The position numbers and the translations under genes were made by a program. Below the pieces are notes generated by a model. It was not told the DNA's origin. It saw only the letters and a list, made by a program, of their open reading frames with translations, and made no database searches. From NCBI RefSeq assembly GCF_004217495.1, contig NZ_SHLC01000001.1:1488001-1552000 (forward strand): a stretch of 64,000 nucleotides of DNA. Direction: 5' to 3'. Each line of letters starts with the position of its first letter. Positions within the stretch are counted from its first letter, which is position 1. Below are positions 1 to 64,000 of the stretch, piece after piece. This DNA is from Microterricola gilva (GTDB lineage Bacteria; Actinomycetota; Actinomycetes; Actinomycetales; Microbacteriaceae).

Positions 1-455
<455 letters not shown>

Positions 456-466
456 GCGGGTAGGGC

Positions 467-1678
467 GTGACGCTGCGCACGATTGATTCCCTCGGGCCAC
501 TCGCAGGCAAGCACGTCATCGTGCGCTGCGACCTGAACGTTCCGCTGAAGGACGGCCAGATCACAGATGACGGTCGTGTGCGAGCGTCTCTGCCCACCCT
601 CACCGCTCTGCTCGCTCAGGGCGCCCGCGTGAGCGTCGTCTCACACCTCGGGCGCCCTGATGGGGCACCGGATGAGCGCTACAGCCTTGCCCCGGTCGCC
701 CGCCGTCTCGGCGAGCTCCTGGGCAAGCCCGTTGCCTTCGCGACCGACACCGTCGGCGCTTCGGCGCAGGCGACGGTCGCCGCCCTCGCCGACGGCGAGA
801 TCGCCGTTCTCGAGAACCTGCGTTTCAACGCGGGGGAGACCTCCAAGGTCGCCGAGGAACGGGCGGCCTTCGCAGCCGAGCTCGCGGCCTTCGGTGACGC
901 ACTCGTCTCCGACGGCTTCGGTGTCGTGCACCGCAAGCAGGCGAGCGTCTACGAACTGGCCGAGCTGCTCCCGAGCGCCGCCGGTCTCCTGATCGCCGCA
1001 GAGCTCGATGTGCTCGACCGCCTGACCGAGAACCCCGAGCGGCCGTACGCCGTCGTCCTCGGCGGATCCAAGGTCTCAGACAAGCTCGGCGTGATCGGCC
1101 ACCTGCTGCCGCGCGTCGACTCGCTGCTCATCGGCGGCGGCATGCTCTTCACCTTCCTTGCGGCCCTCGGCCACAAGGTCGGATCGAGCCTGCTCGAGGT
1201 CGACCAGATCGACACCGTCAAGGGCTACCTGGCCGAGGCGGAGCGCCTGGGCGTCGAGATCGTCCTGCCGACGGATGTCGTCGTCGCCTCGAAGTTCGGT
1301 GCGGACGCCGAGGTTCTCGTGCGTGCGGCCGACGCCATCGAAGACACCCCGTTCGGTGCATCCGGGCTGGGACTCGACATCGGACCGGACACCGCCGCGC
1401 GGTTCGCGGAGGTCATCCGTGCCTCGACGACCGTGTTCTGGAACGGCCCGATGGGCGTCTTCGAGCTCGCCCCCTTCGCAGCGGGCACCCGTGCCGTTGC
1501 CGAGGCTCTCACCGAGGTCACCGGCCTCAGCGTCGTCGGCGGTGGCGATTCAGCCGCAGCCGTGCGCGCACTCGATTTCAACGATGACCAGTTTGGTCAC
1601 ATTTCGACCGGTGGAGGTGCCAGCCTCGAGTTCCTCGAAGGCAAGCGACTTCCCGGTCTGGAGGTACTCGGATGGTAG
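467..1678 (+). CDS. pgk: Phosphoglycerate kinase
   Basis: A 403-residue protein starting with GTG. It transfers phosphate from 1,3-bisphosphoglycerate to ADP in the cytoplasm. Family motifs are all present: RCDLNVPL near residue 20, HLGRP at 60-64, ENLRF at 116-120, GGSKVSDK at 199-206 and a C-terminal GGGDSAAA nucleotide loop. The length is normal (about 390-415). The HRKQAS segment replaces the more common HRAHAS but keeps the substrate-binding HR..AS pattern. The stop codon overlaps the start region of tpiA, so translation is probably coupled. Confidence 0.98.
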
Positions 1679-2460
1679 TGAATAGAACCCCCCTCATCGC
1701 GGGCAACTGGAAGATGAACCTGGACCACCTCCAGGCCATCGCCTTCGTGCAGAAGCTGGCGTGGAACCTGACGGAGGCCAAGCACGACTTCAGTGCCGTC
1801 GAGGTCGCCGTGTTCCCCCCGTTCACCGATCTGCGCAGTGTTCAGACGCTGGTCTCGGCCGACAAGCTCCCGCTCGCCTTCGGCGCGCAGGACGTCTCGG
1901 AGCACGTCTCCGGTGCGTACACCGGCGAGATCTCGGCCGCGTTCCTCGCCCAGCTCGAGTGCCGCTACGTGATCATCGGTCACTCGGAGCGTCGCACCCT
2001 GCACGGTGAGACCGACGAGCAGGTCGCGGCCAAGGTCGCTGCGGCTCTCGCACACGACATCGCCCCGATCATCTGCGTCGGCGAGACGGCGGAAGACCTG
2101 GAGAAGCACGGCCCGAGCGCCGTTCCCGTCGCCCAGCTGCGCGCGGCACTCGCCGGCGTGAGCGGAGCGGCCGACCTCGTCGTCGCCTACGAGCCGGTCT
2201 GGGCCATCGGCTCCGGCCAGGCCGCAACGCCAGAGCAGGCTGAGCAGGTCGCGGCCGCGCTTCGCGCCGTGCTCGTCGAGCTGCTCGGTGACGATGTCGC
2301 CGCGAAGACCCGCATCCTCTACGGCGGTTCGGTCAAGTCGGGCAACATCGCCGGATTCATGCGTGAGCCGAACGTCGACGGCGCCCTCGTCGGCGGCGCG
2401 AGCCTCGACATCAACGAGTTCGCCAGCATCAGCCGCTTCAAGCAGCACGTCGGTCTGTAG
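1672..2460 (+). CDS. tpiA: Triose-phosphate isomerase
   Basis: A 262-residue enzyme that interconverts dihydroxyacetone phosphate and glyceraldehyde-3-phosphate. Catalytic residues are visible: Asn12 and Lys14 in GNWKMN, His104 in GHSERR and Glu174 in [10 protein letters not shown]. The phosphate-binding [10 protein letters not shown] loop lies near the end. The ATG at 1672 gives a 7-nt overlap with pgk. A GTG at 1678, overlapping the pgk stop by one base, is an alternative start two codons later. It is the third gene of the gap-pgk-tpiA operon and is followed by a strong hairpin. Confidence 0.98.
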
Positions 2461-2488
2461 TCCGAAACGGTCGGAACGACAAGGGCCT

Positions 2489-2521
2489 CGGCGCGGCATC
2501 CGGTGAACGGGTGCCGCGCCG
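2489..2521 (+). terminator. Hairpin after tpiA
   Basis: Two 14-nt arms (2489-2502 and 2508-2521) pair with one G-U wobble around a GTGAA loop. There is no T-run directly after it; instead the next bases form the TATAAT of the secG promoter. Termination of the glycolytic operon is inferred from position and stem strength. Confidence 0.6.
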
Positions 2522-2530
2522 GGCTATAAT
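2502..2530 (+). promoter_or_regulatory. Putative secG promoter
   Basis: A perfect TATAAT lies at 2525-2530, 51 nt before the secG start. The hexamer 17 bp upstream is GGTGAA, a poor -35 that falls inside the tpiA hairpin. TATAAT is rare enough in this GC-rich sequence to be a credible -10; the -35 is uncertain. Confidence 0.5.
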
Positions 2531-2581
2531 TGTCTGTGGTCTTGGCGCGGCGTCCCTGCTTCGCATTGTGAAAGGTTTCTC

Positions 2582-2833
2582 GTGGAAATTCTCCAGGTAG
2601 TAATGCAGGTCATTCTCGGTTTGACGAGCCTGCTGCTGACCATGCTGATCTTGCTGCACAAGGGTCGCGGTGGCGGTCTCTCCGACATGTTCGGTGGAGG
2701 CATGACCAGCAACCTCGGCGCATCGGGTGTCGCAGAGCGCAACCTCAACCGGATCACCGTCATCCTTGGTCTTGTCTGGGTCTCGAGCATCATCGTGCTC
2801 GGCCTCATCACCAAGTTCGACACAGGGCTCTAA
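2582..2833 (+). CDS. secG: Preprotein translocase subunit SecG
   Basis: An 83-residue membrane protein with two predicted transmembrane segments (about residues 1-21 and 56-77) joined by a Gly-rich loop containing GRGGGLSDMFGGG, the SecG signature. It assists SecYE in protein export. The start is GTG, preceded by a GAAAGG-type ribosome site. Its position after gap-pgk-tpiA is the standard actinobacterial order. It probably has its own promoter, given the TATAAT and the hairpin upstream. Confidence 0.95.
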   Translation: MEILQVVMQVILGLTSLLLTMLILLHKGRGGGLSDMFGGGMTSNLGASGVAERNLNRITVILGLVWVSSIIVLGLITKFDTGL

Positions 2834-2907
2834 CTCGGCGCCGCCCCGGCGGCTCCGTCACACAGCATCAATTCACAGCTCTATTCAACACAGCAGCGGA
2901 GGCAGCC

Positions 2908-3276
2908 ATGGCATCGGGTGGCAGTGCAATTCGGGGATCGCGCGTCGGCGCAGGCCCCATGGGCGAACAGGACCGCGGCTACCACGCGGACCGCGTGGCC
3001 GTTTCTTACTGGGATGCTCTCGGCAACGAGACCGTCCGCTACTTCTCGGCGATCCTGCCCGATGAGGAGATCCCGCTGACGATCGACTCCCCGCAGTCCG
3101 GTCTCCCGGCCGGCCGCGACAAGGAGAACCCCCCGTCGCTGGCGAAGCTCGAGCCGTACAAGACGCACCTCGCCTACGTGAAGGAGCGTCGCACGGAGGA
3201 AGAGGCTGAGCAGCTCCTCGAAGAGGCGCTCGAGCAGCTCCGCGTCCGCCGCGGCAAGGTTTCAAGCAGCAACTAG
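2908..3276 (+). CDS. rbpA: RNA polymerase-binding protein RbpA
   Basis: A 122-residue protein related to RbpA, an actinobacterial factor that binds sigma and core RNA polymerase and stabilises the open complex. The N-terminal IRGSRVGAG stretch, the central Tudor-like region (VSYWDALGNETVRYFSAIL) and the C-terminal sigma-interaction helix with HLAYVKERRTEEEAEQLLEE fit the family. It has no cysteine at all, so it cannot carry the zinc-binding cysteines described for some homologues. An AGCGGAGG ribosome site precedes the ATG. It stands alone after secG and ends at a bidirectional terminator. Confidence 0.93.
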   Translation: MASGGSAIRGSRVGAGPMGEQDRGYHADRVAVSYWDALGNETVRYFSAILPDEEIPLTIDSPQSGLPAGRDKENPPSLAKLEPYKTHLAYVKERRTEEEAEQLLEEALEQLRVRRGKVSSSN

Positions 3277-3295
3277 TCCATGTGACTGAACACAA

Positions 3296-3332
3296 CAGAA
3301 AAGCCCCAGCCGGATCGGCTGGGGCTTTTCTG
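3296..3332. terminator. Bidirectional terminator, rbpA / pgl
   Basis: Perfect 17-bp stem (3296-3312 with 3316-3332) around a GAT loop. The arms begin and end with A- and T-rich runs, so a U-tract is produced on both strands. It separates the convergent rbpA and pgl operons. Confidence 0.93.
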
Positions 3333-3341
3333 TTGCTCCGC

Positions 3342-4112
3342 TCAGTACGAGGGGGCGATGAGGGACTCTGGTACCTCGGCCGCTGCGTCACGGTCGATGA
3401 AGAACACCGTGCGCTTGCGGCCCTTGATGCCACCGGCAGGAACCTCGTCGCGACTCGCGCCGGCCAGGGCCAGGCCGAGGGCGGGCGCCTTGTCGGATCC
3501 GGCGAGGACCATCCAGACACGGTCGGAGTGGTTCAGCACCGGACGCGTCAGGCTCAGGCGCTCTGCCGGCGGCTTGGGCGAATTGCGCACGGCGATCACC
3601 GAGCGGTCGTTCACCTGGATGCCGGAGCGGTGCGGGAACAGGGAGGCGACGTGGCCGTCCGGCCCGACACCGAGGAAGGTGATGTCGAGACGGGGCAGCT
3701 CAGCGCCCTCTTCGGCGTGGGCGGCGAGCTCGGCCGCGTAGGCGTCTGCCGCCTCGTCCAGGTCGAGTGCGCCGTCGGAGGCCGGGAAGCGGTGGATGTT
3801 CTCGGCCGGGATGTCGATGTGGCCGAGCAGGGCGTCGAACGCCTGCTGGTCGTTGCGCTCCGGGTCACCGGCAGGCAGCCAGCGCTCGTCGCCCCACCAG
3901 AAGTGGATACGCGACCAGTCGAGCGTGTCCCGCGCGCTGGACTCGTTGACGGCCGCCAACACGCCCGAGCCCATCGAGCCGCCCGTCAGCACGATGTTCG
4001 CGCTGCCAAGGTCGTCGAGGATGTCGAGCGTCTTGGTGATGAATCGAGCGGCGACAGAGCCGGCGAGTGCCTGCTTGTCTGGATGCACGAGCACCCGGCG
4101 TTCATTGGTCAT
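3342..4112 (-). CDS. pgl: 6-phosphogluconolactonase
   Basis: A 256-residue enzyme that hydrolyses 6-phosphogluconolactone, the second step of the oxidative pentose-phosphate pathway. Family marks are LTGGSMGSGVL, the HFWWGDERWLP block and LGVGPDGHVASLFPH near the middle. Its ATG overlaps the opcA stop by 4 nt. It is the last gene of the tkt-tal-pgi-zwf-opcA-pgl operon and ends at the bidirectional terminator. Confidence 0.96.
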   Translation of the reverse strand: MTNERRVLVHPDKQALAGSVAARFITKTLDILDDLGSANIVLTGGSMGSGVLAAVNESSARDTLDWSRIHFWWGDERWLPAGDPERNDQQAFDALLGHIDIPAENIHRFPASDGALDLDEAADAYAAELAAHAEEGAELPRLDITFLGVGPDGHVASLFPHRSGIQVNDRSVIAVRNSPKPPAERLSLTRPVLNHSDRVWMVLAGSDKAPALGLALAGASRDEVPAGGIKGRKRTVFFIDRDAAAEVPESLIAPSY

Positions 4113-5065
4113 GCGGCTGGTCCCGTCGTGATCGGCTGTGATGCACCGAGTCTAGCGAGGGCCTCCGTGATGACCTGGCCGTAGAGCTCATCCGGGTCGA
4201 GACGGCGCAGCTCGTCGGCCAGGCAGTCGCGCAGATTGCGGCGGGGCAGGGCGAGGCTGTGGGTCGGCTGCTCCGGCTGGGTCAGCACGGCGACACCGGC
4301 GACGGAGCGGGTGAGGTCGATGGCGCCGGTCGAACGCTCCATGCGCACGCTGTGGATGCCGTGCGACGTCGCGCCTGGCGTCAGCACGTACTCGGTCGGC
4401 GCCTCGAGCGCCGAGTGCAGCCAGGCGCTCAGCAGCGTCGTCGACGGTGAGTCGTCGCTGCCCTCGACGTGCACGGAGGTGACGGGGGAGTACGGCGGCT
4501 GGTCGAGCACGGCGGCCAGCTGAGCACGCCAGAGCGTCAGGCGGGTCCACGCGAAGTCGATGTCGCCAGGCATGTAGCTCGCGGCGAGCTGCGCGAGCGC
4601 CGCCTGCGGGTTCGGCTGCGCGGAGGCATCCGTGATGCGTCGGTGGGCGATCCGGCCGAGCGGCGCATGACCGGGCACGGCGGGTGCGGTCCCGGGCCAC
4701 CAGGTGACGACCGGGGCGTCCGGCAGCAGCAGGCCCATGACGAGGCTCTGCTCGTCGCTGGCGGCCTCGCCGCTGGCGCGCAGGATGATGACCTCGCTGG
4801 CACCCGCGTCTCCGCCGACGCGGATCTCGGCGTCGAGGCGGGCCTCGAGCGTGGAGTCGCCGTTGGCGCACACGACGAGCACCCGCATCGGGTGCTCACG
4901 GGACGCGTCGTTCGCGGCCTCGATCGCCACCTCCTCAGAGCCAGTGGACGCCGAGATGATCAGCGTCAGCACGCGGCCGAGGGCGACGACGCCGTTCTCC
5001 TCGCGCATCTTGACGAGGGCCTTGGACACCTGGCTGATGGTGGTGTTGGGCAGATCGATGATCAT
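4109..5065 (-). CDS. opcA: Glucose-6-phosphate dehydrogenase assembly protein OpcA
   Basis: A 318-residue member of the OpcA family, found in actinobacteria and cyanobacteria next to zwf and needed for full glucose-6-phosphate dehydrogenase activity. Recognisable pieces are the N-terminal DLPNTTISQVSKALVKMR, the LLLPDAPVVTWWPG block and ASYMPGDIDFAWTRLTLWRA. It has no recognisable catalytic site. It overlaps zwf and pgl by 4 nt on either side, which supports co-translation with its partner zwf. Confidence 0.95.
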   Translation of the reverse strand: MIIDLPNTTISQVSKALVKMREENGVVALGRVLTLIISASTGSEEVAIEAANDASREHPMRVLVVCANGDSTLEARLDAEIRVGGDAGASEVIILRASGEAASDEQSLVMGLLLPDAPVVTWWPGTAPAVPGHAPLGRIAHRRITDASAQPNPQAALAQLAASYMPGDIDFAWTRLTLWRAQLAAVLDQPPYSPVTSVHVEGSDDSPSTTLLSAWLHSALEAPTEYVLTPGATSHGIHSVRMERSTGAIDLTRSVAGVAVLTQPEQPTHSLALPRRNLRDCLADELRRLDPDELYGQVITEALARLGASQPITTGPAA

Positions 5066-6603
5066 GGACGCCTCCAGACACGGCCGTCGCGGGCCAGAAG
5101 TTCATCGGCCGAGCTGGGACCCCAGCTGCCGGGGCTGTACTGTTCGGGCTGGCCCTGCGTCGCCCAGAACTCCTCGATCGGGTCGAGGATCTTCCAGGAG
5201 AGCTCGACCTCCTCGTGCCGGGGGAAGAGCGGCGGGTCGCCGAGGAGCACGTCGAGGATGAGACGCTCGTATGCCTCGGGGCTCGCCTCGGTGAACGCGT
5301 GGCCGTAGCCGAAGTCCATCGTGACGTCGCGCACCTGCATGCCGGCGCCCGGCACCTTGGAGCCGAAACGGATCGTGACGCCCTCATCGGGCTGGACCCG
5401 GATGACGAGGGCGTTCTGGCCGAGCTCCGAGGTCTGGCTGTCAGCGAAGAGCTGCTGCGGGGCACGCTTGAAGACGACGGCGATCTCGGTCACCCGGCGG
5501 CCGAGGCGCTTGCCTGCCCGCAGGTAGAACGGCACGCCGGCCCAGCGGCGGGTGCCGATGGTCAGCTTCATGGCCGCGTAGGTCTCGGTCAGCGACTCGG
5601 GGTCCATGCCGTCCTCATCGAGGAAGCCGAGAACCTTCTCGCCGCCCTGCCAACCGCCGCCGTACTGGCCCCTGGCCGTGCCGGTGCCGAGATCCTCCGG
5701 CAGACGAACGGCGGCGAGGACCTTCTCCTTCTCGGCGCGGAGCGCGGAGGCGTCGAAGGAGATCGGCTCCTCCATCGCGGTGAGGGCGAGCAGCTGCAGC
5801 AGGTGGTTCTGGATGACGTCGCGGGCAGCGCCGATCCCGTCGTAGTAGCCGGCACGGCCACCGACGCCGATGTCCTCCGCCATCGTGATCTGCACGTGGT
5901 CAACGTAGTTGGCGTTCCAGATCGGCTCGTAGAGCTGGTTGGCGAAGCGGAGCGCCAGGATGTTCTGGACGGTCTCCTTGCCGAGGTAGTGGTCGATGCG
6001 GAACACCGAGTCGGCCGGGAAGACCGACTCGACGACGGCGTTGAGCTCGCGCGCCGTCTTCAGATCGCTGCCGAACGGCTTCTCGATCACGACGCGACGC
6101 CAGGCGCCGTCCTTGCCGGCCGCGAGGCCGGACTTGCTCAGTTGTTCGGTGACCTGGGGGAACGCCTTTGGCGGGATCGAGAGGTAGAACGCATGGTTGC
6201 CCATGGTTCCACGCTCTCGATCCAGCTCGTCGATCGTCTCCTTGAGCTGCGCGAACGCATTCTCATCGTCGAAGGTTCCGGGGACGAACCGGATTCCCTG
6301 CGCCAGCTGCTGCCAGACTTCCTCGCGGAACTCGGTGCGTGCATGCTCCTTGACGGCATCGTGCACGACCTGCATGAAGTCCTGGTCGGCCCAGTCGCGT
6401 CTGGCGAAGCCGACGAGACCGAAGCCGGGGGGCAGCAGTCCGCGGTTGGCCAGGTCGTAGACGGCCGGCATCAGCTTCTTGCGGGACAGATCGCCTGTCA
6501 CGCCGAAGATGATGAGCCCGCTCGGACCGGCGATGCGGTTCAAGCGGTAGTCGGCCGGCGACCGCAGTGGGTTGGAATCCGCGGTGATGTTCACCGGTGC
6601 CAT
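5062..6603 (-). CDS. zwf: Glucose-6-phosphate 1-dehydrogenase
   Basis: A 513-residue enzyme that oxidises glucose-6-phosphate to the 6-phosphogluconolactone used by pgl, making NADPH. The nucleotide-binding GVTGDLSRKK motif is at residues 34-43, EKPFG at 174-178 and the active-site RIDHYLGKE at 202-210 (His205 being the usual catalytic base). A clear GAGGAGC ribosome site precedes the ATG. It follows pgi by 36 nt and overlaps opcA by 4 nt. Confidence 0.98.
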   Translation of the reverse strand: MAPVNITADSNPLRSPADYRLNRIAGPSGLIIFGVTGDLSRKKLMPAVYDLANRGLLPPGFGLVGFARRDWADQDFMQVVHDAVKEHARTEFREEVWQQLAQGIRFVPGTFDDENAFAQLKETIDELDRERGTMGNHAFYLSIPPKAFPQVTEQLSKSGLAAGKDGAWRRVVIEKPFGSDLKTARELNAVVESVFPADSVFRIDHYLGKETVQNILALRFANQLYEPIWNANYVDHVQITMAEDIGVGGRAGYYDGIGAARDVIQNHLLQLLALTAMEEPISFDASALRAEKEKVLAAVRLPEDLGTGTARGQYGGGWQGGEKVLGFLDEDGMDPESLTETYAAMKLTIGTRRWAGVPFYLRAGKRLGRRVTEIAVVFKRAPQQLFADSQTSELGQNALVIRVQPDEGVTIRFGSKVPGAGMQVRDVTMDFGYGHAFTEASPEAYERLILDVLLGDPPLFPRHEEVELSWKILDPIEEFWATQGQPEQYSPGSWGPSSADELLARDGRVWRRP

Positions 6604-6639
6604 GAAGCTCCTCGAAGAGATGAGATGGAGTGCTCGCGC

Positions 6640-8244
6640 TCAGCGGGCGGCGTCGAACAGGGTGCTCACGTTTGCCGCGGCATCCGTCAGCGTGAGAGTG
6701 AGGACGGGGCGTCCGTGGGCAGCCAGCACGCTGGCGTCTCCACTGGCCTGGGCCTGGATGAGCTCACCGAAGGTGAACGGGCTCTCGGGGATCGCGAGGT
6801 CCTCGGCCGGGGTGGCGAGGATCTGCAGGAACGCGCCGACCGCTGGACCGCCCTTGTGGAACTGACCGGTCGAGTGCAGGAAGCGAGGGCCCCAGCCGAA
6901 GGTGACCGGGCGTCCGCTGCGTTCGGCGAGGATCGCACGGAGCTCGGCGAGCTGCGGCAGCGCCAGACGGTCGACGTATGCCTGGATCGAGATGTAGCCG
7001 TCCTCCGGCACCTCCTCGATCAGCACGTCGATCGCGGACTGCAGGTCGCTGGCCGCTCCGATGACCTCAGGGGTGCCGCGCACCTCGATGCCCTCGGAGA
7101 CGAAGGCGGCCGGTGCTGGCTCTGGGCGTGCGTCCAGAAGGCCACGGGTTGCGATCTTGGCCGACTCGACGTCGGGCTGGTCGAAGGGGTTGATGCCAAG
7201 CAGGCGACCGGCGACGACGGTCGCGTACTCCCAGACGAGGAACTGCGCGCCGAGCGTTCCGCTCACGCGCACCTCATTGGCGTCTCCGCCGGGGAAGAGG
7301 TGGTGACCGGCGTCGTCGACCAGGCGAACGAGCAGGAAGTCATCGAGCCCCGCCGTGATCTCCGCTGCGCCATCGTCGAGGACGACGGGGAGCAGGCCGG
7401 TGCCGAGCTTGCCCGTCGACTCCGCGATGAGCTGCTCGACCCAGTCGGGCAGGCCGACGATGTGCGTGCCGTCCGCGAGCAGACCGAGCTTGTCGCGCAG
7501 CGGCGACGTGCCCGCGATCGCGGCGCCCAGGATGAGGCCGGGGTTCTCCTCGTTGTCGACGGCGAGGGGCAGCGAGATGGCCTCTGCCTCGTCGAGGAGC
7601 TGGGCGATGTCAACGCCGGCGAGACCGGACGGCACGAGGCCGAACGCGGTCAGTGCCGAGTAGCGGCCACCGACGTTCGGGTCCGCGTTGAACACGCGGT
7701 AACCGGCGGCACGGGCCGAGACGTCCAGCGGCGAACCGGGGTCGGTGACGACGATGACGCGGGTGACGGGGTCGATGCCGGCATCCGTGAACGCCTTCTC
7801 GAAGACGCGACGCTGGCTGGCGGTCTCGACGGTCGATCCCGACTTCGACGAGACGACGATCGCCGTCTCGCTGAGGCGGTCGTTCAGCGCCGCGAGGACC
7901 TGGCCGGGGTCGGTGGAGTCCAGAACGGTGAGCTCGACGCCCATCGTCCTGGTGATGACCTCCGGGGCCAGCGAGGAGCCGCCCATGCCCGCGAGGGCGA
8001 TGTGGCTGACGCCCTGGGCGCGCAGTTCGTCGCGCAGGGCGACGATCTCGGGGACGAGCGGGCGCGAGATCGCGACCGACTCGGTCCAGCCCAGGCGGAT
8101 CGCCGACTCGGCCTCGGCATCCTCGCCCCACAGGGTCGGGTTCAACGCGGTGATGCCCGACGCGACCTCGTCAGCGACGAGGGTGCCGAGGTGGCGGCGC
8201 ACAGCCTCAGCTGCAGCGCCGCTCACCGCGATCTTGATGCTCAC
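6640..8244 (-). CDS. pgi: Glucose-6-phosphate isomerase
   Basis: A 534-residue enzyme interconverting glucose-6-phosphate and fructose-6-phosphate. Visible sites are the sugar-phosphate isomerase motifs [32 protein letters not shown] and [10 protein letters not shown] (active-site Glu), and [11 protein letters not shown] near the C-terminus. The reading frame extends 16 codons further upstream, but the GTG at 8244 overlaps the tal stop by 4 nt (GTGA), as do the neighbouring pairs, and is the better start. The sequence style (AESTGK) resembles the isomerase half of fused transaldolase/isomerase proteins, and here tal lies directly upstream. Confidence 0.93.
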
Positions 8245-9353
8245 TTGGCTGCCTCGAGGGCGACCTTGACCGTCTCGAGCAGTTCGCCCCACGAGATGAT
8301 GAACTTGGAGACACCCTCGGACTCGAGCAGCTCGGTGACGTCGTCGTAGGAGACGCCGACTGCCGCAAGCGCGTCGAGAACGGCCTGGGCGTCTGCGTAG
8401 GAGCCGGTGACGGTGTCGCCGGTGATGACGCCGTGGTCGAACGTCGCCTCCATCGTCTTCTCCGGCATCGTGTTGACGACGTTCGCGGCGACCAGGTTGG
8501 TCACGTAGAGCGTGTCGGGCAGGCTCGGGTCCTTGACACCGGTCGAGGCCCAGAGCGGGCGCTGCGCGTTGGCGCCGGCGGCGAGCAGGGCCGCCGCGCG
8601 CTCCGTCTCGAAGGCCTTGATGAACACGTCGTAGGCGAGCTGCGCGTTGGCGACGCCGGCCTTGCTCTTCAGTGCGATGGCCTCGTCGCTGCCGATCGCG
8701 TCGAGACGGTTGTTGATCTCGGTGTCGACACGCGACACGAAGAAGGAGGCAACCGAGTGGATTGTCGAGAGGTCGTGGCCGTTGGCCTTGGCCTTCTCGA
8801 GTCCGGCGATGTAGGCGTCGATGACCTGCTGGTGGCGGGCCAGGCTGAAGATCAGGGTCACGTTGACGCTGATGCCGGCGGCGATCGTCTCGGTGATGGC
8901 CTCGAGGCCCGCGATGGTCGCGGGGATCTTGATCATGGCGTTCGCGCGGTCGACCTTGGCCCAGAGCTGCTTGGCCTGGGCGATGGTGCCCGCCGCGTCG
9001 TGGGCGAGGCCCGGCTCGACCTCGATCGACACGCGGCCGTCGACACCGTTGCTGGCGTCGTAGACCGGGCGGAAGATGTCGCTGGCGTCGGCGACGTCGC
9101 GGGTGGTGATCTCGAAGACCGCCTCGTCGACGCTGGCACCAGATGCCGCGAGCTCGGCGACCTGCGCCTCGTAGGCGTGGCCGTTCGCCAGCGCGCTGGC
9201 GAAGATCGTCGGGTTCGTGGTGACGCCGACGACGTTCTTCTCGTCGATCAGCTTCTGCAGGCCGCCGGAGACGATGCGCTCACGGGAGAGGTCGTCGAGC
9301 CAGATGCTGACGCCGGCCGCGGACAGCTGGGCGAGGGGAGTTGCTTCAGTCAT
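8241..9353 (-). CDS. tal: Transaldolase
   Basis: A 370-residue transaldolase that moves a dihydroxyacetone unit between sugar phosphates in the non-oxidative pentose-phosphate pathway. The Schiff-base lysine is Lys142 in [16 protein letters not shown] at 43-51 and the [11 protein letters not shown]-terminus are typical of the actinobacterial type. The frame is open 41 codons upstream, but the ATG at 9353 follows an AAAGGAG ribosome site and matches the family N-terminus. Its stop overlaps the pgi start by 4 nt. Confidence 0.96.
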
Positions 9354-9378
9354 TGTGTTCAATACTCCTTTGCGCGGC

Positions 9379-11472
9379 TTACGCCGACGCGATCGATTCC
9401 TTGGCGGCGGCCACGACGGCTTCGGTCGTGATGCCGAACTTGGTGAAGAGTGTCTGGTAGTCGGCCGATGCACCATAGTGCTCGATCGAGACGGCGCGAC
9501 CCTGGTCTCCGATGTAGCTATTCCATGTCAACGCCAGACCGGCTTCAACCGATACCCGGGCCGTGACATTCTTCGGCAGAACCGACTCGCGGTACTCCGC
9601 AGACTGCTCCTGGAACCACTCGAGGCTCGGAGCCGAGACGACGCGGGCGTGAACGCCGTCCGCCTTGAGCTCCTCGCGGGCGGCGAGGGCGAGCTGCACC
9701 TCGGAGCCGGTGGCGATGATGATGACGTCGGGGGTGCCGTTTGCGGCATCCGCGAGCACGTACGCGCCCTTGGCCACGTTCTTGGCCGAGGCCAGCACGT
9801 CGCCGGATGCGTCGCCGTCACCACGCTCGAACACGGGGATGTTCTGACGGGTCAGCGCGATGCCGGCAGGGCCACCGCGACGCTTGAGGATCTCGAGCCA
9901 GGCGTAGCTGACCTCGTTGGCGTCGCCGGGGCGCACGACATCCAGGCCGGGGATCGCGCGCAGCGTCGAGAGCTGCTCGATCGGCTGGTGGGTCGGGCCG
10001 TCCTCGCCGAGGGCGACGGAGTCGTGGGTCCAGACGAAGATCGACGGGACCTTCATGAGGGCAGCCAGACGGACGGCGGGACGCATGTAGTCGCTGAAGA
10101 TCAGGAAGGTGCCGCCGAATGCGCGGGTGTTGCCGTGCAGGACGATGCCGTTGATGATCGACGCCATGGCGTGCTCGCGGATGCCGAAGTGCAGCACGCG
10201 GCCGTAGGGGTTGCCCGTCCACTCGTGCGTGGAGTGCTCGCTCGGCACGAAGGAGGCCGAACCGTTGATGGTCGTGAGGTTCGACTCGGCGAGGTCGGCC
10301 GAGCCGCCCCAGAGCTCGGGGATGACGCCGGCGAGGGCGTTGATGACCTTGCCCGATGCCGCGCGGGTCGACACCGAGGTGCCGCCCTCGAAGACGGGCA
10401 GAGCGGACTCGGCCTCGTCGGGCAGCTCGCCGCTGAGGACGCGGTCGAGGAGGACCTTGCGCTCCGGGTTGGCTGCGGCCCAGGCGTCGAAGCCCTTCTG
10501 CCACTCTGCGTGCTGCTCTGCGCCACGCTCGACGGCCTTGCGGGTGTGCGCGATGACCTCGTCGGAGACGGCGAAGCTCTCGGCGGGATCGAAGCCGAGC
10601 ACCTCCTTGACGGCGGCGAGCTCCTCGGCGCCGAGCGCCGAACCGTGGATCTTGCCTGAGTTCTGCTTCTTCGGGCTCGGCCATCCGATGATGGTCTTCA
10701 GCACGATGAGGCTCGGCTTGTCGGTCTCGCCCTTGGCTGCCTCGATGGCGGCGTTCAGCTCGACCATGTCCTCGACGTACTCGCCCGTCTTCTTCCAGTC
10801 GACGGTGAGCACCTGCCAGCCGTAGGACTCGTAGCGCTTGGCGACGTCCTCGGTGAAGGCGATCTGGGTGTCGTCCTCGATGGAGATCTGGTTGCTGTCG
10901 TAGATCGCGATGAGGTTGCCGAGCTGCTGGTGGCCGGCGAGCGAGGATGCCTCGCTGGTGACGCCCTCCTGCAGGTCGCCGTCACCGGCGATCACGTAGA
11001 CGAAGTGGTCGAACGGGCTCGTGCCTGCTGCGGCATCCGGGTCGAAGAGGCCACGCTCGAAACGGGCGGCGTAGGCGAAACCGACGGCGGAGGCGAGGCC
11101 CTGGCCGAGCGGGCCGGTGGTGATCTCGACGTGGTCGGTGTGCCCGAACTCGGGGTGGCCGGGGGTCTTGGAGCCCCAGGTGCGCAGCGCCTTGAGGTCG
11201 TCGAGCTCGAGGCCGTAGCCGCCGAGGTAGAGCTGCACGTACTGGGTCAGCGAGCTGTGGCCAACCGAGAGCACGAAGCGGTCGCGGCCGAGCCAGTGCT
11301 GGTCGGACGGGTCACGGCGCATGACCTTCTGGAACAGGAGGTATGCGGCCGGGGCGAGGCTCATGGCCGTACCGGGGTGGCCGTTGCCGACCTTCTCCAC
11401 TGCGTCTGCCGCGAGAATACGGGCGGTGTCAACTGCCTTGTTATCAATGGAATCCCATTGCAGATCTGCCAC
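9379..11472 (-). CDS. tkt: Transketolase
   Basis: A 697-residue thiamine-diphosphate enzyme of the pentose-phosphate pathway. Motifs: [11 protein letters not shown] near residue 31, the TPP-binding GDGDLQEG about residue 165, and [14 protein letters not shown] with the pyrimidine domain in the second half. The start is GTG with an AGAAGGG ribosome site about 10 nt upstream. It is the first gene of the minus-strand operon tkt-tal-pgi-zwf-opcA-pgl, so its promoter should lie in the 269-bp gap to ctaB. Confidence 0.97.
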
Positions 11473-11741
11473 TGGATACTGACCCTTCTAAGCGTTGGGG
11501 CAGCGCATTCCGCGCCTGCTCCCGTTGAGGTATGCCGCGCCGAAATCGTCATTGGCTCATCCCCGACGCGCGCAACTCGCCACAGATGGGCCGAAATACT
11601 TGTGCGCACGTTGGAGACCGGCGAGCTTCTTCAGTATAGAGACAGCACTCAGCCACGCGCATTGATGTGACGATTGCTCGCTGCAGCCCGTTATGCATTC
11701 GTGGCCTAGAATTGGCTGAGAACCCGGCTGTAAGAGGAGCA
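11473..11741. promoter_or_regulatory. Divergent promoter region tkt / ctaB
   Basis: This gap separates two divergent genes and holds no credible ORF. On the minus strand TATACT (11633-11638) could be the tkt -10, giving a leader of about 155 nt. On the plus strand TAGAAT (11707-11712) lies 29 nt before ctaB. Neither has a convincing -35 at 17 bp. AGAGGAG just before 11742 is the ctaB ribosome site. Confidence 0.4.
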
Positions 11742-12662
11742 ATGGACGTCGCACTAGAGAATCGCACCCAGAGTCAGCGACCCGATCTGCGGCGCAAGCT
11801 CCGGGCCTACTGGGCACTGACGAAGCCGCGCGTCATCGAATTGCTGCTCGTGGTCACGGCTCCGACGATGATTCTGGCGCAGAACGGCATCCCGAGCCTG
11901 TGGCTCGTGCTTGCCACCCTGATCGGCGGTGCGATGAGCGCCGGGTCGGCCGGGGCGTTCAATTGTTACATCGACCGCGACATCGACCGGGTGATGAAGC
12001 GGACGAAGAACCGTCCCCTCGTCACGGGGGAGCTGAGCGACCGCGAGGCCCTCGTCTTCGCCTACGGCTTGGGCGCCGCATCCATCGTCTGGCTCTGGCT
12101 CACGACCAACTGGCTCGCCGCGGCACTCTCGCTCGGTGCCATCCTGCTCTACGTCGTCTTCTACAGCCTGATCCTCAAGCGCCGCACCGCCCAGAACATC
12201 GTCTGGGGCGGCGTCGCCGGCTGCATGCCCGTGCTCATCGGCTGGGCCGCCGTGACCGGGGACATCACCTGGCCGCCGATCATCCTGTTCGCGATCATCT
12301 TCCTCTGGACGCCGCCGCACTACTGGCCGCTCTCGATGAAGTACCGCGACGACTACAAGGCGGCCGGCGTGCCGATGCTCGCCGTCGTGCGCGGCCGCGC
12401 CCAGGTCGGGCTGCAGACGATCCTCTACGCGTGGGCGACCGTCGCGTGCTCCCTGCTGCTCATCCCCGTCGCCGGCATGGGCCTGCTCTACACGGCCGTC
12501 GCCCTGGTGACGGGTGGCTGGTTCATCTACGAGACGCACCGCCTGTACAGCCACGCGATCCGCCACAGCGAGGTCTCGCCGATGCGGGTCTTCCACGGCT
12601 CCATCGCCTACCTGACGCTGCTCTTCGTCGCCGTCGGAGTCGACCCGCTGCTGCCCTTCTAG
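11742..12662 (+). CDS. ctaB: Protoheme IX farnesyltransferase (heme O synthase)
   Basis: A 306-residue polytopic membrane enzyme of the UbiA superfamily that adds a farnesyl group to heme b to make heme O. The first Asp-rich motif [15 protein letters not shown] (near residue 75), [10 protein letters not shown] and the second [11 protein letters not shown] region are diagnostic; about eight or nine hydrophobic helices follow the N-terminal [10 protein letters not shown]. The frame is open upstream, but the ATG at 11742 has an AGAGGAG ribosome site. It works together with ctaA, which lies convergent on the other strand. Confidence 0.96.
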
Positions 12663-12671
12663 GCACCGCCG

Positions 12672-12724
12672 AGCTCGTAGAAACGGCCCCCTCCCATCCC
12701 GGGAGGGGGCCGTTTCTACGAGTT
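12672..12724. terminator. Hairpin terminator after ctaB, CGTAGAAAC family
   Basis: Two 24-nt arms (12672-12695 and 12701-12724) pair with a single G-U around ATCCC. The arm contains CTCGTAGAAACGGCCCC, shared with the next hairpin and in part with the one after the DUF1648 gene. A further 7-bp stem (12725-12731 with 12741-12747) follows immediately. Likely bidirectional between convergent ctaB and ctaA. Confidence 0.85.
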
Positions 12725-12802
12725 GGGCACGACGCACTCGCGTGCCCCGGATGTCGCTTCCCTGCAAGCCCTGAGCGTCTCAGCTGATCGGGGCGCCCCG
12801 AA

Positions 12803-12851
12803 CTCGTAGAAACGGCCCCCTTCCGCGCGGGAAGGGGGCCGTTTCTCCGAG
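12803..12851. terminator. Second CGTAGAAAC hairpin, terminator for ctaA
   Basis: A 22-nt arm pair (12803-12824 with 12830-12851) with one mismatch and a GCGCG loop, sitting 15 nt past the ctaA stop. Its outer arm sequence CTCGTAGAAACGGCCCCC repeats that of the hairpin at 12672, while the loop-proximal part differs. Confidence 0.85.
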
Positions 12852-12866
12852 CTGGAGCCGTGGCGC

Positions 12867-13805
12867 CTAGGCGACGGCAGCGGGGGAGGCCTCGGCGACC
12901 GGAGCCGCGACGGCGACGGGCTTCTTGAGGCTGAGCACGACCGCGGTCATCGTCGAGGCGAGCAGGGCCGCGAGCAGCATGTGCGTCGCGACGAGCGCCT
13001 CGGGCAGGCCGGTGTTGGCCTGGATCAGGCCGACGGCGATCTGCATGACCTCGACGGCCAGCAGGTAGAGGGTCCACCGGTGCACAGCGGTGCCGCGGAA
13101 GTTCATCGAGGTGATCGCGAGGAACAGCGTCAGGGCGAAGGTGGCGTATGCCGGCCACGCGTGCAGGTGTTCGAACAGCTCGGCGTTGAAACCGGTGCGG
13201 GCGGCGTTGAGGTCGCCGGAGTGCGGGCCGGATGCCGTCGTCAGCACGCCCATCGCGATCGTGAGCGCGACGAAGAACGTCGTCACGTGCGCGGTGATCT
13301 TGAACCAGCGCGGAACGGCGGATTCGCGCGGGCCGGGCACCGCGTATGCGCGGATGATCAGCGCGGCGGCGACGCAGCACATGATGAGCGACGCCGTGTA
13401 GTGGAATCCGACGATGAAGGGGTGGAGCCCCGTCAGCACGGTGATGCCGCCGACGACGGCCTGGGCGACGACGCCGATGAGGAGCACGAGGGAGAGCACC
13501 CAGAGCTCGCGGCGCTCCCTGCGCATGCGCAGCACGAGCAGCACCATGATCACCGCGATGATGCCGACGACGCCAGACATCATGCGGTTGCTGAACTCGA
13601 TCACGCCGTGGATGCCCATCTCCGGCGTGGGAACCAGGGATTCCGGGGTGCAGAGCGGCCAGGTTGGGCAGCCGAGCCCCGAGCCGGTCAGGCGCACGGC
13701 GCCGCCGGTGACGATGATCACCAGCTCCGTGATGAACGAGAGCCAGGCGAACAGTCGCACGCGCCCATCGACCTGAGTTGGCAGCCAGTTGTAGATGCGC
13801 TTCAC
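12867..13805 (-). CDS. ctaA: Heme A synthase (COX15/CtaA family)
   Basis: A 312-residue membrane protein with about eight transmembrane helices. It oxidises heme O to heme A for the cytochrome oxidase. Visible: GGAVRLTGSGLGCPTWPLC near residues 34-52, with the GLGCPDWP-like motif and paired Cys, and the heme-ligand histidines in HGVIEFSNRMMSG, LHPFIVGFHYTAS and HLHAWPAY. The start codon is GTG with a GAAGG-type site upstream. It is divergent from the suf operon and convergent with ctaB, its pathway partner. Confidence 0.95.
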   Translation of the reverse strand: MKRIYNWLPTQVDGRVRLFAWLSFITELVIIVTGGAVRLTGSGLGCPTWPLCTPESLVPTPEMGIHGVIEFSNRMMSGVVGIIAVIMVLLVLRMRRERRELWVLSLVLLIGVVAQAVVGGITVLTGLHPFIVGFHYTASLIMCCVAAALIIRAYAVPGPRESAVPRWFKITAHVTTFFVALTIAMGVLTTASGPHSGDLNAARTGFNAELFEHLHAWPAYATFALTLFLAITSMNFRGTAVHRWTLYLLAVEVMQIAVGLIQANTGLPEALVATHMLLAALLASTMTAVVLSLKKPVAVAAPVAEASPAAVA

Positions 13806-14087
13806 CGTGTATTCGCCTTCATGATTGATGCTTTGCGCGAAGCTGAGCGTCGCGCACGCCGATCCTCAGCCTTGTGGCTGTAGAATCAATTGATTTGAGA
13901 ACCGCTGTCACGCGCCGATGCGTCACACGACGCAGAGCCGCGCGCTCCGACAGTTGGTCTTTGAATATCTTAGGTACGCAATGCAGCCACCCGCACAATC
14001 GTTCATCGATGCCAGACGCATTCGCGCTTGGTACGGGAATGAGCCGGACTGATATCCGGTTACAGCGGGCAGGAGAAGAGGTAGAGA
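13806..14087. promoter_or_regulatory. Divergent regulatory region ctaA / suf with AT-rich palindrome
   Basis: This 282-bp gap has no supported gene. A TAGAAT (13881-13886) could be the -10 for the suf operon, leaving a leader of about 200 nt. It overlaps a perfect 12-bp palindrome, AATCAATTGATT (13884-13895), unusually AT-rich for this sequence and a candidate operator. A GGAGAAGAGG ribosome site ends the region before sufB. Confidence 0.45.
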
Positions 14088-15506
14088 ATGTCGGACGTGC
14101 TCATCGACCGCCCCGAGCTCGAGTCACTTGGTGTCTACGAGTTCGGATGGTCTGACCCGGATGCCGCTGGTGCATCCGCCCGTCGAGGAATCTCGAAGGA
14201 GGTTGTCTCCGACATTTCGGCCCTGAAATCTGAACCGGCCTGGATGCTCGAACGCCGCCTCAAGGGCTACGAGCTCTTCGGCCGCAAGCCGATGCCGACG
14301 TGGGGCGCCGACCTCAGCGAGATCGACTTCGACAACATCAAGTACTTCGTTCGGTCGACCGAGAAGCAGGCCCAGAGCTGGGAAGACCTGCCCGACGACA
14401 TCAAGAACACCTACGAGAAGCTCGGAATCCCCGAGGCCGAGCGCCAGCGCCTCGTCGCCGGCGTCGCGGCCCAGTACGAGTCCGAGGTGGTCTACCACCA
14501 GATCAACGAAGAGCTCGAGGCCCAGGGCGTCATCTTCATGGACACCGACACGGCGCTCAAGGAGCACCCGGAGTTCTTCGAGGAGTATTTCGGCACCGTC
14601 ATCCCCTCCGGCGACAACAAGTTCGCCGCGCTGAACACGGCTGTCTGGTCAGGTGGCTCCTTCGTCTACGTGCCGCCTGGCGTGCACGTCGAGATCCCGC
14701 TGCAGGCCTACTTCCGCATCAACACCGAGAACATGGGCCAGTTCGAGCGCACGCTGATCATCGCCGATGAGGGCAGCTACGTTCACTACATCGAGGGCTG
14801 CACCGCGCCGATCTACAAGAGCGACTCGCTGCACTCCGCCGTGGTCGAGATCATCGTCAAGAAGAACGCCCGCGTTCGCTACACGACGATCCAGAACTGG
14901 TCGAACAACGTCTACAACCTGGTCACCAAGCGGGCGACCGCGGCAGAGGGCGCGACCATGGAATGGGTCGACGGAAACATCGGCTCCAAGGTCACCATGA
15001 AGTACCCGTCGATCTTCCTGATGGGCGAGCACGCCAAGGGCGAGACGCTTTCCGTGGCCTTCGCCGGCCCCGGCCAGCACCAGGACGCCGGCGCCAAGAT
15101 GGTGCACATGGCTCCGTACACGCAGTCGTCGATCGTCTCCAAGTCGATCGCCCGCGGCGGCGGCCGTGCCGGCTACCGCGGCGAGGTGCGCATCGCCGCC
15201 AACGCCCACCACTCCAAGAACAGCGTCGTCTGCGACGCCCTGCTGGTCGACAGCATCTCGCGCTCCGACACCTACCCGGCCATCGACATCCGCGTCGACG
15301 ACGTGCAGCTCGGCCACGAGGCAACGGTCTCGAAGGTCAGCGAGGAGCAGCTCTTCTACCTGATGAGCCGCGGCATCGACGAGACCGAAGCCATGGCCAT
15401 GATCGTGCGCGGCTTCATCGAGCCGATCGCGCGCGAGCTGCCCATGGAATACGCCCTTGAACTCAACAAGCTCATCGAAATGGGCATGGAAGGATCCGTC
15501 GGCTAA
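14088..15506 (+). CDS. sufB: Fe-S cluster assembly scaffold SufB
   Basis: A 472-residue SufB. With SufC and SufD it forms the SufBC2D scaffold that builds Fe-S clusters. Family landmarks: the N-terminal half with [18 protein letters not shown], the beta-helix core with [14 protein letters not shown] and [17 protein letters not shown], the conserved [11 protein letters not shown] cysteine segment, and the C-terminal [18 protein letters not shown]. First gene of the operon. sufD starts directly after its TAA. Confidence 0.98.
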
Positions 15507-16733
15507 ATGACCGCCGCCTCGACACCCAGTACAACCATGCCCACTTCCGCGACGCCGACCGCGAGCCTCGTCGAACCCGGCCAGCACGGCCTGAAGAAGC
15601 ACAGCGACGGCGGCTGGGGTCTCGCCCCCGTGCAGACCCGCTCGGCCCGCTTCGCCTCCTTCGAGCACAGCGACTTCCCGGTCATCACCGGCCGTGAGGC
15701 CGTGTGGAAGCTCTCCCCGGTCGCCAAGTTCGCCGACCTGCTCGACGGCGAGCTCGACGGTTCGCCGTACGAGTTCAGCGCCACGGATGCCGCAGGCGTC
15801 AGCGTCAGCTGGATCGACCGCGACGACGCCCGCATTGGCTCGGCCGGCAAGCCGGAGGAGCGTGCATCCGCCAACGCGTGGACCAACTTCGAGAAGGCAC
15901 TGCTCATCTCGGTGACCGGCGAGGACGCGAAGGAGCTCACGCTCTCCCGCAGCACGCTCGGTGCAGCAGCCCGCGCCGCGCACATCGTGATCGAGGCCGC
16001 GCCGTTCAGCAACGCGCGCATCGTGCTCGAGAACGCCGGCGACGCCCGCATCACCGAGAACGTCGAGATCCTCGTCGGCGAGTCGGCGAACCTCAGCGTC
16101 GTCAGCGTGCAGCAGTGGAACGACGGTGCCGTGCACCTGGCCAACCACTTCTCGCGTGTCGGCCGTGACGCCAAGCTCAAGCACATCGTCGTCTCCCTCG
16201 GTGGAGAGGTCGTCCGGGTGAACCCGACGACCCACCTCGCCGAGTCCGGCTCCGACGTCGAGGCCTTCGGCCTCTACTTCGCCGACGCCGGCCAGCACCT
16301 CGAGCAGCAGGTGTACGTGCACCACGACGCACCGCACTCGCGCTCGCGCGTCAACTACAAGGGCGCGCTGCAGGGCCAGGATGCCCGCACCGTGTGGATC
16401 GGTGACGTGCTCATCGGCCCGAAGGCAACGGGAACGGACAGCTACGAGCAGAACCGCAACCTCGTCCTGAGCGAGGGAACGCGTGCAGACTCGATCCCGA
16501 ACCTCGAGATCGAGACCGGCGACATCGCCGGCGCCGGCCACGCCAGCGCGACCGGTCGATTCGACGACGAGCAGCTCTTCTACCTGCAGTCGCGCGGTAT
16601 TCCAGAGGAGGAGGCCCGCCGCCTCGTCGTGCGCGGATTCCTCAGCGAGATCATCCAGCAGATCGGCTCGGCCCCGCTCGAGGAACGCCTCCAGGGCGTG
16701 CTCGAGGCCGAGCTCACGGGATCGGTGCTCTGA
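15507..16733 (+). CDS. sufD: Fe-S cluster assembly protein SufD
   Basis: A 408-residue SufB/SufD-family protein. The N-terminal 45 residues are Ser/Thr/Pro-rich and poorly conserved. The C-terminal half has the typical RVNYKGALQGQDARTVWIGD, ADSIPNLEIETGD and YLQSRGIPEEEARRLVVRGF stretches. It pairs with SufB on SufC. Its ATG follows the sufB stop with no gap, and its TGA overlaps the next ATG by one base. Confidence 0.97.
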   Translation: MTAASTPSTTMPTSATPTASLVEPGQHGLKKHSDGGWGLAPVQTRSARFASFEHSDFPVITGREAVWKLSPVAKFADLLDGELDGSPYEFSATDAAGVSVSWIDRDDARIGSAGKPEERASANAWTNFEKALLISVTGEDAKELTLSRSTLGAAARAAHIVIEAAPFSNARIVLENAGDARITENVEILVGESANLSVVSVQQWNDGAVHLANHFSRVGRDAKLKHIVVSLGGEVVRVNPTTHLAESGSDVEAFGLYFADAGQHLEQQVYVHHDAPHSRSRVNYKGALQGQDARTVWIGDVLIGPKATGTDSYEQNRNLVLSEGTRADSIPNLEIETGDIAGAGHASATGRFDDEQLFYLQSRGIPEEEARRLVVRGFLSEIIQQIGSAPLEERLQGVLEAELTGSVL

Positions 16734-17059
16734 TGGCCGCCAGCAGGATCTGCGCGCTCGACGAGCTCGAAACGAACCAGGCCGTCAAGGTCGACATCGA
16801 TGGCGTCTCCATCGCACTCGTGAAGGATGCCGCAGGGGAGGTGTTCGCCATCGGCGACACCTGCACCCACGGCGACATCTCCCTCTCCGAGGGCTTCGTC
16901 GAGGACGACACGCTGGAGTGCTGGGCCCACGGATCGCAGTTCTCGCTGCGCACGGGCAAGCCGCTCACCCTCCCGGCCTACGAGCCGGTCCCCGTCTACA
17001 AGGTTGAGCTTGTCGACGGCGACATCTACATCGACACGGCCGTCACGCTGGCCGTCTGA
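16733..17059 (+). CDS. Rieske-type [2Fe-2S] ferredoxin in the suf operon
   Basis: A 108-residue protein resembling the ferredoxin component of non-heme iron dioxygenases. The Rieske ligands are Cys44 and His46 (CTH) and Cys63 and His66 (CWAH), with the usual hydrophobic strands around them. It is translationally coupled to sufD (TGATG) and followed by sufC. No oxygenase lies nearby, so a role as an electron donor or accessory to Fe-S assembly is more likely than in aromatic hydroxylation; this is inferred from context. Confidence 0.92.
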   Translation: MAASRICALDELETNQAVKVDIDGVSIALVKDAAGEVFAIGDTCTHGDISLSEGFVEDDTLECWAHGSQFSLRTGKPLTLPAYEPVPVYKVELVDGDIYIDTAVTLAV

Positions 17060-17123
17060 CCTTTCAGGCACCGCACCCACTTGACCGGCGCTGGCGCGCC
17101 GAAAACGAAAGAGATTGAACACT

Positions 17124-17888
17124 ATGTCTGTTCTTGAAATCAAGGACCTGCACGTCAACGTTGAGACCGACCAGGGCACCAAGCAGATCCTGCGCGGCGT
17201 CGACCTGACCATCAACGAGGGCGAGATCCACGCCGTCATGGGGCCGAACGGCTCCGGCAAGTCGACCCTGGCCTACACGATCGCCGGCCACCCCAAGTAC
17301 CACGTCGAGGGTGGCTCCATCCTCCTCGACGGCGAAGAGGTGCTCGACATGAGCGTCGACGAGCGCGCCCGCGCCGGCCTCTTCCTGGCCATGCAGTACC
17401 CGGTCGAGCTTCCCGGCGTGAGCAACACCAACTTCCTCCGCACGGCGAAGACCGCCATCGAGGGCGAGGCTCCCAGCATCCGTCACTGGATCAAGGACGT
17501 CCGCTCCGCCATGGACGCCCTGCGCATGGACTCCTCCTTCGCCGAGCGCAACGTGAACGAGGGCTTCTCCGGTGGCGAGAAGAAGCGCAACGAGATCCTC
17601 CAGCTCGAACTGCTCAAGCCGAAGTTCGCCGTCCTCGACGAGACCGACTCCGGCCTCGACGTCGACGCGCTCAAGATCGTCTCGGAGGGCGTGAACCGCG
17701 CCAAGGCGAACACGGGCCTCGGCATCCTGCTGATCACGCACTACACCCGCATCCTCCGTTACATCGAGCCCGACTTCGTGCACGTCTTCGTCAACGGCCG
17801 CATCGCGGAGCAGGGCGGCCGTGAGCTTGCAGATCGCCTTGAGGATGAGGGATACGATCGCTTTCTCACCGGCACGAACGTAGGCTAG
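17124..17888 (+). CDS. sufC: Fe-S cluster assembly ATPase SufC
   Basis: A 254-residue ABC-type ATPase that powers the SufBCD scaffold. Walker A GPNGSGKST is at residues 40-48, the signature is GFSGGEKKRNE, and Walker B FAVLDETDSGLD replaces the transporter DEPTSGLD with DETDSGLD, which is diagnostic of SufC. The start used here is the ATG at 17124, 11 nt after an AAAGAGA ribosome site; a TTG three codons upstream is less likely. Confidence 0.98.
   Translation: MSVLEIKDLHVNVETDQGTKQILRGVDLTINEGEIHAVMGPNGSGKSTLAYTIAGHPKYHVEGGSILLDGEEVLDMSVDERARAGLFLAMQYPVELPGVSNTNFLRTAKTAIEGEAPSIRHWIKDVRSAMDALRMDSSFAERNVNEGFSGGEKKRNEILQLELLKPKFAVLDETDSGLDVDALKIVSEGVNRAKANTGLGILLITHYTRILRYIEPDFVHVFVNGRIAEQGGRELADRLEDEGYDRFLTGTNVG
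17881..17886 (+). promoter_or_regulatory. Leaderless -10 for the DUF59 gene
   Basis: TAGGCT overlaps the last sufC codons and ends 6 nt before the ATG at 17893, which has no ribosome site. The same spacing recurs at seven other genes in the window. It suggests an internal promoter giving a leaderless transcript; no clear -35 is seen. Confidence 0.45.
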
Positions 17889-17892
17889 TTCT

Positions 17893-18222
17893 ATGACCAG
17901 CACACTCGCGCCGGCGCGTTACGACGAGATCGAAGAGGCGCTCAAGGACGTGATGGACCCGGAGCTCGGCATCAACATTGTCGACCTCGGGCTCATCTAC
18001 GACCTCGGCTGGGACGACGAGAACGACGCCCTCGTCATCCACATGACGCTGACCAGCGCCGGCTGCCCGCTCACCGATGTGCTCGAGGAGCAGACCGCCG
18101 AGGCACTGGACGGTGTCGTCGAGCAGTTCCGCATCAACTGGGTGTGGATGCCGCCGTGGGGTCCGGAGAAGATCACCGACGACGGCCGCGACATGATGCG
18201 CGCGCTCGGCTTCGCGATCTAG
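17893..18222 (+). CDS. DUF59 / MIP18-family Fe-S assembly factor (SufT-like)
   Basis: A 109-residue protein of the PaaD/SufT (DUF59) family, thought to help mature Fe-S proteins. It has the DPELGINIVDLGLIYD motif near residue 21 and the single conserved Cys in TSAGCPLTDVL. It lies 4 nt after sufC and closes the operon before a strong terminator. No Shine-Dalgarno sequence is present; the -10-like TAGGCT just upstream could allow separate leaderless expression. sufS and sufU, often the next genes, are absent here. Confidence 0.9.
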   Translation: MTSTLAPARYDEIEEALKDVMDPELGINIVDLGLIYDLGWDDENDALVIHMTLTSAGCPLTDVLEEQTAEALDGVVEQFRINWVWMPPWGPEKITDDGRDMMRALGFAI

Positions 18223-18237
18223 GCAGCACCGAACGCA

Positions 18238-18271
18238 GAACGGCCCGTCTCCCGAGGGAGGCGGGCCGTTC
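18238..18271. terminator. Terminator of the suf operon
   Basis: Sixteen-nt arms (18238-18253 and 18256-18271) form a GC-rich hairpin with one G-U pair, 15 nt after the DUF59 stop. The T-run is weak (TTCGTCGTC). Confidence 0.8.
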
Positions 18272-18281
18272 GTCGTCGCAG

Positions 18282-18287
18282 TAGGCT
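18282..18287 (+). promoter_or_regulatory. Leaderless -10 for the methyltransferase gene
   Basis: TAGGCT ends exactly 6 nt before the ATG at 18294, and no ribosome site exists between the suf terminator and that ATG. It fits the leaderless pattern seen elsewhere in the window. Confidence 0.5.
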
Positions 18288-18293
18288 CGCACC

Positions 18294-19142
18294 ATGGGCA
18301 GTCAATTCATGAACCCCGACGCAGATCGCAGCGAAATCGCTCCGCGCGAGCGGTACATTCACGGCCACCACGAGAGCGTGCTGCGCTCACATTCGTGGCG
18401 CACGGTGCAGAATTCCGCCGCCTATCTATTGCCGCACCTCGCAGCCGGCCAGCAGGTTCTCGACGTCGGAAGTGGGCCGGGCACGATCTCGATCGACATC
18501 GCCCGCCGCATCGCGCCAGGCACCGTCGTCGGAATCGACTCGTCGGCTGAGGTCGTCGAGCAGGCGGCGGCCCTCGCCCACGACAACGGCGTCGACACGG
18601 TCAGCTTCAGGGTCGGCGACGTCTACGCCCTCGAATTCGCCGACAATAGCTTCGACGTCGTGCACGCCCACCAGGTGATGCAGCACCTCGCCCGCCCGGT
18701 CGACGCGATGCGGGAGATCCGGCGCGTGTTGAAGCCGGGCGGCGTGTTCGCCGCACGCGACGTCGTGTACGGATCCACCTCGTGGTACCCGGCTGTGCCG
18801 GCCCTCGACAGCTGGCTGCGGACGCTGCTCACCGTGCACCGCGGCAACGGCGGCGACCCCGATGCGGGCCGCGCGCTCAAGGCGTGGGCGCGGCACGCCG
18901 GTTTCGCCTCCGTGACGAGTTCGGCGTCGATGTGGTGTTTCGCCACGGATGCCGAGCGCGACTGGTGGGGGAGCACCTGGGCCGAACGCGCGCTCGAGTC
19001 GAGCTTCGCGGCCCAGGCGATCGAGACCGGTGCGGCATCACTCAACGATCTGCACGCGATGGCGGACGGTTGGCGCTACTGGGCGGCGGACGCCGACGGC
19101 TGGTTCGGCATGCCCCACGGCGAGATCATCGCGGTGAAGTAG
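18294..19142 (+). CDS. Class I SAM-dependent methyltransferase
   Basis: A 282-residue methyltransferase of the UbiE/Methyltransf_11 type. Motif I VLDVGSGPGTISIDIA lies near residue 51, followed by an acidic GIDSSAEVV and the FDVVHAHQVMQHLARPVDAM and LKPGGVFAARD motifs. The substrate cannot be inferred. It is a single gene between two hairpins, probably transcribed without a leader from the TAGGCT at 18282; a second ATG lies 5 codons downstream. Confidence 0.88.
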   Translation: MGSQFMNPDADRSEIAPRERYIHGHHESVLRSHSWRTVQNSAAYLLPHLAAGQQVLDVGSGPGTISIDIARRIAPGTVVGIDSSAEVVEQAAALAHDNGVDTVSFRVGDVYALEFADNSFDVVHAHQVMQHLARPVDAMREIRRVLKPGGVFAARDVVYGSTSWYPAVPALDSWLRTLLTVHRGNGGDPDAGRALKAWARHAGFASVTSSASMWCFATDAERDWWGSTWAERALESSFAAQAIETGAASLNDLHAMADGWRYWAADADGWFGMPHGEIIAVK

Positions 19143-19149
19143 CTCTCGG

Positions 19150-19196
19150 TTTCGACAGGCTCAACCAGAGGGAACCGTTGATAGAGCCTGTCGAAA
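19150..19196. repeat. REP-like hairpin with TTTCGACAGGCTC arms
   Basis: Inverted 13-nt arms TTTCGACAGGCTC (19150-19162) and its complement (19184-19196) flank a 21-nt loop between two convergent genes. From memory, GGTTTCGACAGGCTCAACC-type elements are scattered in many Microbacteriaceae genomes; only this copy is seen here. It may also act as a bidirectional terminator. Confidence 0.65.
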
Positions 19197-19199
19197 TCC

Positions 19200-19481
19200 T
19201 TACCAGTCGTCGTCGTCGCTCTCGGCGAAGTCGCTCGTGCTGGCCGGGATCCGCTGCGTGATGGTGGCGCTGTCGGCCTCCGCGTCGTAGCGGATAACCG
19301 TGCCGTCATCGAGCTCGAGCACGGGCTTACCCTCGAGCCAGGTCAGCGTCCAGCGCCAGGCCGAGCGGTCGATCGCGGCATCCGGAGCATCGCTCTCGAC
19401 GGCCTCGATCGCCACGAGGACGACCTCGGGGAGCGTGCTCGGGGCGCTCTCGCCGAACGCCCAGCGCTTGCCGAGCTGCAT
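19200..19481 (-). CDS. Hypothetical protein, 93 residues
   Basis: A small acidic protein I do not recognise. It has a strand-rich middle (WRWTLTWLEGKPVLELDDG) and an Asp/Ser-rich tail (ESDDDDW). It has no membrane segment, signal peptide or cysteine. Its ATG overlaps the stop of the GNAT gene by one base (TGATG), so it is translated from the valS-GNAT operon. Coding is supported by this coupling and by the codon pattern; the function is unknown. Confidence 0.75.
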   Translation of the reverse strand: MQLGKRWAFGESAPSTLPEVVLVAIEAVESDAPDAAIDRSAWRWTLTWLEGKPVLELDDGTVIRYDAEADSATITQRIPASTSDFAESDDDDW

Positions 19482-19942
19482 CAGGCGTCGCTTCCGGCGG
19501 TGATGTCCATCTCGTAGGTGATCCAGTCGGTGCGCGTTGCGACCTTGTCGTAGAGCACCTGGGCAACCTCGTTGTCTGCGGCCGTGATCCAGCTGACGCC
19601 GCTGAGCTTGTGCTCCTTGGCGTACTCCCTGGCCGTCTCGAGCAGCGCGGAGCCGACACCGGTGCCCCTGGCCGATTCCGCGACGAAGAGATCGTCGAGG
19701 AAGAGCCCGCGGGTGGCCTCGAGGGGCTGGGCGAACTCACGCAGGTGCGCGAGGCCGATCAGCTCGCCGTCGCGCTCAGCGACGAAACCGAAGGTCTCGT
19801 GGTTCTTGTCGCTCAGCCAGCTCCACACGATGAGGGCCTGCTGGTCGGTGAACTCACGCTTGTAGAACGTGGTGTAGCCCTCGAAGAGGCCGATCCAGTT
19901 GAAGAAGTCGCCGTCGGCAATGGGTCGAATCTGCACAGTCAT
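19481..19942 (-). CDS. GNAT-family N-acetyltransferase
   Basis: A 153-residue GCN5-type acetyltransferase. The acetyl-CoA binding loop ARGTGVGSALLE follows the LFLDDLFVAES strand, as in the family. The substrate is not predictable; aminoglycoside, amine and protein targets are all possible. AGGAGAACC precedes the ATG. It lies 10 nt after valS and overlaps the small hypothetical gene by one base. Confidence 0.9.
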   Translation of the reverse strand: MTVQIRPIADGDFFNWIGLFEGYTTFYKREFTDQQALIVWSWLSDKNHETFGFVAERDGELIGLAHLREFAQPLEATRGLFLDDLFVAESARGTGVGSALLETAREYAKEHKLSGVSWITAADNEVAQVLYDKVATRTDWITYEMDITAGSDA

Positions 19943-19952
19943 GCTGGTTCTC

Positions 19953-22544
19953 CTAGCTCTCGTTCACCGGAGCGAACACAATGTCGGTGACGGCAATCTC
20001 GGCGCCCTCGGCAAAACTCAACTCCTCAATGCGGCCTACGGCCTTCAGATCAGCAGCGGCCTGGCGGAGCAGTTCGAGCTGTTCTGGAGTAGCAACGATA
20101 ACAGCAGAGGCCACGAGAGTCTTCTGCGATGCCTTGGCGTCGGTCTTGGCGCGACGGATGCCGATGAGGGCCTGGCCTGCGGCGGCGAGCACGCGCGGGT
20201 CGGCACCTGGCAGATCCGTCGGGACGGGCCACGCGGCCGTGTGCACGCTGTCGTCGTTCGACCAGGACCAGGCCTCCTCGGTCGCGAACGGTACGAACGG
20301 GGCGAACAGTCGCAGCAGCACGCGCAGCGCGATGCGCAGCGCCGTCGTCGCCGATGCCTGCGCCGGACCGTCGGCGTACGCGCGCTCCTTGACCAGCTCG
20401 AGGTAGTCGTCGCAGAACGTCCAGAAGAAGCTCTCGCTCACCTCGAGGGCGCGGGCGTGGTCGTAGTTCTCGAACGCGCTCGTTGCCTGCTCGATCACGG
20501 TGTGCAGCGCGGCGAGCATGCTGAGGTCGAGCGGCTCGGTGACGGCGGCGAGCCCGGCTGCCGCTGCGTCGTCGCTCTGCTCGAAGCTCAGGATGAACTT
20601 GGCCGCGTTCAGGATCTTGATCGACAGGCGACGGCCGATCTTGATCTGGGTCGGGTTCTGCGGGTCGAAGGCCGCGTCGGTGCCGAGGCGCGATGATGCC
20701 GCCCAGTAGCGGACGGCGTCGGATCCGTGCTGCTCGAGGATGTCGGCAGGCGTGACGACGTTGCCCTTGGACTTGGACATCTTCTTGCGGTCGGGGTCGA
20801 CGATGAAGCCGGAGATGCTCGTGTTCTTCCACGGTGCGACGCCGTGCTCGAGCTCTGCGCGCAGCACGGAGGAGAACAGCCAGGTGCGGATGATGTCCTG
20901 GCCCTGCGGGCGGAGGGAGTACGGGAAGACGAGGTCGAAGAGCTCCGGATCGCGCTCCCAGCCGCCGGCGAGCTGCGGGGTGAGCGAGGAGGTCGCCCAG
21001 GTGTCCATGACGTCGTGCTCGCCGATGAAGCCGCCGGCGACGCCGCGCTGTGCCTCGTCGAAGCCGGGGGCGGTGTCGGAGGACGGGTCGACGGGCAGCA
21101 TCTCCCGACCGGCGATGATCGGCGCGTCGAAGACGGGGTTGCCGTCGGCGTCGAGCGGGTACCAGACGGGGATCGGGATGCCGAAGAAGCGCTGGCGCGA
21201 GATGAGCCAGTCGCCGGTGAGGCCGCCGACCCAGTTCTCGTAGCGCACGCGCATGAACTCGGGGTTCCAGTTGAGCTCGGTGCCGTGGCCGATCAGTCGC
21301 TCACGGAGCGCCTCGTCCTTGGCGCCGTTGCCGATGTACCACTGCCGGGTGGAGACGATCTCGAGGGGCTTGTCGCCCTTCTCGAAGAACTTCACCGGGT
21401 GTTGGATCTTCTTCGGCTCGCCGATCATCTCACCGCTGGCCTGCAGCAGCTCGACCATTGTCTGCTTGGCGGAGAACACGGTCTTGCCTGCGATCTGGGC
21501 GAACGCGGCGAGGCCTTCCTCGCTCGTGATGGCCTCCGGAGCCTCGCTGATGATGCGGCCGTCGAAGCCCATGATCGCGCGGTTGGGGAGCTGGAGCTCG
21601 CGCCACCAGACGACGTCGGTCACGTCGCCGAATGTGCAGATCATGGCGATTCCGGAGCCCTTGTCCGGCTGGGCCAGGTGGTGGGCGAGCACAGGGACCT
21701 CGACGCCGAAGATGGGCGTGCTGACGGTCGTGCCGAAGAGGGGCTTGTAGCGCTCGTCATCCGGGTGGGCAACGAGGGCGACGCAGGCGGCGAGCAGCTC
21801 GGGGCGGGTTGTCTCGATCTCGATCGTGTCGCCGTCCGGCTTGTGGAAGCTCACACGGTGGTACGCGGCCGGCTGCTCGCGGTCTTCGAGCTCGGCCTGC
21901 GCGACGGCGGTGCGGAAGGTGACGTCCCAGAGCGTCGGGGCCATCGCCTGGTACGCCTCGCCGCGCTCGACGTTGCGGATGAAGGCGAGCTGCGAGGTGA
22001 AGAGCGCCTCGTCGCCGATGGTGCGGTAGCTCTGCTTCCAGTCGACCGAGAGGCCGAGGGTGCGCCAGAGCTCCTCGAACTGCTTCTCGTCCTCAACGGT
22101 GAGGCGTTCGCAGAGCTCGATGAAGTTGCGGCGGCTGATGGGCTGCTGGTCGGCTGCCTTGGTGCTCTTGCCGTCACCGCCCTCGAACGGCGGCACGAAG
22201 TCGGCCGCGTAGGGGAGCGTCGGGTCGCAGCGCACACCGTAGTAGTTCTGCACGCGACGCTCGGTGGGGAGGCCGTTGTCGTCCCAGCCCATCGGGTAGA
22301 AGACGCTCTTGCCGCGCATGCGCTGGAAGCGGGCGACGACGTCGGTGTGCGTGTACGAGAAGACGTGACCGATGTGCAGCGAACCGGACGCCGTCGGCGG
22401 CGGCGTGTCGATCGAGTAGATCTGCTCGCGCGTGGCGTTGGCGCGGTCGAAGCTGTACGTGCCCGCGGTCTCCCAGACGGGGCCCCACTTGGCTTCCAGC
22501 CCTTCGAGGACGGGCTTGTCTGGAACGCGATCAGGGGTAGTCAT
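19953..22544 (-). CDS. valS: Valyl-tRNA synthetase
   Basis: An 863-residue class I synthetase that charges tRNA-Val. The HIGH sequence is at residues 57-60 and KMSKS near residue 586; the editing domain (GSGIAMICTFGD) and the WTFCDDYLELVKERAY anticodon-binding helix are present. The ATG at 22544 has a GGAGCC ribosome site; the frame runs 9 codons further upstream. At 863 residues it is shorter than the 950-residue E. coli enzyme and appears to lack the C-terminal coiled-coil arm. It heads a small operon with the GNAT gene. Confidence 0.95.
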   Translation of the reverse strand: MTTPDRVPDKPVLEGLEAKWGPVWETAGTYSFDRANATREQIYSIDTPPPTASGSLHIGHVFSYTHTDVVARFQRMRGKSVFYPMGWDDNGLPTERRVQNYYGVRCDPTLPYAADFVPPFEGGDGKSTKAADQQPISRRNFIELCERLTVEDEKQFEELWRTLGLSVDWKQSYRTIGDEALFTSQLAFIRNVERGEAYQAMAPTLWDVTFRTAVAQAELEDREQPAAYHRVSFHKPDGDTIEIETTRPELLAACVALVAHPDDERYKPLFGTTVSTPIFGVEVPVLAHHLAQPDKGSGIAMICTFGDVTDVVWWRELQLPNRAIMGFDGRIISEAPEAITSEEGLAAFAQIAGKTVFSAKQTMVELLQASGEMIGEPKKIQHPVKFFEKGDKPLEIVSTRQWYIGNGAKDEALRERLIGHGTELNWNPEFMRVRYENWVGGLTGDWLISRQRFFGIPIPVWYPLDADGNPVFDAPIIAGREMLPVDPSSDTAPGFDEAQRGVAGGFIGEHDVMDTWATSSLTPQLAGGWERDPELFDLVFPYSLRPQGQDIIRTWLFSSVLRAELEHGVAPWKNTSISGFIVDPDRKKMSKSKGNVVTPADILEQHGSDAVRYWAASSRLGTDAAFDPQNPTQIKIGRRLSIKILNAAKFILSFEQSDDAAAAGLAAVTEPLDLSMLAALHTVIEQATSAFENYDHARALEVSESFFWTFCDDYLELVKERAYADGPAQASATTALRIALRVLLRLFAPFVPFATEEAWSWSNDDSVHTAAWPVPTDLPGADPRVLAAAGQALIGIRRAKTDAKASQKTLVASAVIVATPEQLELLRQAAADLKAVGRIEELSFAEGAEIAVTDIVFAPVNES

Positions 22545-22613
22545 GAGGCTCCGGTTCGTTATGGGCGGCACCGTGTCGGTGGTGAGGTGCCTGAGTGTCA
22601 GCTGTGATCAAGG

Positions 22614-24197
22614 TTACCCGACGAGGCGTGGGGCGTCGGCCAGCAGCTGCTCGGTGTACTCGTGCTGCGGATCGGTGAACAGCGATTCTGCCGCGCCCTG
22701 CTCGAGGATCCGGCCGCCCCGCATCACGGCGACCCGGTCGCTGAGTTGGCGGATGACGGCGAGGTCGTGCGAGATGAAGAGCATGCTGAGGCCGCGCTCC
22801 CGCTGCAGCCGGGCGAGCAACTCGAGGATCTGCGCCTGCACGGTGACGTCGAGGGCGGAGACGGGCTCGTCACAGATGAGCAGCTCCGGCTCCGCGGCGA
22901 GCGCCCTGGCGATGGAGACCCGCTGGCGTTGCCCGCCGGAGAGGGTGAGCGGATTCCGCGGCGCCAGCTCCGGCGCGAGACCGACCTGGCCGAGCAGCGA
23001 GGTCACCGTCTCCGGCCCGCGGATCGCGTCCTGCACGATCCGGCCGACACTCCAGCGCGGGTCGAAGGAGCCCAGGCTGTCCTGGTAGATCGCTCCGATC
23101 CGGTGGCGACGGCCGCGGCGCGCCTTCTCCGGAAGCGGGGACCACGGTTCGCCGTCGAGGGTGACGGTGCCGGCATCCGCCGTGGCGAGGCCGAGCAGCA
23201 GCCGGGCCAGGGTGCTCTTGCCCGAGCCGGACTCGCCGACGAGGCCGAGCGTCTGCCCGGCGTGCAGCTCGAGCGAGACGTCATCGACGGCCTGGAGCCG
23301 GCCGCCGGGCACCCGGAACGCCTTGCTCAGTCCGCGCGCCTGCAGCAGCGGCGGCGCACCGCTCTGGCCGCCAGCCGGGATAGCCGTTGCCGGCGCGGGG
23401 CGCGGCGCTGACCGGGGGATCGCCGCGATGAGCTCGCGCGTGTACGCGTGCTGCGGCTGCTCGAGGAGCCGCCTGGTTGGACCCTGCTCGACGACGCGGC
23501 CGGCACGCATCACGATGATGCGGTCGGCGAGCTGGTTGACGACGGCGAGGTCGTGGCTGATCAGCAGGATCCCGGTGCCCTGCTCCTTCACCTCGGCCAG
23601 GAGGGCGAGGATCCGCGCCTGCACGCTGACGTCGAGCGCGGTCGTCGGCTCATCGGCGATGAGCACCGGCGGGTTCAGCGCCAGCGCCGCGGCGATGAGT
23701 GCGCGCTGGCGCAGACCGCCGCTCAGCTCGCCTGACCGCTGACGGATGGCCTGTTCCGGGTTCGGCATCGCCACCCGCTCCAGCAGGCGAAGCACCCGCG
23801 CGTGGGTCTCCGCCGCGCCCGGCCGTTCGTGCAGGCGGATCGCGTCGCCGATCTCGCGGCCGATCGGGCGCAGCGGGTCGAGCGAGACGAGCGCGTCCTG
23901 CAGCACGAGCCCGACCTCGCGGCCGCGGACGCCGCGCCACGCGCGTTCGCTCGCTCCCAGGCGGTCGGTGCCGAGAAGCTCCAGCCGCTCAGCCAGCACG
24001 GCGGCGTTCGGCCCGGCGAGCCCGAGCAGTGCGCGCGCGGTGACACTCTTGCCCGATCCGGACTCGCCGACGATCGCGAGGCATTCGCCGGCGTGCAGGC
24101 TGAGGTCGACGTCGTGCACGACGGTGCCATGAGCGAAGCTCACGCTCAGGCCGGCCACATCGAGCAGGGGAGTCGTGCTCCCGGGTGTTGTGGTCAT
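22614..24197 (-). CDS. ABC importer ATPase, two fused domains (Dpp/Opp/Nik type)
   Basis: A 527-residue protein with two complete nucleotide-binding domains, equivalent to DppD and DppF joined. The first has GESGSGKSVT near residue 41 and the signature LSGGLRQRALIA; the second has GESGSGKSTL near residue 325 and LSGGQRQRVSIA. Both have DEPTTALDV or DEPVSALDV Walker B loops. The Ala/Pro/Gly-rich linker lies around residue 260. Last gene of the four-gene importer operon; its ATG overlaps the preceding stop by 4 nt. Confidence 0.93.
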   Translation of the reverse strand: MTTTPGSTTPLLDVAGLSVSFAHGTVVHDVDLSLHAGECLAIVGESGSGKSVTARALLGLAGPNAAVLAERLELLGTDRLGASERAWRGVRGREVGLVLQDALVSLDPLRPIGREIGDAIRLHERPGAAETHARVLRLLERVAMPNPEQAIRQRSGELSGGLRQRALIAAALALNPPVLIADEPTTALDVSVQARILALLAEVKEQGTGILLISHDLAVVNQLADRIIVMRAGRVVEQGPTRRLLEQPQHAYTRELIAAIPRSAPRPAPATAIPAGGQSGAPPLLQARGLSKAFRVPGGRLQAVDDVSLELHAGQTLGLVGESGSGKSTLARLLLGLATADAGTVTLDGEPWSPLPEKARRGRRHRIGAIYQDSLGSFDPRWSVGRIVQDAIRGPETVTSLLGQVGLAPELAPRNPLTLSGGQRQRVSIARALAAEPELLICDEPVSALDVTVQAQILELLARLQRERGLSMLFISHDLAVIRQLSDRVAVMRGGRILEQGAAESLFTDPQHEYTEQLLADAPRLVG

Positions 24198-25042
24198 GAC
24201 CGTCCTCCGATCCTGGTCAGCGCGCGGCCGAGCACGGTGCTGGCGACGGTGGTGAGCACGATCATCAATCCGGGGAAGACGGTGAGCCACCATGCCGTTC
24301 CGATATAGGTGCGGCCAGCCGAGAGCATGGCCCCCCACTCCGCGGTCGGCGGCAGAGCGCCGAGCCCGAGGAAGCTGAGCGCCGAGGCCCAGACGATGGC
24401 CTGTCCGATGCCGAGCGTGGCGAGCACGAGCAGCGGGGCGAGGGCGTTCGGCAGGATGTGGCGGCCCAGGATCCGGGAGGGCGGGTGGCCGAGCACGCGT
24501 GCGGCCTCGACGTAGCCGGATGACCGGATGCCGATGAGCTGGCCGCGGATGATGCGGGCGTAGCCGGGGGCCGTCGAGAGCCCGACCGCGATCGTCGCCG
24601 TGACCGGGCCCGGCCCGGCGATGACGATGACGAGCAGGGCAAGCAGCAGGCCGGGGAAGGCGAAGAGCACCTCGACCGTGCGATTGACGGTGAAGTCGAA
24701 GAAGCGCCCGCCGAATGCGGCGAGAACGGCGAGGATGAGCCCGAGCACGAGTCCGATCGCGGTCGCGGCGAGGCCGATCAGCAGCGAGTTCGCGGTGCCG
24801 AACACGACGCGGCTGTAGACGTCGCGACCGGATTCGTCCGTGCCGAACCAGTGCGCGGGCGATGGGCCGGAGAACGCCTCCTTCGGTGCGATCTGGTTCG
24901 GGTCGGCGGTTGCGACGGCATCCGGGAACAGGCAGGCGGCCAGCAGGTAGAGCGCGAACAGCCCGGCCAGCAGCGTTCCGACGCGGATCCGCCCGCGCGG
25001 CGCATGGCCGGCGACGACGCCGCGGAGTTCGAGTTCGCTCAT
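24194..25042 (-). CDS. ABC importer permease, DppC/OppC type
   Basis: A 282-residue inner-membrane permease with about six helices. The soluble GTDESGRDVYSRVVFGTANSL segment and the EAA loop (YVEAARVLGHPPSRILGRHILPN) are typical of the DppC half of peptide or nickel importers. The ATG at 25042 overlaps the upstream permease stop by 4 nt; the frame is open further upstream, but those codons lie inside the other permease gene. Confidence 0.93.
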   Translation of the reverse strand: MSELELRGVVAGHAPRGRIRVGTLLAGLFALYLLAACLFPDAVATADPNQIAPKEAFSGPSPAHWFGTDESGRDVYSRVVFGTANSLLIGLAATAIGLVLGLILAVLAAFGGRFFDFTVNRTVEVLFAFPGLLLALLVIVIAGPGPVTATIAVGLSTAPGYARIIRGQLIGIRSSGYVEAARVLGHPPSRILGRHILPNALAPLLVLATLGIGQAIVWASALSFLGLGALPPTAEWGAMLSAGRTYIGTAWWLTVFPGLMIVLTTVASTVLGRALTRIGGRS

Positions 25043-26001
25043 GCCCCGACCTCCTGCGGTGACGCCTGGGCCCTCTGCCGGGGGTCGACGATGGCGGATG
25101 CCGCGTCGCTCGCCAGCGTCATGAGCACGTAGACGAGTGCGACGACGAGCACGACGCCGGTGACGACGGGCACATCGCGCACGGTCACGGCCTGCACAAG
25201 TGTGCGGCCGAGCCCGGGGCGCGCGAAGATCGTCTCGACGATCACGGCGCCGGAGAGCAGGGAGCCGAGCGCCCAGCCCGAGAGCGCGACGCCGGGGATG
25301 GCCGCATGCCGGATCGCGTGCCTGGCCCTGATGCCCAGCTCGCTCTCGCCTCGCGCCCGCGCCGACAGCACGTAGGGCTGGGCGAGCGCGTCGAGCATGC
25401 TCTCCCGCATGATCGCAGCGAGGAAACCGGCGAGCGGGATGGCGAGGGTGAGCACGGGCAGGACGAGGCCGCTGAGATCCCCGGACGAGACAGGGGGCAG
25501 CCAGCCGAGGCTCGTGCTGAACACGGCGATCAGCACCGTGGCCAGCCAGAAGTGCGGCAGGGCGGCCCCGGCGAGTTCGATGCCGTGACCGACGGATGCC
25601 GCGATGCGCCCCGCCCCCGTCGAGAACAGCGCGAGGGCGATGGCGATCACCCACGCCACCAGCAGCGAGCACACCGCGAGCAGCAGCGTTCCTGGCAGCT
25701 GCGCGGCGAGCAGATCGGCCACGGGGACCTTGAGCGCGTAGGAGCTGCCGAGGTCGCCGCTGAGCAGGCGCCCGAGCATCGCCGCGTACTGGACCAGGAG
25801 CGGCTGATCGAGGCCGTGCTCGCGCCTGGCCTGCTCGAGCGCCTCAGGGGATGCCTGCGAGCCAGGGCCGCCGAGGATCGCCAGCGCCGGGTCGCCGGGG
25901 ATCAGCCGCATCGCGAAGAAGGTCAGCGTTGCGACGGCCCAGAGCACGAAGACGGCGCCGGCGAGCCGGAGGAGAACCCTATTCGCTGAGCCAGGCGTCA
26001 T
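25039..26001 (-). CDS. ABC importer permease, DppB/OppB type
   Basis: A 320-residue permease. The N-terminal helix followed by FFAMRLIPGDPALAILGG, the HGLDQPLLVQY motif and the EAA-type loop (YVLSARARGESELGIRARHAIR) mark the DppB family. The ATG at 26001 overlaps the end of the binding-protein gene by 23 nt. No better start with a ribosome site is visible. Confidence 0.9.
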   Translation of the reverse strand: MTPGSANRVLLRLAGAVFVLWAVATLTFFAMRLIPGDPALAILGGPGSQASPEALEQARREHGLDQPLLVQYAAMLGRLLSGDLGSSYALKVPVADLLAAQLPGTLLLAVCSLLVAWVIAIALALFSTGAGRIAASVGHGIELAGAALPHFWLATVLIAVFSTSLGWLPPVSSGDLSGLVLPVLTLAIPLAGFLAAIMRESMLDALAQPYVLSARARGESELGIRARHAIRHAAIPGVALSGWALGSLLSGAVIVETIFARPGLGRTLVQAVTVRDVPVVTGVVLVVALVYVLMTLASDAASAIVDPRQRAQASPQEVGA

Positions 26002-27646
26002 AGAAGTTCGGCGTCGACACCGTGTTGATCGCCCTGGCACCCTGCACCTGCTTCCCCAGCAGGAAGTGGTTCTGCTGGTCGTAGAGCGGCAGAACGGTGA
26101 AGCTGCCGAGGATTCGTTCCTGCGCCTCAGCGTAGAGGGCGGCACGCTCGTCGGCGTCGAGGCTGGAGGATGCCTGGCTGAGCAGGGCGTCGAGCTCCGG
26201 GTCGTTCAGCTGGGCGAGGTTGGCGAAGTAGCCGCTCGGTGCCGGCGTGATGCTGGCAGAGTGGTAGAGGATCCGCAGCACGTCGGGCCCGACCTTGGTG
26301 TACGGCGCGCTGACGACGTCGTAGTCGTTGCTGAACAGGGCGCCGTACCAGCTGGAGAGGTCGAGCGGCGAGATGGTGACCTCGAAGCCGGCCTCTGCGG
26401 CGGTGGCCTGCACCTGCTCGAACAGGGACTGCTCGGCCGGGATCGACTGGTTCGTGCTCACCGGGAATGCGAGGGAGAGGCGTTCTCCGTTCTTCACGCG
26501 GTAGCCGTCGGCATCCGTCTCGGTCCAGCCCGCCTCGTCGAGGAGCGCCTCTGCGGCGTCGAGGTCGTGGTCGAAGAGTGCCTCGTCCGAGTAGCCGAGC
26601 GGTTCGACGCTGGAGAGGGCGGAGTATGAACGCTCCGCCGTGCCGAAGAACAGGGCGTCGATGCCGTCGTTGACGTCGACGGCGCGGATGAACGCCTCGC
26701 GCACGAACGGGTCGTTGAACGGGGCCTTGCCCGAGTTCAGTTCCAGGCGGTTGGAGGCACCGGGGCGGGGCGCGTCGATCTCGGTGAATGTGCCTGCGTC
26801 GGCTGCCGCGGCGAGCGTGTCCGGCTGGGCGTTGTCGATCACGTCGACCTGGCCGGCCTGCAGCGCGGCGTAGCGGGAGGCGGAGTCGGGCAGGAAGCGC
26901 CAGTCGATCGCCTCGAGGTGGGCCGGACCGCTGTGCGCGGCGTCGGCAGGTGGCGAGTTGTACTCCTCGTTGCGCACGAGCGAGACGCGGTCCTGCTTGA
27001 CCCACTCGTCAACGACGAACGGACCGGTGCCGATCGGCGCGAGGCAGTTCTCGTCGATGCCGCGGGCGATGCCCGCCGCCGACTCGATGGCAAGCCACGG
27101 CATGCTCAGCGACTCGAGCAGCGCGCTGTCCGGCGCGCTCAGGGTGAAGCGGGCGACGGTGTCGCTGACCGCCTCGACGCCGGTCACCTTGCCGAGCGCG
27201 AGGTATCCGGTGGACGAGCCGGTGGCCGGGTCCTGGATGTGCTCGACGGTCGCCTTCACATCGGCGGCGGTCAGCGGGCTGCCATCGCTGAAGCGCACGT
27301 CATCCTGCAGCGTGAAGTCCCAGCTCAGGCCGTCCTCCGAACTCGTCCAGTCGCTGGCGAGCCACGGGATGATCTCGCCGTCCTCGTCGATCGAGACGAG
27401 GGATTCGAGGTACTGGCCGGCGATCAGTGCCTGCGGGTAGTTGCCGCCGACGTGCGGGTCGAGGCAGTCCGGCTCGGCGTCGCCGCTGGCGTAGACGAGC
27501 GTGCCGCCCTCGACGGGCTCGCCGCCCGCGCTGCTCTGGGCATCGCCGCCCGGCGAGGTGCAGGCGGTGAGGAGGAGAACGGCGGATGCCGCGAGCGGCA
27601 GCAGCGAGCGGCGCAGTGTCGTGGCGGTGGTGGGGGACGCAGGCAT
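25979..27646 (-). CDS. ABC importer substrate-binding lipoprotein (SBP_bac_5)
   Basis: A 555-residue extracytoplasmic solute receptor. It has a lipoprotein signal ending in LLTAC with the lipid Cys at about residue 29, then the family core: WTSSEDGLSWDFTLQDDVRF near residue 100 and GTGPFVVDEWVKQD. The family binds oligopeptides, nickel or other small ligands, and the ligand cannot be told here. The ATG at 27646 has an AAGGA site. It heads the importer operon and is divergent from a YtrA-like GntR regulator 136 bp away, which may control it. Confidence 0.93.
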   Translation of the reverse strand: MPASPTTATTLRRSLLPLAASAVLLLTACTSPGGDAQSSAGGEPVEGGTLVYASGDAEPDCLDPHVGGNYPQALIAGQYLESLVSIDEDGEIIPWLASDWTSSEDGLSWDFTLQDDVRFSDGSPLTAADVKATVEHIQDPATGSSTGYLALGKVTGVEAVSDTVARFTLSAPDSALLESLSMPWLAIESAAGIARGIDENCLAPIGTGPFVVDEWVKQDRVSLVRNEEYNSPPADAAHSGPAHLEAIDWRFLPDSASRYAALQAGQVDVIDNAQPDTLAAAADAGTFTEIDAPRPGASNRLELNSGKAPFNDPFVREAFIRAVDVNDGIDALFFGTAERSYSALSSVEPLGYSDEALFDHDLDAAEALLDEAGWTETDADGYRVKNGERLSLAFPVSTNQSIPAEQSLFEQVQATAAEAGFEVTISPLDLSSWYGALFSNDYDVVSAPYTKVGPDVLRILYHSASITPAPSGYFANLAQLNDPELDALLSQASSSLDADERAALYAEAQERILGSFTVLPLYDQQNHFLLGKQVQGARAINTVSTPNFYDAWLSE

Positions 27647-27747
27647 GCAGGAATCCTTGCTGGGGAGGAGGCAGAGAGGTGCGGGCGGCGGGGTGTTCTC
27701 GCGCGCCAGTGCAATCATGGCACCGGAATCGGGCCCTCGGCCTCAAC

Positions 27748-27776
27748 TTGTTATAGTTCAGCTATAACAATAGAAT
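27748..27776 (+). promoter_or_regulatory. Operator-promoter of the GntR gene
   Basis: TTGTTATAG (27748-27756) and its exact complement CTATAACAA (27762-27770) are separated by 5 bp. TTGTTA doubles as a -35 and is followed, after exactly 17 bp, by TAGAAT (27771-27776), which ends 6 nt before the GTG start. The palindrome therefore fills the -35 and spacer, the layout expected for autorepression by a YtrA-type regulator. Confidence 0.8.
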
Positions 27777-27782
27777 CGCATC

Positions 27783-28133
27783 GTGCTGATTCGCATCGAC
27801 CCCACTCTCTCCATGCCGCTGTTCGAGCAGCTGGCGACGAGCATCCGCGCCTCGATCATCGACGGCCGACTCAGTGTCGGCGAGCGGTTGCTGCCGGCGC
27901 GGCAACTCGCGGAGGCGCTCGACATCAACGTGCACACCGTGCTGCGGGCCTACCAGATCCTCCGGGAGGAGGGGTTGCTGGACATGCGTCCTGGCCGCGG
28001 GGCGATCGTCGCCGGCCGCATCGGCCAGCACGCCGCGCTCGCCGGCGCCATCCACGACCTGGTCGACGAGGCCAAACTCCGCAACATTTCCGAGAGTGCT
28101 CTGCTCTCGCTCATCCGAGAGGCTTACAAGTGA
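27783..28133 (+). CDS. GntR-family regulator, YtrA subfamily
   Basis: A 116-residue protein: an N-terminal winged helix (PLFEQLATSIRASIIDGRL, LLPARQLAEALDINVHTVLRAY, EEGLLDMRPGRGAIV) and only a short C-terminal helical tail, as in the YtrA branch, which lacks a large ligand domain. The GTG start lies 6 nt after a -10, so the mRNA is probably leaderless. Its stop overlaps the next gene by 4 nt (GTGA). Likely targets are its own operon and perhaps the divergent importer. Confidence 0.92.
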   Translation: MLIRIDPTLSMPLFEQLATSIRASIIDGRLSVGERLLPARQLAEALDINVHTVLRAYQILREEGLLDMRPGRGAIVAGRIGQHAALAGAIHDLVDEAKLRNISESALLSLIREAYK

Positions 28134-29158
28134 GCAACACATCCACCCCGTCCTTCTCCGTGACCGGCGCCGAACAGGCCCGCGTCACGCGCTCGCGCGT
28201 CATTCTGCTCGGAATCGTCGTGCCGATCGTGCTCGCAGCGGCCGGTGCCCTCCTCATGATCAGCTGGATTCCTGAGCTGCCGAGCCCCGTCGCGACCCAC
28301 TGGGGCGCTGACGGGGTCAACGGCACGGGAAGCCCGTGGCTGCTGGCCGTCACGCCGCTCGGCATCACGGTGCTCTTCTCGGTGTTCGTGTACCTCGGCG
28401 CGCTGCGCGAGTCGACGCCAAGCGGCCTGCCGACCGTGAACCAGAAGTTCATCGCCGCGATGGGCCCCGGTCTGGCGCTCTTCCTCACGATCGGCATCGG
28501 CGGTTCGGTTGCCACTCAGCGAGGTCTGGACTCGGCGGCCGCCGCCCCTGACCCGTGGCTGTGGCTCGTCGCCGGCGGTGTGCTCGGGGTGGCGCTCGCC
28601 GCAGTGGTCTGGCTGGTGCTTCCCCGCGCCGACCGTTCCGGGCCGGAGGCGCTGCCCGTCGAGACGCTCGAGGTTGCGGCCACCGAGCGTCTGTTCTGGA
28701 CGGGCATGGTGTCGATGGCGCCGCTCGGCCTCGCGCTGATCGGAGCGGCGGTCGGCATCCTCATCGTCTCCGCGATACTCGCCGCCTTCGCAGGATCCGG
28801 GGTCGCCGTCCTCGTCATCGCCGTGACCCTGGTGTTGTTCGGCGCCGCCGTGACGACCCTGCGCTGGCGGGTCAGTGTCGGCGGTCATGGCCTCTCGGTC
28901 GTCTCGATCGCCGGCTGGCCGGCCGTTCGCGTCGCCATCGACGAGGTGACCGCCGCACGACTGATCGATGTCAACCCGGTCGGCGACTTCGGCGGCTGGG
29001 GATGGCGCTGGGCCGGCGGCCGCACGGGCATCATCCTGCAGGGCGGGCCGGCCATCGAGGTGACCCGGCGCTCTGGACGCACGCTCGTCGTGCCCGTCGA
29101 CGATGCGGAGACCGCCGTCGCCGTGCTGCAGGCCGCCATCGCCCAGCGCGACGCCTAG
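28130..29158 (+). CDS. DUF1648 membrane protein
   Basis: A 342-residue membrane protein with about six hydrophobic segments. The PSPVATHWGADGVNGTGSP stretch after the first helix is the DUF1648 hallmark, and the C-terminal third is soluble (ITRRS-like strands ending QAAIAQRDA). GTG at 28130 overlaps the regulator stop. A YtrA regulator plus DUF1648 protein is a recurring pair in Gram-positives, often linked to cell-envelope stress. The frame is open far upstream, but that part is antisense to the importer and not coding. Confidence 0.88.
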   Translation: MSNTSTPSFSVTGAEQARVTRSRVILLGIVVPIVLAAAGALLMISWIPELPSPVATHWGADGVNGTGSPWLLAVTPLGITVLFSVFVYLGALRESTPSGLPTVNQKFIAAMGPGLALFLTIGIGGSVATQRGLDSAAAAPDPWLWLVAGGVLGVALAAVVWLVLPRADRSGPEALPVETLEVAATERLFWTGMVSMAPLGLALIGAAVGILIVSAILAAFAGSGVAVLVIAVTLVLFGAAVTTLRWRVSVGGHGLSVVSIAGWPAVRVAIDEVTAARLIDVNPVGDFGGWGWRWAGGRTGIILQGGPAIEVTRRSGRTLVVPVDDAETAVAVLQAAIAQRDA

Positions 29159-29165
29159 CGCCCCC

Positions 29166-29227
29166 GCGCGGTAGAAACCGCGTTCCGCTGCAGTTGTTTC
29201 TGGCGCGGAACGCGGTTTCTACCGCGC
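29166..29227. terminator. Terminator after DUF1648 gene, third GTAGAAAC hairpin
   Basis: Perfect 23-bp stem (29166-29188 with 29205-29227) with a 16-nt loop, 7 nt after the stop codon. The arm contains GGTAGAAACCGCG, resembling the ctaB/ctaA hairpins in the TAGAAAC part. No T-run follows. Confidence 0.8.
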
Positions 29228-29267
29228 GAGCTCGGCGGCACAACGCGTGCGCCCCCGGCAGACACGC

Positions 29268-29515
29268 TATTCTGGGGAGCACAGACTGTGAACCGGCCAT
29301 CACCGGGGAGTCCTCGGAAGAAAACGATCGGATGCCGCGGCATCCGATCGCCGTAGAACCGAGCGGGGCTGGCCCGTCATAGCCAAGGAACAAGCGGTTC
29401 TCCGCCGGTCGACGTTGGCCGAGGAGGGCAAGCGAGGTGGTACCGCGGCAGAGCTCACGCTCTCCGTCCTCGTGGAAGTGGCCAACAGCATCCGTCAGCC
29501 GTCCAGGAGACACAC
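29268..29515 (+). promoter_or_regulatory. Isoleucine T-box leader (ultrashort stem I) of ileS
   Basis: A tRNA-sensing riboswitch controlling ileS. TATTCT (29268-29273) is a possible -10. Stem I is very short: GACT (29284-29287) pairs with AGTC (29309-29312) and CCGG with CCGG, presenting the Ile specifier ATC at 29299-29301. A 12-bp stem follows (29325-29336 with 29339-29350). The T-box core GGTGGTACCGCGG (29436-29448) offers TGGT to the ACCA end of tRNA-Ile. No U-run terminator follows; CU-rich TCTCC (29461-29465) can pair with GGAGA of the ribosome site (29506-29510), so control is probably translational. Confidence 0.93.
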
Positions 29516-32500
29516 GTGTACCCCAAAGGTTCGAATCCAGCATCACCCGATGCCGCAGGCGCCGCGTTCGGCGTCACCCCATCGCCCAGCTTCCCGGCGA
29601 TCGAGGAAGACGTTCTCGAGTTCTGGAAACAGGACGGCACCTTCCAGGCCTCGATCGACAACCGCGACGGCCAGCCGGAGTGGGTCTTCTACGACGGCCC
29701 GCCGTTCGCCAACGGCCTGCCGCACTACGGGCACCTCCTCACCGGCTACGCCAAGGACGTGTTCCCGCGTTACCAGACCATGCGCGGCAAGCAGGTGCAC
29801 CGCCGCTTCGGCTGGGACACCCACGGCCTGCCGGCCGAGCTCGAGGCCGAACGCCAGCTCGGTATCACCGACAAGAGCCAGATCGAGGAGATGGGCCTCG
29901 CCGCGTTCAACGGCGCTGCGCGTGAATCCGTGCTGCGCTACACCAAGGAGTGGCAGGAATACGTCACCCGCCAGGCGCGCTGGGTCGACTTCGAGAACGA
30001 CTACAAGACGCTCGATGTCACGTACATGGAGAGCGTGATCTGGGCCTTCAAGCGCCTGCACGACAAGGGCCTCGCCTACGAGGGCTACCGCGTGCTGCCG
30101 TACTGCTGGCGTGACCAGACGCCGCTCTCCAACCACGAGCTGCGCATGGACGACGACGTCTACAAGATGCGCCAGGACCAGACGGTCACCGTCACCTTCC
30201 CGCTCACCGGGCCCAGGGCCGAGTCGCTCGGCCTCACCGCCGTCCGGGCACTGGCCTGGACGACCACCCCGTGGACCCTGCCGACCAACCTCGCGCTGGC
30301 CGTCGGCCCCGAGATCGAGTACGCCGTCGTTCCTGCCGGCCCGAACGGCACACCGGATGCGACCGTTCTCCGCGAGGAGGCTGCCGGTCTCGCCCCGCAC
30401 ACCGAGGTGCTCGGCGCCGAGTACCTGTTGGCGATCGACCTCGTCGGCGGCTACGCCAAGGACCTCGGCTACGACAGCGCGGAGGAGGCCATCGCGGCCG
30501 TCTCGCGCACCGTCCGCGGCTCGGAGCTCGAGGGCGTCAGCTACGACCGCCTCTTCGACCACTACGCCGACACCGAGGAGTGGGGAACCGAGAAGGCCTG
30601 GCGCTTCGTCGTCGCCGACTACGTCACCACCTCTGACGGCACCGGCATCGTGCACCAGGCGCCCGCATACGGCGAGGAGGACCAGAAGGTCTGTGAGGCA
30701 GCCGGCATCCCCGTCATCCTCTCGCTCGACGACGGCGGCAAGTTCCTGCCCGCTGTGACGGATGTCGCCGGGCAGCTGTGGATGGACGCCAACAAGCCGC
30801 TGACGCAGCTGCTCAAGGCCGAGGGACGCCTGCTCCGCCAGGCCAGCTACGAGCACAGCTACCCGCACTGCTGGCGCTGCCGCAACCCCCTGATCTACAA
30901 GGCAGTCACGAGCTGGTTCGTGCGCGTCACCGAGTTCCGTGACCGCATGGTCGATCTGAACCAGGACGGCATCGAGTGGGTGCCGGAGAACGTCAAGGAC
31001 GGACAGTTCGGCAAGTGGGTCGGCAACGCCCGTGACTGGTCGATCAGCCGCAACCGCTACTTCGGCTCCCCGATCCCGGTGTGGAAGAGCGACAACCCCG
31101 AGTTCCCGCGCGTCGACGTCTACGGCTCCCTCGAGGAGATCCAGCGCGACTTCGGCCGACTGCCGCTGAACGCGGCGGGCGAACCCGACCTGCACCGCCC
31201 GTACATCGATGAGCTCACCCGCCCGAACCCCGACGACCCGAGCGGCCAGTCGACGATGCGCCGCATCTCCGACGTGCTCGACGTCTGGTTCGACTCCGGC
31301 TCGATGCCGTTCGCGCAGGTGCACTATCCATTCGAGAACGTCGAGTTCTTCGACGAGCACCACCCGGCCGACTTCATCGTCGAGTACATCGGGCAGACCC
31401 GCGGCTGGTTCTACGTCATGCACGTGCTCTCCACCGCGCTGTTCGACCGGCCGGCGTACAAGAACGTCATCAGCCACGGCATCGTGCTCGGCAGCGACGG
31501 GCAGAAGATGTCGAAGTCGCTGCGCAACTACCCCGACGTCTCCGAGGTCTTCAACCGCGACGGATCCGACGCCATGCGCTGGTTCCTCATGTCGAGTTCC
31601 GTGCTGCGCGGCGGCAACCTCGTCGTCACCGAGGAGGGTATCCGCGAGGGTGTCCGCCAGGTGATGCTGCCGCTCTGGAGCACCTGGTACTTCTTCAGCC
31701 TGTACGCCAACGCCTCGGCGAACGGCGGCTACGAGGCCAAGCTCAGCACCGCGTCAACCGATGTGCTGGACCGCTACCTGCTCGCCAAGACGCGCGCGCT
31801 CATCGAAGACGTCACAACCGACCTCGACGCCCTCGACAGCACCATGGCCGCGGCCAAGCTGCGCGACTTCGCCGACGTGCTGACCAACTGGTACGTGCGT
31901 CGCTCCCGCGACCGCTTCTGGGCCGGCGTCGGCGCGGACGGCGGCAACAGTGAGGCATTCGACACGCTCTACACCGTGCTCGAGACGTACACCAGGGTCG
32001 CGGCGCCGCTGCTGCCACTCATCAGCGAGCGCATCTGGCAGGGCCTCACCGGCGGCCGCAGCGTGCACCTCGAGGACTGGCCGGATGCCGCATCCTTCCC
32101 GGCCGACGACGCCCTCGTCGCCGCGATGGACCAGGTGCGCGCCATCTCCGGTGCCGCCCTCTCGCTGCGCAAGCAGTCCGGTCTGCGCGTGCGCCTCCCG
32201 CTCGCGAAGCTCACCGTCGTGGCATCCGCCACAGCCGATCTCGCCGAGTTCGCCGCGATCGTGCGCGAGGAGCTCAACGTCAAGGCGGTCGAGTTCGTCG
32301 AGCTCGCCGAGGACAGCGCAGCCGCTTACGGCATCACCAGCAAGCTCACCGTCAACGCCCGCGCGGCCGGCCCGCGCCTCGGCAAGGGCGTGCAGCAGGT
32401 CATCCAGGCCGCCCGCAACGGTGACTGGAGCGAACTGGACGGCGTCGTCACCGCCGGCGGGGTCGAACTCGTCTCCGGCGAGTACGAGCTCGTGCTCGAG

Positions 32501-32845
32501 ACGGCATCCGGTGGTGCCGACCAGGCACTCGCCCTGCTGCCAGGCGGAGGCTTCGTGCTGCTCGACACGGCCACGACGGCCGAGCTGGAGGCCGAGGGCC
32601 TGGCCCGCGACGTCATCCGAGCAGTCCAGGATGCCCGCAAGGCCGCCGGTCTCGAGGTCAGCGACCGCATCCGGTTGACGCTCGGCGTGTCGGAGGACGG
32701 CCGGGCCGCCGTGCAGCAGCACGCGGAGTTGATCGCGGGGGAGACCCTCGCGACGGACGTGTCCGTCAACGGGGCCGCCGGCGGCGCAGCGCTGCTGCAG
32801 CTCGCCGGAGGCGCCTCCGTGGCAATCGAGGTGGAGAAGGCATGA
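29516..32845 (+). CDS. ileS: Isoleucyl-tRNA synthetase, long eukaryote-like type
   Basis: A 1109-residue class I synthetase charging tRNA-Ile. The HIGH-type motif reads HYGH near residue 70 ([15 protein letters not shown]), KMSKS lies near residue 664 ([12 protein letters not shown]), and [12 protein letters not shown] is the long, eukaryote-like version found in mycobacteria and other actinobacteria. In that subclass natural tolerance to mupirocin is common; whether it applies here is inference. GTG start with CAGGAGA ribosome site, controlled by the T-box. folC overlaps its stop by 4 nt. Confidence 0.97.
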
Positions 32846-34215
32846 GCGAGAACATCTACGACGAGTTCGAGGAGGCGGCAGACGCCGTCTACCGCGCGCT
32901 CCTCAAGCGCATCGGCGAGGTGAACCCGCAGCCTCGGCTCGAGCCGACCCGCCGCGCCCTGGAGCTGCTGGGTGACCCGCAGCGTTCCTTCCCGATGATC
33001 CACGTCACGGGCACCAACGGCAAGACGAGCACGAGCCGCATGATCGAGAGCCTCCTGCGTGCGCACGGCCTCCGCACCGGCCTCATGACGAGCCCGCACC
33101 TGGTCCGCTTCAACGAGCGCATCATGATCGACGGCGAGCCCATCGGCAACGAGGCCCTCGCCGCGAACTGGGCGGACATCGCGCCGTACATCGCCATGGT
33201 CGACTCCGAGCTCGTCGCAGCAGGCGACGTGCCGCTGACCTTCTTCGAGGCGCTGACGGTGCTGGCGTTCGCCTGCTTCGCCGACGCGCCAGTCGACGTC
33301 GCCGTCGTCGAGGTCGGCATGGGCGGCGAGTGGGACTCCACCAATGTCGCCGACGGCCAGGTCGCCGTCTTCGCCCCGATCGCCCTCGACCACATCGGTC
33401 GACTCGGCAACGACATCTCCGAGATCGCCAGGACGAAGTCGGGCATCATCAAGCCGTCCGCGGCCGTCGTGTCGGCCGTGCAGACGCCGGAGGCCCTCGC
33501 CGAGCTGCAGCGCGCGGTCGAGCTCACCGAATCGACGTTGGCCGTTCAGGGCGAGGCATCCGGCTTCGAGCTGCTCAGCAGCACGATCGCCGTCGGCGGG
33601 CAGCTGATCAGCGTCCGAGGCCTCGCCGGCAGCTACAGCGAGCAGTTCCTGCCGCTCTACGGCAGCCACCAGGCGCAGAACGCGGCCGTCGCGATCGCCG
33701 CGGTCGAGGCGTTCCTCGGCGGCGGCTCCCAGGCCATCGCCGACGACATCGTGACGGAGGGCCTCAGCGGCGTGACGTCACCGGGTCGCCTGCAGCTGGT
33801 CGGCATCGAGCCGACCGTGATTGTGGATGCCGCACACAACCCGCACGGGGCAGAGGCACTCGTCACCGCGCTCACGAGCTTCTTCGACTTCGACGAGATC
33901 GCCTTCGTGCTCGGCATCCTGGAAGACAAGGACGCCGCAGGCATCATCCGCGCGATCGCCCCGGCTGCCGCGCGCATCCACGTGACGCGGTCGAGTTCCG
34001 AACGCGCCATCGGCGTCGACGAACTCGCCGACACGGTGGTGGACATCGGCCGCGACGACGCGACGTTCCGCTTCGACGACCTCGAGACGGCCATCGAACA
34101 GGCTCGCCGCTGGGCGGCCGACGCCCCGCGCCGTGCCGTCGTCGTCACCGGCTCGATCACCCTCGTCGGTGAGGCGCTGTCCCTGGCCGCTGCCGGCGAT
34201 TGGATGAACCCGTGA
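32842..34215 (+). CDS. folC: Folylpolyglutamate synthase / dihydrofolate synthase
   Basis: A 457-residue Mur-ligase-family enzyme that adds glutamate to dihydropteroate and folates. P-loop GTNGKTS at residues 57-63, [25 protein letters not shown] and the C-terminal [12 protein letters not shown] motif. ATG overlaps the ileS stop (ATGA) and its TGA overlaps the next GTG. The order folC-DUF4233-ndk is conserved in actinobacteria. Confidence 0.96.
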
Positions 34216-34580
34216 GCGCCGCGCGCGGCAGTTCCGTGAAGCGCTCGCTCGCGTCGATCGTGCTCGGCTTCGAGCTCGTCGTCATCTTCCTCGCCACCCT
34301 CGTGATCGCATTCGGTCCTGGCGCGGTGCTGCCGCCATGGGTGATGCTCACCGTCGGCGGCATCGTCTGCCTGCTCGCGATCGCCACGATCGGCCTGCTG
34401 CGTCACGACTGGGCCTATGTGCTCGGCTGGATCGTGCAGGGCGTCGTCGTGCTGAGCGGCTTCTTCAACCCGGCCATGTTCTTCATCGGCGCGCTGTTCG
34501 CGGGCATGTGGGCGTACAGCATGGTCACCGGCGCCCGACTCGACCGCCAGAAGGCGGCCAACGCCGCGCCTGAGCAGTGA
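34212..34580 (+). CDS. DUF4233 membrane protein
   Basis: A 122-residue protein with four hydrophobic helices: about residues 12-33, 38-58, 64-80 and 84-104. It matches DUF4233, an actinobacterial family almost always found between folC and ndk, with no known function. The GTG at 34212 overlaps the folC stop by 4 nt and is preferred over a TTG four codons upstream. Confidence 0.88.
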   Translation: MSAARGSSVKRSLASIVLGFELVVIFLATLVIAFGPGAVLPPWVMLTVGGIVCLLAIATIGLLRHDWAYVLGWIVQGVVVLSGFFNPAMFFIGALFAGMWAYSMVTGARLDRQKAANAAPEQ

Positions 34581-34629
34581 GCGCGAGCGCATTGACTTCA
34601 TCCGCAGAAATCCCAAGGAGAGAAAACAC

Positions 34630-35049
34630 ATGAGCACCATCGAAGAGACGCTGGTCCTGATCAAGCCGGATGGCGTTGCTCGCAGCCTCAGCGGCGAGAT
34701 CCTGCGCCGCATCGAGGCCAAGGGCTACTCGATCGTCGACATCCGCATGCTGCAGGCAGAGCGTTCGCTGCTCGCCGAGCACTACGCGGAGCACGAGGGC
34801 AAGCCGTTCTACGAGCCGCTCGTCGAGTTCATGGAGTCCGGCCCCATCGTCGCCGTGCGCGTCGCAGGCAACCGCGTGATCGAGGGCTTCCGCTCGCTCG
34901 CGGGCACCACGGACCCGACCACGGCAGCGCCTGGCACGATTCGCGGCGACCTCGCCCGCGACTGGGGCCTCAAGGTGCAGCAGAACCTCGTGCACGGCTC
35001 CGACTCGCCCGAGTCGGCCGAGCGCGAACTGCAGCTGTGGTTTAGCTAG
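34630..35049 (+). CDS. ndk: Nucleoside-diphosphate kinase
   Basis: A 139-residue enzyme that balances NTP pools using a phospho-histidine. TLVLIKPDGVARSL near the N-terminus and the catalytic His122 in NLVHGSDSPESAERE are the family signature. An AAGGAGA ribosome site precedes the ATG. The stop codon lies inside the first unit of a 14-bp tandem repeat. Confidence 0.97.
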   Translation: MSTIEETLVLIKPDGVARSLSGEILRRIEAKGYSIVDIRMLQAERSLLAEHYAEHEGKPFYEPLVEFMESGPIVAVRVAGNRVIEGFRSLAGTTDPTTAAPGTIRGDLARDWGLKVQQNLVHGSDSPESAERELQLWFS

Positions 35050-35090
35050 TCCAGTTCAGCTAGTCCAGTTCAGCCAGCCCAGTTCAGCTG
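35044..35090 (+). repeat. 14-bp tandem repeat after ndk
   Basis: AGCTAGTCCAGTTC occurs twice perfectly (35044-35057, 35058-35071), then once with two changes (35072-35085) and as a partial fourth unit. The first copy contains the ndk TAG; the second brings another in-frame-looking TAG. A likely slippage product. Confidence 0.9.
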
Positions 35091-35097
35091 GAACGTC

Positions 35098-35134
35098 CGG
35101 ATGCCGCCTCACACTCTGTGTCAGGCGGCATCCG
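35098..35134. terminator. Bidirectional terminator ndk / VKOR
   Basis: Seventeen-nt arms (35098-35114 and 35118-35134) pair with one mismatch around a TCT loop between convergent ndk and the VKOR gene. The stem contains GGATGCCGCCT. Confidence 0.8.
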
Positions 35135-35153
35135 TCGTTCAGCCCGGCCTCGG

Positions 35154-35753
35154 CTAGAGGTAGTTGAGCACGTCGAGTCGCAGCTGGGCGATGACGGCGA
35201 TCACGACGAGGCAGCCGAGCGTGATCAGCGGGATCCAGCTGTAGGCGGCCGACGCGAAGCGGCGCGTCGCGGAGCCGAGGGGGAGTCGCCCCGTGCGGAG
35301 GTTGTCGAATGTGACCATCCAGAACAGCGGGATCACGACGCTCCACGTCACCATGCACCACGGGCAGAGCGTCGACAGCGCGAAGATGCTCGTGCCGATC
35401 AGCCAGATGACGAAGGCGAGGGCCCCGGCAACTCCGAGGTTCAGGCCGAGCCAGAACCAGCGGGGGAAGCGGCTCCCACCGATCAGCGCGACGCCGATCG
35501 TGATGACGACGGGCCACGCCATCAAGCCGATCACGGGGTTCGGGAAGCCGAAGATCGAGCCCTGTGGGGAGCTCAGATTGGCTCCGCACTGCACGAGCAG
35601 GCTGAAATCGCAGCTCGGAACCGAGCCGGGATTCTGCAGCAGATGGAACTTCTCCAGCGTGAGTGCGAACGCCGCGAGCAGGCCGATTGCGCCCAGAATG
35701 ACGAACACGACCCCCTGGGCCACGGAGGAACGCGTAGATGCAGTTTCGGGCAT
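35154..35753 (-). CDS. Vitamin K epoxide reductase family protein
   Basis: A 199-residue membrane protein with about five helices. Cys48 and Cys56 and the CPWC pair (Cys130, Cys133) are the redox cysteines of bacterial VKOR, which re-oxidises a DsbA-like protein using menaquinone, doing the job of DsbB. No DsbA-like gene lies in the window. The ATG at 35753 follows a minus-strand GATAAT by 6 nt and lacks a ribosome site, so the mRNA is probably leaderless; the frame runs 15 codons further upstream without support. Confidence 0.92.
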   Translation of the reverse strand: MPETASTRSSVAQGVVFVILGAIGLLAAFALTLEKFHLLQNPGSVPSCDFSLLVQCGANLSSPQGSIFGFPNPVIGLMAWPVVITIGVALIGGSRFPRWFWLGLNLGVAGALAFVIWLIGTSIFALSTLCPWCMVTWSVVIPLFWMVTFDNLRTGRLPLGSATRRFASAAYSWIPLITLGCLVVIAVIAQLRLDVLNYL

Positions 35754-35759
35754 ACACGG

Positions 35760-35806
35760 ATTATCCCACGCGTGGCGCGCGCCATTTCGCGATTGCATGC
35801 GATAAT
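35760..35806. promoter_or_regulatory. Divergent promoters for VKOR and rne
   Basis: On the minus strand GATAAT (35760-35765) ends 6 nt before the VKOR ATG. On the plus strand GATAAT (35801-35806) is preceded by TGC, an extended -10, and points to rne. Neither shows a good -35. Confidence 0.55.
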
Positions 35807-36031
35807 TGCCTCAGTCGTTCGGGCGGTGCCCGAACAGGCGTCAAGAAGGCTTAACGGGTGCCCAGCACCCACGATGATTCGGTCCGCGCACCGAGAGAAG
35901 TAGCAACCAGAGCCACGAGCCGGTTGCGCACCAAATAGATTTGCGGGGGTTCGCGAAGCGGATCTTCGCTCGAGAGAGTACCCGGAGCGGGTGGCGCGGT
36001 TGCCCGCACCGGTCAAGGAGTAACCCCAGCA
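35807..36031 (+). promoter_or_regulatory. Long structured 5' leader of rne
   Basis: About 220 nt separate the putative rne start site from its ATG, with no ORF. It contains small perfect hairpins: GTTCGGGC with its complement (35817-35824 / 35828-35835) and GGGTGC with GCACCC (35856-35861 / 35865-35870). RNase E is known in other bacteria to autoregulate through cleavage of its own leader; that function is inferred here. AAGGAG ends the region. Confidence 0.5.
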
Positions 36032-38623
36032 ATGGTGGACAAAGCAAGCAACGACACCAACACGAGCGGCGCTGCACCGGATTCGACGAAGACTCCGGCG
36101 AAGAAGCGGTCACGGATCTTCGGCGCGCGGAAGAAGCGCGGCGAGGAGACGCCTGTGACGCCGCCGGTCGCCGAGCAGCCAGTGGCAGAGGCCCCGGTCG
36201 AGCAGCCTGAGCAGCCGCAGCTGCCGGTGGATGAGGCTCCCGAGCCCCCCGCCGCGGCAGCGGACGAGGCGCCCGTCGTCGACGAGGCGCCCGCGCCAGC
36301 ACCTGCGCCGGTGATCCCCACCCAGCTCAGCACGACCTCCCTGATCTTCCACGCACCGGACATCCTGCCGCTGCCGCCGCGTCCGGCCGGTGAGCGCGGT
36401 TTCGACCGTGACTTCGATCGCGATTCCGACGACGCATCGACCGTGCGCCGTCGTGCGCGCCGTCGCAGCGGCGAGGAGGGTCGCTCCGGTTCCGACGACC
36501 CCGCGAACACCGTCGTCAAGGTCCGCACGCCGCGCGAGCCAGAGCTCATCACCGAGCCGCAGCGCATCAAGGGCTCCACGCGCCTCGAGGCCAAGAAGCA
36601 GCGTCGTCGCGACGGCCGGGATGCCGGGCGCCGCCGCACCGTCATCACCGAGGCCGAGTTCCTCGCCCGCCGCGAGTCGGTCGACCGCAGCATGGTCGTG
36701 CGCGCCAAGAACAACAAGATCCAGATCGGCGTGCTCGAAGACAGCGTGCTGGTCGAGCACTACGTCGCCAAGAACCAGGAGGCGAGCCTCATCGGCAACG
36801 TCTACCTCGGTCGTGTGCAGAACGTCCTCCCCAGCATGGAGGCCGCGTTCATCGACATCGGTCGCGGCCGCAACGCCGTGCTCTACTCCGGCGAGGTCGA
36901 CTGGGAGGCCGCAGCGGCCGAGAACCCCGGAGCCAACCAGCCGCGCCGCATCGAGCTCGCGCTGAAGCCGGGCGACAAGGTCCTCGTCCAGGTGACGAAG
37001 GACCCGGTCGGCCACAAGGGTGCCCGCCTGACCAGCCAGGTCTCGCTGCCCGGCCGCTACCTCGTCTACGTTCCGAACGGGTCGATGAACGGCATCAGCC
37101 GCAAGCTGCCTGACACCGAGCGCGCGCGCCTGAAGAAGATCCTCAAGGAGGTGCTGCCAGACAACGTCGGCGTCATCGTGCGCACCGCGGCGGAGGGCGC
37201 CACCGAGGAGCAGCTGACGCTCGACGTGCAGCGCCTGATCAGCCAGTGGGCCAGCATCAGCTCGCAGCTGCAGACCGTGCAGGCCCCCGCGCTGCTGCAC
37301 TCCGAGCCCGATCTGCTCATCAAGATCGTGCGCGACGTCTTCAACGAGGACTTCCAGAAGATGATCATCTCCGGGGATGACGCCCAGGAGGTCATCGAGA
37401 GCTACCTGCGCGGCGTCGCCCCCGACCTCCTCGAGCGCGTCGAGCGCTACGAGGGTGAGAAGGACGCATTCGACGAGTACCGCATCTCCGAGCAGATCGA
37501 AAAGGCCCTCGACCGCAAGGTCTGGCTGCCCTCGGGCGGTTCGCTCGTGATCGACCGCACAGAGGCGATGACCGTCGTCGACGTCAACACGGGCAAGTTC
37601 GTCGGCTCTGGCGGAAACCTCGAGGAGACCGTCACCAAGAACAACCTCGAGGCCGCGGAGGAGATCGTGCGCCAGCTGCGACTCCGCGACATCGGCGGCA
37701 TCATCGTCGTCGACTTCATCGACATGGTGCTCGAGTCCAACCGCGACCTGGTGTCGCGCCGACTCATCGAGTGCCTGAGCCGTGACCGCACCAAGCACCA
37801 GGTCGCAGAGGTCACCTCGCTCGGCCTCGTGCAGATGACCCGCAAGAAGCTCGGCCTCGGCCTGCTTGAGTCCTTCAGCGAGAACTGCGAGGCCTGCGCA
37901 GGGCGCGGAATCATCGTGCACCACGACCCGGTGGTCAAGCACCGCCAGACGCCGCAGCAGGCGCCGCAGCAGGAGCGTCGCCGCTCCGGCAAGTCCGGTC
38001 AGCAGGCGCAGCAGCAGCAGCAGCAGCCCCAGGCGCCGGCCGCCGAGAAGTCGAGCGGCACCCACGGCATTACCGAGGACGCCAAGAACGCTCTCGCGCA
38101 GATCGCCGCGAGCACCCTGGCCCACCCGGTCGACGCGCCCAAGGTCGACGAGCCCGCAGCCCAGGCCGCCGCGCAGCAGTCCGGTGCACAGCAGTCCGGT
38201 GCACAGCAGTCCGGTGCACAGGGCGAGGGCCGCAGCCCGCGTTCACGCAACCGCAAGTCGCGTGGTGGTCGGTCCCAGCAGTCGACCGAGCGTTCGGGCG
38301 ACGCGGCGGCCGTGACCGCGCCGACCGCCGCCGAGGTGCAGCCTGAGTCGAAGTCGGAGCCGGTCGCCGAGGTGCGCAGCGCACCCAAGGCCGAGCCGAT
38401 CGCCATCCTCGACATTCCCGTCGAGGTCGCTCCGCGCCAGGCGCGCGCCGTCAACACGAAGGCGGCCGAAGAGCTGCTCGGTTCGGTCCTCGAGGCCCTC
38501 CCGCAGCCCAAGCAGCCCGGTCAGGGCCGTTCGCGCAGCCGCCGTGTGTCGACGGCCGCGCTGTCGACGACGCCGGTCATGCCGATCGTCACCGGAACGC
38601 CGAGCGGTTCAGACAGCGAGTAA
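36032..38623 (+). CDS. rne: Ribonuclease E/G
   Basis: An 863-residue endoribonuclease of mRNA decay and rRNA/tRNA processing. The N-terminal 200 residues are acidic, Pro/Ala-rich and disordered. The S1 domain starts near residue 235 (VLEDSVLVEHYVAKNQEASLIGN), the catalytic region has VDVNTGKFVG near 515 and VVDFIDM near 560, and the CEACAGRG zinc link lies near 619. The C-terminal tail is Gln-, Ser- and Arg-rich with QQSGA repeats. Its placement before rplU-rpmA-obg is typical. Confidence 0.96.
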   Translation: MVDKASNDTNTSGAAPDSTKTPAKKRSRIFGARKKRGEETPVTPPVAEQPVAEAPVEQPEQPQLPVDEAPEPPAAAADEAPVVDEAPAPAPAPVIPTQLSTTSLIFHAPDILPLPPRPAGERGFDRDFDRDSDDASTVRRRARRRSGEEGRSGSDDPANTVVKVRTPREPELITEPQRIKGSTRLEAKKQRRRDGRDAGRRRTVITEAEFLARRESVDRSMVVRAKNNKIQIGVLEDSVLVEHYVAKNQEASLIGNVYLGRVQNVLPSMEAAFIDIGRGRNAVLYSGEVDWEAAAAENPGANQPRRIELALKPGDKVLVQVTKDPVGHKGARLTSQVSLPGRYLVYVPNGSMNGISRKLPDTERARLKKILKEVLPDNVGVIVRTAAEGATEEQLTLDVQRLISQWASISSQLQTVQAPALLHSEPDLLIKIVRDVFNEDFQKMIISGDDAQEVIESYLRGVAPDLLERVERYEGEKDAFDEYRISEQIEKALDRKVWLPSGGSLVIDRTEAMTVVDVNTGKFVGSGGNLEETVTKNNLEAAEEIVRQLRLRDIGGIIVVDFIDMVLESNRDLVSRRLIECLSRDRTKHQVAEVTSLGLVQMTRKKLGLGLLESFSENCEACAGRGIIVHHDPVVKHRQTPQQAPQQERRRSGKSGQQAQQQQQQPQAPAAEKSSGTHGITEDAKNALAQIAASTLAHPVDAPKVDEPAAQAAAQQSGAQQSGAQQSGAQGEGRSPRSRNRKSRGGRSQQSTERSGDAAAVTAPTAAEVQPESKSEPVAEVRSAPKAEPIAILDIPVEVAPRQARAVNTKAAEELLGSVLEALPQPKQPGQGRSRSRRVSTAALSTTPVMPIVTGTPSGSDSE
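38174..38218 (+). repeat. Three perfect 15-bp repeats within rne
   Basis: CAGCAGTCCGGTGCA repeats three times in frame and encodes QQSGA units in the disordered tail of RNase E. Perfect identity at the DNA level suggests recent expansion. Confidence 0.95.
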
Positions 38624-38643
38624 CAGCAACTCACAGAGTGAAT

Positions 38644-38678
38644 GAGAGCGCCGTGGCCCTAGAGGCCGCGGCGCTCTC
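38644..38678. terminator. Terminator rne / DUF4031
   Basis: Fifteen-nt arms (38644-38658 and 38664-38678) with one T-G pair form a hairpin 20 nt after the rne stop; it overlaps the end of the convergent DUF4031 gene. Confidence 0.75.
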
Positions 38679-38931
38679 GTGCGCTCACCCTGAGCCCGCT
38701 CGCGCGCAGGCGCGTCACGAGTTCGCGACCGCTGACCGGCAGCGCCCCGGCATCCACCAGGGCCTGCCAGCGCTCAAGCGGCACGTCGTAGTGATCGAGG
38801 TCGAATCCGCGCCGGGGGATCGCCTGCGCCTCGGCGAATGCGTGCAACTCGTCGAGACTCGTGTCGCTGACGAGATGGGCCCAGACGGTGTCGTGGGCCG
38901 GCCAGATGGCCTGATCGATGAGCACAGTCAT
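38659..38931 (-). CDS. DUF4031 domain protein
   Basis: A 90-residue basic protein matching DUF4031: it opens with VLIDQAIWPAHDTVWAHLVSD and has a HAFAEAQAIPRRGFDLDHYDVP core. The function of the family is unknown. A TAGACT lies 7 nt before the ATG on the minus strand with no clear ribosome site, so it may be leaderless. It is convergent with rne, and its 3' end lies in the shared terminator. Confidence 0.85.
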   Translation of the reverse strand: MTVLIDQAIWPAHDTVWAHLVSDTSLDELHAFAEAQAIPRRGFDLDHYDVPLERWQALVDAGALPVSGRELVTRLRASGLRVSARERRGL

Positions 38932-39260
38932 GACTCAGAGTCTACGGATCGGGCCCCGCGGTCGGCCGATTTCTCGACACGCTGCACGCCGTGGTGCAGT
39001 TTCCCCGCTTCGCACTAGTAAACTGTTCCCTGCACGTCGCGCCGGATCACGTCCGTGATCATGGGGCAGACCGTGCCGGGCGAGCCCGTTTGACCGCGCG
39101 CATTCGATCAGCTAAACTCGATCGTTGGTGTGTGTCGGAATCATCCGCACGTTTGCCAAGGTTTTCTGATTGAGACCGGTCCGTCTGACCGCGTCAATCC
39201 AGTGACTTCCCGAGTATTAGGAATTGGGGCTAGGTAGCCCCCCAGAGTGAGGTACGTAAA
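38932..39260 (+). promoter_or_regulatory. rplU promoter and leader
   Basis: A 329-bp gene-free stretch. TTGACC (39090-39095), a 17-bp spacer and TAAACT (39113-39118) form a strong sigma-70-type promoter for the ribosomal genes. A second TAAACT at 39019-39024 has only a weak -35. The leader is about 135 nt and contains a GGGGCTAGGTAGCCCC hairpin close to the GTG start, a possible ribosomal-protein feedback site (inference). Confidence 0.7.
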
Positions 39261-39569
39261 GTGGTTTACGCAGTTGTGCGCGCCGGTGGCCGCCAGGAAA
39301 AGGTCGAGGTCGGCACCATCGTGACGATGGACCGGATCAAGGCCGTTAAGGGCGGCACCGTCGAGCTGGCCGCTGTGCTGCTTGTTGACGGAGACAAGAT
39401 CACCTCGGACGCCAAGTCCCTCGAGAAGGTCACTGTCACCGCCGAGGTTCTTGAGGACCTCCGCGGCCCGAAGATCGTCATCCAGCACTACAAGAACAAG
39501 ACCGGTTACAAGAAGCGTCAGGGGCACCGTCAGGAGCTCACGCGCGTCAAGGTCACCGGCATCAAGTAA
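39261..39569 (+). CDS. rplU: Ribosomal protein bL21
   Basis: A 102-residue 50S subunit protein. [17 protein letters not shown] at the N-terminus and [22 protein letters not shown] at the C-terminus are the L21 signature. GTG start. First gene of the rplU-rpmA pair, read from the promoter at 39090. Confidence 0.98.
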
Positions 39570-39589
39570 CGGCCTGAGGAGAGAAGCAA

Positions 39590-39847
39590 ATGGCACACAA
39601 AAAGGGAGCTAGCTCCACTCGTAACGGTCGTGACTCCAACGCACAGCGCCTCGGCGTGAAGCGTTTCGGCGGTCAGGTTGTCAGCGCAGGCGAGATCATC
39701 GTCCGCCAGCGCGGCACGCACTTCCACCCCGGCGTCAACGTCGGCCGTGGCGGCGACGACACCCTGTTCGCCCTCGAGGCCGGCGCTGTCCAGTTCGGCA
39801 ACAAGGGTGGCCGCAAGGTCGTCAACATCCTGGTGGCTGCCGAATAG
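39590..39847 (+). CDS. rpmA: Ribosomal protein bL27
   Basis: An 85-residue 50S protein that reaches the peptidyl-transferase centre. [20 protein letters not shown] and the [17 protein letters not shown] motif are diagnostic. It starts directly with MAHKKG, with no N-terminal extension to be cleaved. Lies 20 nt after rplU with a GAGGAGA ribosome site. Confidence 0.98.
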
Positions 39848-39864
39848 GCATCCACATGCAGTAA

Positions 39865-41535
<1,671 letters not shown>

Positions 41536-41537
41536 CG

Positions 41538-42344
41538 GTGAGCGTGCGTGATCGGGCCGGGATCGCCTCGGCGAAGAGGATCGTCGTCAAGGTGGGCTCA
41601 TCGTCCATCAGCGGTGACAATGCCGGCCAGATTGCGCCACTCGTCGACGCCCTCGCGGCCGCGCACGGCCGTGGAGCCGAGATTGTCCTCGTGTCGTCCG
41701 GAGCGATCGCGACCGGCCTGCCGTACCTGCGCCTCTCCGAGCGCCCGACCGATCTCGCGACGCAGCAGGCCGCGGCATCCGTCGGCCAGAACCTGCTGAT
41801 CTTCCGCTATCAGGACAGCCTCGACCGCTACGGCATCGTCGCCGGTCAGGTGCTGCTCACCGCTGGCGACCTCGAGAACGCGACGCCGCGCAGCAATGCA
41901 CAGCGGGCGATGGAGCGCTTGCTCGATCTGCGGATCCTGCCCATCGTCAACGAGAACGACACCGTCGCGACGCACGAGATCCGCTTCGGCGACAACGACA
42001 GGCTCGCCGCTCTGGTGGCCAGCCTGATCTCCGCAGACGTGCTCATCCTGCTCAGCGACGTCGACGCCCTCTACACGCGTCCGCCGCACGAGCCGGGCGC
42101 AGAGCGCATCGCGCACGTGCCGTACGGTGACGCGCTGGCCGGCGTCGAGCTGAGCTCGGCCGGGCGTGCCGGTGTCGGCACAGGTGGGGCCGTCACCAAG
42201 GCCTCCGCCGCCCGGCATGCGGCCGAGTCGGGAACGGCCGTGCTCGTCACGGGGACCGGCCTGGTCAACGAAGCACTGCTCGGCGAGGATGTCGGCACCT
42301 GGTTCGACGCGCAACCCCGTAACACGGTGCCTGAGCACGCCTAA
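41538..42344 (+). CDS. proB: Glutamate 5-kinase without PUA domain
   Basis: A 268-residue amino-acid kinase catalysing the first step of proline synthesis. RIVVKVGSSSI, VSSGAIATG, NENDTVATHEIRFGDND and GTGGAVTKASAA are all present. E. coli ProB is about 367 residues with a C-terminal PUA domain; here the protein ends after the kinase domain. Starts with GTG close behind obg, so the two are co-transcribed. Confidence 0.95.
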   Translation: MSVRDRAGIASAKRIVVKVGSSSISGDNAGQIAPLVDALAAAHGRGAEIVLVSSGAIATGLPYLRLSERPTDLATQQAAASVGQNLLIFRYQDSLDRYGIVAGQVLLTAGDLENATPRSNAQRAMERLLDLRILPIVNENDTVATHEIRFGDNDRLAALVASLISADVLILLSDVDALYTRPPHEPGAERIAHVPYGDALAGVELSSAGRAGVGTGGAVTKASAARHAAESGTAVLVTGTGLVNEALLGEDVGTWFDAQPRNTVPEHA

Positions 42345-42347
42345 ACT
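42342..42347 (+). promoter_or_regulatory. Leaderless -10 for proA
   Basis: TAAACT begins in the proB stop codon and ends 6 nt before the proA ATG. No ribosome site is seen in the 9-nt gap, which supports a leaderless proA transcript besides any read-through from proB. Confidence 0.5.
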
Positions 42348-42353
42348 AGGGCC

Positions 42354-43640
42354 ATGTCCCTGCTGAACACCCCCGCGACCACCGGCATCGATCTGAGTGC
42401 GTTCTCCGCGAAGCTGGATGACGCCCGCGCCGCATCGCTCGAACTGGGGGCGACGACCACCCAGAAGAAGAACGAGGCTCTCGTCGAGATCGCCGCGACG
42501 CTGCGTGCCAACGTCGCCGAGATCGTCGAGGCCAACGAGCGTGACATCGATGCCGGGCGTGCCAACGGCCTGAGCGACGCGCTGCTCGACCGTCTCGCCC
42601 TCAACCCGGCGCGCATCGAATCGCTCGCCGTCGCCGTTCTCGAGATCGTCGGGCTCGCCGACCCGATCGGCGACAATGTGCGCGGCAGCACTCTGCCGAA
42701 CGGCGTCCAGATCGCCCAGGTGCGCGTCCCGTTCGGTGTCGTGGGTGCGATCTACGAGGCCAGGCCCAACGTCACCGTCGACATCGCCGCCCTGGCCCTG
42801 AAGAGCGGCAACGCGGCCGTGCTGCGCGGCGGGAGTGCCGCGCAGAACTCCAACCAGATCCTGGTCTCGCTGATCCAGCGGGCCATCGCGGCGCACGGCA
42901 TCCCCGAGGCCGCCGTGCAGTCGATCGACGAGTTCGGCCGGGAGGGCGCGCGCGCCCTGATGCAGGCACGGGGGCAGGTCGACGTGCTCATCCCGCGCGG
43001 CAGCGCCTCGCTCATCAACACGGTCGTGACCGAGTCGAAGGTCCCCGTGATCGAGACCGGCGCCGGTGTCGTGCACATCGTCCTCGACGAGACCGCGCCC
43101 GTGCAGTGGTCCGTCGACATCGTGCACAACGCCAAGACCCAGCGCCCCAGCGTCTGCAACACGGTCGAGACCGTGCTCGTGCTGGCCGGAGCCGCCGACC
43201 GCGTGCTGCCGGCCGTCGGCGCGAAGCTTGCGGAATCCGGTGTGACCATTCACGCCGACGAGCGCGCCCGCGTGCTGCTGCCGGACGCCGTGCCCGCGAC
43301 GGAGGAAGACTGGGAGACCGAGTACCTGAGCCTCGACATCGCGGTGCGGGTCGTCGACACCCTCGACGAGGCGATCGAGCACATTCGGCGATACTCGACC
43401 AAGCACACGGAGTCGATCATCACGAACGACCTCGGCAACGCCGAGTACTTCCTGAACCGAGTGGACTCGGCAACCGTCATGGTCAACGCGTCGACGCGTT
43501 TCAGCGACGGGGGAGAGTTCGGTTTCGGCGCCGAAGTCGGAATCTCGACCCAGAAACTGCACGCACGGGGCCCGATGGGCCTGCAAGAACTCACGAGTAC
43601 CAAGTGGATTGTGCGTGGCAACGGACAGCTGCGGCCGTAG
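42354..43640 (+). CDS. proA: Gamma-glutamyl phosphate reductase
   Basis: A 428-residue NADPH-dependent reductase acting after ProB in proline synthesis. IYEARPNVTVDIAALALKSG near residue 137 and the catalytic Cys in PSVCNTVETVL near 265 are the signature; ARFSDGGEFGFGAEVGIST-type sequence lies near the end. It lies 9 nt after proB without a ribosome site of its own. Confidence 0.97.
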   Translation: MSLLNTPATTGIDLSAFSAKLDDARAASLELGATTTQKKNEALVEIAATLRANVAEIVEANERDIDAGRANGLSDALLDRLALNPARIESLAVAVLEIVGLADPIGDNVRGSTLPNGVQIAQVRVPFGVVGAIYEARPNVTVDIAALALKSGNAAVLRGGSAAQNSNQILVSLIQRAIAAHGIPEAAVQSIDEFGREGARALMQARGQVDVLIPRGSASLINTVVTESKVPVIETGAGVVHIVLDETAPVQWSVDIVHNAKTQRPSVCNTVETVLVLAGAADRVLPAVGAKLAESGVTIHADERARVLLPDAVPATEEDWETEYLSLDIAVRVVDTLDEAIEHIRRYSTKHTESIITNDLGNAEYFLNRVDSATVMVNASTRFSDGGEFGFGAEVGISTQKLHARGPMGLQELTSTKWIVRGNGQLRP

Positions 43641-43696
43641 CGCCCGCTAGAATCGTTGTGGCGGATGCACCTCCCGCCACCTGAATGGAGAATGTG

Positions 43697-43912
43697 ATGT
43701 CTTTGCTGACCGCCGTGGTTGCGTCGTCCGAAACCGTGCACGCCGTTGAACTGCCGATCGAGCCCATCATGTATGGCGCCATCGCGCTCGTGATCTTTGC
43801 CGCATTCGGTTTCGTCACCTGGAGCTTCCGCGATGTCGCAAACCGCCACAAGGCCAAGGGTGACGCGTACGCTGCCACCCACGGCGGAGCGCACGCCCCG
43901 TCGGGCCACTGA
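43697..43912 (+). CDS. Small membrane protein, function unknown
   Basis: A 71-residue protein with one clear transmembrane helix (about residues 22-40, [20 protein letters not shown]) and a short His/Gly-rich cytoplasmic tail. Not a family I can name. The ATG at 43697 follows GGAGAA; another ATG four codons upstream lacks a site. TAGAAT at 43648-43653 is a likely -10. It sits between proA and nadD. Confidence 0.75.
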
Positions 43913-43923
43913 ACGAACCGCCT

Positions 43924-44526
43924 GTGACGAGTGCGTCGAAACGCCGCCCGCGCATTGGCGTGATGGGCGGCACGTTCGACCCCATTCACCACGGCCACCT
44001 GGTCGCGGCGAGCGAGGTGGCGCAGTCATTCGACCTCGATGAGGTCATCTTCGTCCCGACGGGTCTGCCGTGGCAGAAGGCCGCCGTCAGCCCGGGGGAG
44101 CACCGCTACCTCATGACGGTCATCGCCACGGCGTCGAACCCGCGATTCACCGTCAGCCGCGTCGACATCGACCGCGACGGGCCGACGTACACGATCGACA
44201 CGCTCCGCGACGTCCACGCCGAGCACCCGGATGCCGAGCTGTTCTTCATCACCGGCGCCGACGCCATCGCCCAGATCCTCACGTGGAAAGACGTGAGTGA
44301 ACTCTGGGACCTCGCCCACTTCGTAGCTGTGAGTCGGCCGGGGCATGACCTCAGTATTTCGGGATTGCCCGAGGGCGACGTAAGCTTGTTGGAGGTTCCG
44401 GCCCTCTCGATTTCGTCGACCGACTGCCGGGCCCGTGTGGAGCGCGGCGACCCCGTCTGGTACCTGGTGCCCGATGGCGTCGTGCAGTACATCTCCAAAC
44501 ACCATCTGTATCGGAGTGTGGCATGA
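43924..44526 (+). CDS. nadD: Nicotinate-nucleotide adenylyltransferase
   Basis: A 200-residue nucleotidyltransferase making deamido-NAD from nicotinate mononucleotide. [12 protein letters not shown] (residues 15-26) is the ATP-binding HxGH region, FFITGADAI and the C-terminal [11 protein letters not shown] (ISSTxxR) complete the signature. GTG start 11 nt after the small membrane gene. Its TGA overlaps the next ATG by 4 nt. Confidence 0.96.
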
Positions 44527-45458
44527 GTGCGTTGCCCGACGAGCAACCGCTGACAAGGCGTCAAATGCGCGCGAGCGAACGTTCGCGTCAGCCGGAAGCA
44601 GCCTCCGTCGACCCCGCGGAACCGAGCGACACGCCGGCGAGTGACGCACAGCCGAACAACCCGGAGCAGCCCGCCGCCCTCGATCCGGCGGCGCAGGCAG
44701 CAGCCGAGCGTGAGCGCGCCGCGGCAGACGCCGCGGCCTGGGCGCCGAAGACCGCACAGGCACCGGCGGCGCCGTCGTCCGTCGAGACCGATGCCGCAGA
44801 GCACGAGTACGACGACGACAACGACTTCGGCGATTTCCAGGGCGTGCCTGAGCGCACGCTCACCCGCCGCGAACTGCGTGCGCTGCTCGCGGCCCAGGCC
44901 GCGGCTCGCGGCGCTCAGGGCGACGAGCTGGCGGAGTCGTCGACAGACGATGCGGCGGATGTCGCACCGCAGCCACCGGTCGGCCACTGGTCGCTCGACA
45001 TCGACGTCGAGGACGACGCCGACGATCAGAGCTTCGACCAGGTGCTCTCGCGCGGCGTCGGCGCCGGCGGCGTGCCGACCACGACGAACGCCCTCATCCT
45101 GCCGATGATCCCGCAACAGGGCGTCGATGGCTCCACGCCGATCGTCACGGGCGAGATGCTGGTGACCGGCTCGATCGACCTGCCGAGCCTCGGCGACACC
45201 GGCGCACACCCGAATCTGCTGGATTCGCCCGACGTCGACCGGCTGCTCGATCAGGTTGACGATGCCCACCCGGCAACGAGCGCACAGCCCGTTCGGGCCA
45301 GTCGTGCCGTGAGCACCCACACCTCCACCCGCGACACGCTCACTCCGCCCAAGCAGGGCGGACTCAACGTGCCGACGGTGCTCGCCATCACGGCGGCCGT
45401 GCTGGCACTCGGTGTCATCGGCCTCTTCATCGGCGGATACATCTTCAAGATTTTTTAG
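44523..45458 (+). CDS. Acidic single-pass membrane protein of unknown function
   Basis: A 311-residue protein. Residues 1-280 are polar, rich in Ala, Asp, Pro and Glu and probably largely disordered, with a basic start ([14 protein letters not shown]) echoed near residue 115 ([13 protein letters not shown]). A single helix near the C-terminus (about 285-306) would anchor it with its bulk in the cytoplasm. It overlaps nadD by 4 nt and precedes rsfS. I do not recognise a family. Confidence 0.85.
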
Positions 45459-45511
45459 TGCCGCGCCCACCGGTCGGCACCCATGCTTCTCACAAACAGG
45501 ACACAATCCAG

Positions 45512-45889
45512 ATGACTGCAACTTCACACGCCATTGAACTTCTCCAGGTGGCCGCACGCGCCGCTGACGCCAAGGGCGGGACCGACCTGGTCGCCCTCGA
45601 CGTCACGCAGCCGCTGCCGCTGACCGACATCTTCTTCCTCGTCACCGGCAACTCGGAGCGCAACGTCGTCGCCATCGCCAGCGAGGTCGAGGACGAGTTG
45701 ATCCGCGCCGGAGCCAAGCCGCTCCGCCGCGAGGGCCGGGCAGAAGGTCGGTGGGCATTGCTCGACTTCGGCGACCTCGTCGTGCACGTCTTCCACGAGG
45801 AGGAGCGCGGCTACTACCAGCTGGAGCGTCTCTGGAAGGACTGCCCCGTCGTCTCGATCGAGCTGCCGGAGCGCGACACGCGCGAGTGA
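45512..45889 (+). CDS. rsfS: Ribosome silencing factor RsfS
   Basis: A 125-residue protein of the RsfS/DUF143 family, which binds L14 and blocks subunit joining when nutrients are scarce. VALDVTQPLPLTDIFFLVTG, RREGRAEGRWALLDFGDLVVHVF and YYQLERLWKDCPV are diagnostic. The frame is open 18 codons upstream, but the family N-terminus fits the ATG at 45512. The nadD-(unknown)-rsfS order is common in the family. Confidence 0.95.
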   Translation: MTATSHAIELLQVAARAADAKGGTDLVALDVTQPLPLTDIFFLVTGNSERNVVAIASEVEDELIRAGAKPLRREGRAEGRWALLDFGDLVVHVFHEEERGYYQLERLWKDCPVVSIELPERDTRE

Positions 45890-45964
45890 CGCGGCCGTTT
45901 TTACACGCGAGTTAATCGTGTAGTAATCTAATCAAGTTGCTCCGGAGGAATCGGGAACAACTGA

Positions 45965-46040
45965 GGGTCTGTGGCGCAGCTGGTAGCGCACCTGCATGGC
46001 ATGCAGGGGGTCGGGAGTTCGAGTCTCCCCAGATCCACCA
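45965..46040 (+). tRNA. tRNA-Ala (anticodon GGC), CCA encoded
   Basis: A complete cloverleaf. The acceptor stem GGGTCTG pairs with CAGATCC and has the G3-U70 pair that marks tRNA-Ala; anticodon stem CCTGC/GCAGG with loop ATGGCAT gives anticodon GGC; the T arm contains GTTCGAG. CCA is encoded at 46038-46040. Upstream, TTACAC-17-TAATCT (45901-45929) is a plausible promoter. An identical 73-nt copy lies at 53029. Confidence 0.98.
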
Positions 46041-46043
46041 ATA

Positions 46044-46076
46044 CCCCCGATGAATCGTAGATTTGTCGGGGGTTTT
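46044..46076 (+). terminator. Terminator of tRNA-Ala copy 1
   Basis: A 13-bp stem (46044-46056 with 46060-46072), including two G-U pairs, followed by TTTT. The second tRNA-Ala has the same hairpin with a compensatory base-pair change. Confidence 0.9.
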
Positions 46077-46145
46077 CTCGTTGCTCGCCTGACTTCGGGC
46101 CGTCGCCACTCACCGCGGCCCGCCCGGATCCGCCATACTGATGTC

Positions 46146-48857
46146 GTGCCGACCGATCGCGCCCTCGTTGGCCGTCAATCCGAACTCGTGCGGTTCGGCG
46201 CGCTGTGCGCCCAGACGGGTGCCGGCGGTTCTGTGCTGTTGATCGAAGGCGATCCAGGGGTCGGCAAGACTGCGCTGGTGGACGAGTACGAGCTGATCGC
46301 GCGCGAGCGCGGCATGAGAGTGCTCCGCACCTCCGGCACCCCCGACGAATCCGCCGCACCGTTTTCGGGTCTTCACCTCCTCCTGCACCCGCTGCGCGCG
46401 CAGATCCCGGGACTGCCGGAGCCGCAGCGCGACGCTCTCGAGGTCGCGTTCGGGGCACGGTCCGGCGAGACACCCACAACCTTCCTCGCCGGCGTCGCAA
46501 CCCTGACTCTCCTGTCCGACGCGTCGAGGGAGCACCCGCTGCTCGTGATCGGCGAGGACCTGCATTGGCTTGATCCAGCGTCGCGCCAGACGCTGCTGAT
46601 GGTGGCCAGGCGAGTCTCGTCGGATCCCGTGATCGTGGTCATGACCACCCGCGGCGGCCATGAGTCGGTCGGGACGGAGACGATCGAACGCGTCCGCCTC
46701 GCGCCACTGAGCTTCATCGACGCCAACGCGCTGCTCGATTCCCGGTCCGACAGCCCAGACGGGACGGAACGACGGATGCTTCTGGAGCTGGCGGACGGCA
46801 ATCCCCTCGCCCTCGTCGAGCTCTCCGTTGCCGGCCTCCGCGGCGCTGACCTCAATGTCGTGCCGCTCACGCGCCGGCTCGAACTCGCGTTCGCCGGGCG
46901 ATACGCGGAGCTTTCGCTTGAGGCGCGACTGGGCGTGCTGGCCGGGTCGCTTGGCTGCGATTCCATCGACGACACCTCGGCCGCCATCGCCAGGGCGCTC
47001 GGCGGTGCACCATCGCGCGAGTGGCTGGTGACTGCCGCAGCGGCCGGGTTGCTCGAACCGGTGCATGGCCGCATCAGCCTGCGGCATCCGCTCGTGCGCT
47101 CCGCGGTCGCCAGTGCGGCGCAGCCGCAGGAACGAGCGACCATGCTGCGAGCGCTCGTTGCCACGATCGCAGACCCCGCACGCACGGTGTGGTGGCGGGC
47201 CGACCTCGCGACCGGCACAGATCCCAAGCTCGCGGCGGAGCTGGTGCAGATCGGCGAGGCGGCGCTCGGCGCTGGCGATGCCGTGCTGGCCCTGCGGGCG
47301 CTCCGCCGGGCAGCTGAGCTGACCGTGCCGTCCCCGGCGCGCATCGAGCGACTCCTGCTCGCGGCCGATGCCGCTGGACGCGCGGGGGCGCATCGGACCG
47401 CGGTCGGGCTCCTTGACGAGGCGGATGCCGAGACCGACGACTCCCGCACGCGAGCTCGCACCGCATGGATGCGCGAACTGCTTCCTGTCGAGGAGTCGGC
47501 GCTCACGCGCGGCGACCTGAGACCGGCGACCTCCGCCGTCGAGAACATGCGGCGGTCGGGCGATGCGGACGCGGCGCTCGACGCGCTTCTTCACCTCGCC
47601 TCGATCGCCTGGGACCATTCGAACCACAGTGATCCGGGTCTGGTCATCTCCGAGGCGGCACGTGCCTTCGACCTCGACCCGGATGAGCCCAGGACGCTCC
47701 TGCTTGACGCCGTCACGAATCCGGCAGGGCGGGGGGACGACGTCATCGCACGCATCCGCGATCATGCCGGCATCGACCATGACGACGCGCAGCGTGCCTG
47801 GTACCTCGGCTATGCACTCAATCTGTGCGGGGAGATCGAACCGGCGGCCGAGTACCTGCAGCGCGCGGTCGATGGATTCCGAGAGCACGGCAGTCGGGCG
47901 CTCTTGCCCCACGCGCTGATGGGATTGTCCTGGATTTGCTTCCTGCAGGGCCGGTTCGAACGGGGACGCGCCTGCATCGACGAGTGTGTCACGATCGCCA
48001 TCGACGCCGAGGATCCGGGGCTGGCCACGGCGGCACGGATGGCACTCGCCTGGTACGACGCGTTGGACGGCGCAGTGCCCGACCGCGACGCCATCGCCGG
48101 CTCATCACCGCTCGCGGCCCTCGCGCTCGAAGCTCAATCTCCGCGCGCGACCCTCGTGTTCGCCGAGGGATGCGCCGCGCTGGTCAGCGGCCGTCCCCGC
48201 GACGCCGAGCACGCGCTGCGACGGCTGGCCGATCCGAATGACGGCGTCTACAACCTCATGTTCCGGATCGTCTCCCTGCCCGATCTGGTGGAGGCTGCCG
48301 TGTTGCTTGGCCATAGACCGCTGGCGGGAGCCCAGCTCGCCGCCATGACCGAGCTTCAGGAAGGCTGGCATGCGCCCGTCCTTTCTGCCGCACTCGGCTA
48401 CTCACGGATCGTGCTGTGCGATGACGCACGCCTCGACGAGGAGTCCGAGAGGCTCGAGCGCCATCCGCTGCCCATCCCGTTTCTTCAGGCGCGTGCGCAC
48501 CTTCACCTCGGCACGCGCCTGCGTCGGATGCGGCGAACCGCCGACAGCCGCAGCCACCTGCGCATGGCACTCGCCCTCTTCGAAAGCTTCCCCGCCACCA
48601 TGTGGGCGCAGCGCGCGCGCGACGAGCTCCGCGCTGGCGGCGTGCGGCTGCCCGATGTCGCGCCGTCCGGGCGCCACGTGCTGACGCCGCAGGAACTCCG
48701 AGTCGCCGAGCTTGCCGCCGTTGGGCTGAGCAACCGCGAGATCGCTGAGCGCCTGTTCTTGTCTCCACGCACGATCGGCGCCCACCTCTACACGGCGTTC
48801 CGCAAGCTCGGTATCACCGCGCGGGAGCAACTCGGAGGCGCGCTTCGATCCGAGTGA
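46146..48857 (+). CDS. Large ATPase LuxR-family regulator (LAL/MalT-like)
   Basis: A 903-residue regulator. The N-terminal AAA/STAND ATPase has Walker A GDPGVGKT (35-42) and a Walker B-like LLVIGEDLHWLD near 135; a long helical, TPR-like middle follows; the LuxR helix-turn-helix lies in the last 60 residues (LTPQELRVAELAAVGLSNRE). LAL proteins activate targets on ligand binding. The GTG at 46146 lies 6 nt after CATACT (46134-46139), so it is probably leaderless. The frame runs upstream through the tRNA, which is not coding. First gene of the tRNA-bracketed block. Confidence 0.9.
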   Translation: MPTDRALVGRQSELVRFGALCAQTGAGGSVLLIEGDPGVGKTALVDEYELIARERGMRVLRTSGTPDESAAPFSGLHLLLHPLRAQIPGLPEPQRDALEVAFGARSGETPTTFLAGVATLTLLSDASREHPLLVIGEDLHWLDPASRQTLLMVARRVSSDPVIVVMTTRGGHESVGTETIERVRLAPLSFIDANALLDSRSDSPDGTERRMLLELADGNPLALVELSVAGLRGADLNVVPLTRRLELAFAGRYAELSLEARLGVLAGSLGCDSIDDTSAAIARALGGAPSREWLVTAAAAGLLEPVHGRISLRHPLVRSAVASAAQPQERATMLRALVATIADPARTVWWRADLATGTDPKLAAELVQIGEAALGAGDAVLALRALRRAAELTVPSPARIERLLLAADAAGRAGAHRTAVGLLDEADAETDDSRTRARTAWMRELLPVEESALTRGDLRPATSAVENMRRSGDADAALDALLHLASIAWDHSNHSDPGLVISEAARAFDLDPDEPRTLLLDAVTNPAGRGDDVIARIRDHAGIDHDDAQRAWYLGYALNLCGEIEPAAEYLQRAVDGFREHGSRALLPHALMGLSWICFLQGRFERGRACIDECVTIAIDAEDPGLATAARMALAWYDALDGAVPDRDAIAGSSPLAALALEAQSPRATLVFAEGCAALVSGRPRDAEHALRRLADPNDGVYNLMFRIVSLPDLVEAAVLLGHRPLAGAQLAAMTELQEGWHAPVLSAALGYSRIVLCDDARLDEESERLERHPLPIPFLQARAHLHLGTRLRRMRRTADSRSHLRMALALFESFPATMWAQRARDELRAGGVRLPDVAPSGRHVLTPQELRVAELAAVGLSNREIAERLFLSPRTIGAHLYTAFRKLGITAREQLGGALRSE

Positions 48858-48883
48858 TCCGTCCAGCCGGATCGCGGTCAGCG

Positions 48884-49744
48884 TCAGGCCGTTGCCGCCA
48901 GAGCACCAACGCGGGAGACGAAGTCGAGCGAGGCCTGGGCGACCTCGGCCCACCCGTGGTCGATCGTCAGGGAATGGCCGCGGTTCGGCATCACCAGCAT
49001 CTCGGTCGTGCCGGGATTCTTCGACTGGATCTTGAAGGCCTGCTCAGTGGGCTTGAGGGGCACCGTGTGGTCGAGCTCTCCTCCGATGATCAGGAGGGGT
49101 CCGCGGTCCGGGTTCTTCGAATCGACCTTTGTCTCGCTGAAAGGGTTGAGGTTGGCTGTCACGACCTGAAAGATGGGGTTGCCCGCCGCTGCGACGTGGA
49201 ATTCCTCGTAGAGGGCGCGCGCTTCGTCCTCCTCGAGGGCATTCGCCCAGCCGTACGAGAAGTCCTCGAACGTCAGCGTGACGCCATGCTTCAGGCTGGT
49301 GCCGGGGTGCGAGACGACAGGTGCCGACGATTTGAAGGAGGAGATGGGCACCGCCAAGACCCCCTGGAACGGTGCGGGATCGACCGCTACGGTGGCGACG
49401 GATGCCCCGAGACCGGCGAGCTTCTGCGCGATCAGTCCGCCGAACGAGTGGCCGACGATGGCCGGCTTCATGGTGAGGGCGGTGATCGCCTCGAGGTAGT
49501 GGTCAGTGACCTCCTGCACCATCTTCTCAGCGAACGCGTCGGGGTTCGCCCTCGCATCCTCGACCGATTCGGGGTCGTCGGGCCACCCAGGGGCGATGCT
49601 CGTGAAGCCCGCTTCCTCGAAGCGGGCGCGCCAGCGGTCCCAACTGCTGGAGAGCAGCCACAGGCCGTGCACGAAGACGACGGGACGGAGCCCGGATTGG
49701 TTGGCTCGTTCAATCTCGGCGAGCTCGTGAGTGGTCAGTGCCAT
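48884..49744 (-). CDS. Alpha/beta hydrolase
   Basis: A 286-residue esterase-type hydrolase. Oxyanion region FVHGLWLLSSSW near residue 24, nucleophile elbow GHSFGG with Ser100, then Asp225 (GELDHTVP) and His257 (NRGHS): a complete catalytic triad. The substrate is not known. ATG at 49744 has a GAGGAGA ribosome site. It is convergent with the large LuxR gene and divergent from the SDR gene. Confidence 0.9.
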   Translation of the reverse strand: MALTTHELAEIERANQSGLRPVVFVHGLWLLSSSWDRWRARFEEAGFTSIAPGWPDDPESVEDARANPDAFAEKMVQEVTDHYLEAITALTMKPAIVGHSFGGLIAQKLAGLGASVATVAVDPAPFQGVLAVPISSFKSSAPVVSHPGTSLKHGVTLTFEDFSYGWANALEEDEARALYEEFHVAAAGNPIFQVVTANLNPFSETKVDSKNPDRGPLLIIGGELDHTVPLKPTEQAFKIQSKNPGTTEMLVMPNRGHSLTIDHGWAEVAQASLDFVSRVGALAATA

Positions 49745-49893
49745 GGTGGTCTCCTCATCGTGGGTGAACACCGACAAGCGTCCTCCGCACATGGTGCGAC
49801 GGCATCCGTCGTTCATACCTAAGTTCACGGCCGGAGTGCCCTAGATAGAGTGCGAAGCCGGCGAAACGCGGTGCTCGGACCCGCACGCCGCTG

Positions 49894-49899
49894 TACGGT
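49894..49899 (+). promoter_or_regulatory. Leaderless -10 for the SDR gene
   Basis: TACGGT ends 6 nt before the ATG at 49906 with no ribosome site between. Same geometry as the other leaderless genes here; weaker hexamer. Confidence 0.4.
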
Positions 49900-49905
49900 T
49901 GCCGC

Positions 49906-50679
49906 ATGGATCTGACATTGAGTGGACGCGTTGCGGTGGTGACCGGCGCGAGTCGCGGGATCGGTGTGGCAGTCACCCGTTCGCTCCTGCGAGAAGGCTG
50001 CACGGTGATCGGGATAGCGCGAGGGCCCAGACCCGAAGACGACGACCTTCGAGACCAGGATGGTTACACCTACATCCGCGCCGACCTCTCCCGTTCGGAC
50101 GCGATCGAGGCGCTCGCCGATGCACTTCCAGGCAGGATCGATGTGCTCGTCAACAACGTCGGCTCCGCACCGCCGCGGCCAGGCGGGTTCGGCAGCATCA
50201 CAGACGAGGACTGGACCGGCACACTCTCACTCAATCTGCTCGCCGCGGTGCGAATGACCAGGATGGCTCTGCCGCGAATCCCTTCCGGCGGCGCAATCGT
50301 CAACGTCGCGTCCGAGAATTCGAAGCTCCCGGACCCTCTGGTGATGGATTACAGCGTCGCCAAGGCCGGCCTGCTGAGCTTCACGAAGTCTCTGTCAAAG
50401 GAGCTCGGGCCGACCGGTGTGCGGGTGAACTCGATCAGCCCCGGCCCGGTGGCGACTGACTTGTGGCTCGGGTCTGGCGGCGTGGCCGAGCAACTCGCCG
50501 CCGCGACGGGTGGCAACCCTGAGCAGGTCCGTGCCGGAGCAGAGCAGGCGATGCCAACGGGACGGTTCACCCGCCCAGAAGAAGTCGCCGATCTCATTGC
50601 CGTCCTCGCCAGCCCGCGCTTCGGGAACGTGACCGGATCGGACTTCGTCATTGACGGGGGCATGCGACCCACAATGTGA
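49906..50679 (+). CDS. Short-chain dehydrogenase/reductase
   Basis: A 257-residue SDR. Cofactor motif TGASRGIG (residues 13-20), NNVG at 83-86, and the catalytic set Asn110, Ser136, Tyr149 and Lys153 (YSVAK) are intact. The acceptor cannot be predicted; FabG-like ketoreductases and sugar or aldehyde dehydrogenases share this layout. No Shine-Dalgarno; TACGGT lies 6 nt before the ATG. Confidence 0.9.
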   Translation: MDLTLSGRVAVVTGASRGIGVAVTRSLLREGCTVIGIARGPRPEDDDLRDQDGYTYIRADLSRSDAIEALADALPGRIDVLVNNVGSAPPRPGGFGSITDEDWTGTLSLNLLAAVRMTRMALPRIPSGGAIVNVASENSKLPDPLVMDYSVAKAGLLSFTKSLSKELGPTGVRVNSISPGPVATDLWLGSGGVAEQLAAATGGNPEQVRAGAEQAMPTGRFTRPEEVADLIAVLASPRFGNVTGSDFVIDGGMRPTM

Positions 50680-50723
50680 GGGCGATGCTGGAATGTAGGC
50701 TTCAGCTGAGGTCAAATGGAGGC

Positions 50724-51755
50724 GTGCAGCAGGACATCGCCCGCGTGACGACGACCGACGGCACCGGCGTGGCGTATGCCTCGATCGGCGTCGGCCGGCC
50801 ACTGGTGTACGTGTCTGGCTGGCTCAGTCACCTGCAGCTGAGCTGGGAGCTGCCAGAAGAGCGGGAGTTCCTCGAAGGCCTGGCGCAGGGCTGCCGGCTC
50901 GTGCGCTACGACCGCGCCGGATGCGGGTTGTCGGCTCCGTCGACCCGGTCGCCGTCGTTGGCTTCCGAGCTCGATCAACTTGCCGCGGTCGTTGCGACAC
51001 TCGGTCCAGAACCCTTCGACCTGGTCGGCACGTCGATGGGTGCGCTGGTCGCGGTGGCGTGGACGGCAGCACACCCTTACACCGTCCGGCGGCTGGTGCT
51101 CTACGGCGGCTGGGTGTCCGGCGCAGACATTTCCCCGCCCAGCGCGCGGGAGCACCTCCTCGCGCTGGTCGAGTCACACTGGGGGCTCGGCTCCGACGTT
51201 CTCACCGACATCTTCGCGCCCGACGCCGATGCTGCGATGCGCACGGAGTTCGCTCGCTACCAACGCGCGTCCTCGACCGCCGCAACGGCGCGGGCACTTC
51301 TGGCGATGAGCTACGAGCTCGACGTCGCAGACCTTCTGGCGCGGGTGAGCACCCCGACCCTGGTGGTGCACCGTGCCCAGGACCGGGCCGCTCCCGTCGA
51401 GCAGGCCGAAGCGCTTGCCGACGGCATATCCGGAGCGCGCCTTGTGGTGCTGCCCGGCCGCTCGCACCTGCCGTACGCTGGCGACGCCCACACGCTCGTG
51501 ACGACGATCCGTCGCTTCCTCGGCCTGCGCACGCCGAGCCGCGGCGCCCGCACCCTGACGGCCAGGCAGCTCGAGGTCGCCGCGTTGGTCAGCCAGGGAT
51601 GCACGAACCGCGAGATCGCCGCACGGCTGGGCATTGACGAACGTTCCGCAGAGGGGCACGTCGAACGGATCCGGCTCCGCCTCGGCTTTCGGTCGCGAGC
51701 CCAGATCGCCGCGTGGTACGCCGCCCACCCGGACCGGTCACAAGCGGCGAAGTAG
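50724..51755 (+). CDS. Alpha/beta hydrolase fused to a LuxR DNA-binding domain
   Basis: A 343-residue protein. Residues 1-265 are an alpha/beta hydrolase with the full triad: Ser104 in GTSMGA, Asp220 in RAQDRAAP and His248 in GRSHLPY. Residues 277-340 are a LuxR-type helix-turn-helix (LTARQLEVAALVSQGCTNRE). It could sense or destroy a small ester or lactone and control transcription. GTG at 50724 has TGGAGG just upstream and gives the usual N-terminus of this hydrolase group; a GTG at 50676, overlapping the SDR stop, is an alternative. Confidence 0.85.
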   Translation: MQQDIARVTTTDGTGVAYASIGVGRPLVYVSGWLSHLQLSWELPEEREFLEGLAQGCRLVRYDRAGCGLSAPSTRSPSLASELDQLAAVVATLGPEPFDLVGTSMGALVAVAWTAAHPYTVRRLVLYGGWVSGADISPPSAREHLLALVESHWGLGSDVLTDIFAPDADAAMRTEFARYQRASSTAATARALLAMSYELDVADLLARVSTPTLVVHRAQDRAAPVEQAEALADGISGARLVVLPGRSHLPYAGDAHTLVTTIRRFLGLRTPSRGARTLTARQLEVAALVSQGCTNREIAARLGIDERSAEGHVERIRLRLGFRSRAQIAAWYAAHPDRSQAAK

Positions 51756-51803
51756 GGTAGTTCCACGCCTGACCCTGCCGACAGCGTCCTGCATGCTGGG
51801 CAG

Positions 51804-52472
51804 ATGGACCACTACTCAACCACCGCAACCTCCTCGGCGCCCGGCTTCGAGCTTCACGCCGCGCGCGGCCGTTTCAACGCCGCGTTCTTCCGGGTGATGG
51901 ACCCGTACATGGAGGGGACGCTTCGCCGGCAGAAACGACGCGTGTTCGCGGGGCTCCCTCGGGTCGTCGTCGAGATCGGGTCCGGTGTCGGTGCCAACCT
52001 CCGGTACCTCCCGGCCGGCGGCACCCTCGTCGCCATCGAGCCGAACCGACACATGCACGGACTGCTGCGCGCAGCGGCCAGCCGGGCCGGCGTGAAACTT
52101 GACCTTCGCGAGCGCATGGCCGAACAGACCGGTCTCCCCGACCACAGCGCGGACACCGTGATCTCCTCCCTCGTGCTCTGCTCAGTGCAGGATCCGGCCG
52201 CTGTGCTCGCCGAGATCCGGCGTGTGCTGCGTCCGGGTGGCACGTTCCGCTTCCTTGAGCACGTTGTGGCCGGGAGCGGTACGCCCACCCGTGCCGCTCA
52301 GCGAATCCTCCGGCGTCCGTGGGCGTGGACGTTCGAAGGCTGTTCGTGCGAACGGGATCTGGAGGGTTCGCTGCGCGCCGCCGGCTTCGGGAGCGTCGCC
52401 ATCGAGCGCTATCGGGTCCACACTCCGTTCCTCCCGTTCAACACCCACATTGCCGGCATCGCGCGGGCATAG
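51804..52472 (+). CDS. SAM-dependent methyltransferase, METTL7-like
   Basis: A 222-residue class I methyltransferase. Motif I VVEIGSGVGANLRYL lies near residue 51, followed by IEPNRHMH, LVLCSVQDPAAVLAEIRRVLRPGG and a C-terminal FEGCSCERDLEGSLRAAGF. The last stretch resembles the GC..R-containing end of the animal METTL7 thiol methyltransferases; this is recalled, not searched. The target is unknown. Between the LuxR fusion and the thioesterase; CATGCT lies 6 nt before the ATG. Confidence 0.85.
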   Translation: MDHYSTTATSSAPGFELHAARGRFNAAFFRVMDPYMEGTLRRQKRRVFAGLPRVVVEIGSGVGANLRYLPAGGTLVAIEPNRHMHGLLRAAASRAGVKLDLRERMAEQTGLPDHSADTVISSLVLCSVQDPAAVLAEIRRVLRPGGTFRFLEHVVAGSGTPTRAAQRILRRPWAWTFEGCSCERDLEGSLRAAGFGSVAIERYRVHTPFLPFNTHIAGIARA

Positions 52473-52503
52473 GGCCACACTTCACCACGAAAGGACTGTC
52501 ACC

Positions 52504-52947
52504 ATGTCCACCTCATCGATCTGGCACGGTCAGGTGCCGCCGAGCGTTCTCACGGAGATGAGCCGAGGCTCCCTCATCGAAACGCTCGGCATCGAAGTCA
52601 CCGGGATCATGCCCGATTCTCTGCACGGTCGAATGCCCGTCGATGCGCGCACAACGCAGCCGGCCGGAGTGCTCCACGGCGGTGCGTCCGTCGCATTCGC
52701 CGAGACGCTCACCTCGGTTGCGGGCTTCCTCGCCGTCGATCGAAACCGTTTCCATGTGGTCGGACTGGAGATCAACGCCAACCATGTGCGTCCGGTCTCC
52801 GATGGCTGGGTGCACGGCGAGGCCAGGGCGCTCTCCCTCGGCCGGTCGATCCAGGTCTGGGAGGTCCGGATCACGGACGAGGACGGCCGGCTCGTCTGCA
52901 TCTCGCGTTGCACCCTCGCGGTGCTCGCGACCCCGTCGCGATACTGA
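52504..52947 (+). CDS. Hotdog thioesterase, YdiI/MenI type
   Basis: A 147-residue acyl-CoA thioesterase. MPVDARTTQPAGVLHGGAS, the catalytic Glu67 in FAETLTSVAGF, and VVGLEINANHVR closely follow E. coli YdiI, which hydrolyses 1,4-dihydroxy-2-naphthoyl-CoA in menaquinone synthesis and has side activity on aromatic acyl-CoAs. No men genes lie nearby, so the natural substrate is open. AAAGGA precedes the ATG. Confidence 0.9.
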   Translation: MSTSSIWHGQVPPSVLTEMSRGSLIETLGIEVTGIMPDSLHGRMPVDARTTQPAGVLHGGASVAFAETLTSVAGFLAVDRNRFHVVGLEINANHVRPVSDGWVHGEARALSLGRSIQVWEVRITDEDGRLVCISRCTLAVLATPSRY

Positions 52948-53028
52948 GGGGGAGCAACCCGCGCGCAAGCCGGGTGCCGGAATGTAGTACAGTAGACGAG
53001 TTGCTTCGGAGGAATCGGAAGTGATTTC

Positions 53029-53101
53029 GGGTCTGTGGCGCAGCTGGTAGCGCACCTGCATGGCATGCAGGGGGTCGGGAGTTCGAGTCTCCCCAGATCC
53101 A
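53029..53101 (+). tRNA. tRNA-Ala (anticodon GGC), second copy, CCA not encoded
   Basis: The 73 nt are identical to 45965-46037, including G3-U70 and anticodon GGC. The next bases are CCG rather than CCA, so the 3' end needs CCA addition. The upstream AGTTGCTNCGGAGGAATCGG and the downstream hairpin are also related to those of copy 1 but diverged. Confidence 0.98.
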
Positions 53102-53108
53102 CCGAATG

Positions 53109-53138
53109 CCCCTGATGAATCACGAGATTTGTCAGGGG
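53109..53138 (+). terminator. Terminator of tRNA-Ala copy 2
   Basis: A 13-bp stem (53109-53121 with 53126-53138) followed by TTGTTTC. Compared with copy 1, one stem pair differs on both arms (CCCCGA/TCGGGG versus CCCCTGA/TCAGGGG), so the fold is conserved. Confidence 0.85.
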
Positions 53139-53220
53139 TTGTTTCGTTGAAACGGCCTGAGATCGGCACTCGCCGCCCCGCACGGGGGACCTGGGACGAC
53201 GACCGTCTTCTCCCGATGGC

Positions 53221-53226
53221 TAGACT
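53221..53226 (+). promoter_or_regulatory. Leaderless -10 for the 324-residue hypothetical
   Basis: TAGACT ends 6 nt before the ATG at 53233, and no ribosome site is present. Confidence 0.5.
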
Positions 53227-53232
53227 TGTCCG

Positions 53233-54207
53233 ATGTCGTATCGCGCGGAGCTGCTCGGGATCGTGGATGAACTCAAGGGGCGGCTGCCGCGCGTGTGCGG
53301 GCTCACAGGGCGGCTGGCTTCGTTGAACGACGGCATGCTGAAGACCTGGAACGATGCCGCAGAGATCGAGTACTCACTGCCGACGACGCTTCCGCCAGCG
53401 GCAGAACTGCTCGCGGTCGCATCAGACCCGACGGCCGACCCTGAGCTCGCGGCGAGAGTCGGTCAGGAGCTGTGGATCGTCTCCGGCGACCTCACCGCAC
53501 CGGCTGTGCGAGTCGCGATCCCGGCGGACGGCGCTGCCTTCCTGCCATCCGGTCGGCTGATCGTGACCGCGCCAAGCGAGCCACGTGAGGGCGCGGACTT
53601 CTCCGAGTCGCACCGCGTTATTCTGCTCGAGTCGACGGGCGAGGTGGTCGACGAGGCGGTCGTCGTCGCCCTCGACCCAGAGCCGCACCTCCTTCGCCAC
53701 CCCGTGGATGCGGCCATCGTCTGCGACTTCGTGATGGGGCAGGACGGCAGCCTGCTGACGGTCATCCGTGACGTTGACGGCAGACTCGACGTCGAGGAGG
53801 TCCTCCGCGCGGAGGACCTCGTGACGCTGTCGTTCAGCCCGCTCGGGGACCAGGTCTTGTTCGGCCCTTACCCGTCCGATCCCGAACGAGCCGTCGTGGC
53901 GACCTGGCCAGGACTCGCGATCGACTCGACCCTCGACGCCGAGAGCCTCGAGCTCGAGACGGGCTTCGACATCACTGGTGGTCATCTCGCCGACGGTCGC
54001 ATCCTGCTCCTTGCTGCCGAAACGGGGCCGGTGGTCGCCGACCGGGACCTCGCGGAGGCGGCCCTCGTCGAGATGGTTGACCTCGACGACTACGTCGGCG
54101 ATGGCTTCGTCGAGAGCATCGCGCCGCTCGGTGCGGAAACCTTCGCAGCGGTGCTCTGGGAAGCCGGTCAGCGCACGACCACCGTCTGGCGCCTCGTCGC
54201 GCGGTGA
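53233..54207 (+). CDS. Hypothetical acidic cytoplasmic protein, 324 residues
   Basis: I do not recognise this protein. It has no signal peptide or membrane helix. It is rich in Asp, Glu, Val and Leu, with many short hydrophobic strands separated by charged turns (for example RVAIPADGAAFLPSGRLIV and LSFSPLGDQVLFGPYPSD), which could be a beta-propeller-like fold; that is a guess. The start is set by the TAGACT-6-ATG arrangement. It stands alone between the second tRNA-Ala and the MATE gene. Confidence 0.75.
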   Translation: MSYRAELLGIVDELKGRLPRVCGLTGRLASLNDGMLKTWNDAAEIEYSLPTTLPPAAELLAVASDPTADPELAARVGQELWIVSGDLTAPAVRVAIPADGAAFLPSGRLIVTAPSEPREGADFSESHRVILLESTGEVVDEAVVVALDPEPHLLRHPVDAAIVCDFVMGQDGSLLTVIRDVDGRLDVEEVLRAEDLVTLSFSPLGDQVLFGPYPSDPERAVVATWPGLAIDSTLDAESLELETGFDITGGHLADGRILLLAAETGPVVADRDLAEAALVEMVDLDDYVGDGFVESIAPLGAETFAAVLWEAGQRTTTVWRLVAR

Positions 54208-54335
54208 TACCCCGTGAACGACTGGGCCGTCGACCGGGCGTTGTGCGTCATCCGGTGCTTTTCCAGCTATAGGATCGTTGGCAGCGCAAACATCGGCGCA
54301 TTCTCCCTTCACCTTCCCCCACCTGTTGAGAGCTC

Positions 54336-55811
54336 ATGGCACGCACTCTGACCACCGGCGCCCCCTGGCGGGTCATCCTCGTATTCGCTGTTCCCCTGCT
54401 GATCGGCAACGTCGTGCAGCAGCTCTACCAGGTGGTCGATGCGATCGTCGTCGGCAGGCAACTCGGCATCGACTCACTCGCCGCGGTCGGCGCCACCGGG
54501 TCGCTGCTGTTCCTGCTCCTCGGATTCGCATGGGGTGTCACCTCTGGCTTCGCGATTCCGACCGCACAGGCATTCGGCTCGCGAGACCTCGACGCCGTGC
54601 GCAGCTCGGTCGCGACCGGCACGATTCTCACCGGTGCTATGAGCGTGCTGCTCACGATCGGTGCTCCGCTGATCGCCGGTCCGACGCTGCAGCTGCTCCA
54701 GACGCCGGATGAGTTGCTCGCCGAGGCGACGGTGTTCGCCCAGATCAGCTTCCTCGGCGCATCCGCCGTGATGTTCTTCAACTACCTGTCCGCGGTGATC
54801 AGGGCAATCGGCGACTCGCGCACCCCGCTCATCTTCCTGACGCTCTCCTGCCTGTTGAACATCGCCCTCGTGGTGCTGATGGTCGGCCCGCTCGACTGGG
54901 GTGTCGCGGGGGCGGCCCTCGCAACGGTCGTCGCTCAGGCGGTGTCCGTCGTGCTGTGCCTCGACTACATCCGCCGGCGGATTCCGGTCCTGCACGTGCG
55001 TCGAAGCGATTGGCGGGTGTCGCGCGCCTCGATCGCCCTGCACCTCCGCCTCGGAATGCCGATGGGCTTCCAGACCTCGATCATCGCGATCGGAACCCTC
55101 ACGGTTCAGGTGGCGTTGAACGAGCTCGGCGCCGACGCCGTCGCGGCGTACACGACCGCTTCGCGTGTCGACTCGATCGCGGTGGCGCTCCTCTCCTCCC
55201 TGGGGCTCGCCGCGTCGATGTTCGCCGCACAGAACCTCGGTGGGCAGCGTCCAGACCGCATCAGGCGAGGGGTCGTCCAGGCGACCTGGATGTCGGTCGG
55301 TGCCGCGGTGGCCATCGGTGTTCCGATCATCGTGTTCAGCGAGCAGCTCGTGCGGGTGTTCGTCGGCGACGGCTCCGAGGCGGTCGTCGACGCCGCGTCG
55401 TACATGCTCATCGTCGACGGCTACACCTATGCGGCGCTCGGCGTGTTGTTCGTGTTGCGCGGCGTGCTGCAGGGACTCGGCCGCACGGTGGCCCCGACGG
55501 TGACGGGCGTCGTCGAGCTCGTCATGCGCGTCGGCGCGGCGATCGTGCTGGGCTCGGCGTTCGGATTCGTCGGCGTCGTCTGGAGCAATCCACTCGCCTG
55601 GTTCGGCGCGATCGCGCTGCTCGTTCCCGCCTACATCATCGAGCATCGACGCCTCGGGAAGATGCGCATCCAGCCGCTGGCGCCGACACCGACGACGCCC
55701 ATCGCGATCGTCGGCCCCGTCGACGGCTCCATGAACGTCGACGCCGTGGTGACCGGTTCGATCCCTGTGCAGGAGTTCAGCGCTCGTTCCGAAGGTCGTA
55801 CACGCGCTTGA
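54336..55811 (+). CDS. MATE-family efflux transporter
   Basis: A 491-residue protein with twelve hydrophobic helices in two halves. The N-terminal WRVILVFAVPLLIGNVVQQLY and VDAIVVGRQLG and the second-half HLRLGMPMGFQTSIIAIG motif place it in the MATE/DinF-like family, which exports drugs or metabolites using Na+ or H+. The last 35 nt overlap the convergent paaK gene. No regulator lies beside it. TATAGGAT at 54268 may be its -10. Confidence 0.92.
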   Translation: MARTLTTGAPWRVILVFAVPLLIGNVVQQLYQVVDAIVVGRQLGIDSLAAVGATGSLLFLLLGFAWGVTSGFAIPTAQAFGSRDLDAVRSSVATGTILTGAMSVLLTIGAPLIAGPTLQLLQTPDELLAEATVFAQISFLGASAVMFFNYLSAVIRAIGDSRTPLIFLTLSCLLNIALVVLMVGPLDWGVAGAALATVVAQAVSVVLCLDYIRRRIPVLHVRRSDWRVSRASIALHLRLGMPMGFQTSIIAIGTLTVQVALNELGADAVAAYTTASRVDSIAVALLSSLGLAASMFAAQNLGGQRPDRIRRGVVQATWMSVGAAVAIGVPIIVFSEQLVRVFVGDGSEAVVDAASYMLIVDGYTYAALGVLFVLRGVLQGLGRTVAPTVTGVVELVMRVGAAIVLGSAFGFVGVVWSNPLAWFGAIALLVPAYIIEHRRLGKMRIQPLAPTPTTPIAIVGPVDGSMNVDAVVTGSIPVQEFSARSEGRTRA

Positions 55812-57102
55812 ATTTGCCCTCGCTGCGTGGCAGCGTTCCCGGCTCCTCGAGGCGCACCTCCACGGTGGAGCCGATGTGTGTCTTGATCCGCTGCGCGAGC
55901 ACGAGCGTCGCGGCCTGACAGACCTCGACGCTGAGATCCGGATGCCGCTCGATGCGCACGGTCATGGCACCCATCGGCCCTGTGCGGGTGAGTTCGAGGA
56001 TGAAGTGCGGCGTGAGCGTCTCGATGCCGAGCACGAGCTCCTCGATCTGGGTGGGGAAGAGGTTCACCCCGCGGAGGATGATCATGTCGTCGTTGCGGCC
56101 GGTGATCTTCTCGATCCGGCGCATGCCCGGCCTCGCTGTACCTGGCAGCAGCCGGGTGAGGTCACGGGTGCGGTAGCGGATGACGGGAAACGCCTCCTTG
56201 GTCAGCGAGGTGAAGACGAGCTCGCCCATCTCGCCGTCCGGCAGGGTCGCACCGGTCTCGCCATCGACGATCTCGGGCAGGAAGTGGTCCTCCCAGATGT
56301 GTGGGCCGTCCTTCGTCTCCAGGCACTCGTTCCCGACACCTGGCCCCATCACCTCGCTGAGCCCATAGATGTCGAGGGCGTCGATGCCGAGTCGGCGCTC
56401 GAGTTCGAGCCGCATCTCGTTCGTCCACGGTTCGGCGCCGAGCACGGCCACTTTCAGGCTGCTCGAGTGCGGGTCGATGCCGGCCGACTCCATCGCATCA
56501 GCGATCGTGAGCAGGTAGCTGGGCGTGCAGAGAATCGCGTCGGGTTCGAAATCCGTGATGAGCTGCACCTGCCGCGCGGTCTGGCCGCCCGACATCGGGA
56601 TGACGGTGGCACCGAGCTCCTCGATGCCGGCATGGGCGCCGAGGCCGCCGGTGAACAGGCCGTAGCCGTACGCGTTGTGCACCTTCATGCCGGCTCGGAT
56701 GCCGGATGCGCGCAGCGACCTGGCCACGAGCGTTGCCCAGTTCGCCAGGTCGCCCTTCGTGTACCCGACGACGGTCGGGCGGCCCGTCGTCCCCGAGGAC
56801 GCGTGGATGCGCGCGACCCGGTCCATCGGAACCGCGAACATGCCGAACGGATAGGTCTCGCGCAGATCGGCTTTCGTCGTGAACGGCAGCCGTGCGACAT
56901 CCGCGAGGGTACGGATGTCACGCGGGTGCACGCCAGCCGCATCGAACTTCGCGGTGTACAGCGGCACGTTCTCGTAGGCATGGGCGACGCTCCACTGCAG
57001 CCGCTCGAGCTGCAGCGCCTCGATCTCGGCCCGACTCAGGCGCTCGGCGCCGTCGAGTTCGGCGGGGCTCGGGGCGCGCAGTGTGGTTGTCGTCGTTGAC
57101 AT
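55777..57102 (-). CDS. paaK: Phenylacetate-CoA ligase
   Basis: A 441-residue acyl-adenylate ligase that activates phenylacetate, the entry step of the aerobic paa pathway. The N-terminus (LQLERLQWSVAHAYENVPLY), the P-loop SSGTTGRPT at 102-110, GLFTGGLGAHAGIEELG and the C-terminal KITGRNDDMIILRGVN hinge are typical of PaaK. AAGGAG precedes the ATG. It follows paaI by 14 nt. Confidence 0.96.
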   Translation of the reverse strand: MSTTTTTLRAPSPAELDGAERLSRAEIEALQLERLQWSVAHAYENVPLYTAKFDAAGVHPRDIRTLADVARLPFTTKADLRETYPFGMFAVPMDRVARIHASSGTTGRPTVVGYTKGDLANWATLVARSLRASGIRAGMKVHNAYGYGLFTGGLGAHAGIEELGATVIPMSGGQTARQVQLITDFEPDAILCTPSYLLTIADAMESAGIDPHSSSLKVAVLGAEPWTNEMRLELERRLGIDALDIYGLSEVMGPGVGNECLETKDGPHIWEDHFLPEIVDGETGATLPDGEMGELVFTSLTKEAFPVIRYRTRDLTRLLPGTARPGMRRIEKITGRNDDMIILRGVNLFPTQIEELVLGIETLTPHFILELTRTGPMGAMTVRIERHPDLSVEVCQAATLVLAQRIKTHIGSTVEVRLEEPGTLPRSEGKFKRVYDLRNER

Positions 57103-57116
57103 CGGCTGGCTCCTTG

Positions 57117-57539
57117 TTAGCGGTTGGTGGTGAAGCTGCGCCCGCGGAACTCGGCGACGGCAGCGCCCGTCTCGTCGGTGACGCTGACGTCGTAGATGCC
57201 GGTGCGGCCGCTCCGGGTGCGGCGCATCGCCGTCGCTGTCAGCGTCTGCCCTGCGTGGGTGGACTTGAGGAAGGTGATGTCGGCGCCCGCCGCGACGGTG
57301 ACCGATTCGTCTTCGTTGCAGGCGATGGCGAAGGCCGTGTCGGCGAGGGTGAACACCAGCCCGCCGTGGGTGATCGCGAAGCCGTTGGTCATGTCCTCGC
57401 GCACGAGCATCGACACCACGGCCACGCCGGGCTCGTCGCTCTCAACGACCATGCCGAGGGCGGATGACGCCTTGTCGCGCTGCATCATGATGCGCATCGG
57501 GTTCGCATCCGCGCTCGCGTTCGCTGCCGCATCCGTCAT
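57117..57539 (-). CDS. paaI: Hydroxyphenylacetyl-CoA thioesterase PaaI
   Basis: A 140-residue hotdog thioesterase that clears dead-end hydroxyphenylacetyl-CoA. NGFAITHGGLVFTLADTAFA near residue 52 is the PaaI active-site block with the catalytic Asp. First gene of the minus-strand paaI-paaK pair, divergent from the thiolase operon. Confidence 0.92.
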   Translation of the reverse strand: MTDAAANASADANPMRIMMQRDKASSALGMVVESDEPGVAVVSMLVREDMTNGFAITHGGLVFTLADTAFAIACNEDESVTVAAGADITFLKSTHAGQTLTATAMRRTRSGRTGIYDVSVTDETGAAVAEFRGRSFTTNR

Positions 57540-57592
57540 AGTGACTCCTCGTTGAGTGCGCCGGTGGTGTGTGCACGACTATAGCCCAAGCT

Positions 57593-57609
57593 GAACGATC
57601 GGTCAGTAG
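57593..57609. promoter_or_regulatory. PaaR-like operator, site 1
   Basis: GAACGATCGGTCAGTAG lies 53 bp upstream of paaI. Read with the preceding bases it is a near-palindrome around CGATCG. Its reverse strand starts ACTGACCG, like the ACTNACCG half-site I recall for TetR-type PaaR repressors in corynebacteria. Confidence 0.6.
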
Positions 57610-57655
57610 CCGTCCGGCCGGTTGACGCGGTGCAGCCGGCATGGCACGCTTGGCA

Positions 57656-57672
57656 GAACGAACGGTCAGTAG
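57656..57672. promoter_or_regulatory. PaaR-like operator, site 2
   Basis: GAACGAACGGTCAGTAG differs from site 1 at one base and lies in the same orientation, 63 bp away and 23 bp before the thiolase start. Two sites in one divergent gap suggest joint control of both paa arms. Confidence 0.6.
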
Positions 57673-57695
57673 GTTCGCGACAAGGTAACGGAGCC

Positions 57696-58880
57696 ATGGC
57701 GGAAGCATTTGTAGTCGGCGGCGTGCGCACCCCGATCGGCCGATACGGGGGAGCGCTCGCCCAGGTGCGCCCGGACGATCTGGCCGCGCTGGTCATCGCC
57801 GAACTCGTCGCCCGCACCGGCGTCGACCCGGCCGCCATCGACGATGTCATCGTCGGCGCCGCGAACCAGGCCGGAGAGGACAACCGCAACGTTGCCCGCA
57901 TGGCCGGCCTGCTCGCCGGGCTGCCTGTCACGGTTCCTGGCATCACCGTCAACCGGCTCTGCGCATCCGGCCTCTCCGCCGTGCAGCTGGCCGCGAGCAT
58001 GGTCAAGTCCGGCGATGCGGATGTCGTCATCGCCGGCGGCGTCGAGTCGATGACGCGTGCGCCGTGGGTGCTCGCCAAACCCGAGAAGGCCTTCGCCAAA
58101 CCGGGCGAGATCGTCGACACCTCGATCGGCTGGCGCTTCACGAACCCGAAGCTCGCCGCCCGCGACAAGTACACCTTCAGCATGCCGGAGACGGGCGAGG
58201 AGGTCGGTGTGCGGGAGGGCATCAGCCGGGAGGATGCCGATGCCTTCGCCCTGCGCTCGCACCGGCGTGCCGTCGCAGCAGCCGCCGCCGGACGATTCGA
58301 CGAGGAACTGGTCGCCGTGGAGACGCCGAGCGGGCGTGTCGCCGCCGATGAGGGGCCGCGCGCCACCACCACGATGGAGGCCCTCGCCGGCCTGCGCCCG
58401 GTGGTGCGGGGCGGAACTCTGGTCACGGCCGGGAACGCGTCCTCGCTGAACGACGGAGCAGCCGCCATCCTCGTCGCCAGCGAATCCGCGATCGCGCGCC
58501 TCGGGTTGACGCCGCGGGCACGCGTGATCGGCGGGGCATCCGCCGGCATCTCGCCGGAGGTGATGGGCCTCGGCCCCGTGCCGGCGATCGAGAAGCTCAT
58601 GGCCAGGACCGGCGCGGACCTGGCCGGCTTCGACGCGATCGAACTCAACGAGGCCTTCGCGACACAGGCGATTGGCGTCATGCGCCGCCTGAAGCTGCGC
58701 GAGGAGATCGTCAATGCCGACGGCGGCGCGATCGCGCTCGGCCACCCGCTCGGCGCCTCAGGCACCCGCATCCTCGTCACCCTCCTCGGCCGCATGCAAC
58801 GCGAGGGCGCGGCCCGCGGCCTCGCCAGCATGTGCGTCGGCGTCGGCCAGGGCGCCGCACTCGCGATCGAGGCCGTCTGA
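57696..58880 (+). CDS. paaJ: Acetyl-CoA acyltransferase (thiolase) of the paa cluster
   Basis: A 394-residue thiolase. Nucleophile Cys89 in NRLCASGLSA, the His in ALGHPLGASGTR and the second Cys in SMCVGVGQGAAL are present. In this context it should cleave 3-oxoadipyl-CoA and the dehydrosuberyl-CoA intermediate to acetyl- and succinyl-CoA; a general beta-ketothiolase role is the alternative. The ATG at 57696 has a CGGAG site; its stop overlaps the next ATG. Confidence 0.88.
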   Translation: MAEAFVVGGVRTPIGRYGGALAQVRPDDLAALVIAELVARTGVDPAAIDDVIVGAANQAGEDNRNVARMAGLLAGLPVTVPGITVNRLCASGLSAVQLAASMVKSGDADVVIAGGVESMTRAPWVLAKPEKAFAKPGEIVDTSIGWRFTNPKLAARDKYTFSMPETGEEVGVREGISREDADAFALRSHRRAVAAAAAGRFDEELVAVETPSGRVAADEGPRATTTMEALAGLRPVVRGGTLVTAGNASSLNDGAAAILVASESAIARLGLTPRARVIGGASAGISPEVMGLGPVPAIEKLMARTGADLAGFDAIELNEAFATQAIGVMRRLKLREEIVNADGGAIALGHPLGASGTRILVTLLGRMQREGAARGLASMCVGVGQGAALAIEAV

Positions 58881-59638
58881 TGGCGGCGTACACGAGCTTG
58901 GCGGTCGACACGGATGCCGCCGACCGACTGCACATCCGCCTGAACCGGCCGGATTCGAAGAACGCGATCACCCAGACCATGGTCGACGAACTGCACGCGG
59001 TCTGCGCCGAGCTCGAGGAACGCCCCCGGGTACTGATCCTCTCGGGTGCAGGTGGTGTCTTCGCCTCCGGCGCCGACATCGGCGAGCTGCGCGAGCGCCG
59101 CAGTGGCGATGCGCTGGCCGGAATCAACTCCGCCCTGTTCGTGCGGGTGGCCGCCCTGCCGCTCCCGGTGATCGCCGCGATCGACGGCTGGGCGCTCGGC
59201 GGCGGGGCGGAGCTCGCCTACGCCGCAGACTTCCGCCTGGCCACGACGAGCGCCAGAATCGGAAACCCAGAGGTGAGCCTCGGCATCGTGGCCGCGGCCG
59301 GGGCCAGCTGGCGGCTGGCCGAGCTGGTGGGGGAGCCGCTGGCCAAGGAGATCCTGCTGGCCGGGCGCATCCTGAACGCGGAGGAGGCCCTCGCGGTGCG
59401 GCTCGTGACGGAAGTGCACGACGCGGACGCCCTGATCCCGGCCGCGCACGCGCTGGCCGATCGGATCGGCGCGGCGGACCCGCTCGCGCTGCAGTTCACG
59501 AAGGCCCTGATGCGCGCCCCGCGGGACGCGCACCCACTGGCCGACAACGAGGCCCAGGCTGTGCTCTTCGAATCGGAGCAGAAGTTCGCCAGAATGACCG
59601 CGTTCCTCGAGAGAAGAACCGAGAGGACGAAGCGGTGA
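58880..59638 (+). CDS. Enoyl-CoA hydratase/isomerase (PaaF/PaaG-like)
   Basis: A 252-residue crotonase. Oxyanion loop FASGADIGELRE and both hydratase glutamates (GGGAELAYAAD and GNPEVSLG) are present, which favours hydratase activity (PaaF) over the isomerase PaaG. It overlaps the thiolase by one base (TGATG) and the dehydrogenase by 4 nt. Confidence 0.88.
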   Translation: MAAYTSLAVDTDAADRLHIRLNRPDSKNAITQTMVDELHAVCAELEERPRVLILSGAGGVFASGADIGELRERRSGDALAGINSALFVRVAALPLPVIAAIDGWALGGGAELAYAADFRLATTSARIGNPEVSLGIVAAAGASWRLAELVGEPLAKEILLAGRILNAEEALAVRLVTEVHDADALIPAAHALADRIGAADPLALQFTKALMRAPRDAHPLADNEAQAVLFESEQKFARMTAFLERRTERTKR

Positions 59639-60525
59639 CCGTTCCGAGCGAGGTCGGCGTCATCGGCGGCGGCCGGATGGGCGTCGGCATCGCACACGCC
59701 TTCCTGCTCGCCGGTGCGAACACCGTCATCCTGGAACGGGATGCCGACGCGGCAGCACAAGCGCTGGCCGCCATCGAATCGGCCGTGCTCCGCAGCGTCG
59801 AGCGCGGCAGCGCGGGGGAGGATGCGGCCACGCTGCTCGAGCGCTGCGCGGTGACCACCGAGGTGCAGCGGCTCGCCACCGTCGGCCTGGCCGTCGAGGC
59901 GGTTCCGGAGGACCCGGAGCTGAAGATCGCCATGCTCGGCCGGGTCGAGGCCGTTCTCGCGGACGACGCCTGGCTGGCCACGAACACCTCCTCGCTGTCG
60001 ATCGCGCTCCTCGCCGCCGGCCTCGCCCGGCCGGAACGATTCTGCGGGCTGCACTTCTTCAACCCCGTGCCGAGCTCGACCCTGGTCGAGATCGTCAGGG
60101 GCGCAGGCACGAGCGACGAGCTGACGGATGCCGCGCGCGACTGGGTGCACGCGATCGGCAAGACCCCGATCGTCGTCAACGACTCACCGGGCTTCGCCAG
60201 CTCGCGGCTCGGCGTCGTCGTCGCCCTCGAGGCGATCCGCATGCTCGAGGACGGCGTCGCATCGGCCGAGGACATCGACACCGCCATGGTGCTCGGCTAC
60301 AAGTTCCCGGTCGGCCCGCTGCACCTCACCGACCTCGTCGGCCTCGACGTCCGCCTCGGCATCGCCGAGTACCTGCACGGCGCCCTCGGCGAGCGCTTCG
60401 CCCCGCCGGCGCTGCTGCGCGAGAAGGTTGCGGCCGGACTGCTCGGGCGCAAGAGCGGCGAGGGCTTCTTCACCTGGCCGGAGCCGAAACCCACAGGCGA
60501 ACCGCACACCACGAAGGATCACTGA
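59635..60525 (+). CDS. paaH: 3-hydroxyacyl-CoA dehydrogenase
   Basis: A 296-residue NAD-dependent dehydrogenase. Rossmann motif GVIGGGRMGVG at the N-terminus, catalytic His in LHFFNPVPSS, and VNDSPGFASSRLG leading to the C-terminal helical domain. It would oxidise 3-hydroxyadipyl-CoA in this pathway. GTG at 59635 overlaps the hydratase stop (GTGA); its TGA overlaps paaZ. Confidence 0.9.
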   Translation: MTVPSEVGVIGGGRMGVGIAHAFLLAGANTVILERDADAAAQALAAIESAVLRSVERGSAGEDAATLLERCAVTTEVQRLATVGLAVEAVPEDPELKIAMLGRVEAVLADDAWLATNTSSLSIALLAAGLARPERFCGLHFFNPVPSSTLVEIVRGAGTSDELTDAARDWVHAIGKTPIVVNDSPGFASSRLGVVVALEAIRMLEDGVASAEDIDTAMVLGYKFPVGPLHLTDLVGLDVRLGIAEYLHGALGERFAPPALLREKVAAGLLGRKSGEGFFTWPEPKPTGEPHTTKDH

Positions 60526-62591
60526 TGACCACGACAGACACCACAACCCGCGTGCTCTCGAGCTACCTGCAGGGCGCATGGTGGGCGCCGGAGAGCGGCG
60601 TTCCCGTGCGCGATGCCGCAACGGGGGAGCTCGTCGCCTACGTCGGCGCCGACGGGGTCGACCTGGCCGGGGCGATCGACTACGCGCGGTCCGTCGGGCA
60701 GGCCGCGCTCGGCGAGCTGACGTTCCACCAGCGCGCGCTCGTGCTCAAGGCCGTGGCCGGCCACCTCAACTCCATCACGGACGAGCTGTACGCCTTGAGC
60801 GACCGCACCGGGGCCACCAGGCGCGACTCGGTGATCGACATCGACGGCGGAATCGGTGTGCTCTTCACCTACGGCTCGAAGGGGCGCCGCGAGCTGCCGA
60901 ACAGCACCGTCTACGTCGACGGGGCGCCGGAGAACCTCGCGCGAGACGGCTCATTCGGCGGCCAGCACATCTACAGCAGGGTGCCTGGCGTCGCCTTCCA
61001 GGTGAACGCGTTCAACTTCCCGGTGTGGGGCATGCTCGAGAAGTTCGCGCCGGCCTTCCTCGCCGGCGTCCCGAGCATCGTCAAGCCGGCGACGCCGACC
61101 GCCTTCGTCACCGAGGCCTGCGTGCGGGCGATCATCGACTCCGGCCTGCTTCCCGAGGGATCGCTCCAGCTCATCACCGGCTCCGTGCGTGGTTTCCTCG
61201 ATCAGCTCGATGTGCGCGACAAGGTGAGCTTCACCGGGTCGGCGTCGACGGCACTGGCCCTCTCCGGCCACCCGCACGTGCTCGAGATCGGGGTCGACCT
61301 CAACTGCGAGACCGACTCGCTGAACGCGGCGATCCTCGGCCAGGACGCCGAGCCGGACACCGCGGAGTTCACGGCATTCGTGGCATCCGTCGTCACCGAG
61401 ATGACCGCGAAGGCCGGCCAGAAGTGCACGGCCATCCGGCGCGTGATCGTGCCGCGCGACCGCATGGATGCCGTCACGGCGGCGATCGGCGCCCGGCTCG
61501 AACAGCGCGTCGTGCTCGGAGACCCGCGCGCCGATGGCGTCACCATGGGACCGCTGGCCAGCCTCGAGCAGCTCGCCGAGGTGCAGAAGAACGTCGCGGC
61601 GCTCCTGGCCGGCGGCGGCGAGATCGCCTGGGGCAGCCTGGATCGCCCGGAGGTGCTGCACGCGGACGGTACCGTCGCGCCCGCACCGGACGGTGCGTTC
61701 ATGTCTCCGGTGCTGCTGCGCTTCGATGATTCGGATGCCGCAGCGGTGCACGACATCGAGGCCTTCGGTCCCGTGGCCTCGCTGATCGGTTATGACAGCG
61801 TCGCGGATGCCGTGCGCCTGGCGAACAGGGGCGGCGGCTCGCTCGTCGCGACGATCGCGAGCATCGACCAGGATGCCGTCGCCACCCTGTTCGGCGGCAT
61901 CGCGCCGTTCCACGGCCGCGTGCTGGTGCTCGACGGCAGTGTCGCGCGCACGAGCACCGGCCACGGTTCGCCGGTTCCGCACCTCGTGCACGGCGGGCCG
62001 GGGCGTGCAGGCGGTGGCGAGGAGCTCGGCGGCATCCGCTCGGTTCTGCACTACATGCAGCGCACGGCGGTGCAGGGCTCGCCGGCGGTGCTCACCGCGC
62101 TCACCGAGCAGTGGCGGGCGGGCGCGCCGAGCGTCGCCGATGCCGAGCACCCGTTCCGGAAGCCGCTGTCGCGGTTGCGCATCGGCGACGCCGTCGCCTC
62201 CGAGGCGCGCGAGATCACCCTCGAGGACATCGGCCACTTCGCCGAGTTCACCGGCGACACCTTCTATGCGCACACCGACGAGGAGGCCGCTGCGGCCAAC
62301 CCGTTCTTCCCCGGCAGGGTGGCGCACGGTTACCTGTTGCTCTCCTTTGCCGCCGGGCTCTTCGTCGACCCGGCGCCCGGGCCGGTGCTCGCCAACTACG
62401 GGCTCGAGCACCTGCGCTTCATCACGCCGGTCTCGCCCGGCGACAGCGTGCGGGTCACGCTGACCGCCAAGCAGATCACGCCGCGGGAGACCGACGAATA
62501 CGGCGAGGTGCGCTGGGACGCGGTGCTCACGAATCAGAACGACGAGATCGTCGCGAGCTACGACGTGTTGACCCTCGTCGCCAAGGAGTGA
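60525..62591 (+). CDS. paaZ: Bifunctional oxepin-CoA hydrolase / aldehyde dehydrogenase PaaZ
   Basis: A 688-residue fusion that opens the oxepin-CoA ring and oxidises the resulting aldehyde. Residues 1-520 are an aldehyde dehydrogenase with Glu262 (NCETDSLN) and Cys301 (GQKCTAIRR); residues 535-688 are a MaoC-like hotdog hydratase with GDTFYAHTDEEAA and FPGRVAHGYLLLS. Both halves look intact. It ends the operon; paaABCDE are not present in this window. Confidence 0.95.
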   Translation: MTTTDTTTRVLSSYLQGAWWAPESGVPVRDAATGELVAYVGADGVDLAGAIDYARSVGQAALGELTFHQRALVLKAVAGHLNSITDELYALSDRTGATRRDSVIDIDGGIGVLFTYGSKGRRELPNSTVYVDGAPENLARDGSFGGQHIYSRVPGVAFQVNAFNFPVWGMLEKFAPAFLAGVPSIVKPATPTAFVTEACVRAIIDSGLLPEGSLQLITGSVRGFLDQLDVRDKVSFTGSASTALALSGHPHVLEIGVDLNCETDSLNAAILGQDAEPDTAEFTAFVASVVTEMTAKAGQKCTAIRRVIVPRDRMDAVTAAIGARLEQRVVLGDPRADGVTMGPLASLEQLAEVQKNVAALLAGGGEIAWGSLDRPEVLHADGTVAPAPDGAFMSPVLLRFDDSDAAAVHDIEAFGPVASLIGYDSVADAVRLANRGGGSLVATIASIDQDAVATLFGGIAPFHGRVLVLDGSVARTSTGHGSPVPHLVHGGPGRAGGGEELGGIRSVLHYMQRTAVQGSPAVLTALTEQWRAGAPSVADAEHPFRKPLSRLRIGDAVASEAREITLEDIGHFAEFTGDTFYAHTDEEAAAANPFFPGRVAHGYLLLSFAAGLFVDPAPGPVLANYGLEHLRFITPVSPGDSVRVTLTAKQITPRETDEYGEVRWDAVLTNQNDEIVASYDVLTLVAKE

Positions 62592-62600
62592 TCGGGTAGT

Positions 62601-62617
62601 CTCGCAGAATCTGCGAG
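62601..62617. repeat. Perfect inverted repeat before the GT-C gene
   Basis: CTCGCAGA and TCTGCGAG flank a single A. The element overlaps a -10-like TAGTCT (62597-62602), so it could be an operator or a small hairpin in the leader. Confidence 0.6.
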
Positions 62618-62641
62618 CACGGAATCTGAGGAGGGGGCCTC

Positions 62642-64000
62642 ATGCAGTCAGCGCCGATCGCACTCGAGCGCGCTCCGCGGCTGCAGCGGCGGCGGCGAAC
62701 GCAGGCCCCCGACCGCAGGAACCGGGCCGCCGGGCTGGTCGGCCTGTTCGCGTTCGCGGTCTCGCTCGCCGGGGCCTGGATCCCGTCCTACTGGTTCGAC
62801 GAGGTCGCCACGCTGATGGCGTCCCGGCTGAGCTGGACGGAGCTGTTCGCCTTCACCCGTCACATCGATGTCGTCCATCTCGCGTACTACTCGCTGATGA
62901 AACTCTGGAGCGGCGCGTTCGGCGAATCCGAGCTGGCCACCCGCTCCTTCTCCGCGCTGGCCATCGGTGCGGCGGCCGCCGGCCTGGTCGTGCTCGCGAG
63001 TGCGCTCACGAGTGTCCACGTCGGCGTGATCTCCGGGGTGGTCTTCGCGATCCTGCCGCACACGACGTTCATCGGCGTCGAGGCGCGCTCCTACGCGCTG
63101 AGTGCGGCGATCGCCGTGTGGTCGACCGTCATCCTGCTGCTCGCGCTCCGCAGCACGCGCCGACGGTGGTGGCTCGTCTACGCGGCGGTGATGACCGTCG
63201 GGGTCTACATCTTCCTGTACTCCATCCTGATGCTTGTGGCGCACGGCGTGTACCTGGTGCGCCATCACCGGGTGCGCCGCCAGCTGCTGCCCTGGCTCGT
63301 CACCGCGGCGCTCGTGACGCTGGCGGCGCTGCCCCTGATCTGGGCCGGCCTGGACCAGAAGGGGCAGATCTCCTGGATCGCCTACGAGCCCACCCGTGAC
63401 CTCTGGGCGCTGTTGACCGAGCCGGCGTTCCAGCTGTCGCGCGATGTCGCGGCGCTCGCGTGCGTGGCCGCCCTGCTGATCGCGCTGTGCTTCGCCCGGC
63501 GTCTGTCTGGCGGTCGGCGCAGGCTGGCGGGCCTCGCCCTCGCGTGGTTCTTCATGCCACTGCTTGTGCTGCTGATGGCGGATGCCGCGGTCGGCTCGGT
63601 CTTCACGCCCCGCTACCTGTCGTTCGCGGTGCCGGCCGTCGCGGTGCTGCTCGCCATCGCGTTCACGCTCACTCCGCTGAAGCCCGTCGCCTGGCTGCTG
63701 GTGCTCGGCCTCGCGCTGGCCTGCCTGCCCGGCTACCTCGCGCAGCGGGCGCCGCTGGCGAAGAATCACGGCAGCGATCTTGCGCAGATCGCCGACCACA
63801 TCGAGGAGAACGCACTGCCGGGGGACGGGATCTTCCTCGACGACCCCGACTTCGGCAACACGCAGCCGCGCCTCGCGCTCTCCGGCTACCCTGCGGCGTT
63901 CGCCAACACCAGGGATGTCGCATTCACCCGCTCGTTCAGCACGACGGGCGGCTTCTCCGACATCACGCGCGACCTGGAATGGCTCGGTGATGGCCTCGAC
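62642..64000 (+). CDS. GT-C family membrane glycosyltransferase, 5' part
   Basis: 453 codons are in the window; the 3' end is cut off. The protein begins with a basic leader, then a helix ending in WIPSYWFDEVATL, whose Asp-Glu after the first helix is the metal and lipid-phosphate site of GT39/ArnT-like transferases. At least eight more helices follow, then a soluble region from about residue 375. It likely moves a sugar from a polyprenyl phosphate donor outside the membrane; the acceptor is unknown. A GAGGAGGGGG ribosome site precedes the ATG. Confidence 0.85.
   Translation, partial: MQSAPIALERAPRLQRRRRTQAPDRRNRAAGLVGLFAFAVSLAGAWIPSYWFDEVATLMASRLSWTELFAFTRHIDVVHLAYYSLMKLWSGAFGESELATRSFSALAIGAAAAGLVVLASALTSVHVGVISGVVFAILPHTTFIGVEARSYALSAAIAVWSTVILLLALRSTRRRWWLVYAAVMTVGVYIFLYSILMLVAHGVYLVRHHRVRRQLLPWLVTAALVTLAALPLIWAGLDQKGQISWIAYEPTRDLWALLTEPAFQLSRDVAALACVAALLIALCFARRLSGGRRRLAGLALAWFFMPLLVLLMADAAVGSVFTPRYLSFAVPAVAVLLAIAFTLTPLKPVAWLLVLGLALACLPGYLAQRAPLAKNHGSDLAQIADHIEENALPGDGIFLDDPDFGNTQPRLALSGYPAAFANTRDVAFTRSFSTTGGFSDITRDLEWLGDGLD

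Follow-up and report, generated by a model that had tools for sequence, protein, structure and literature searches.

A candidate YtrA-type operator kept in phase with a divergent transporter promoter at one syntenic locus of Microbacteriaceae

According to the sections of PMC4494728 that deal with YtrA regulators, most regulons of this type within the GntR family consist of a single operon of ABC transporter genes, a divergent organisation is 'very rare', and sites lie 'almost never' between divergent operons, YtrA having been left out of the divergon analysis. For divergons of the FadR and HutC types of GntR regulator, the same sections state that a single site between the operons usually regulates both. 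YtrA sites are long palindromes of ~24 bp, and YtrASa of Sulfolobus acidocaldarius represses the operon that encodes it and one further gene for a membrane protein, as described in the excerpts of PMC6746942 on which we draw. The locus described here lies in a 64,000-nucleotide stretch of Microterricola gilva DNA, which was analysed as a whole and is referred to as the window. Like the YtrA autorepressors (Bacillus subtilis YtrA and YtrASa), it encodes a GntR protein of small size whose C-terminal part forms two helices; the gene heads an operon that also encodes a membrane protein, and a palindrome lies over its promoter region. Unlike the YtrASa site, which lies over the transcription start and for which those excerpts of PMC6746942 tell of no divergent partner, the site in the window covers the -35 and spacer of an apparently leaderless promoter and belongs to a divergon whose other arm is an ABC importer and whose spacing has been kept. 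A single site between divergent operons, here recognised from sequence alone, is shared with the FadR and HutC divergons as treated in those sections of PMC4494728, and the comparison suggests that the locus is a conserved exception to the single-operon habit of YtrA regulators reported there. Among the literature matches listed (titles and the beginnings of abstracts), there was no description of a YtrA operator in phase with a divergent importer.

Two other B. subtilis systems offer partial parallels. SdpI carries a DUF1648 region and adjoins SdpR, which is not a GntR protein; in pairs of this type the membrane partner sequesters the repressor when it binds a toxin. GabR, a GntR-family autorepressor of the MocR type, also activates another gene. 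The window resembles GabR in its proposed GntR-family autorepressor and differs from it in that the large aminotransferase-like domain of GabR is absent from the window protein. With sdpRI (SdpI and SdpR as treated in the passages of PMC11995493) it may share the pairing of a repressor gene with a DUF1648-like membrane protein gene, but, unlike sdpRI, the Agromyces and g26 loci of the clade defined below lack a DUF1648 gene behind gntR.

The regulator gene, gntR, occupies 27783 to 28133 on the plus strand, starts with GTG, is leaderless by its layout and encodes 116 amino acids. The N-terminal part of its product matches the GntR winged helix-turn-helix (PF00392, 47.4 bits against a cut-off of 27), and an AlphaFold model made with a 26-sequence alignment (mean pLDDT 85.8) predicts the winged helix followed by helices at residues 81-99 and 104-115. 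These two features bear out the YtrA-like identity assigned in an earlier, sequence-only reading of this DNA, and the model supports the YtrA plan of a short protein with two C-terminal helices. A Foldseek search against the PDB placed YtrA-type structures among the best matches, including YtrASa 6sbs (TM score by query 0.62) and C. glutamicum 2du9 (0.56) and 2ek5 (0.44-0.54), with modest full-length TM scores (0.44-0.66 by query) and large rmsd. The window is close to Leifsonia sp. Root4 (97% identity of the GntR protein) and Microterricola pindariensis (92%). The end of gntR is overlapped by the gene for a DUF1648-like membrane protein of 342 amino acids (28130 to 29158, plus strand; Pfam and hydropathy segments), which puts gntR at the head of an operon that also encodes a membrane protein, as is characteristic of YtrA regulators and their ABC transporters or membrane proteins. 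The DUF1648 score in the window, 26.8 bits, falls just below the curated cut-off of 28.7, which is exceeded by two of four relatives (26.8, 30.7, 28.1 and 33.2 bits).

Facing gntR on the minus strand is an importer operon, and the whole importer-gntR locus sits between valS and ileS. It encodes a solute-binding lipoprotein of 555 amino acids (SBP_bac_5; 25979 to 27646, assigned from the open reading frame, Pfam and relatives), permease 1 (25039 to 26097; open reading frame and family search), permease 2 (24194 to 25042, within a longer open reading frame; placed by a similar stretch beside the importer in relatives) and an ATPase with two ABC domains (22614 to 24200; open reading frame and family search), the starts of the last three being approximate. 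The lipoprotein ATG at 27646 is indeed 102 bp from the operator, as the earlier reading had it. The range 24194-27646 that it gave for the importer does hold importer genes and misses the ATPase gene at ~22614-24200.

The DNA from 27748 to 27770 reads TTGTTATAGTTCAGCTATAACAA, a perfect palindrome, TTGTTATAG-TTCAG-CTATAACAA, with 9-bp arms and a 5-nt loop, and it is taken as the candidate operator, TTGTTATAG-N5-CTATAACAA, on the basis of its sequence and conservation. Its 23 bp agree with the ~24-bp palindrome with distant half sites that is typical of YtrA. The -35-like hexamer TTGTTA of the gntR promoter (27748 to 27753, plus strand) lies within the left arm, the remainder of the palindrome fills the 17-nt promoter spacer (27754 to 27770), and the -10 hexamer TAGAAT (27771 to 27776, plus strand; TA...T in relatives) abuts the right arm. 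Only the 6 nt CGCATC (27777-27782) stand between TAGAAT and the gntR GTG at 27783, a distance of ~6 nt from -10 to start codon that would fit a leaderless gene. The exact overlay of the palindrome on TTGTTA-17-TAGAAT-6-GTG, proposed previously, was confirmed at 27748-27783.

A perfect 9-bp inverted repeat is not rare by itself, since the window has 19 listed pairs with loops of 3-8, of which many represent one repeat in overlapping registers. An A/T content of 7/9 in the arms is unique to the operator repeat, the remaining pairs listed having at most 4/9. With up to three mismatches allowed, the operator pattern matched nowhere else in the window, and 100 shuffles gave no match at all. A genome search for extra copies, suggested in the earlier reading, was run and found none in the organism's own 3.67 Mb. 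A relaxed form matched four other places with three mismatches versus 10 for a reversed control pattern, so that there is no sign of a second operator in this genome, and candidate second sites were rejected as nothing exceeded the three-mismatch background. What raises the operator above chance is its conservation across related loci.

Conservation was scored over 97 Microbacteriaceae gntR loci, made up of 71 from a search of 199 genomes of the family (71 genomes gave 73 matches at E <= 1e-15, from which two duplicates were dropped), 25 of the 27 loci from a further relative search, and a distant paralogue from the window's own genome (L032), kept as a contrast and counted as a miss. Excluded as duplicates were L001 (same place as L002) and L003 and L004 (on the contigs of L038 and L039); also outside the counts are the weaker own-genome paralogues L033-L037, L065-L068, the loci L069-L097 from the scan of genomes for operator matches, the distant L063 and L064 and four second-site loci (L098-L101). 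In the 150 nt upstream of the gntR start, a site matching the reference TTGTTCTAG-N5-CTAGAACAA at 13 or more of its 18 positions was found in 72 of the 97 loci versus 4 of 1,940 shuffled regions; L032 scores 8. A site conserved in this way beside the regulator gene fits the autorepression predicted from the layout. Sites of at least 13/18 end 11-13 nt before the gntR start in 51 of the 97 loci, and the leaderless layout is upheld by a TA...T hexamer directly 3' of the operator in 49 of 51 loci where the end of the best site is 12 or 13 nt upstream of the start. The best-conserved form across loci is TTGTTCTA-N7-TAGAACAA; the core arms are put at 8 bp because the pairing of position 9 with its counterpart is not conserved, and covariation between the arms is weak, being reached by 32 of 2,000 shuffles. 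No promoter element is expected in a promoter spacer, and the right arm, which lies there, is conserved as well as or better than the left arm in the 52 class A loci (a list that leaves out L038 and L039). Elsewhere the register differs: in six loci 4 nt separate the best site from the start and the right arm contains TAGAAT or TATAAT, and in 16 loci the best site is at -1 or -2 (scores 9-13), many of these loci having a variant palindrome over the -10. The registers in which operator and promoter overlap are thus several, and such overlap would be expected of an autorepressor. A separate observation concerns five loci (L134, L136, L137, L138 and L140), where a variant palindrome TTGTTCGCAT...ATGCGAACA, with small changes between loci, ends at the gntR start codon and has a -10-like sequence at its centre.

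The genes around these regulators vary. Across the 97 loci, a DUF1648 gene lies downstream of gntR in 73, an importer abuts divergently in 16 and both are present in four, all four from the window's own group; an ABC ATPase-like gene is found further downstream of gntR in four loci. Eight further Agromyces loci have a different divergent gene, which is an MFS transporter in the one tested (L045) and was judged MFS by eye in the other seven from the common start of the coding sequence. In a tree of 99 GntR proteins, which omits L032 and L120, adds four Agromyces paralogues and has few columns and long branches among the other rows, the 24 importer and MFS loci form one side of a branch with support of 100/99. 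This clade comprises the Microterricola group, Agromyces and the genus g26. Its 18 Agromyces and two g26 loci have no DUF1648 match behind gntR; the operator is degenerate in three of the Agromyces loci (L055, L056 and L058) and a variant matching at 12/18 in the two g26 loci. Nine additional Agromyces gntR paralogue loci comprise four with DUF1648 and a variant operator (L165-L168) and five without a DUF1648 match. The two g26 genomes (loci L006, L008, L102 and L110) have two gntR paralogues each, one by the importer and the other with DUF1648; the importer-side operator is a variant ending in CTCAA, the DUF1648-side operator is nearer the common form, and the two are perhaps insulated specificities.

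On the importer side of the palindrome, the extended -10 TGCCATGAT of a proposed divergent promoter occupies 27714 to 27722 on the minus strand (hexamer 27719-27714; sequence and relatives), and the hexamer is separated by 28 nt (27720 to 27747) from the operator, which does not overlap it. In 21 of the 24 clade loci, namely all 16 importer loci and five of the eight MFS loci, precisely 28 nt separate an extended -10 of this kind (TGN-CAGGAT, TGN-CATGAT and similar, minus strand) from the operator. The spacing is 37 nt in L055, L056 and L058, one Agromyces subgroup with a degenerate operator. At 28 nt the element occurs in none of 53 other gntR loci, where the density of the pattern, defined only after inspection of these same sequences, is 0.04 per 160 nt. 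The length of the spacer is kept and little of its sequence. Over the 21 loci, the 25 nt between extended -10 and operator have a mean identity of 0.44 between Microterricola and Agromyces and of 0.18 and 0.22 between g26 and the Microterricola and Agromyces groups, as compared to 0.31 expected by composition and 0.55-0.70 for the operator itself. By this measure the spacer sequence has diverged completely towards g26 and in part between Microterricola and Agromyces. That the length persists with so little of the sequence suggests that the phase of operator and divergent promoter is under selection, possibly via regulator contact or via competition of two polymerases. From the -10 to the importer start, the 16 importer loci have 10 different lengths, from 49 to 68 nt. 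The divergent -10 is credible because, as judged by eye, an in-frame GTG follows 6-8 nt behind it in six of the eight MFS loci (L044, L050, L053, L055, L056 and L058), as in a leaderless gene. The 28-nt phase, which comes from sequence comparison, strengthens the earlier suggestion that the importer may be a regulon partner.

Given what is seen directly at these loci, namely the palindrome, the promoter geometry, their conservation, the 28-nt phase and synteny, we consider it probable that one operator is the switch for both gntR-DUF1648 autorepression and the importer promoter; we infer binding by GntR, autorepression, an effect of either sign on the importer and a signal. A GntR dimer on 27748-27770 would lie over both the -35 and the spacer in the apparently leaderless promoter of gntR-DUF1648, with the site centre at about -24, and by excluding polymerase it would cause the operon to repress itself. 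The centre of the same dimer would lie ~52 bp upstream of the expected importer start (+1 being 7 nt after the -10 hexamer), with the two expected transcript starts ~76 bp apart, and because it would sit near the importer promoter, one bound dimer could act there too, by contact or polymerase competition. The explanation by a shared switch is favoured by the constant position of the operator in front of gntR, irrespective of what stands further upstream. It is countered by the position of the operator clear of the importer -10, which may leave the importer unaffected, and by the 28-nt spacing, which could serve two back-to-back promoters rather than the regulator or be partly inherited, as an identity of 0.44 exceeds the 0.31 expected.

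In the strongest rival, GntR controls only gntR-DUF1648 and the importer is a bystander brought adjacent by loss of an intervening tetR gene. Most loci do have the site before gntR-DUF1648 without an abutting importer, and the clear importer -10 is again in its favour. We nonetheless judge pure autorepression unlikely: the 28-nt length is kept in three genera despite a poorly conserved spacer sequence, and the 18 Agromyces and two g26 loci have no DUF1648 behind gntR, yet there the regulator and a palindrome, which is degenerate in three loci and a variant in two, stand opposite a transporter gene. Activation is a further alternative that we regard as rather unlikely. While repressing itself, GntR bound near -52 would here aid polymerase on an importer promoter that has an extended -10 but a poor -35, in the manner of GabR and gabT. 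Activators do use sites centred near -52, and the hexamer at the importer -35 position is unlike TTGACA in the Microterricola group and g26 (GGCCGA, GGTCCG, GTGCCG, CCGGAT and GGCGAT). In contrast, the Agromyces loci with 28-nt spacing have a good -35 (TTGTCG and similar). Extended -10 promoters need no -35, which also counts against activation, and YtrA regulators are described as repressors in the excerpts of PMC6746942. As to the sign of the importer effect under a shared switch, co-repression is slightly favoured over activation. That the palindrome is only promoter sequence, or another protein's site with GntR binding elsewhere, is very improbable, given that the conserved arms reach into the spacer, that an operator with at most one mismatch occurs anywhere in 31 of 71 genomes with gntR versus 6 of 128 without (hand count), and that paralogous gntR loci have variant palindromes of the same length.

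How the shared arrangement may have arisen was followed through the importer, a close relative of whose protein is present in 79 of the 199 family genomes. The set of importer upstream regions (n=72) consists of 70 importers of those 79 genomes (30 plus 40 loci) and two from Agromyces, eight of the 72 belonging to the clade; the importers of nine genomes and two weaker second matches lie outside it, and the start codons of L177, L185, L193 and L203 were set by hand. No operator of at least 14/18 was found upstream of any of the 64 importers outside the clade. A tetR-like gene is divergent from and adjoins the importer in 41 of these 64 loci, within the available DNA and with one protein Pfam-tested. 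Twenty genomes were read out towards ileS. The order is importer-tetR-gntR-DUF1648-ileS in five; in four, the importer is followed after ~1 to 4.3 kb by gntR-DUF1648-ileS, with no tetR found by the queries used; nine have importer-tetR-ileS without gntR, and two have importer and ileS with neither regulator. The window has importer-gntR-DUF1648-ileS, and Agromyces has either importer-gntR-ileS or valS-MFS-gntR-ileS, seven Agromyces loci coming from this readout and others from a separate inspection. At E <= 1e-60 the importer found no match in seven of the eight MFS-type genomes, and the eighth gave only a 34% match, two importer-type controls being matched, which suggests that the importer was swapped for an MFS transporter in some Agromyces.

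Across genomes, these orders form a plausible series in which a gntR unit arrived next to tetR, the tetR gene then disappeared, and the transporter gained gntR as its local partner. We tentatively propose that, at a single syntenic locus, control of the importer passed from a local regulator of the TetR type to a YtrA-type autorepressor: gntR-DUF1648 would have come between tetR and ileS, tetR would have been lost, and the operator would have become phase-locked with the importer promoter, a switch that then outlived DUF1648 (in Agromyces and g26) and the importer itself (MFS, in some Agromyces). With likely intermediates at one locus, replacement of a local regulator becomes traceable genome by genome.

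The importers outside the clade have a palindrome of their own. TTGGAC-N3-GTCCAA occurs at 10/12 or better upstream of 35 of the 64 (for example L195, L194 and L197), shuffles averaging 7.5 with single maxima of 8-11. It reaches 10/12 in none of the eight clade loci of the upstream set and in none of the 16 clade importers, two g26 loci reaching 9. As a site of the neighbouring TetR it was rejected, being present in 23 of 41 loci with tetR and 12 of 23 without (p=0.80), in a comparison where many upstream stretches are shorter than 900 bases and one has only 176.

Operator-like sites also occur away from gntR in other genera. Besides one in G090 and those in six genomes without this gntR, they include four that were examined (L098-L101). 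Three of the four lie before ABC ATPase genes (two Pfam-tested, the third by eye; an ABC-2 permease after one was tested) and one before a CAAX-type membrane protease gene, which for those other genomes fits the envelope or peptide theme raised in the sequence-only reading.

Between the DUF1648-like gene and ileS, an inverted repeat with 29-nt arms (29165-29228; 93% complementary, 6 nt between) is perhaps a terminator or repeat element. Rfam gave no match at gathering scores in 24000-34000, and by that test there is no known T-box or riboswitch before ileS. Upstream of ileS, 29325-29350 form a perfect 13-bp inverted repeat with no loop, CGATCGGATGCCG/CGGCATCCGATCG.
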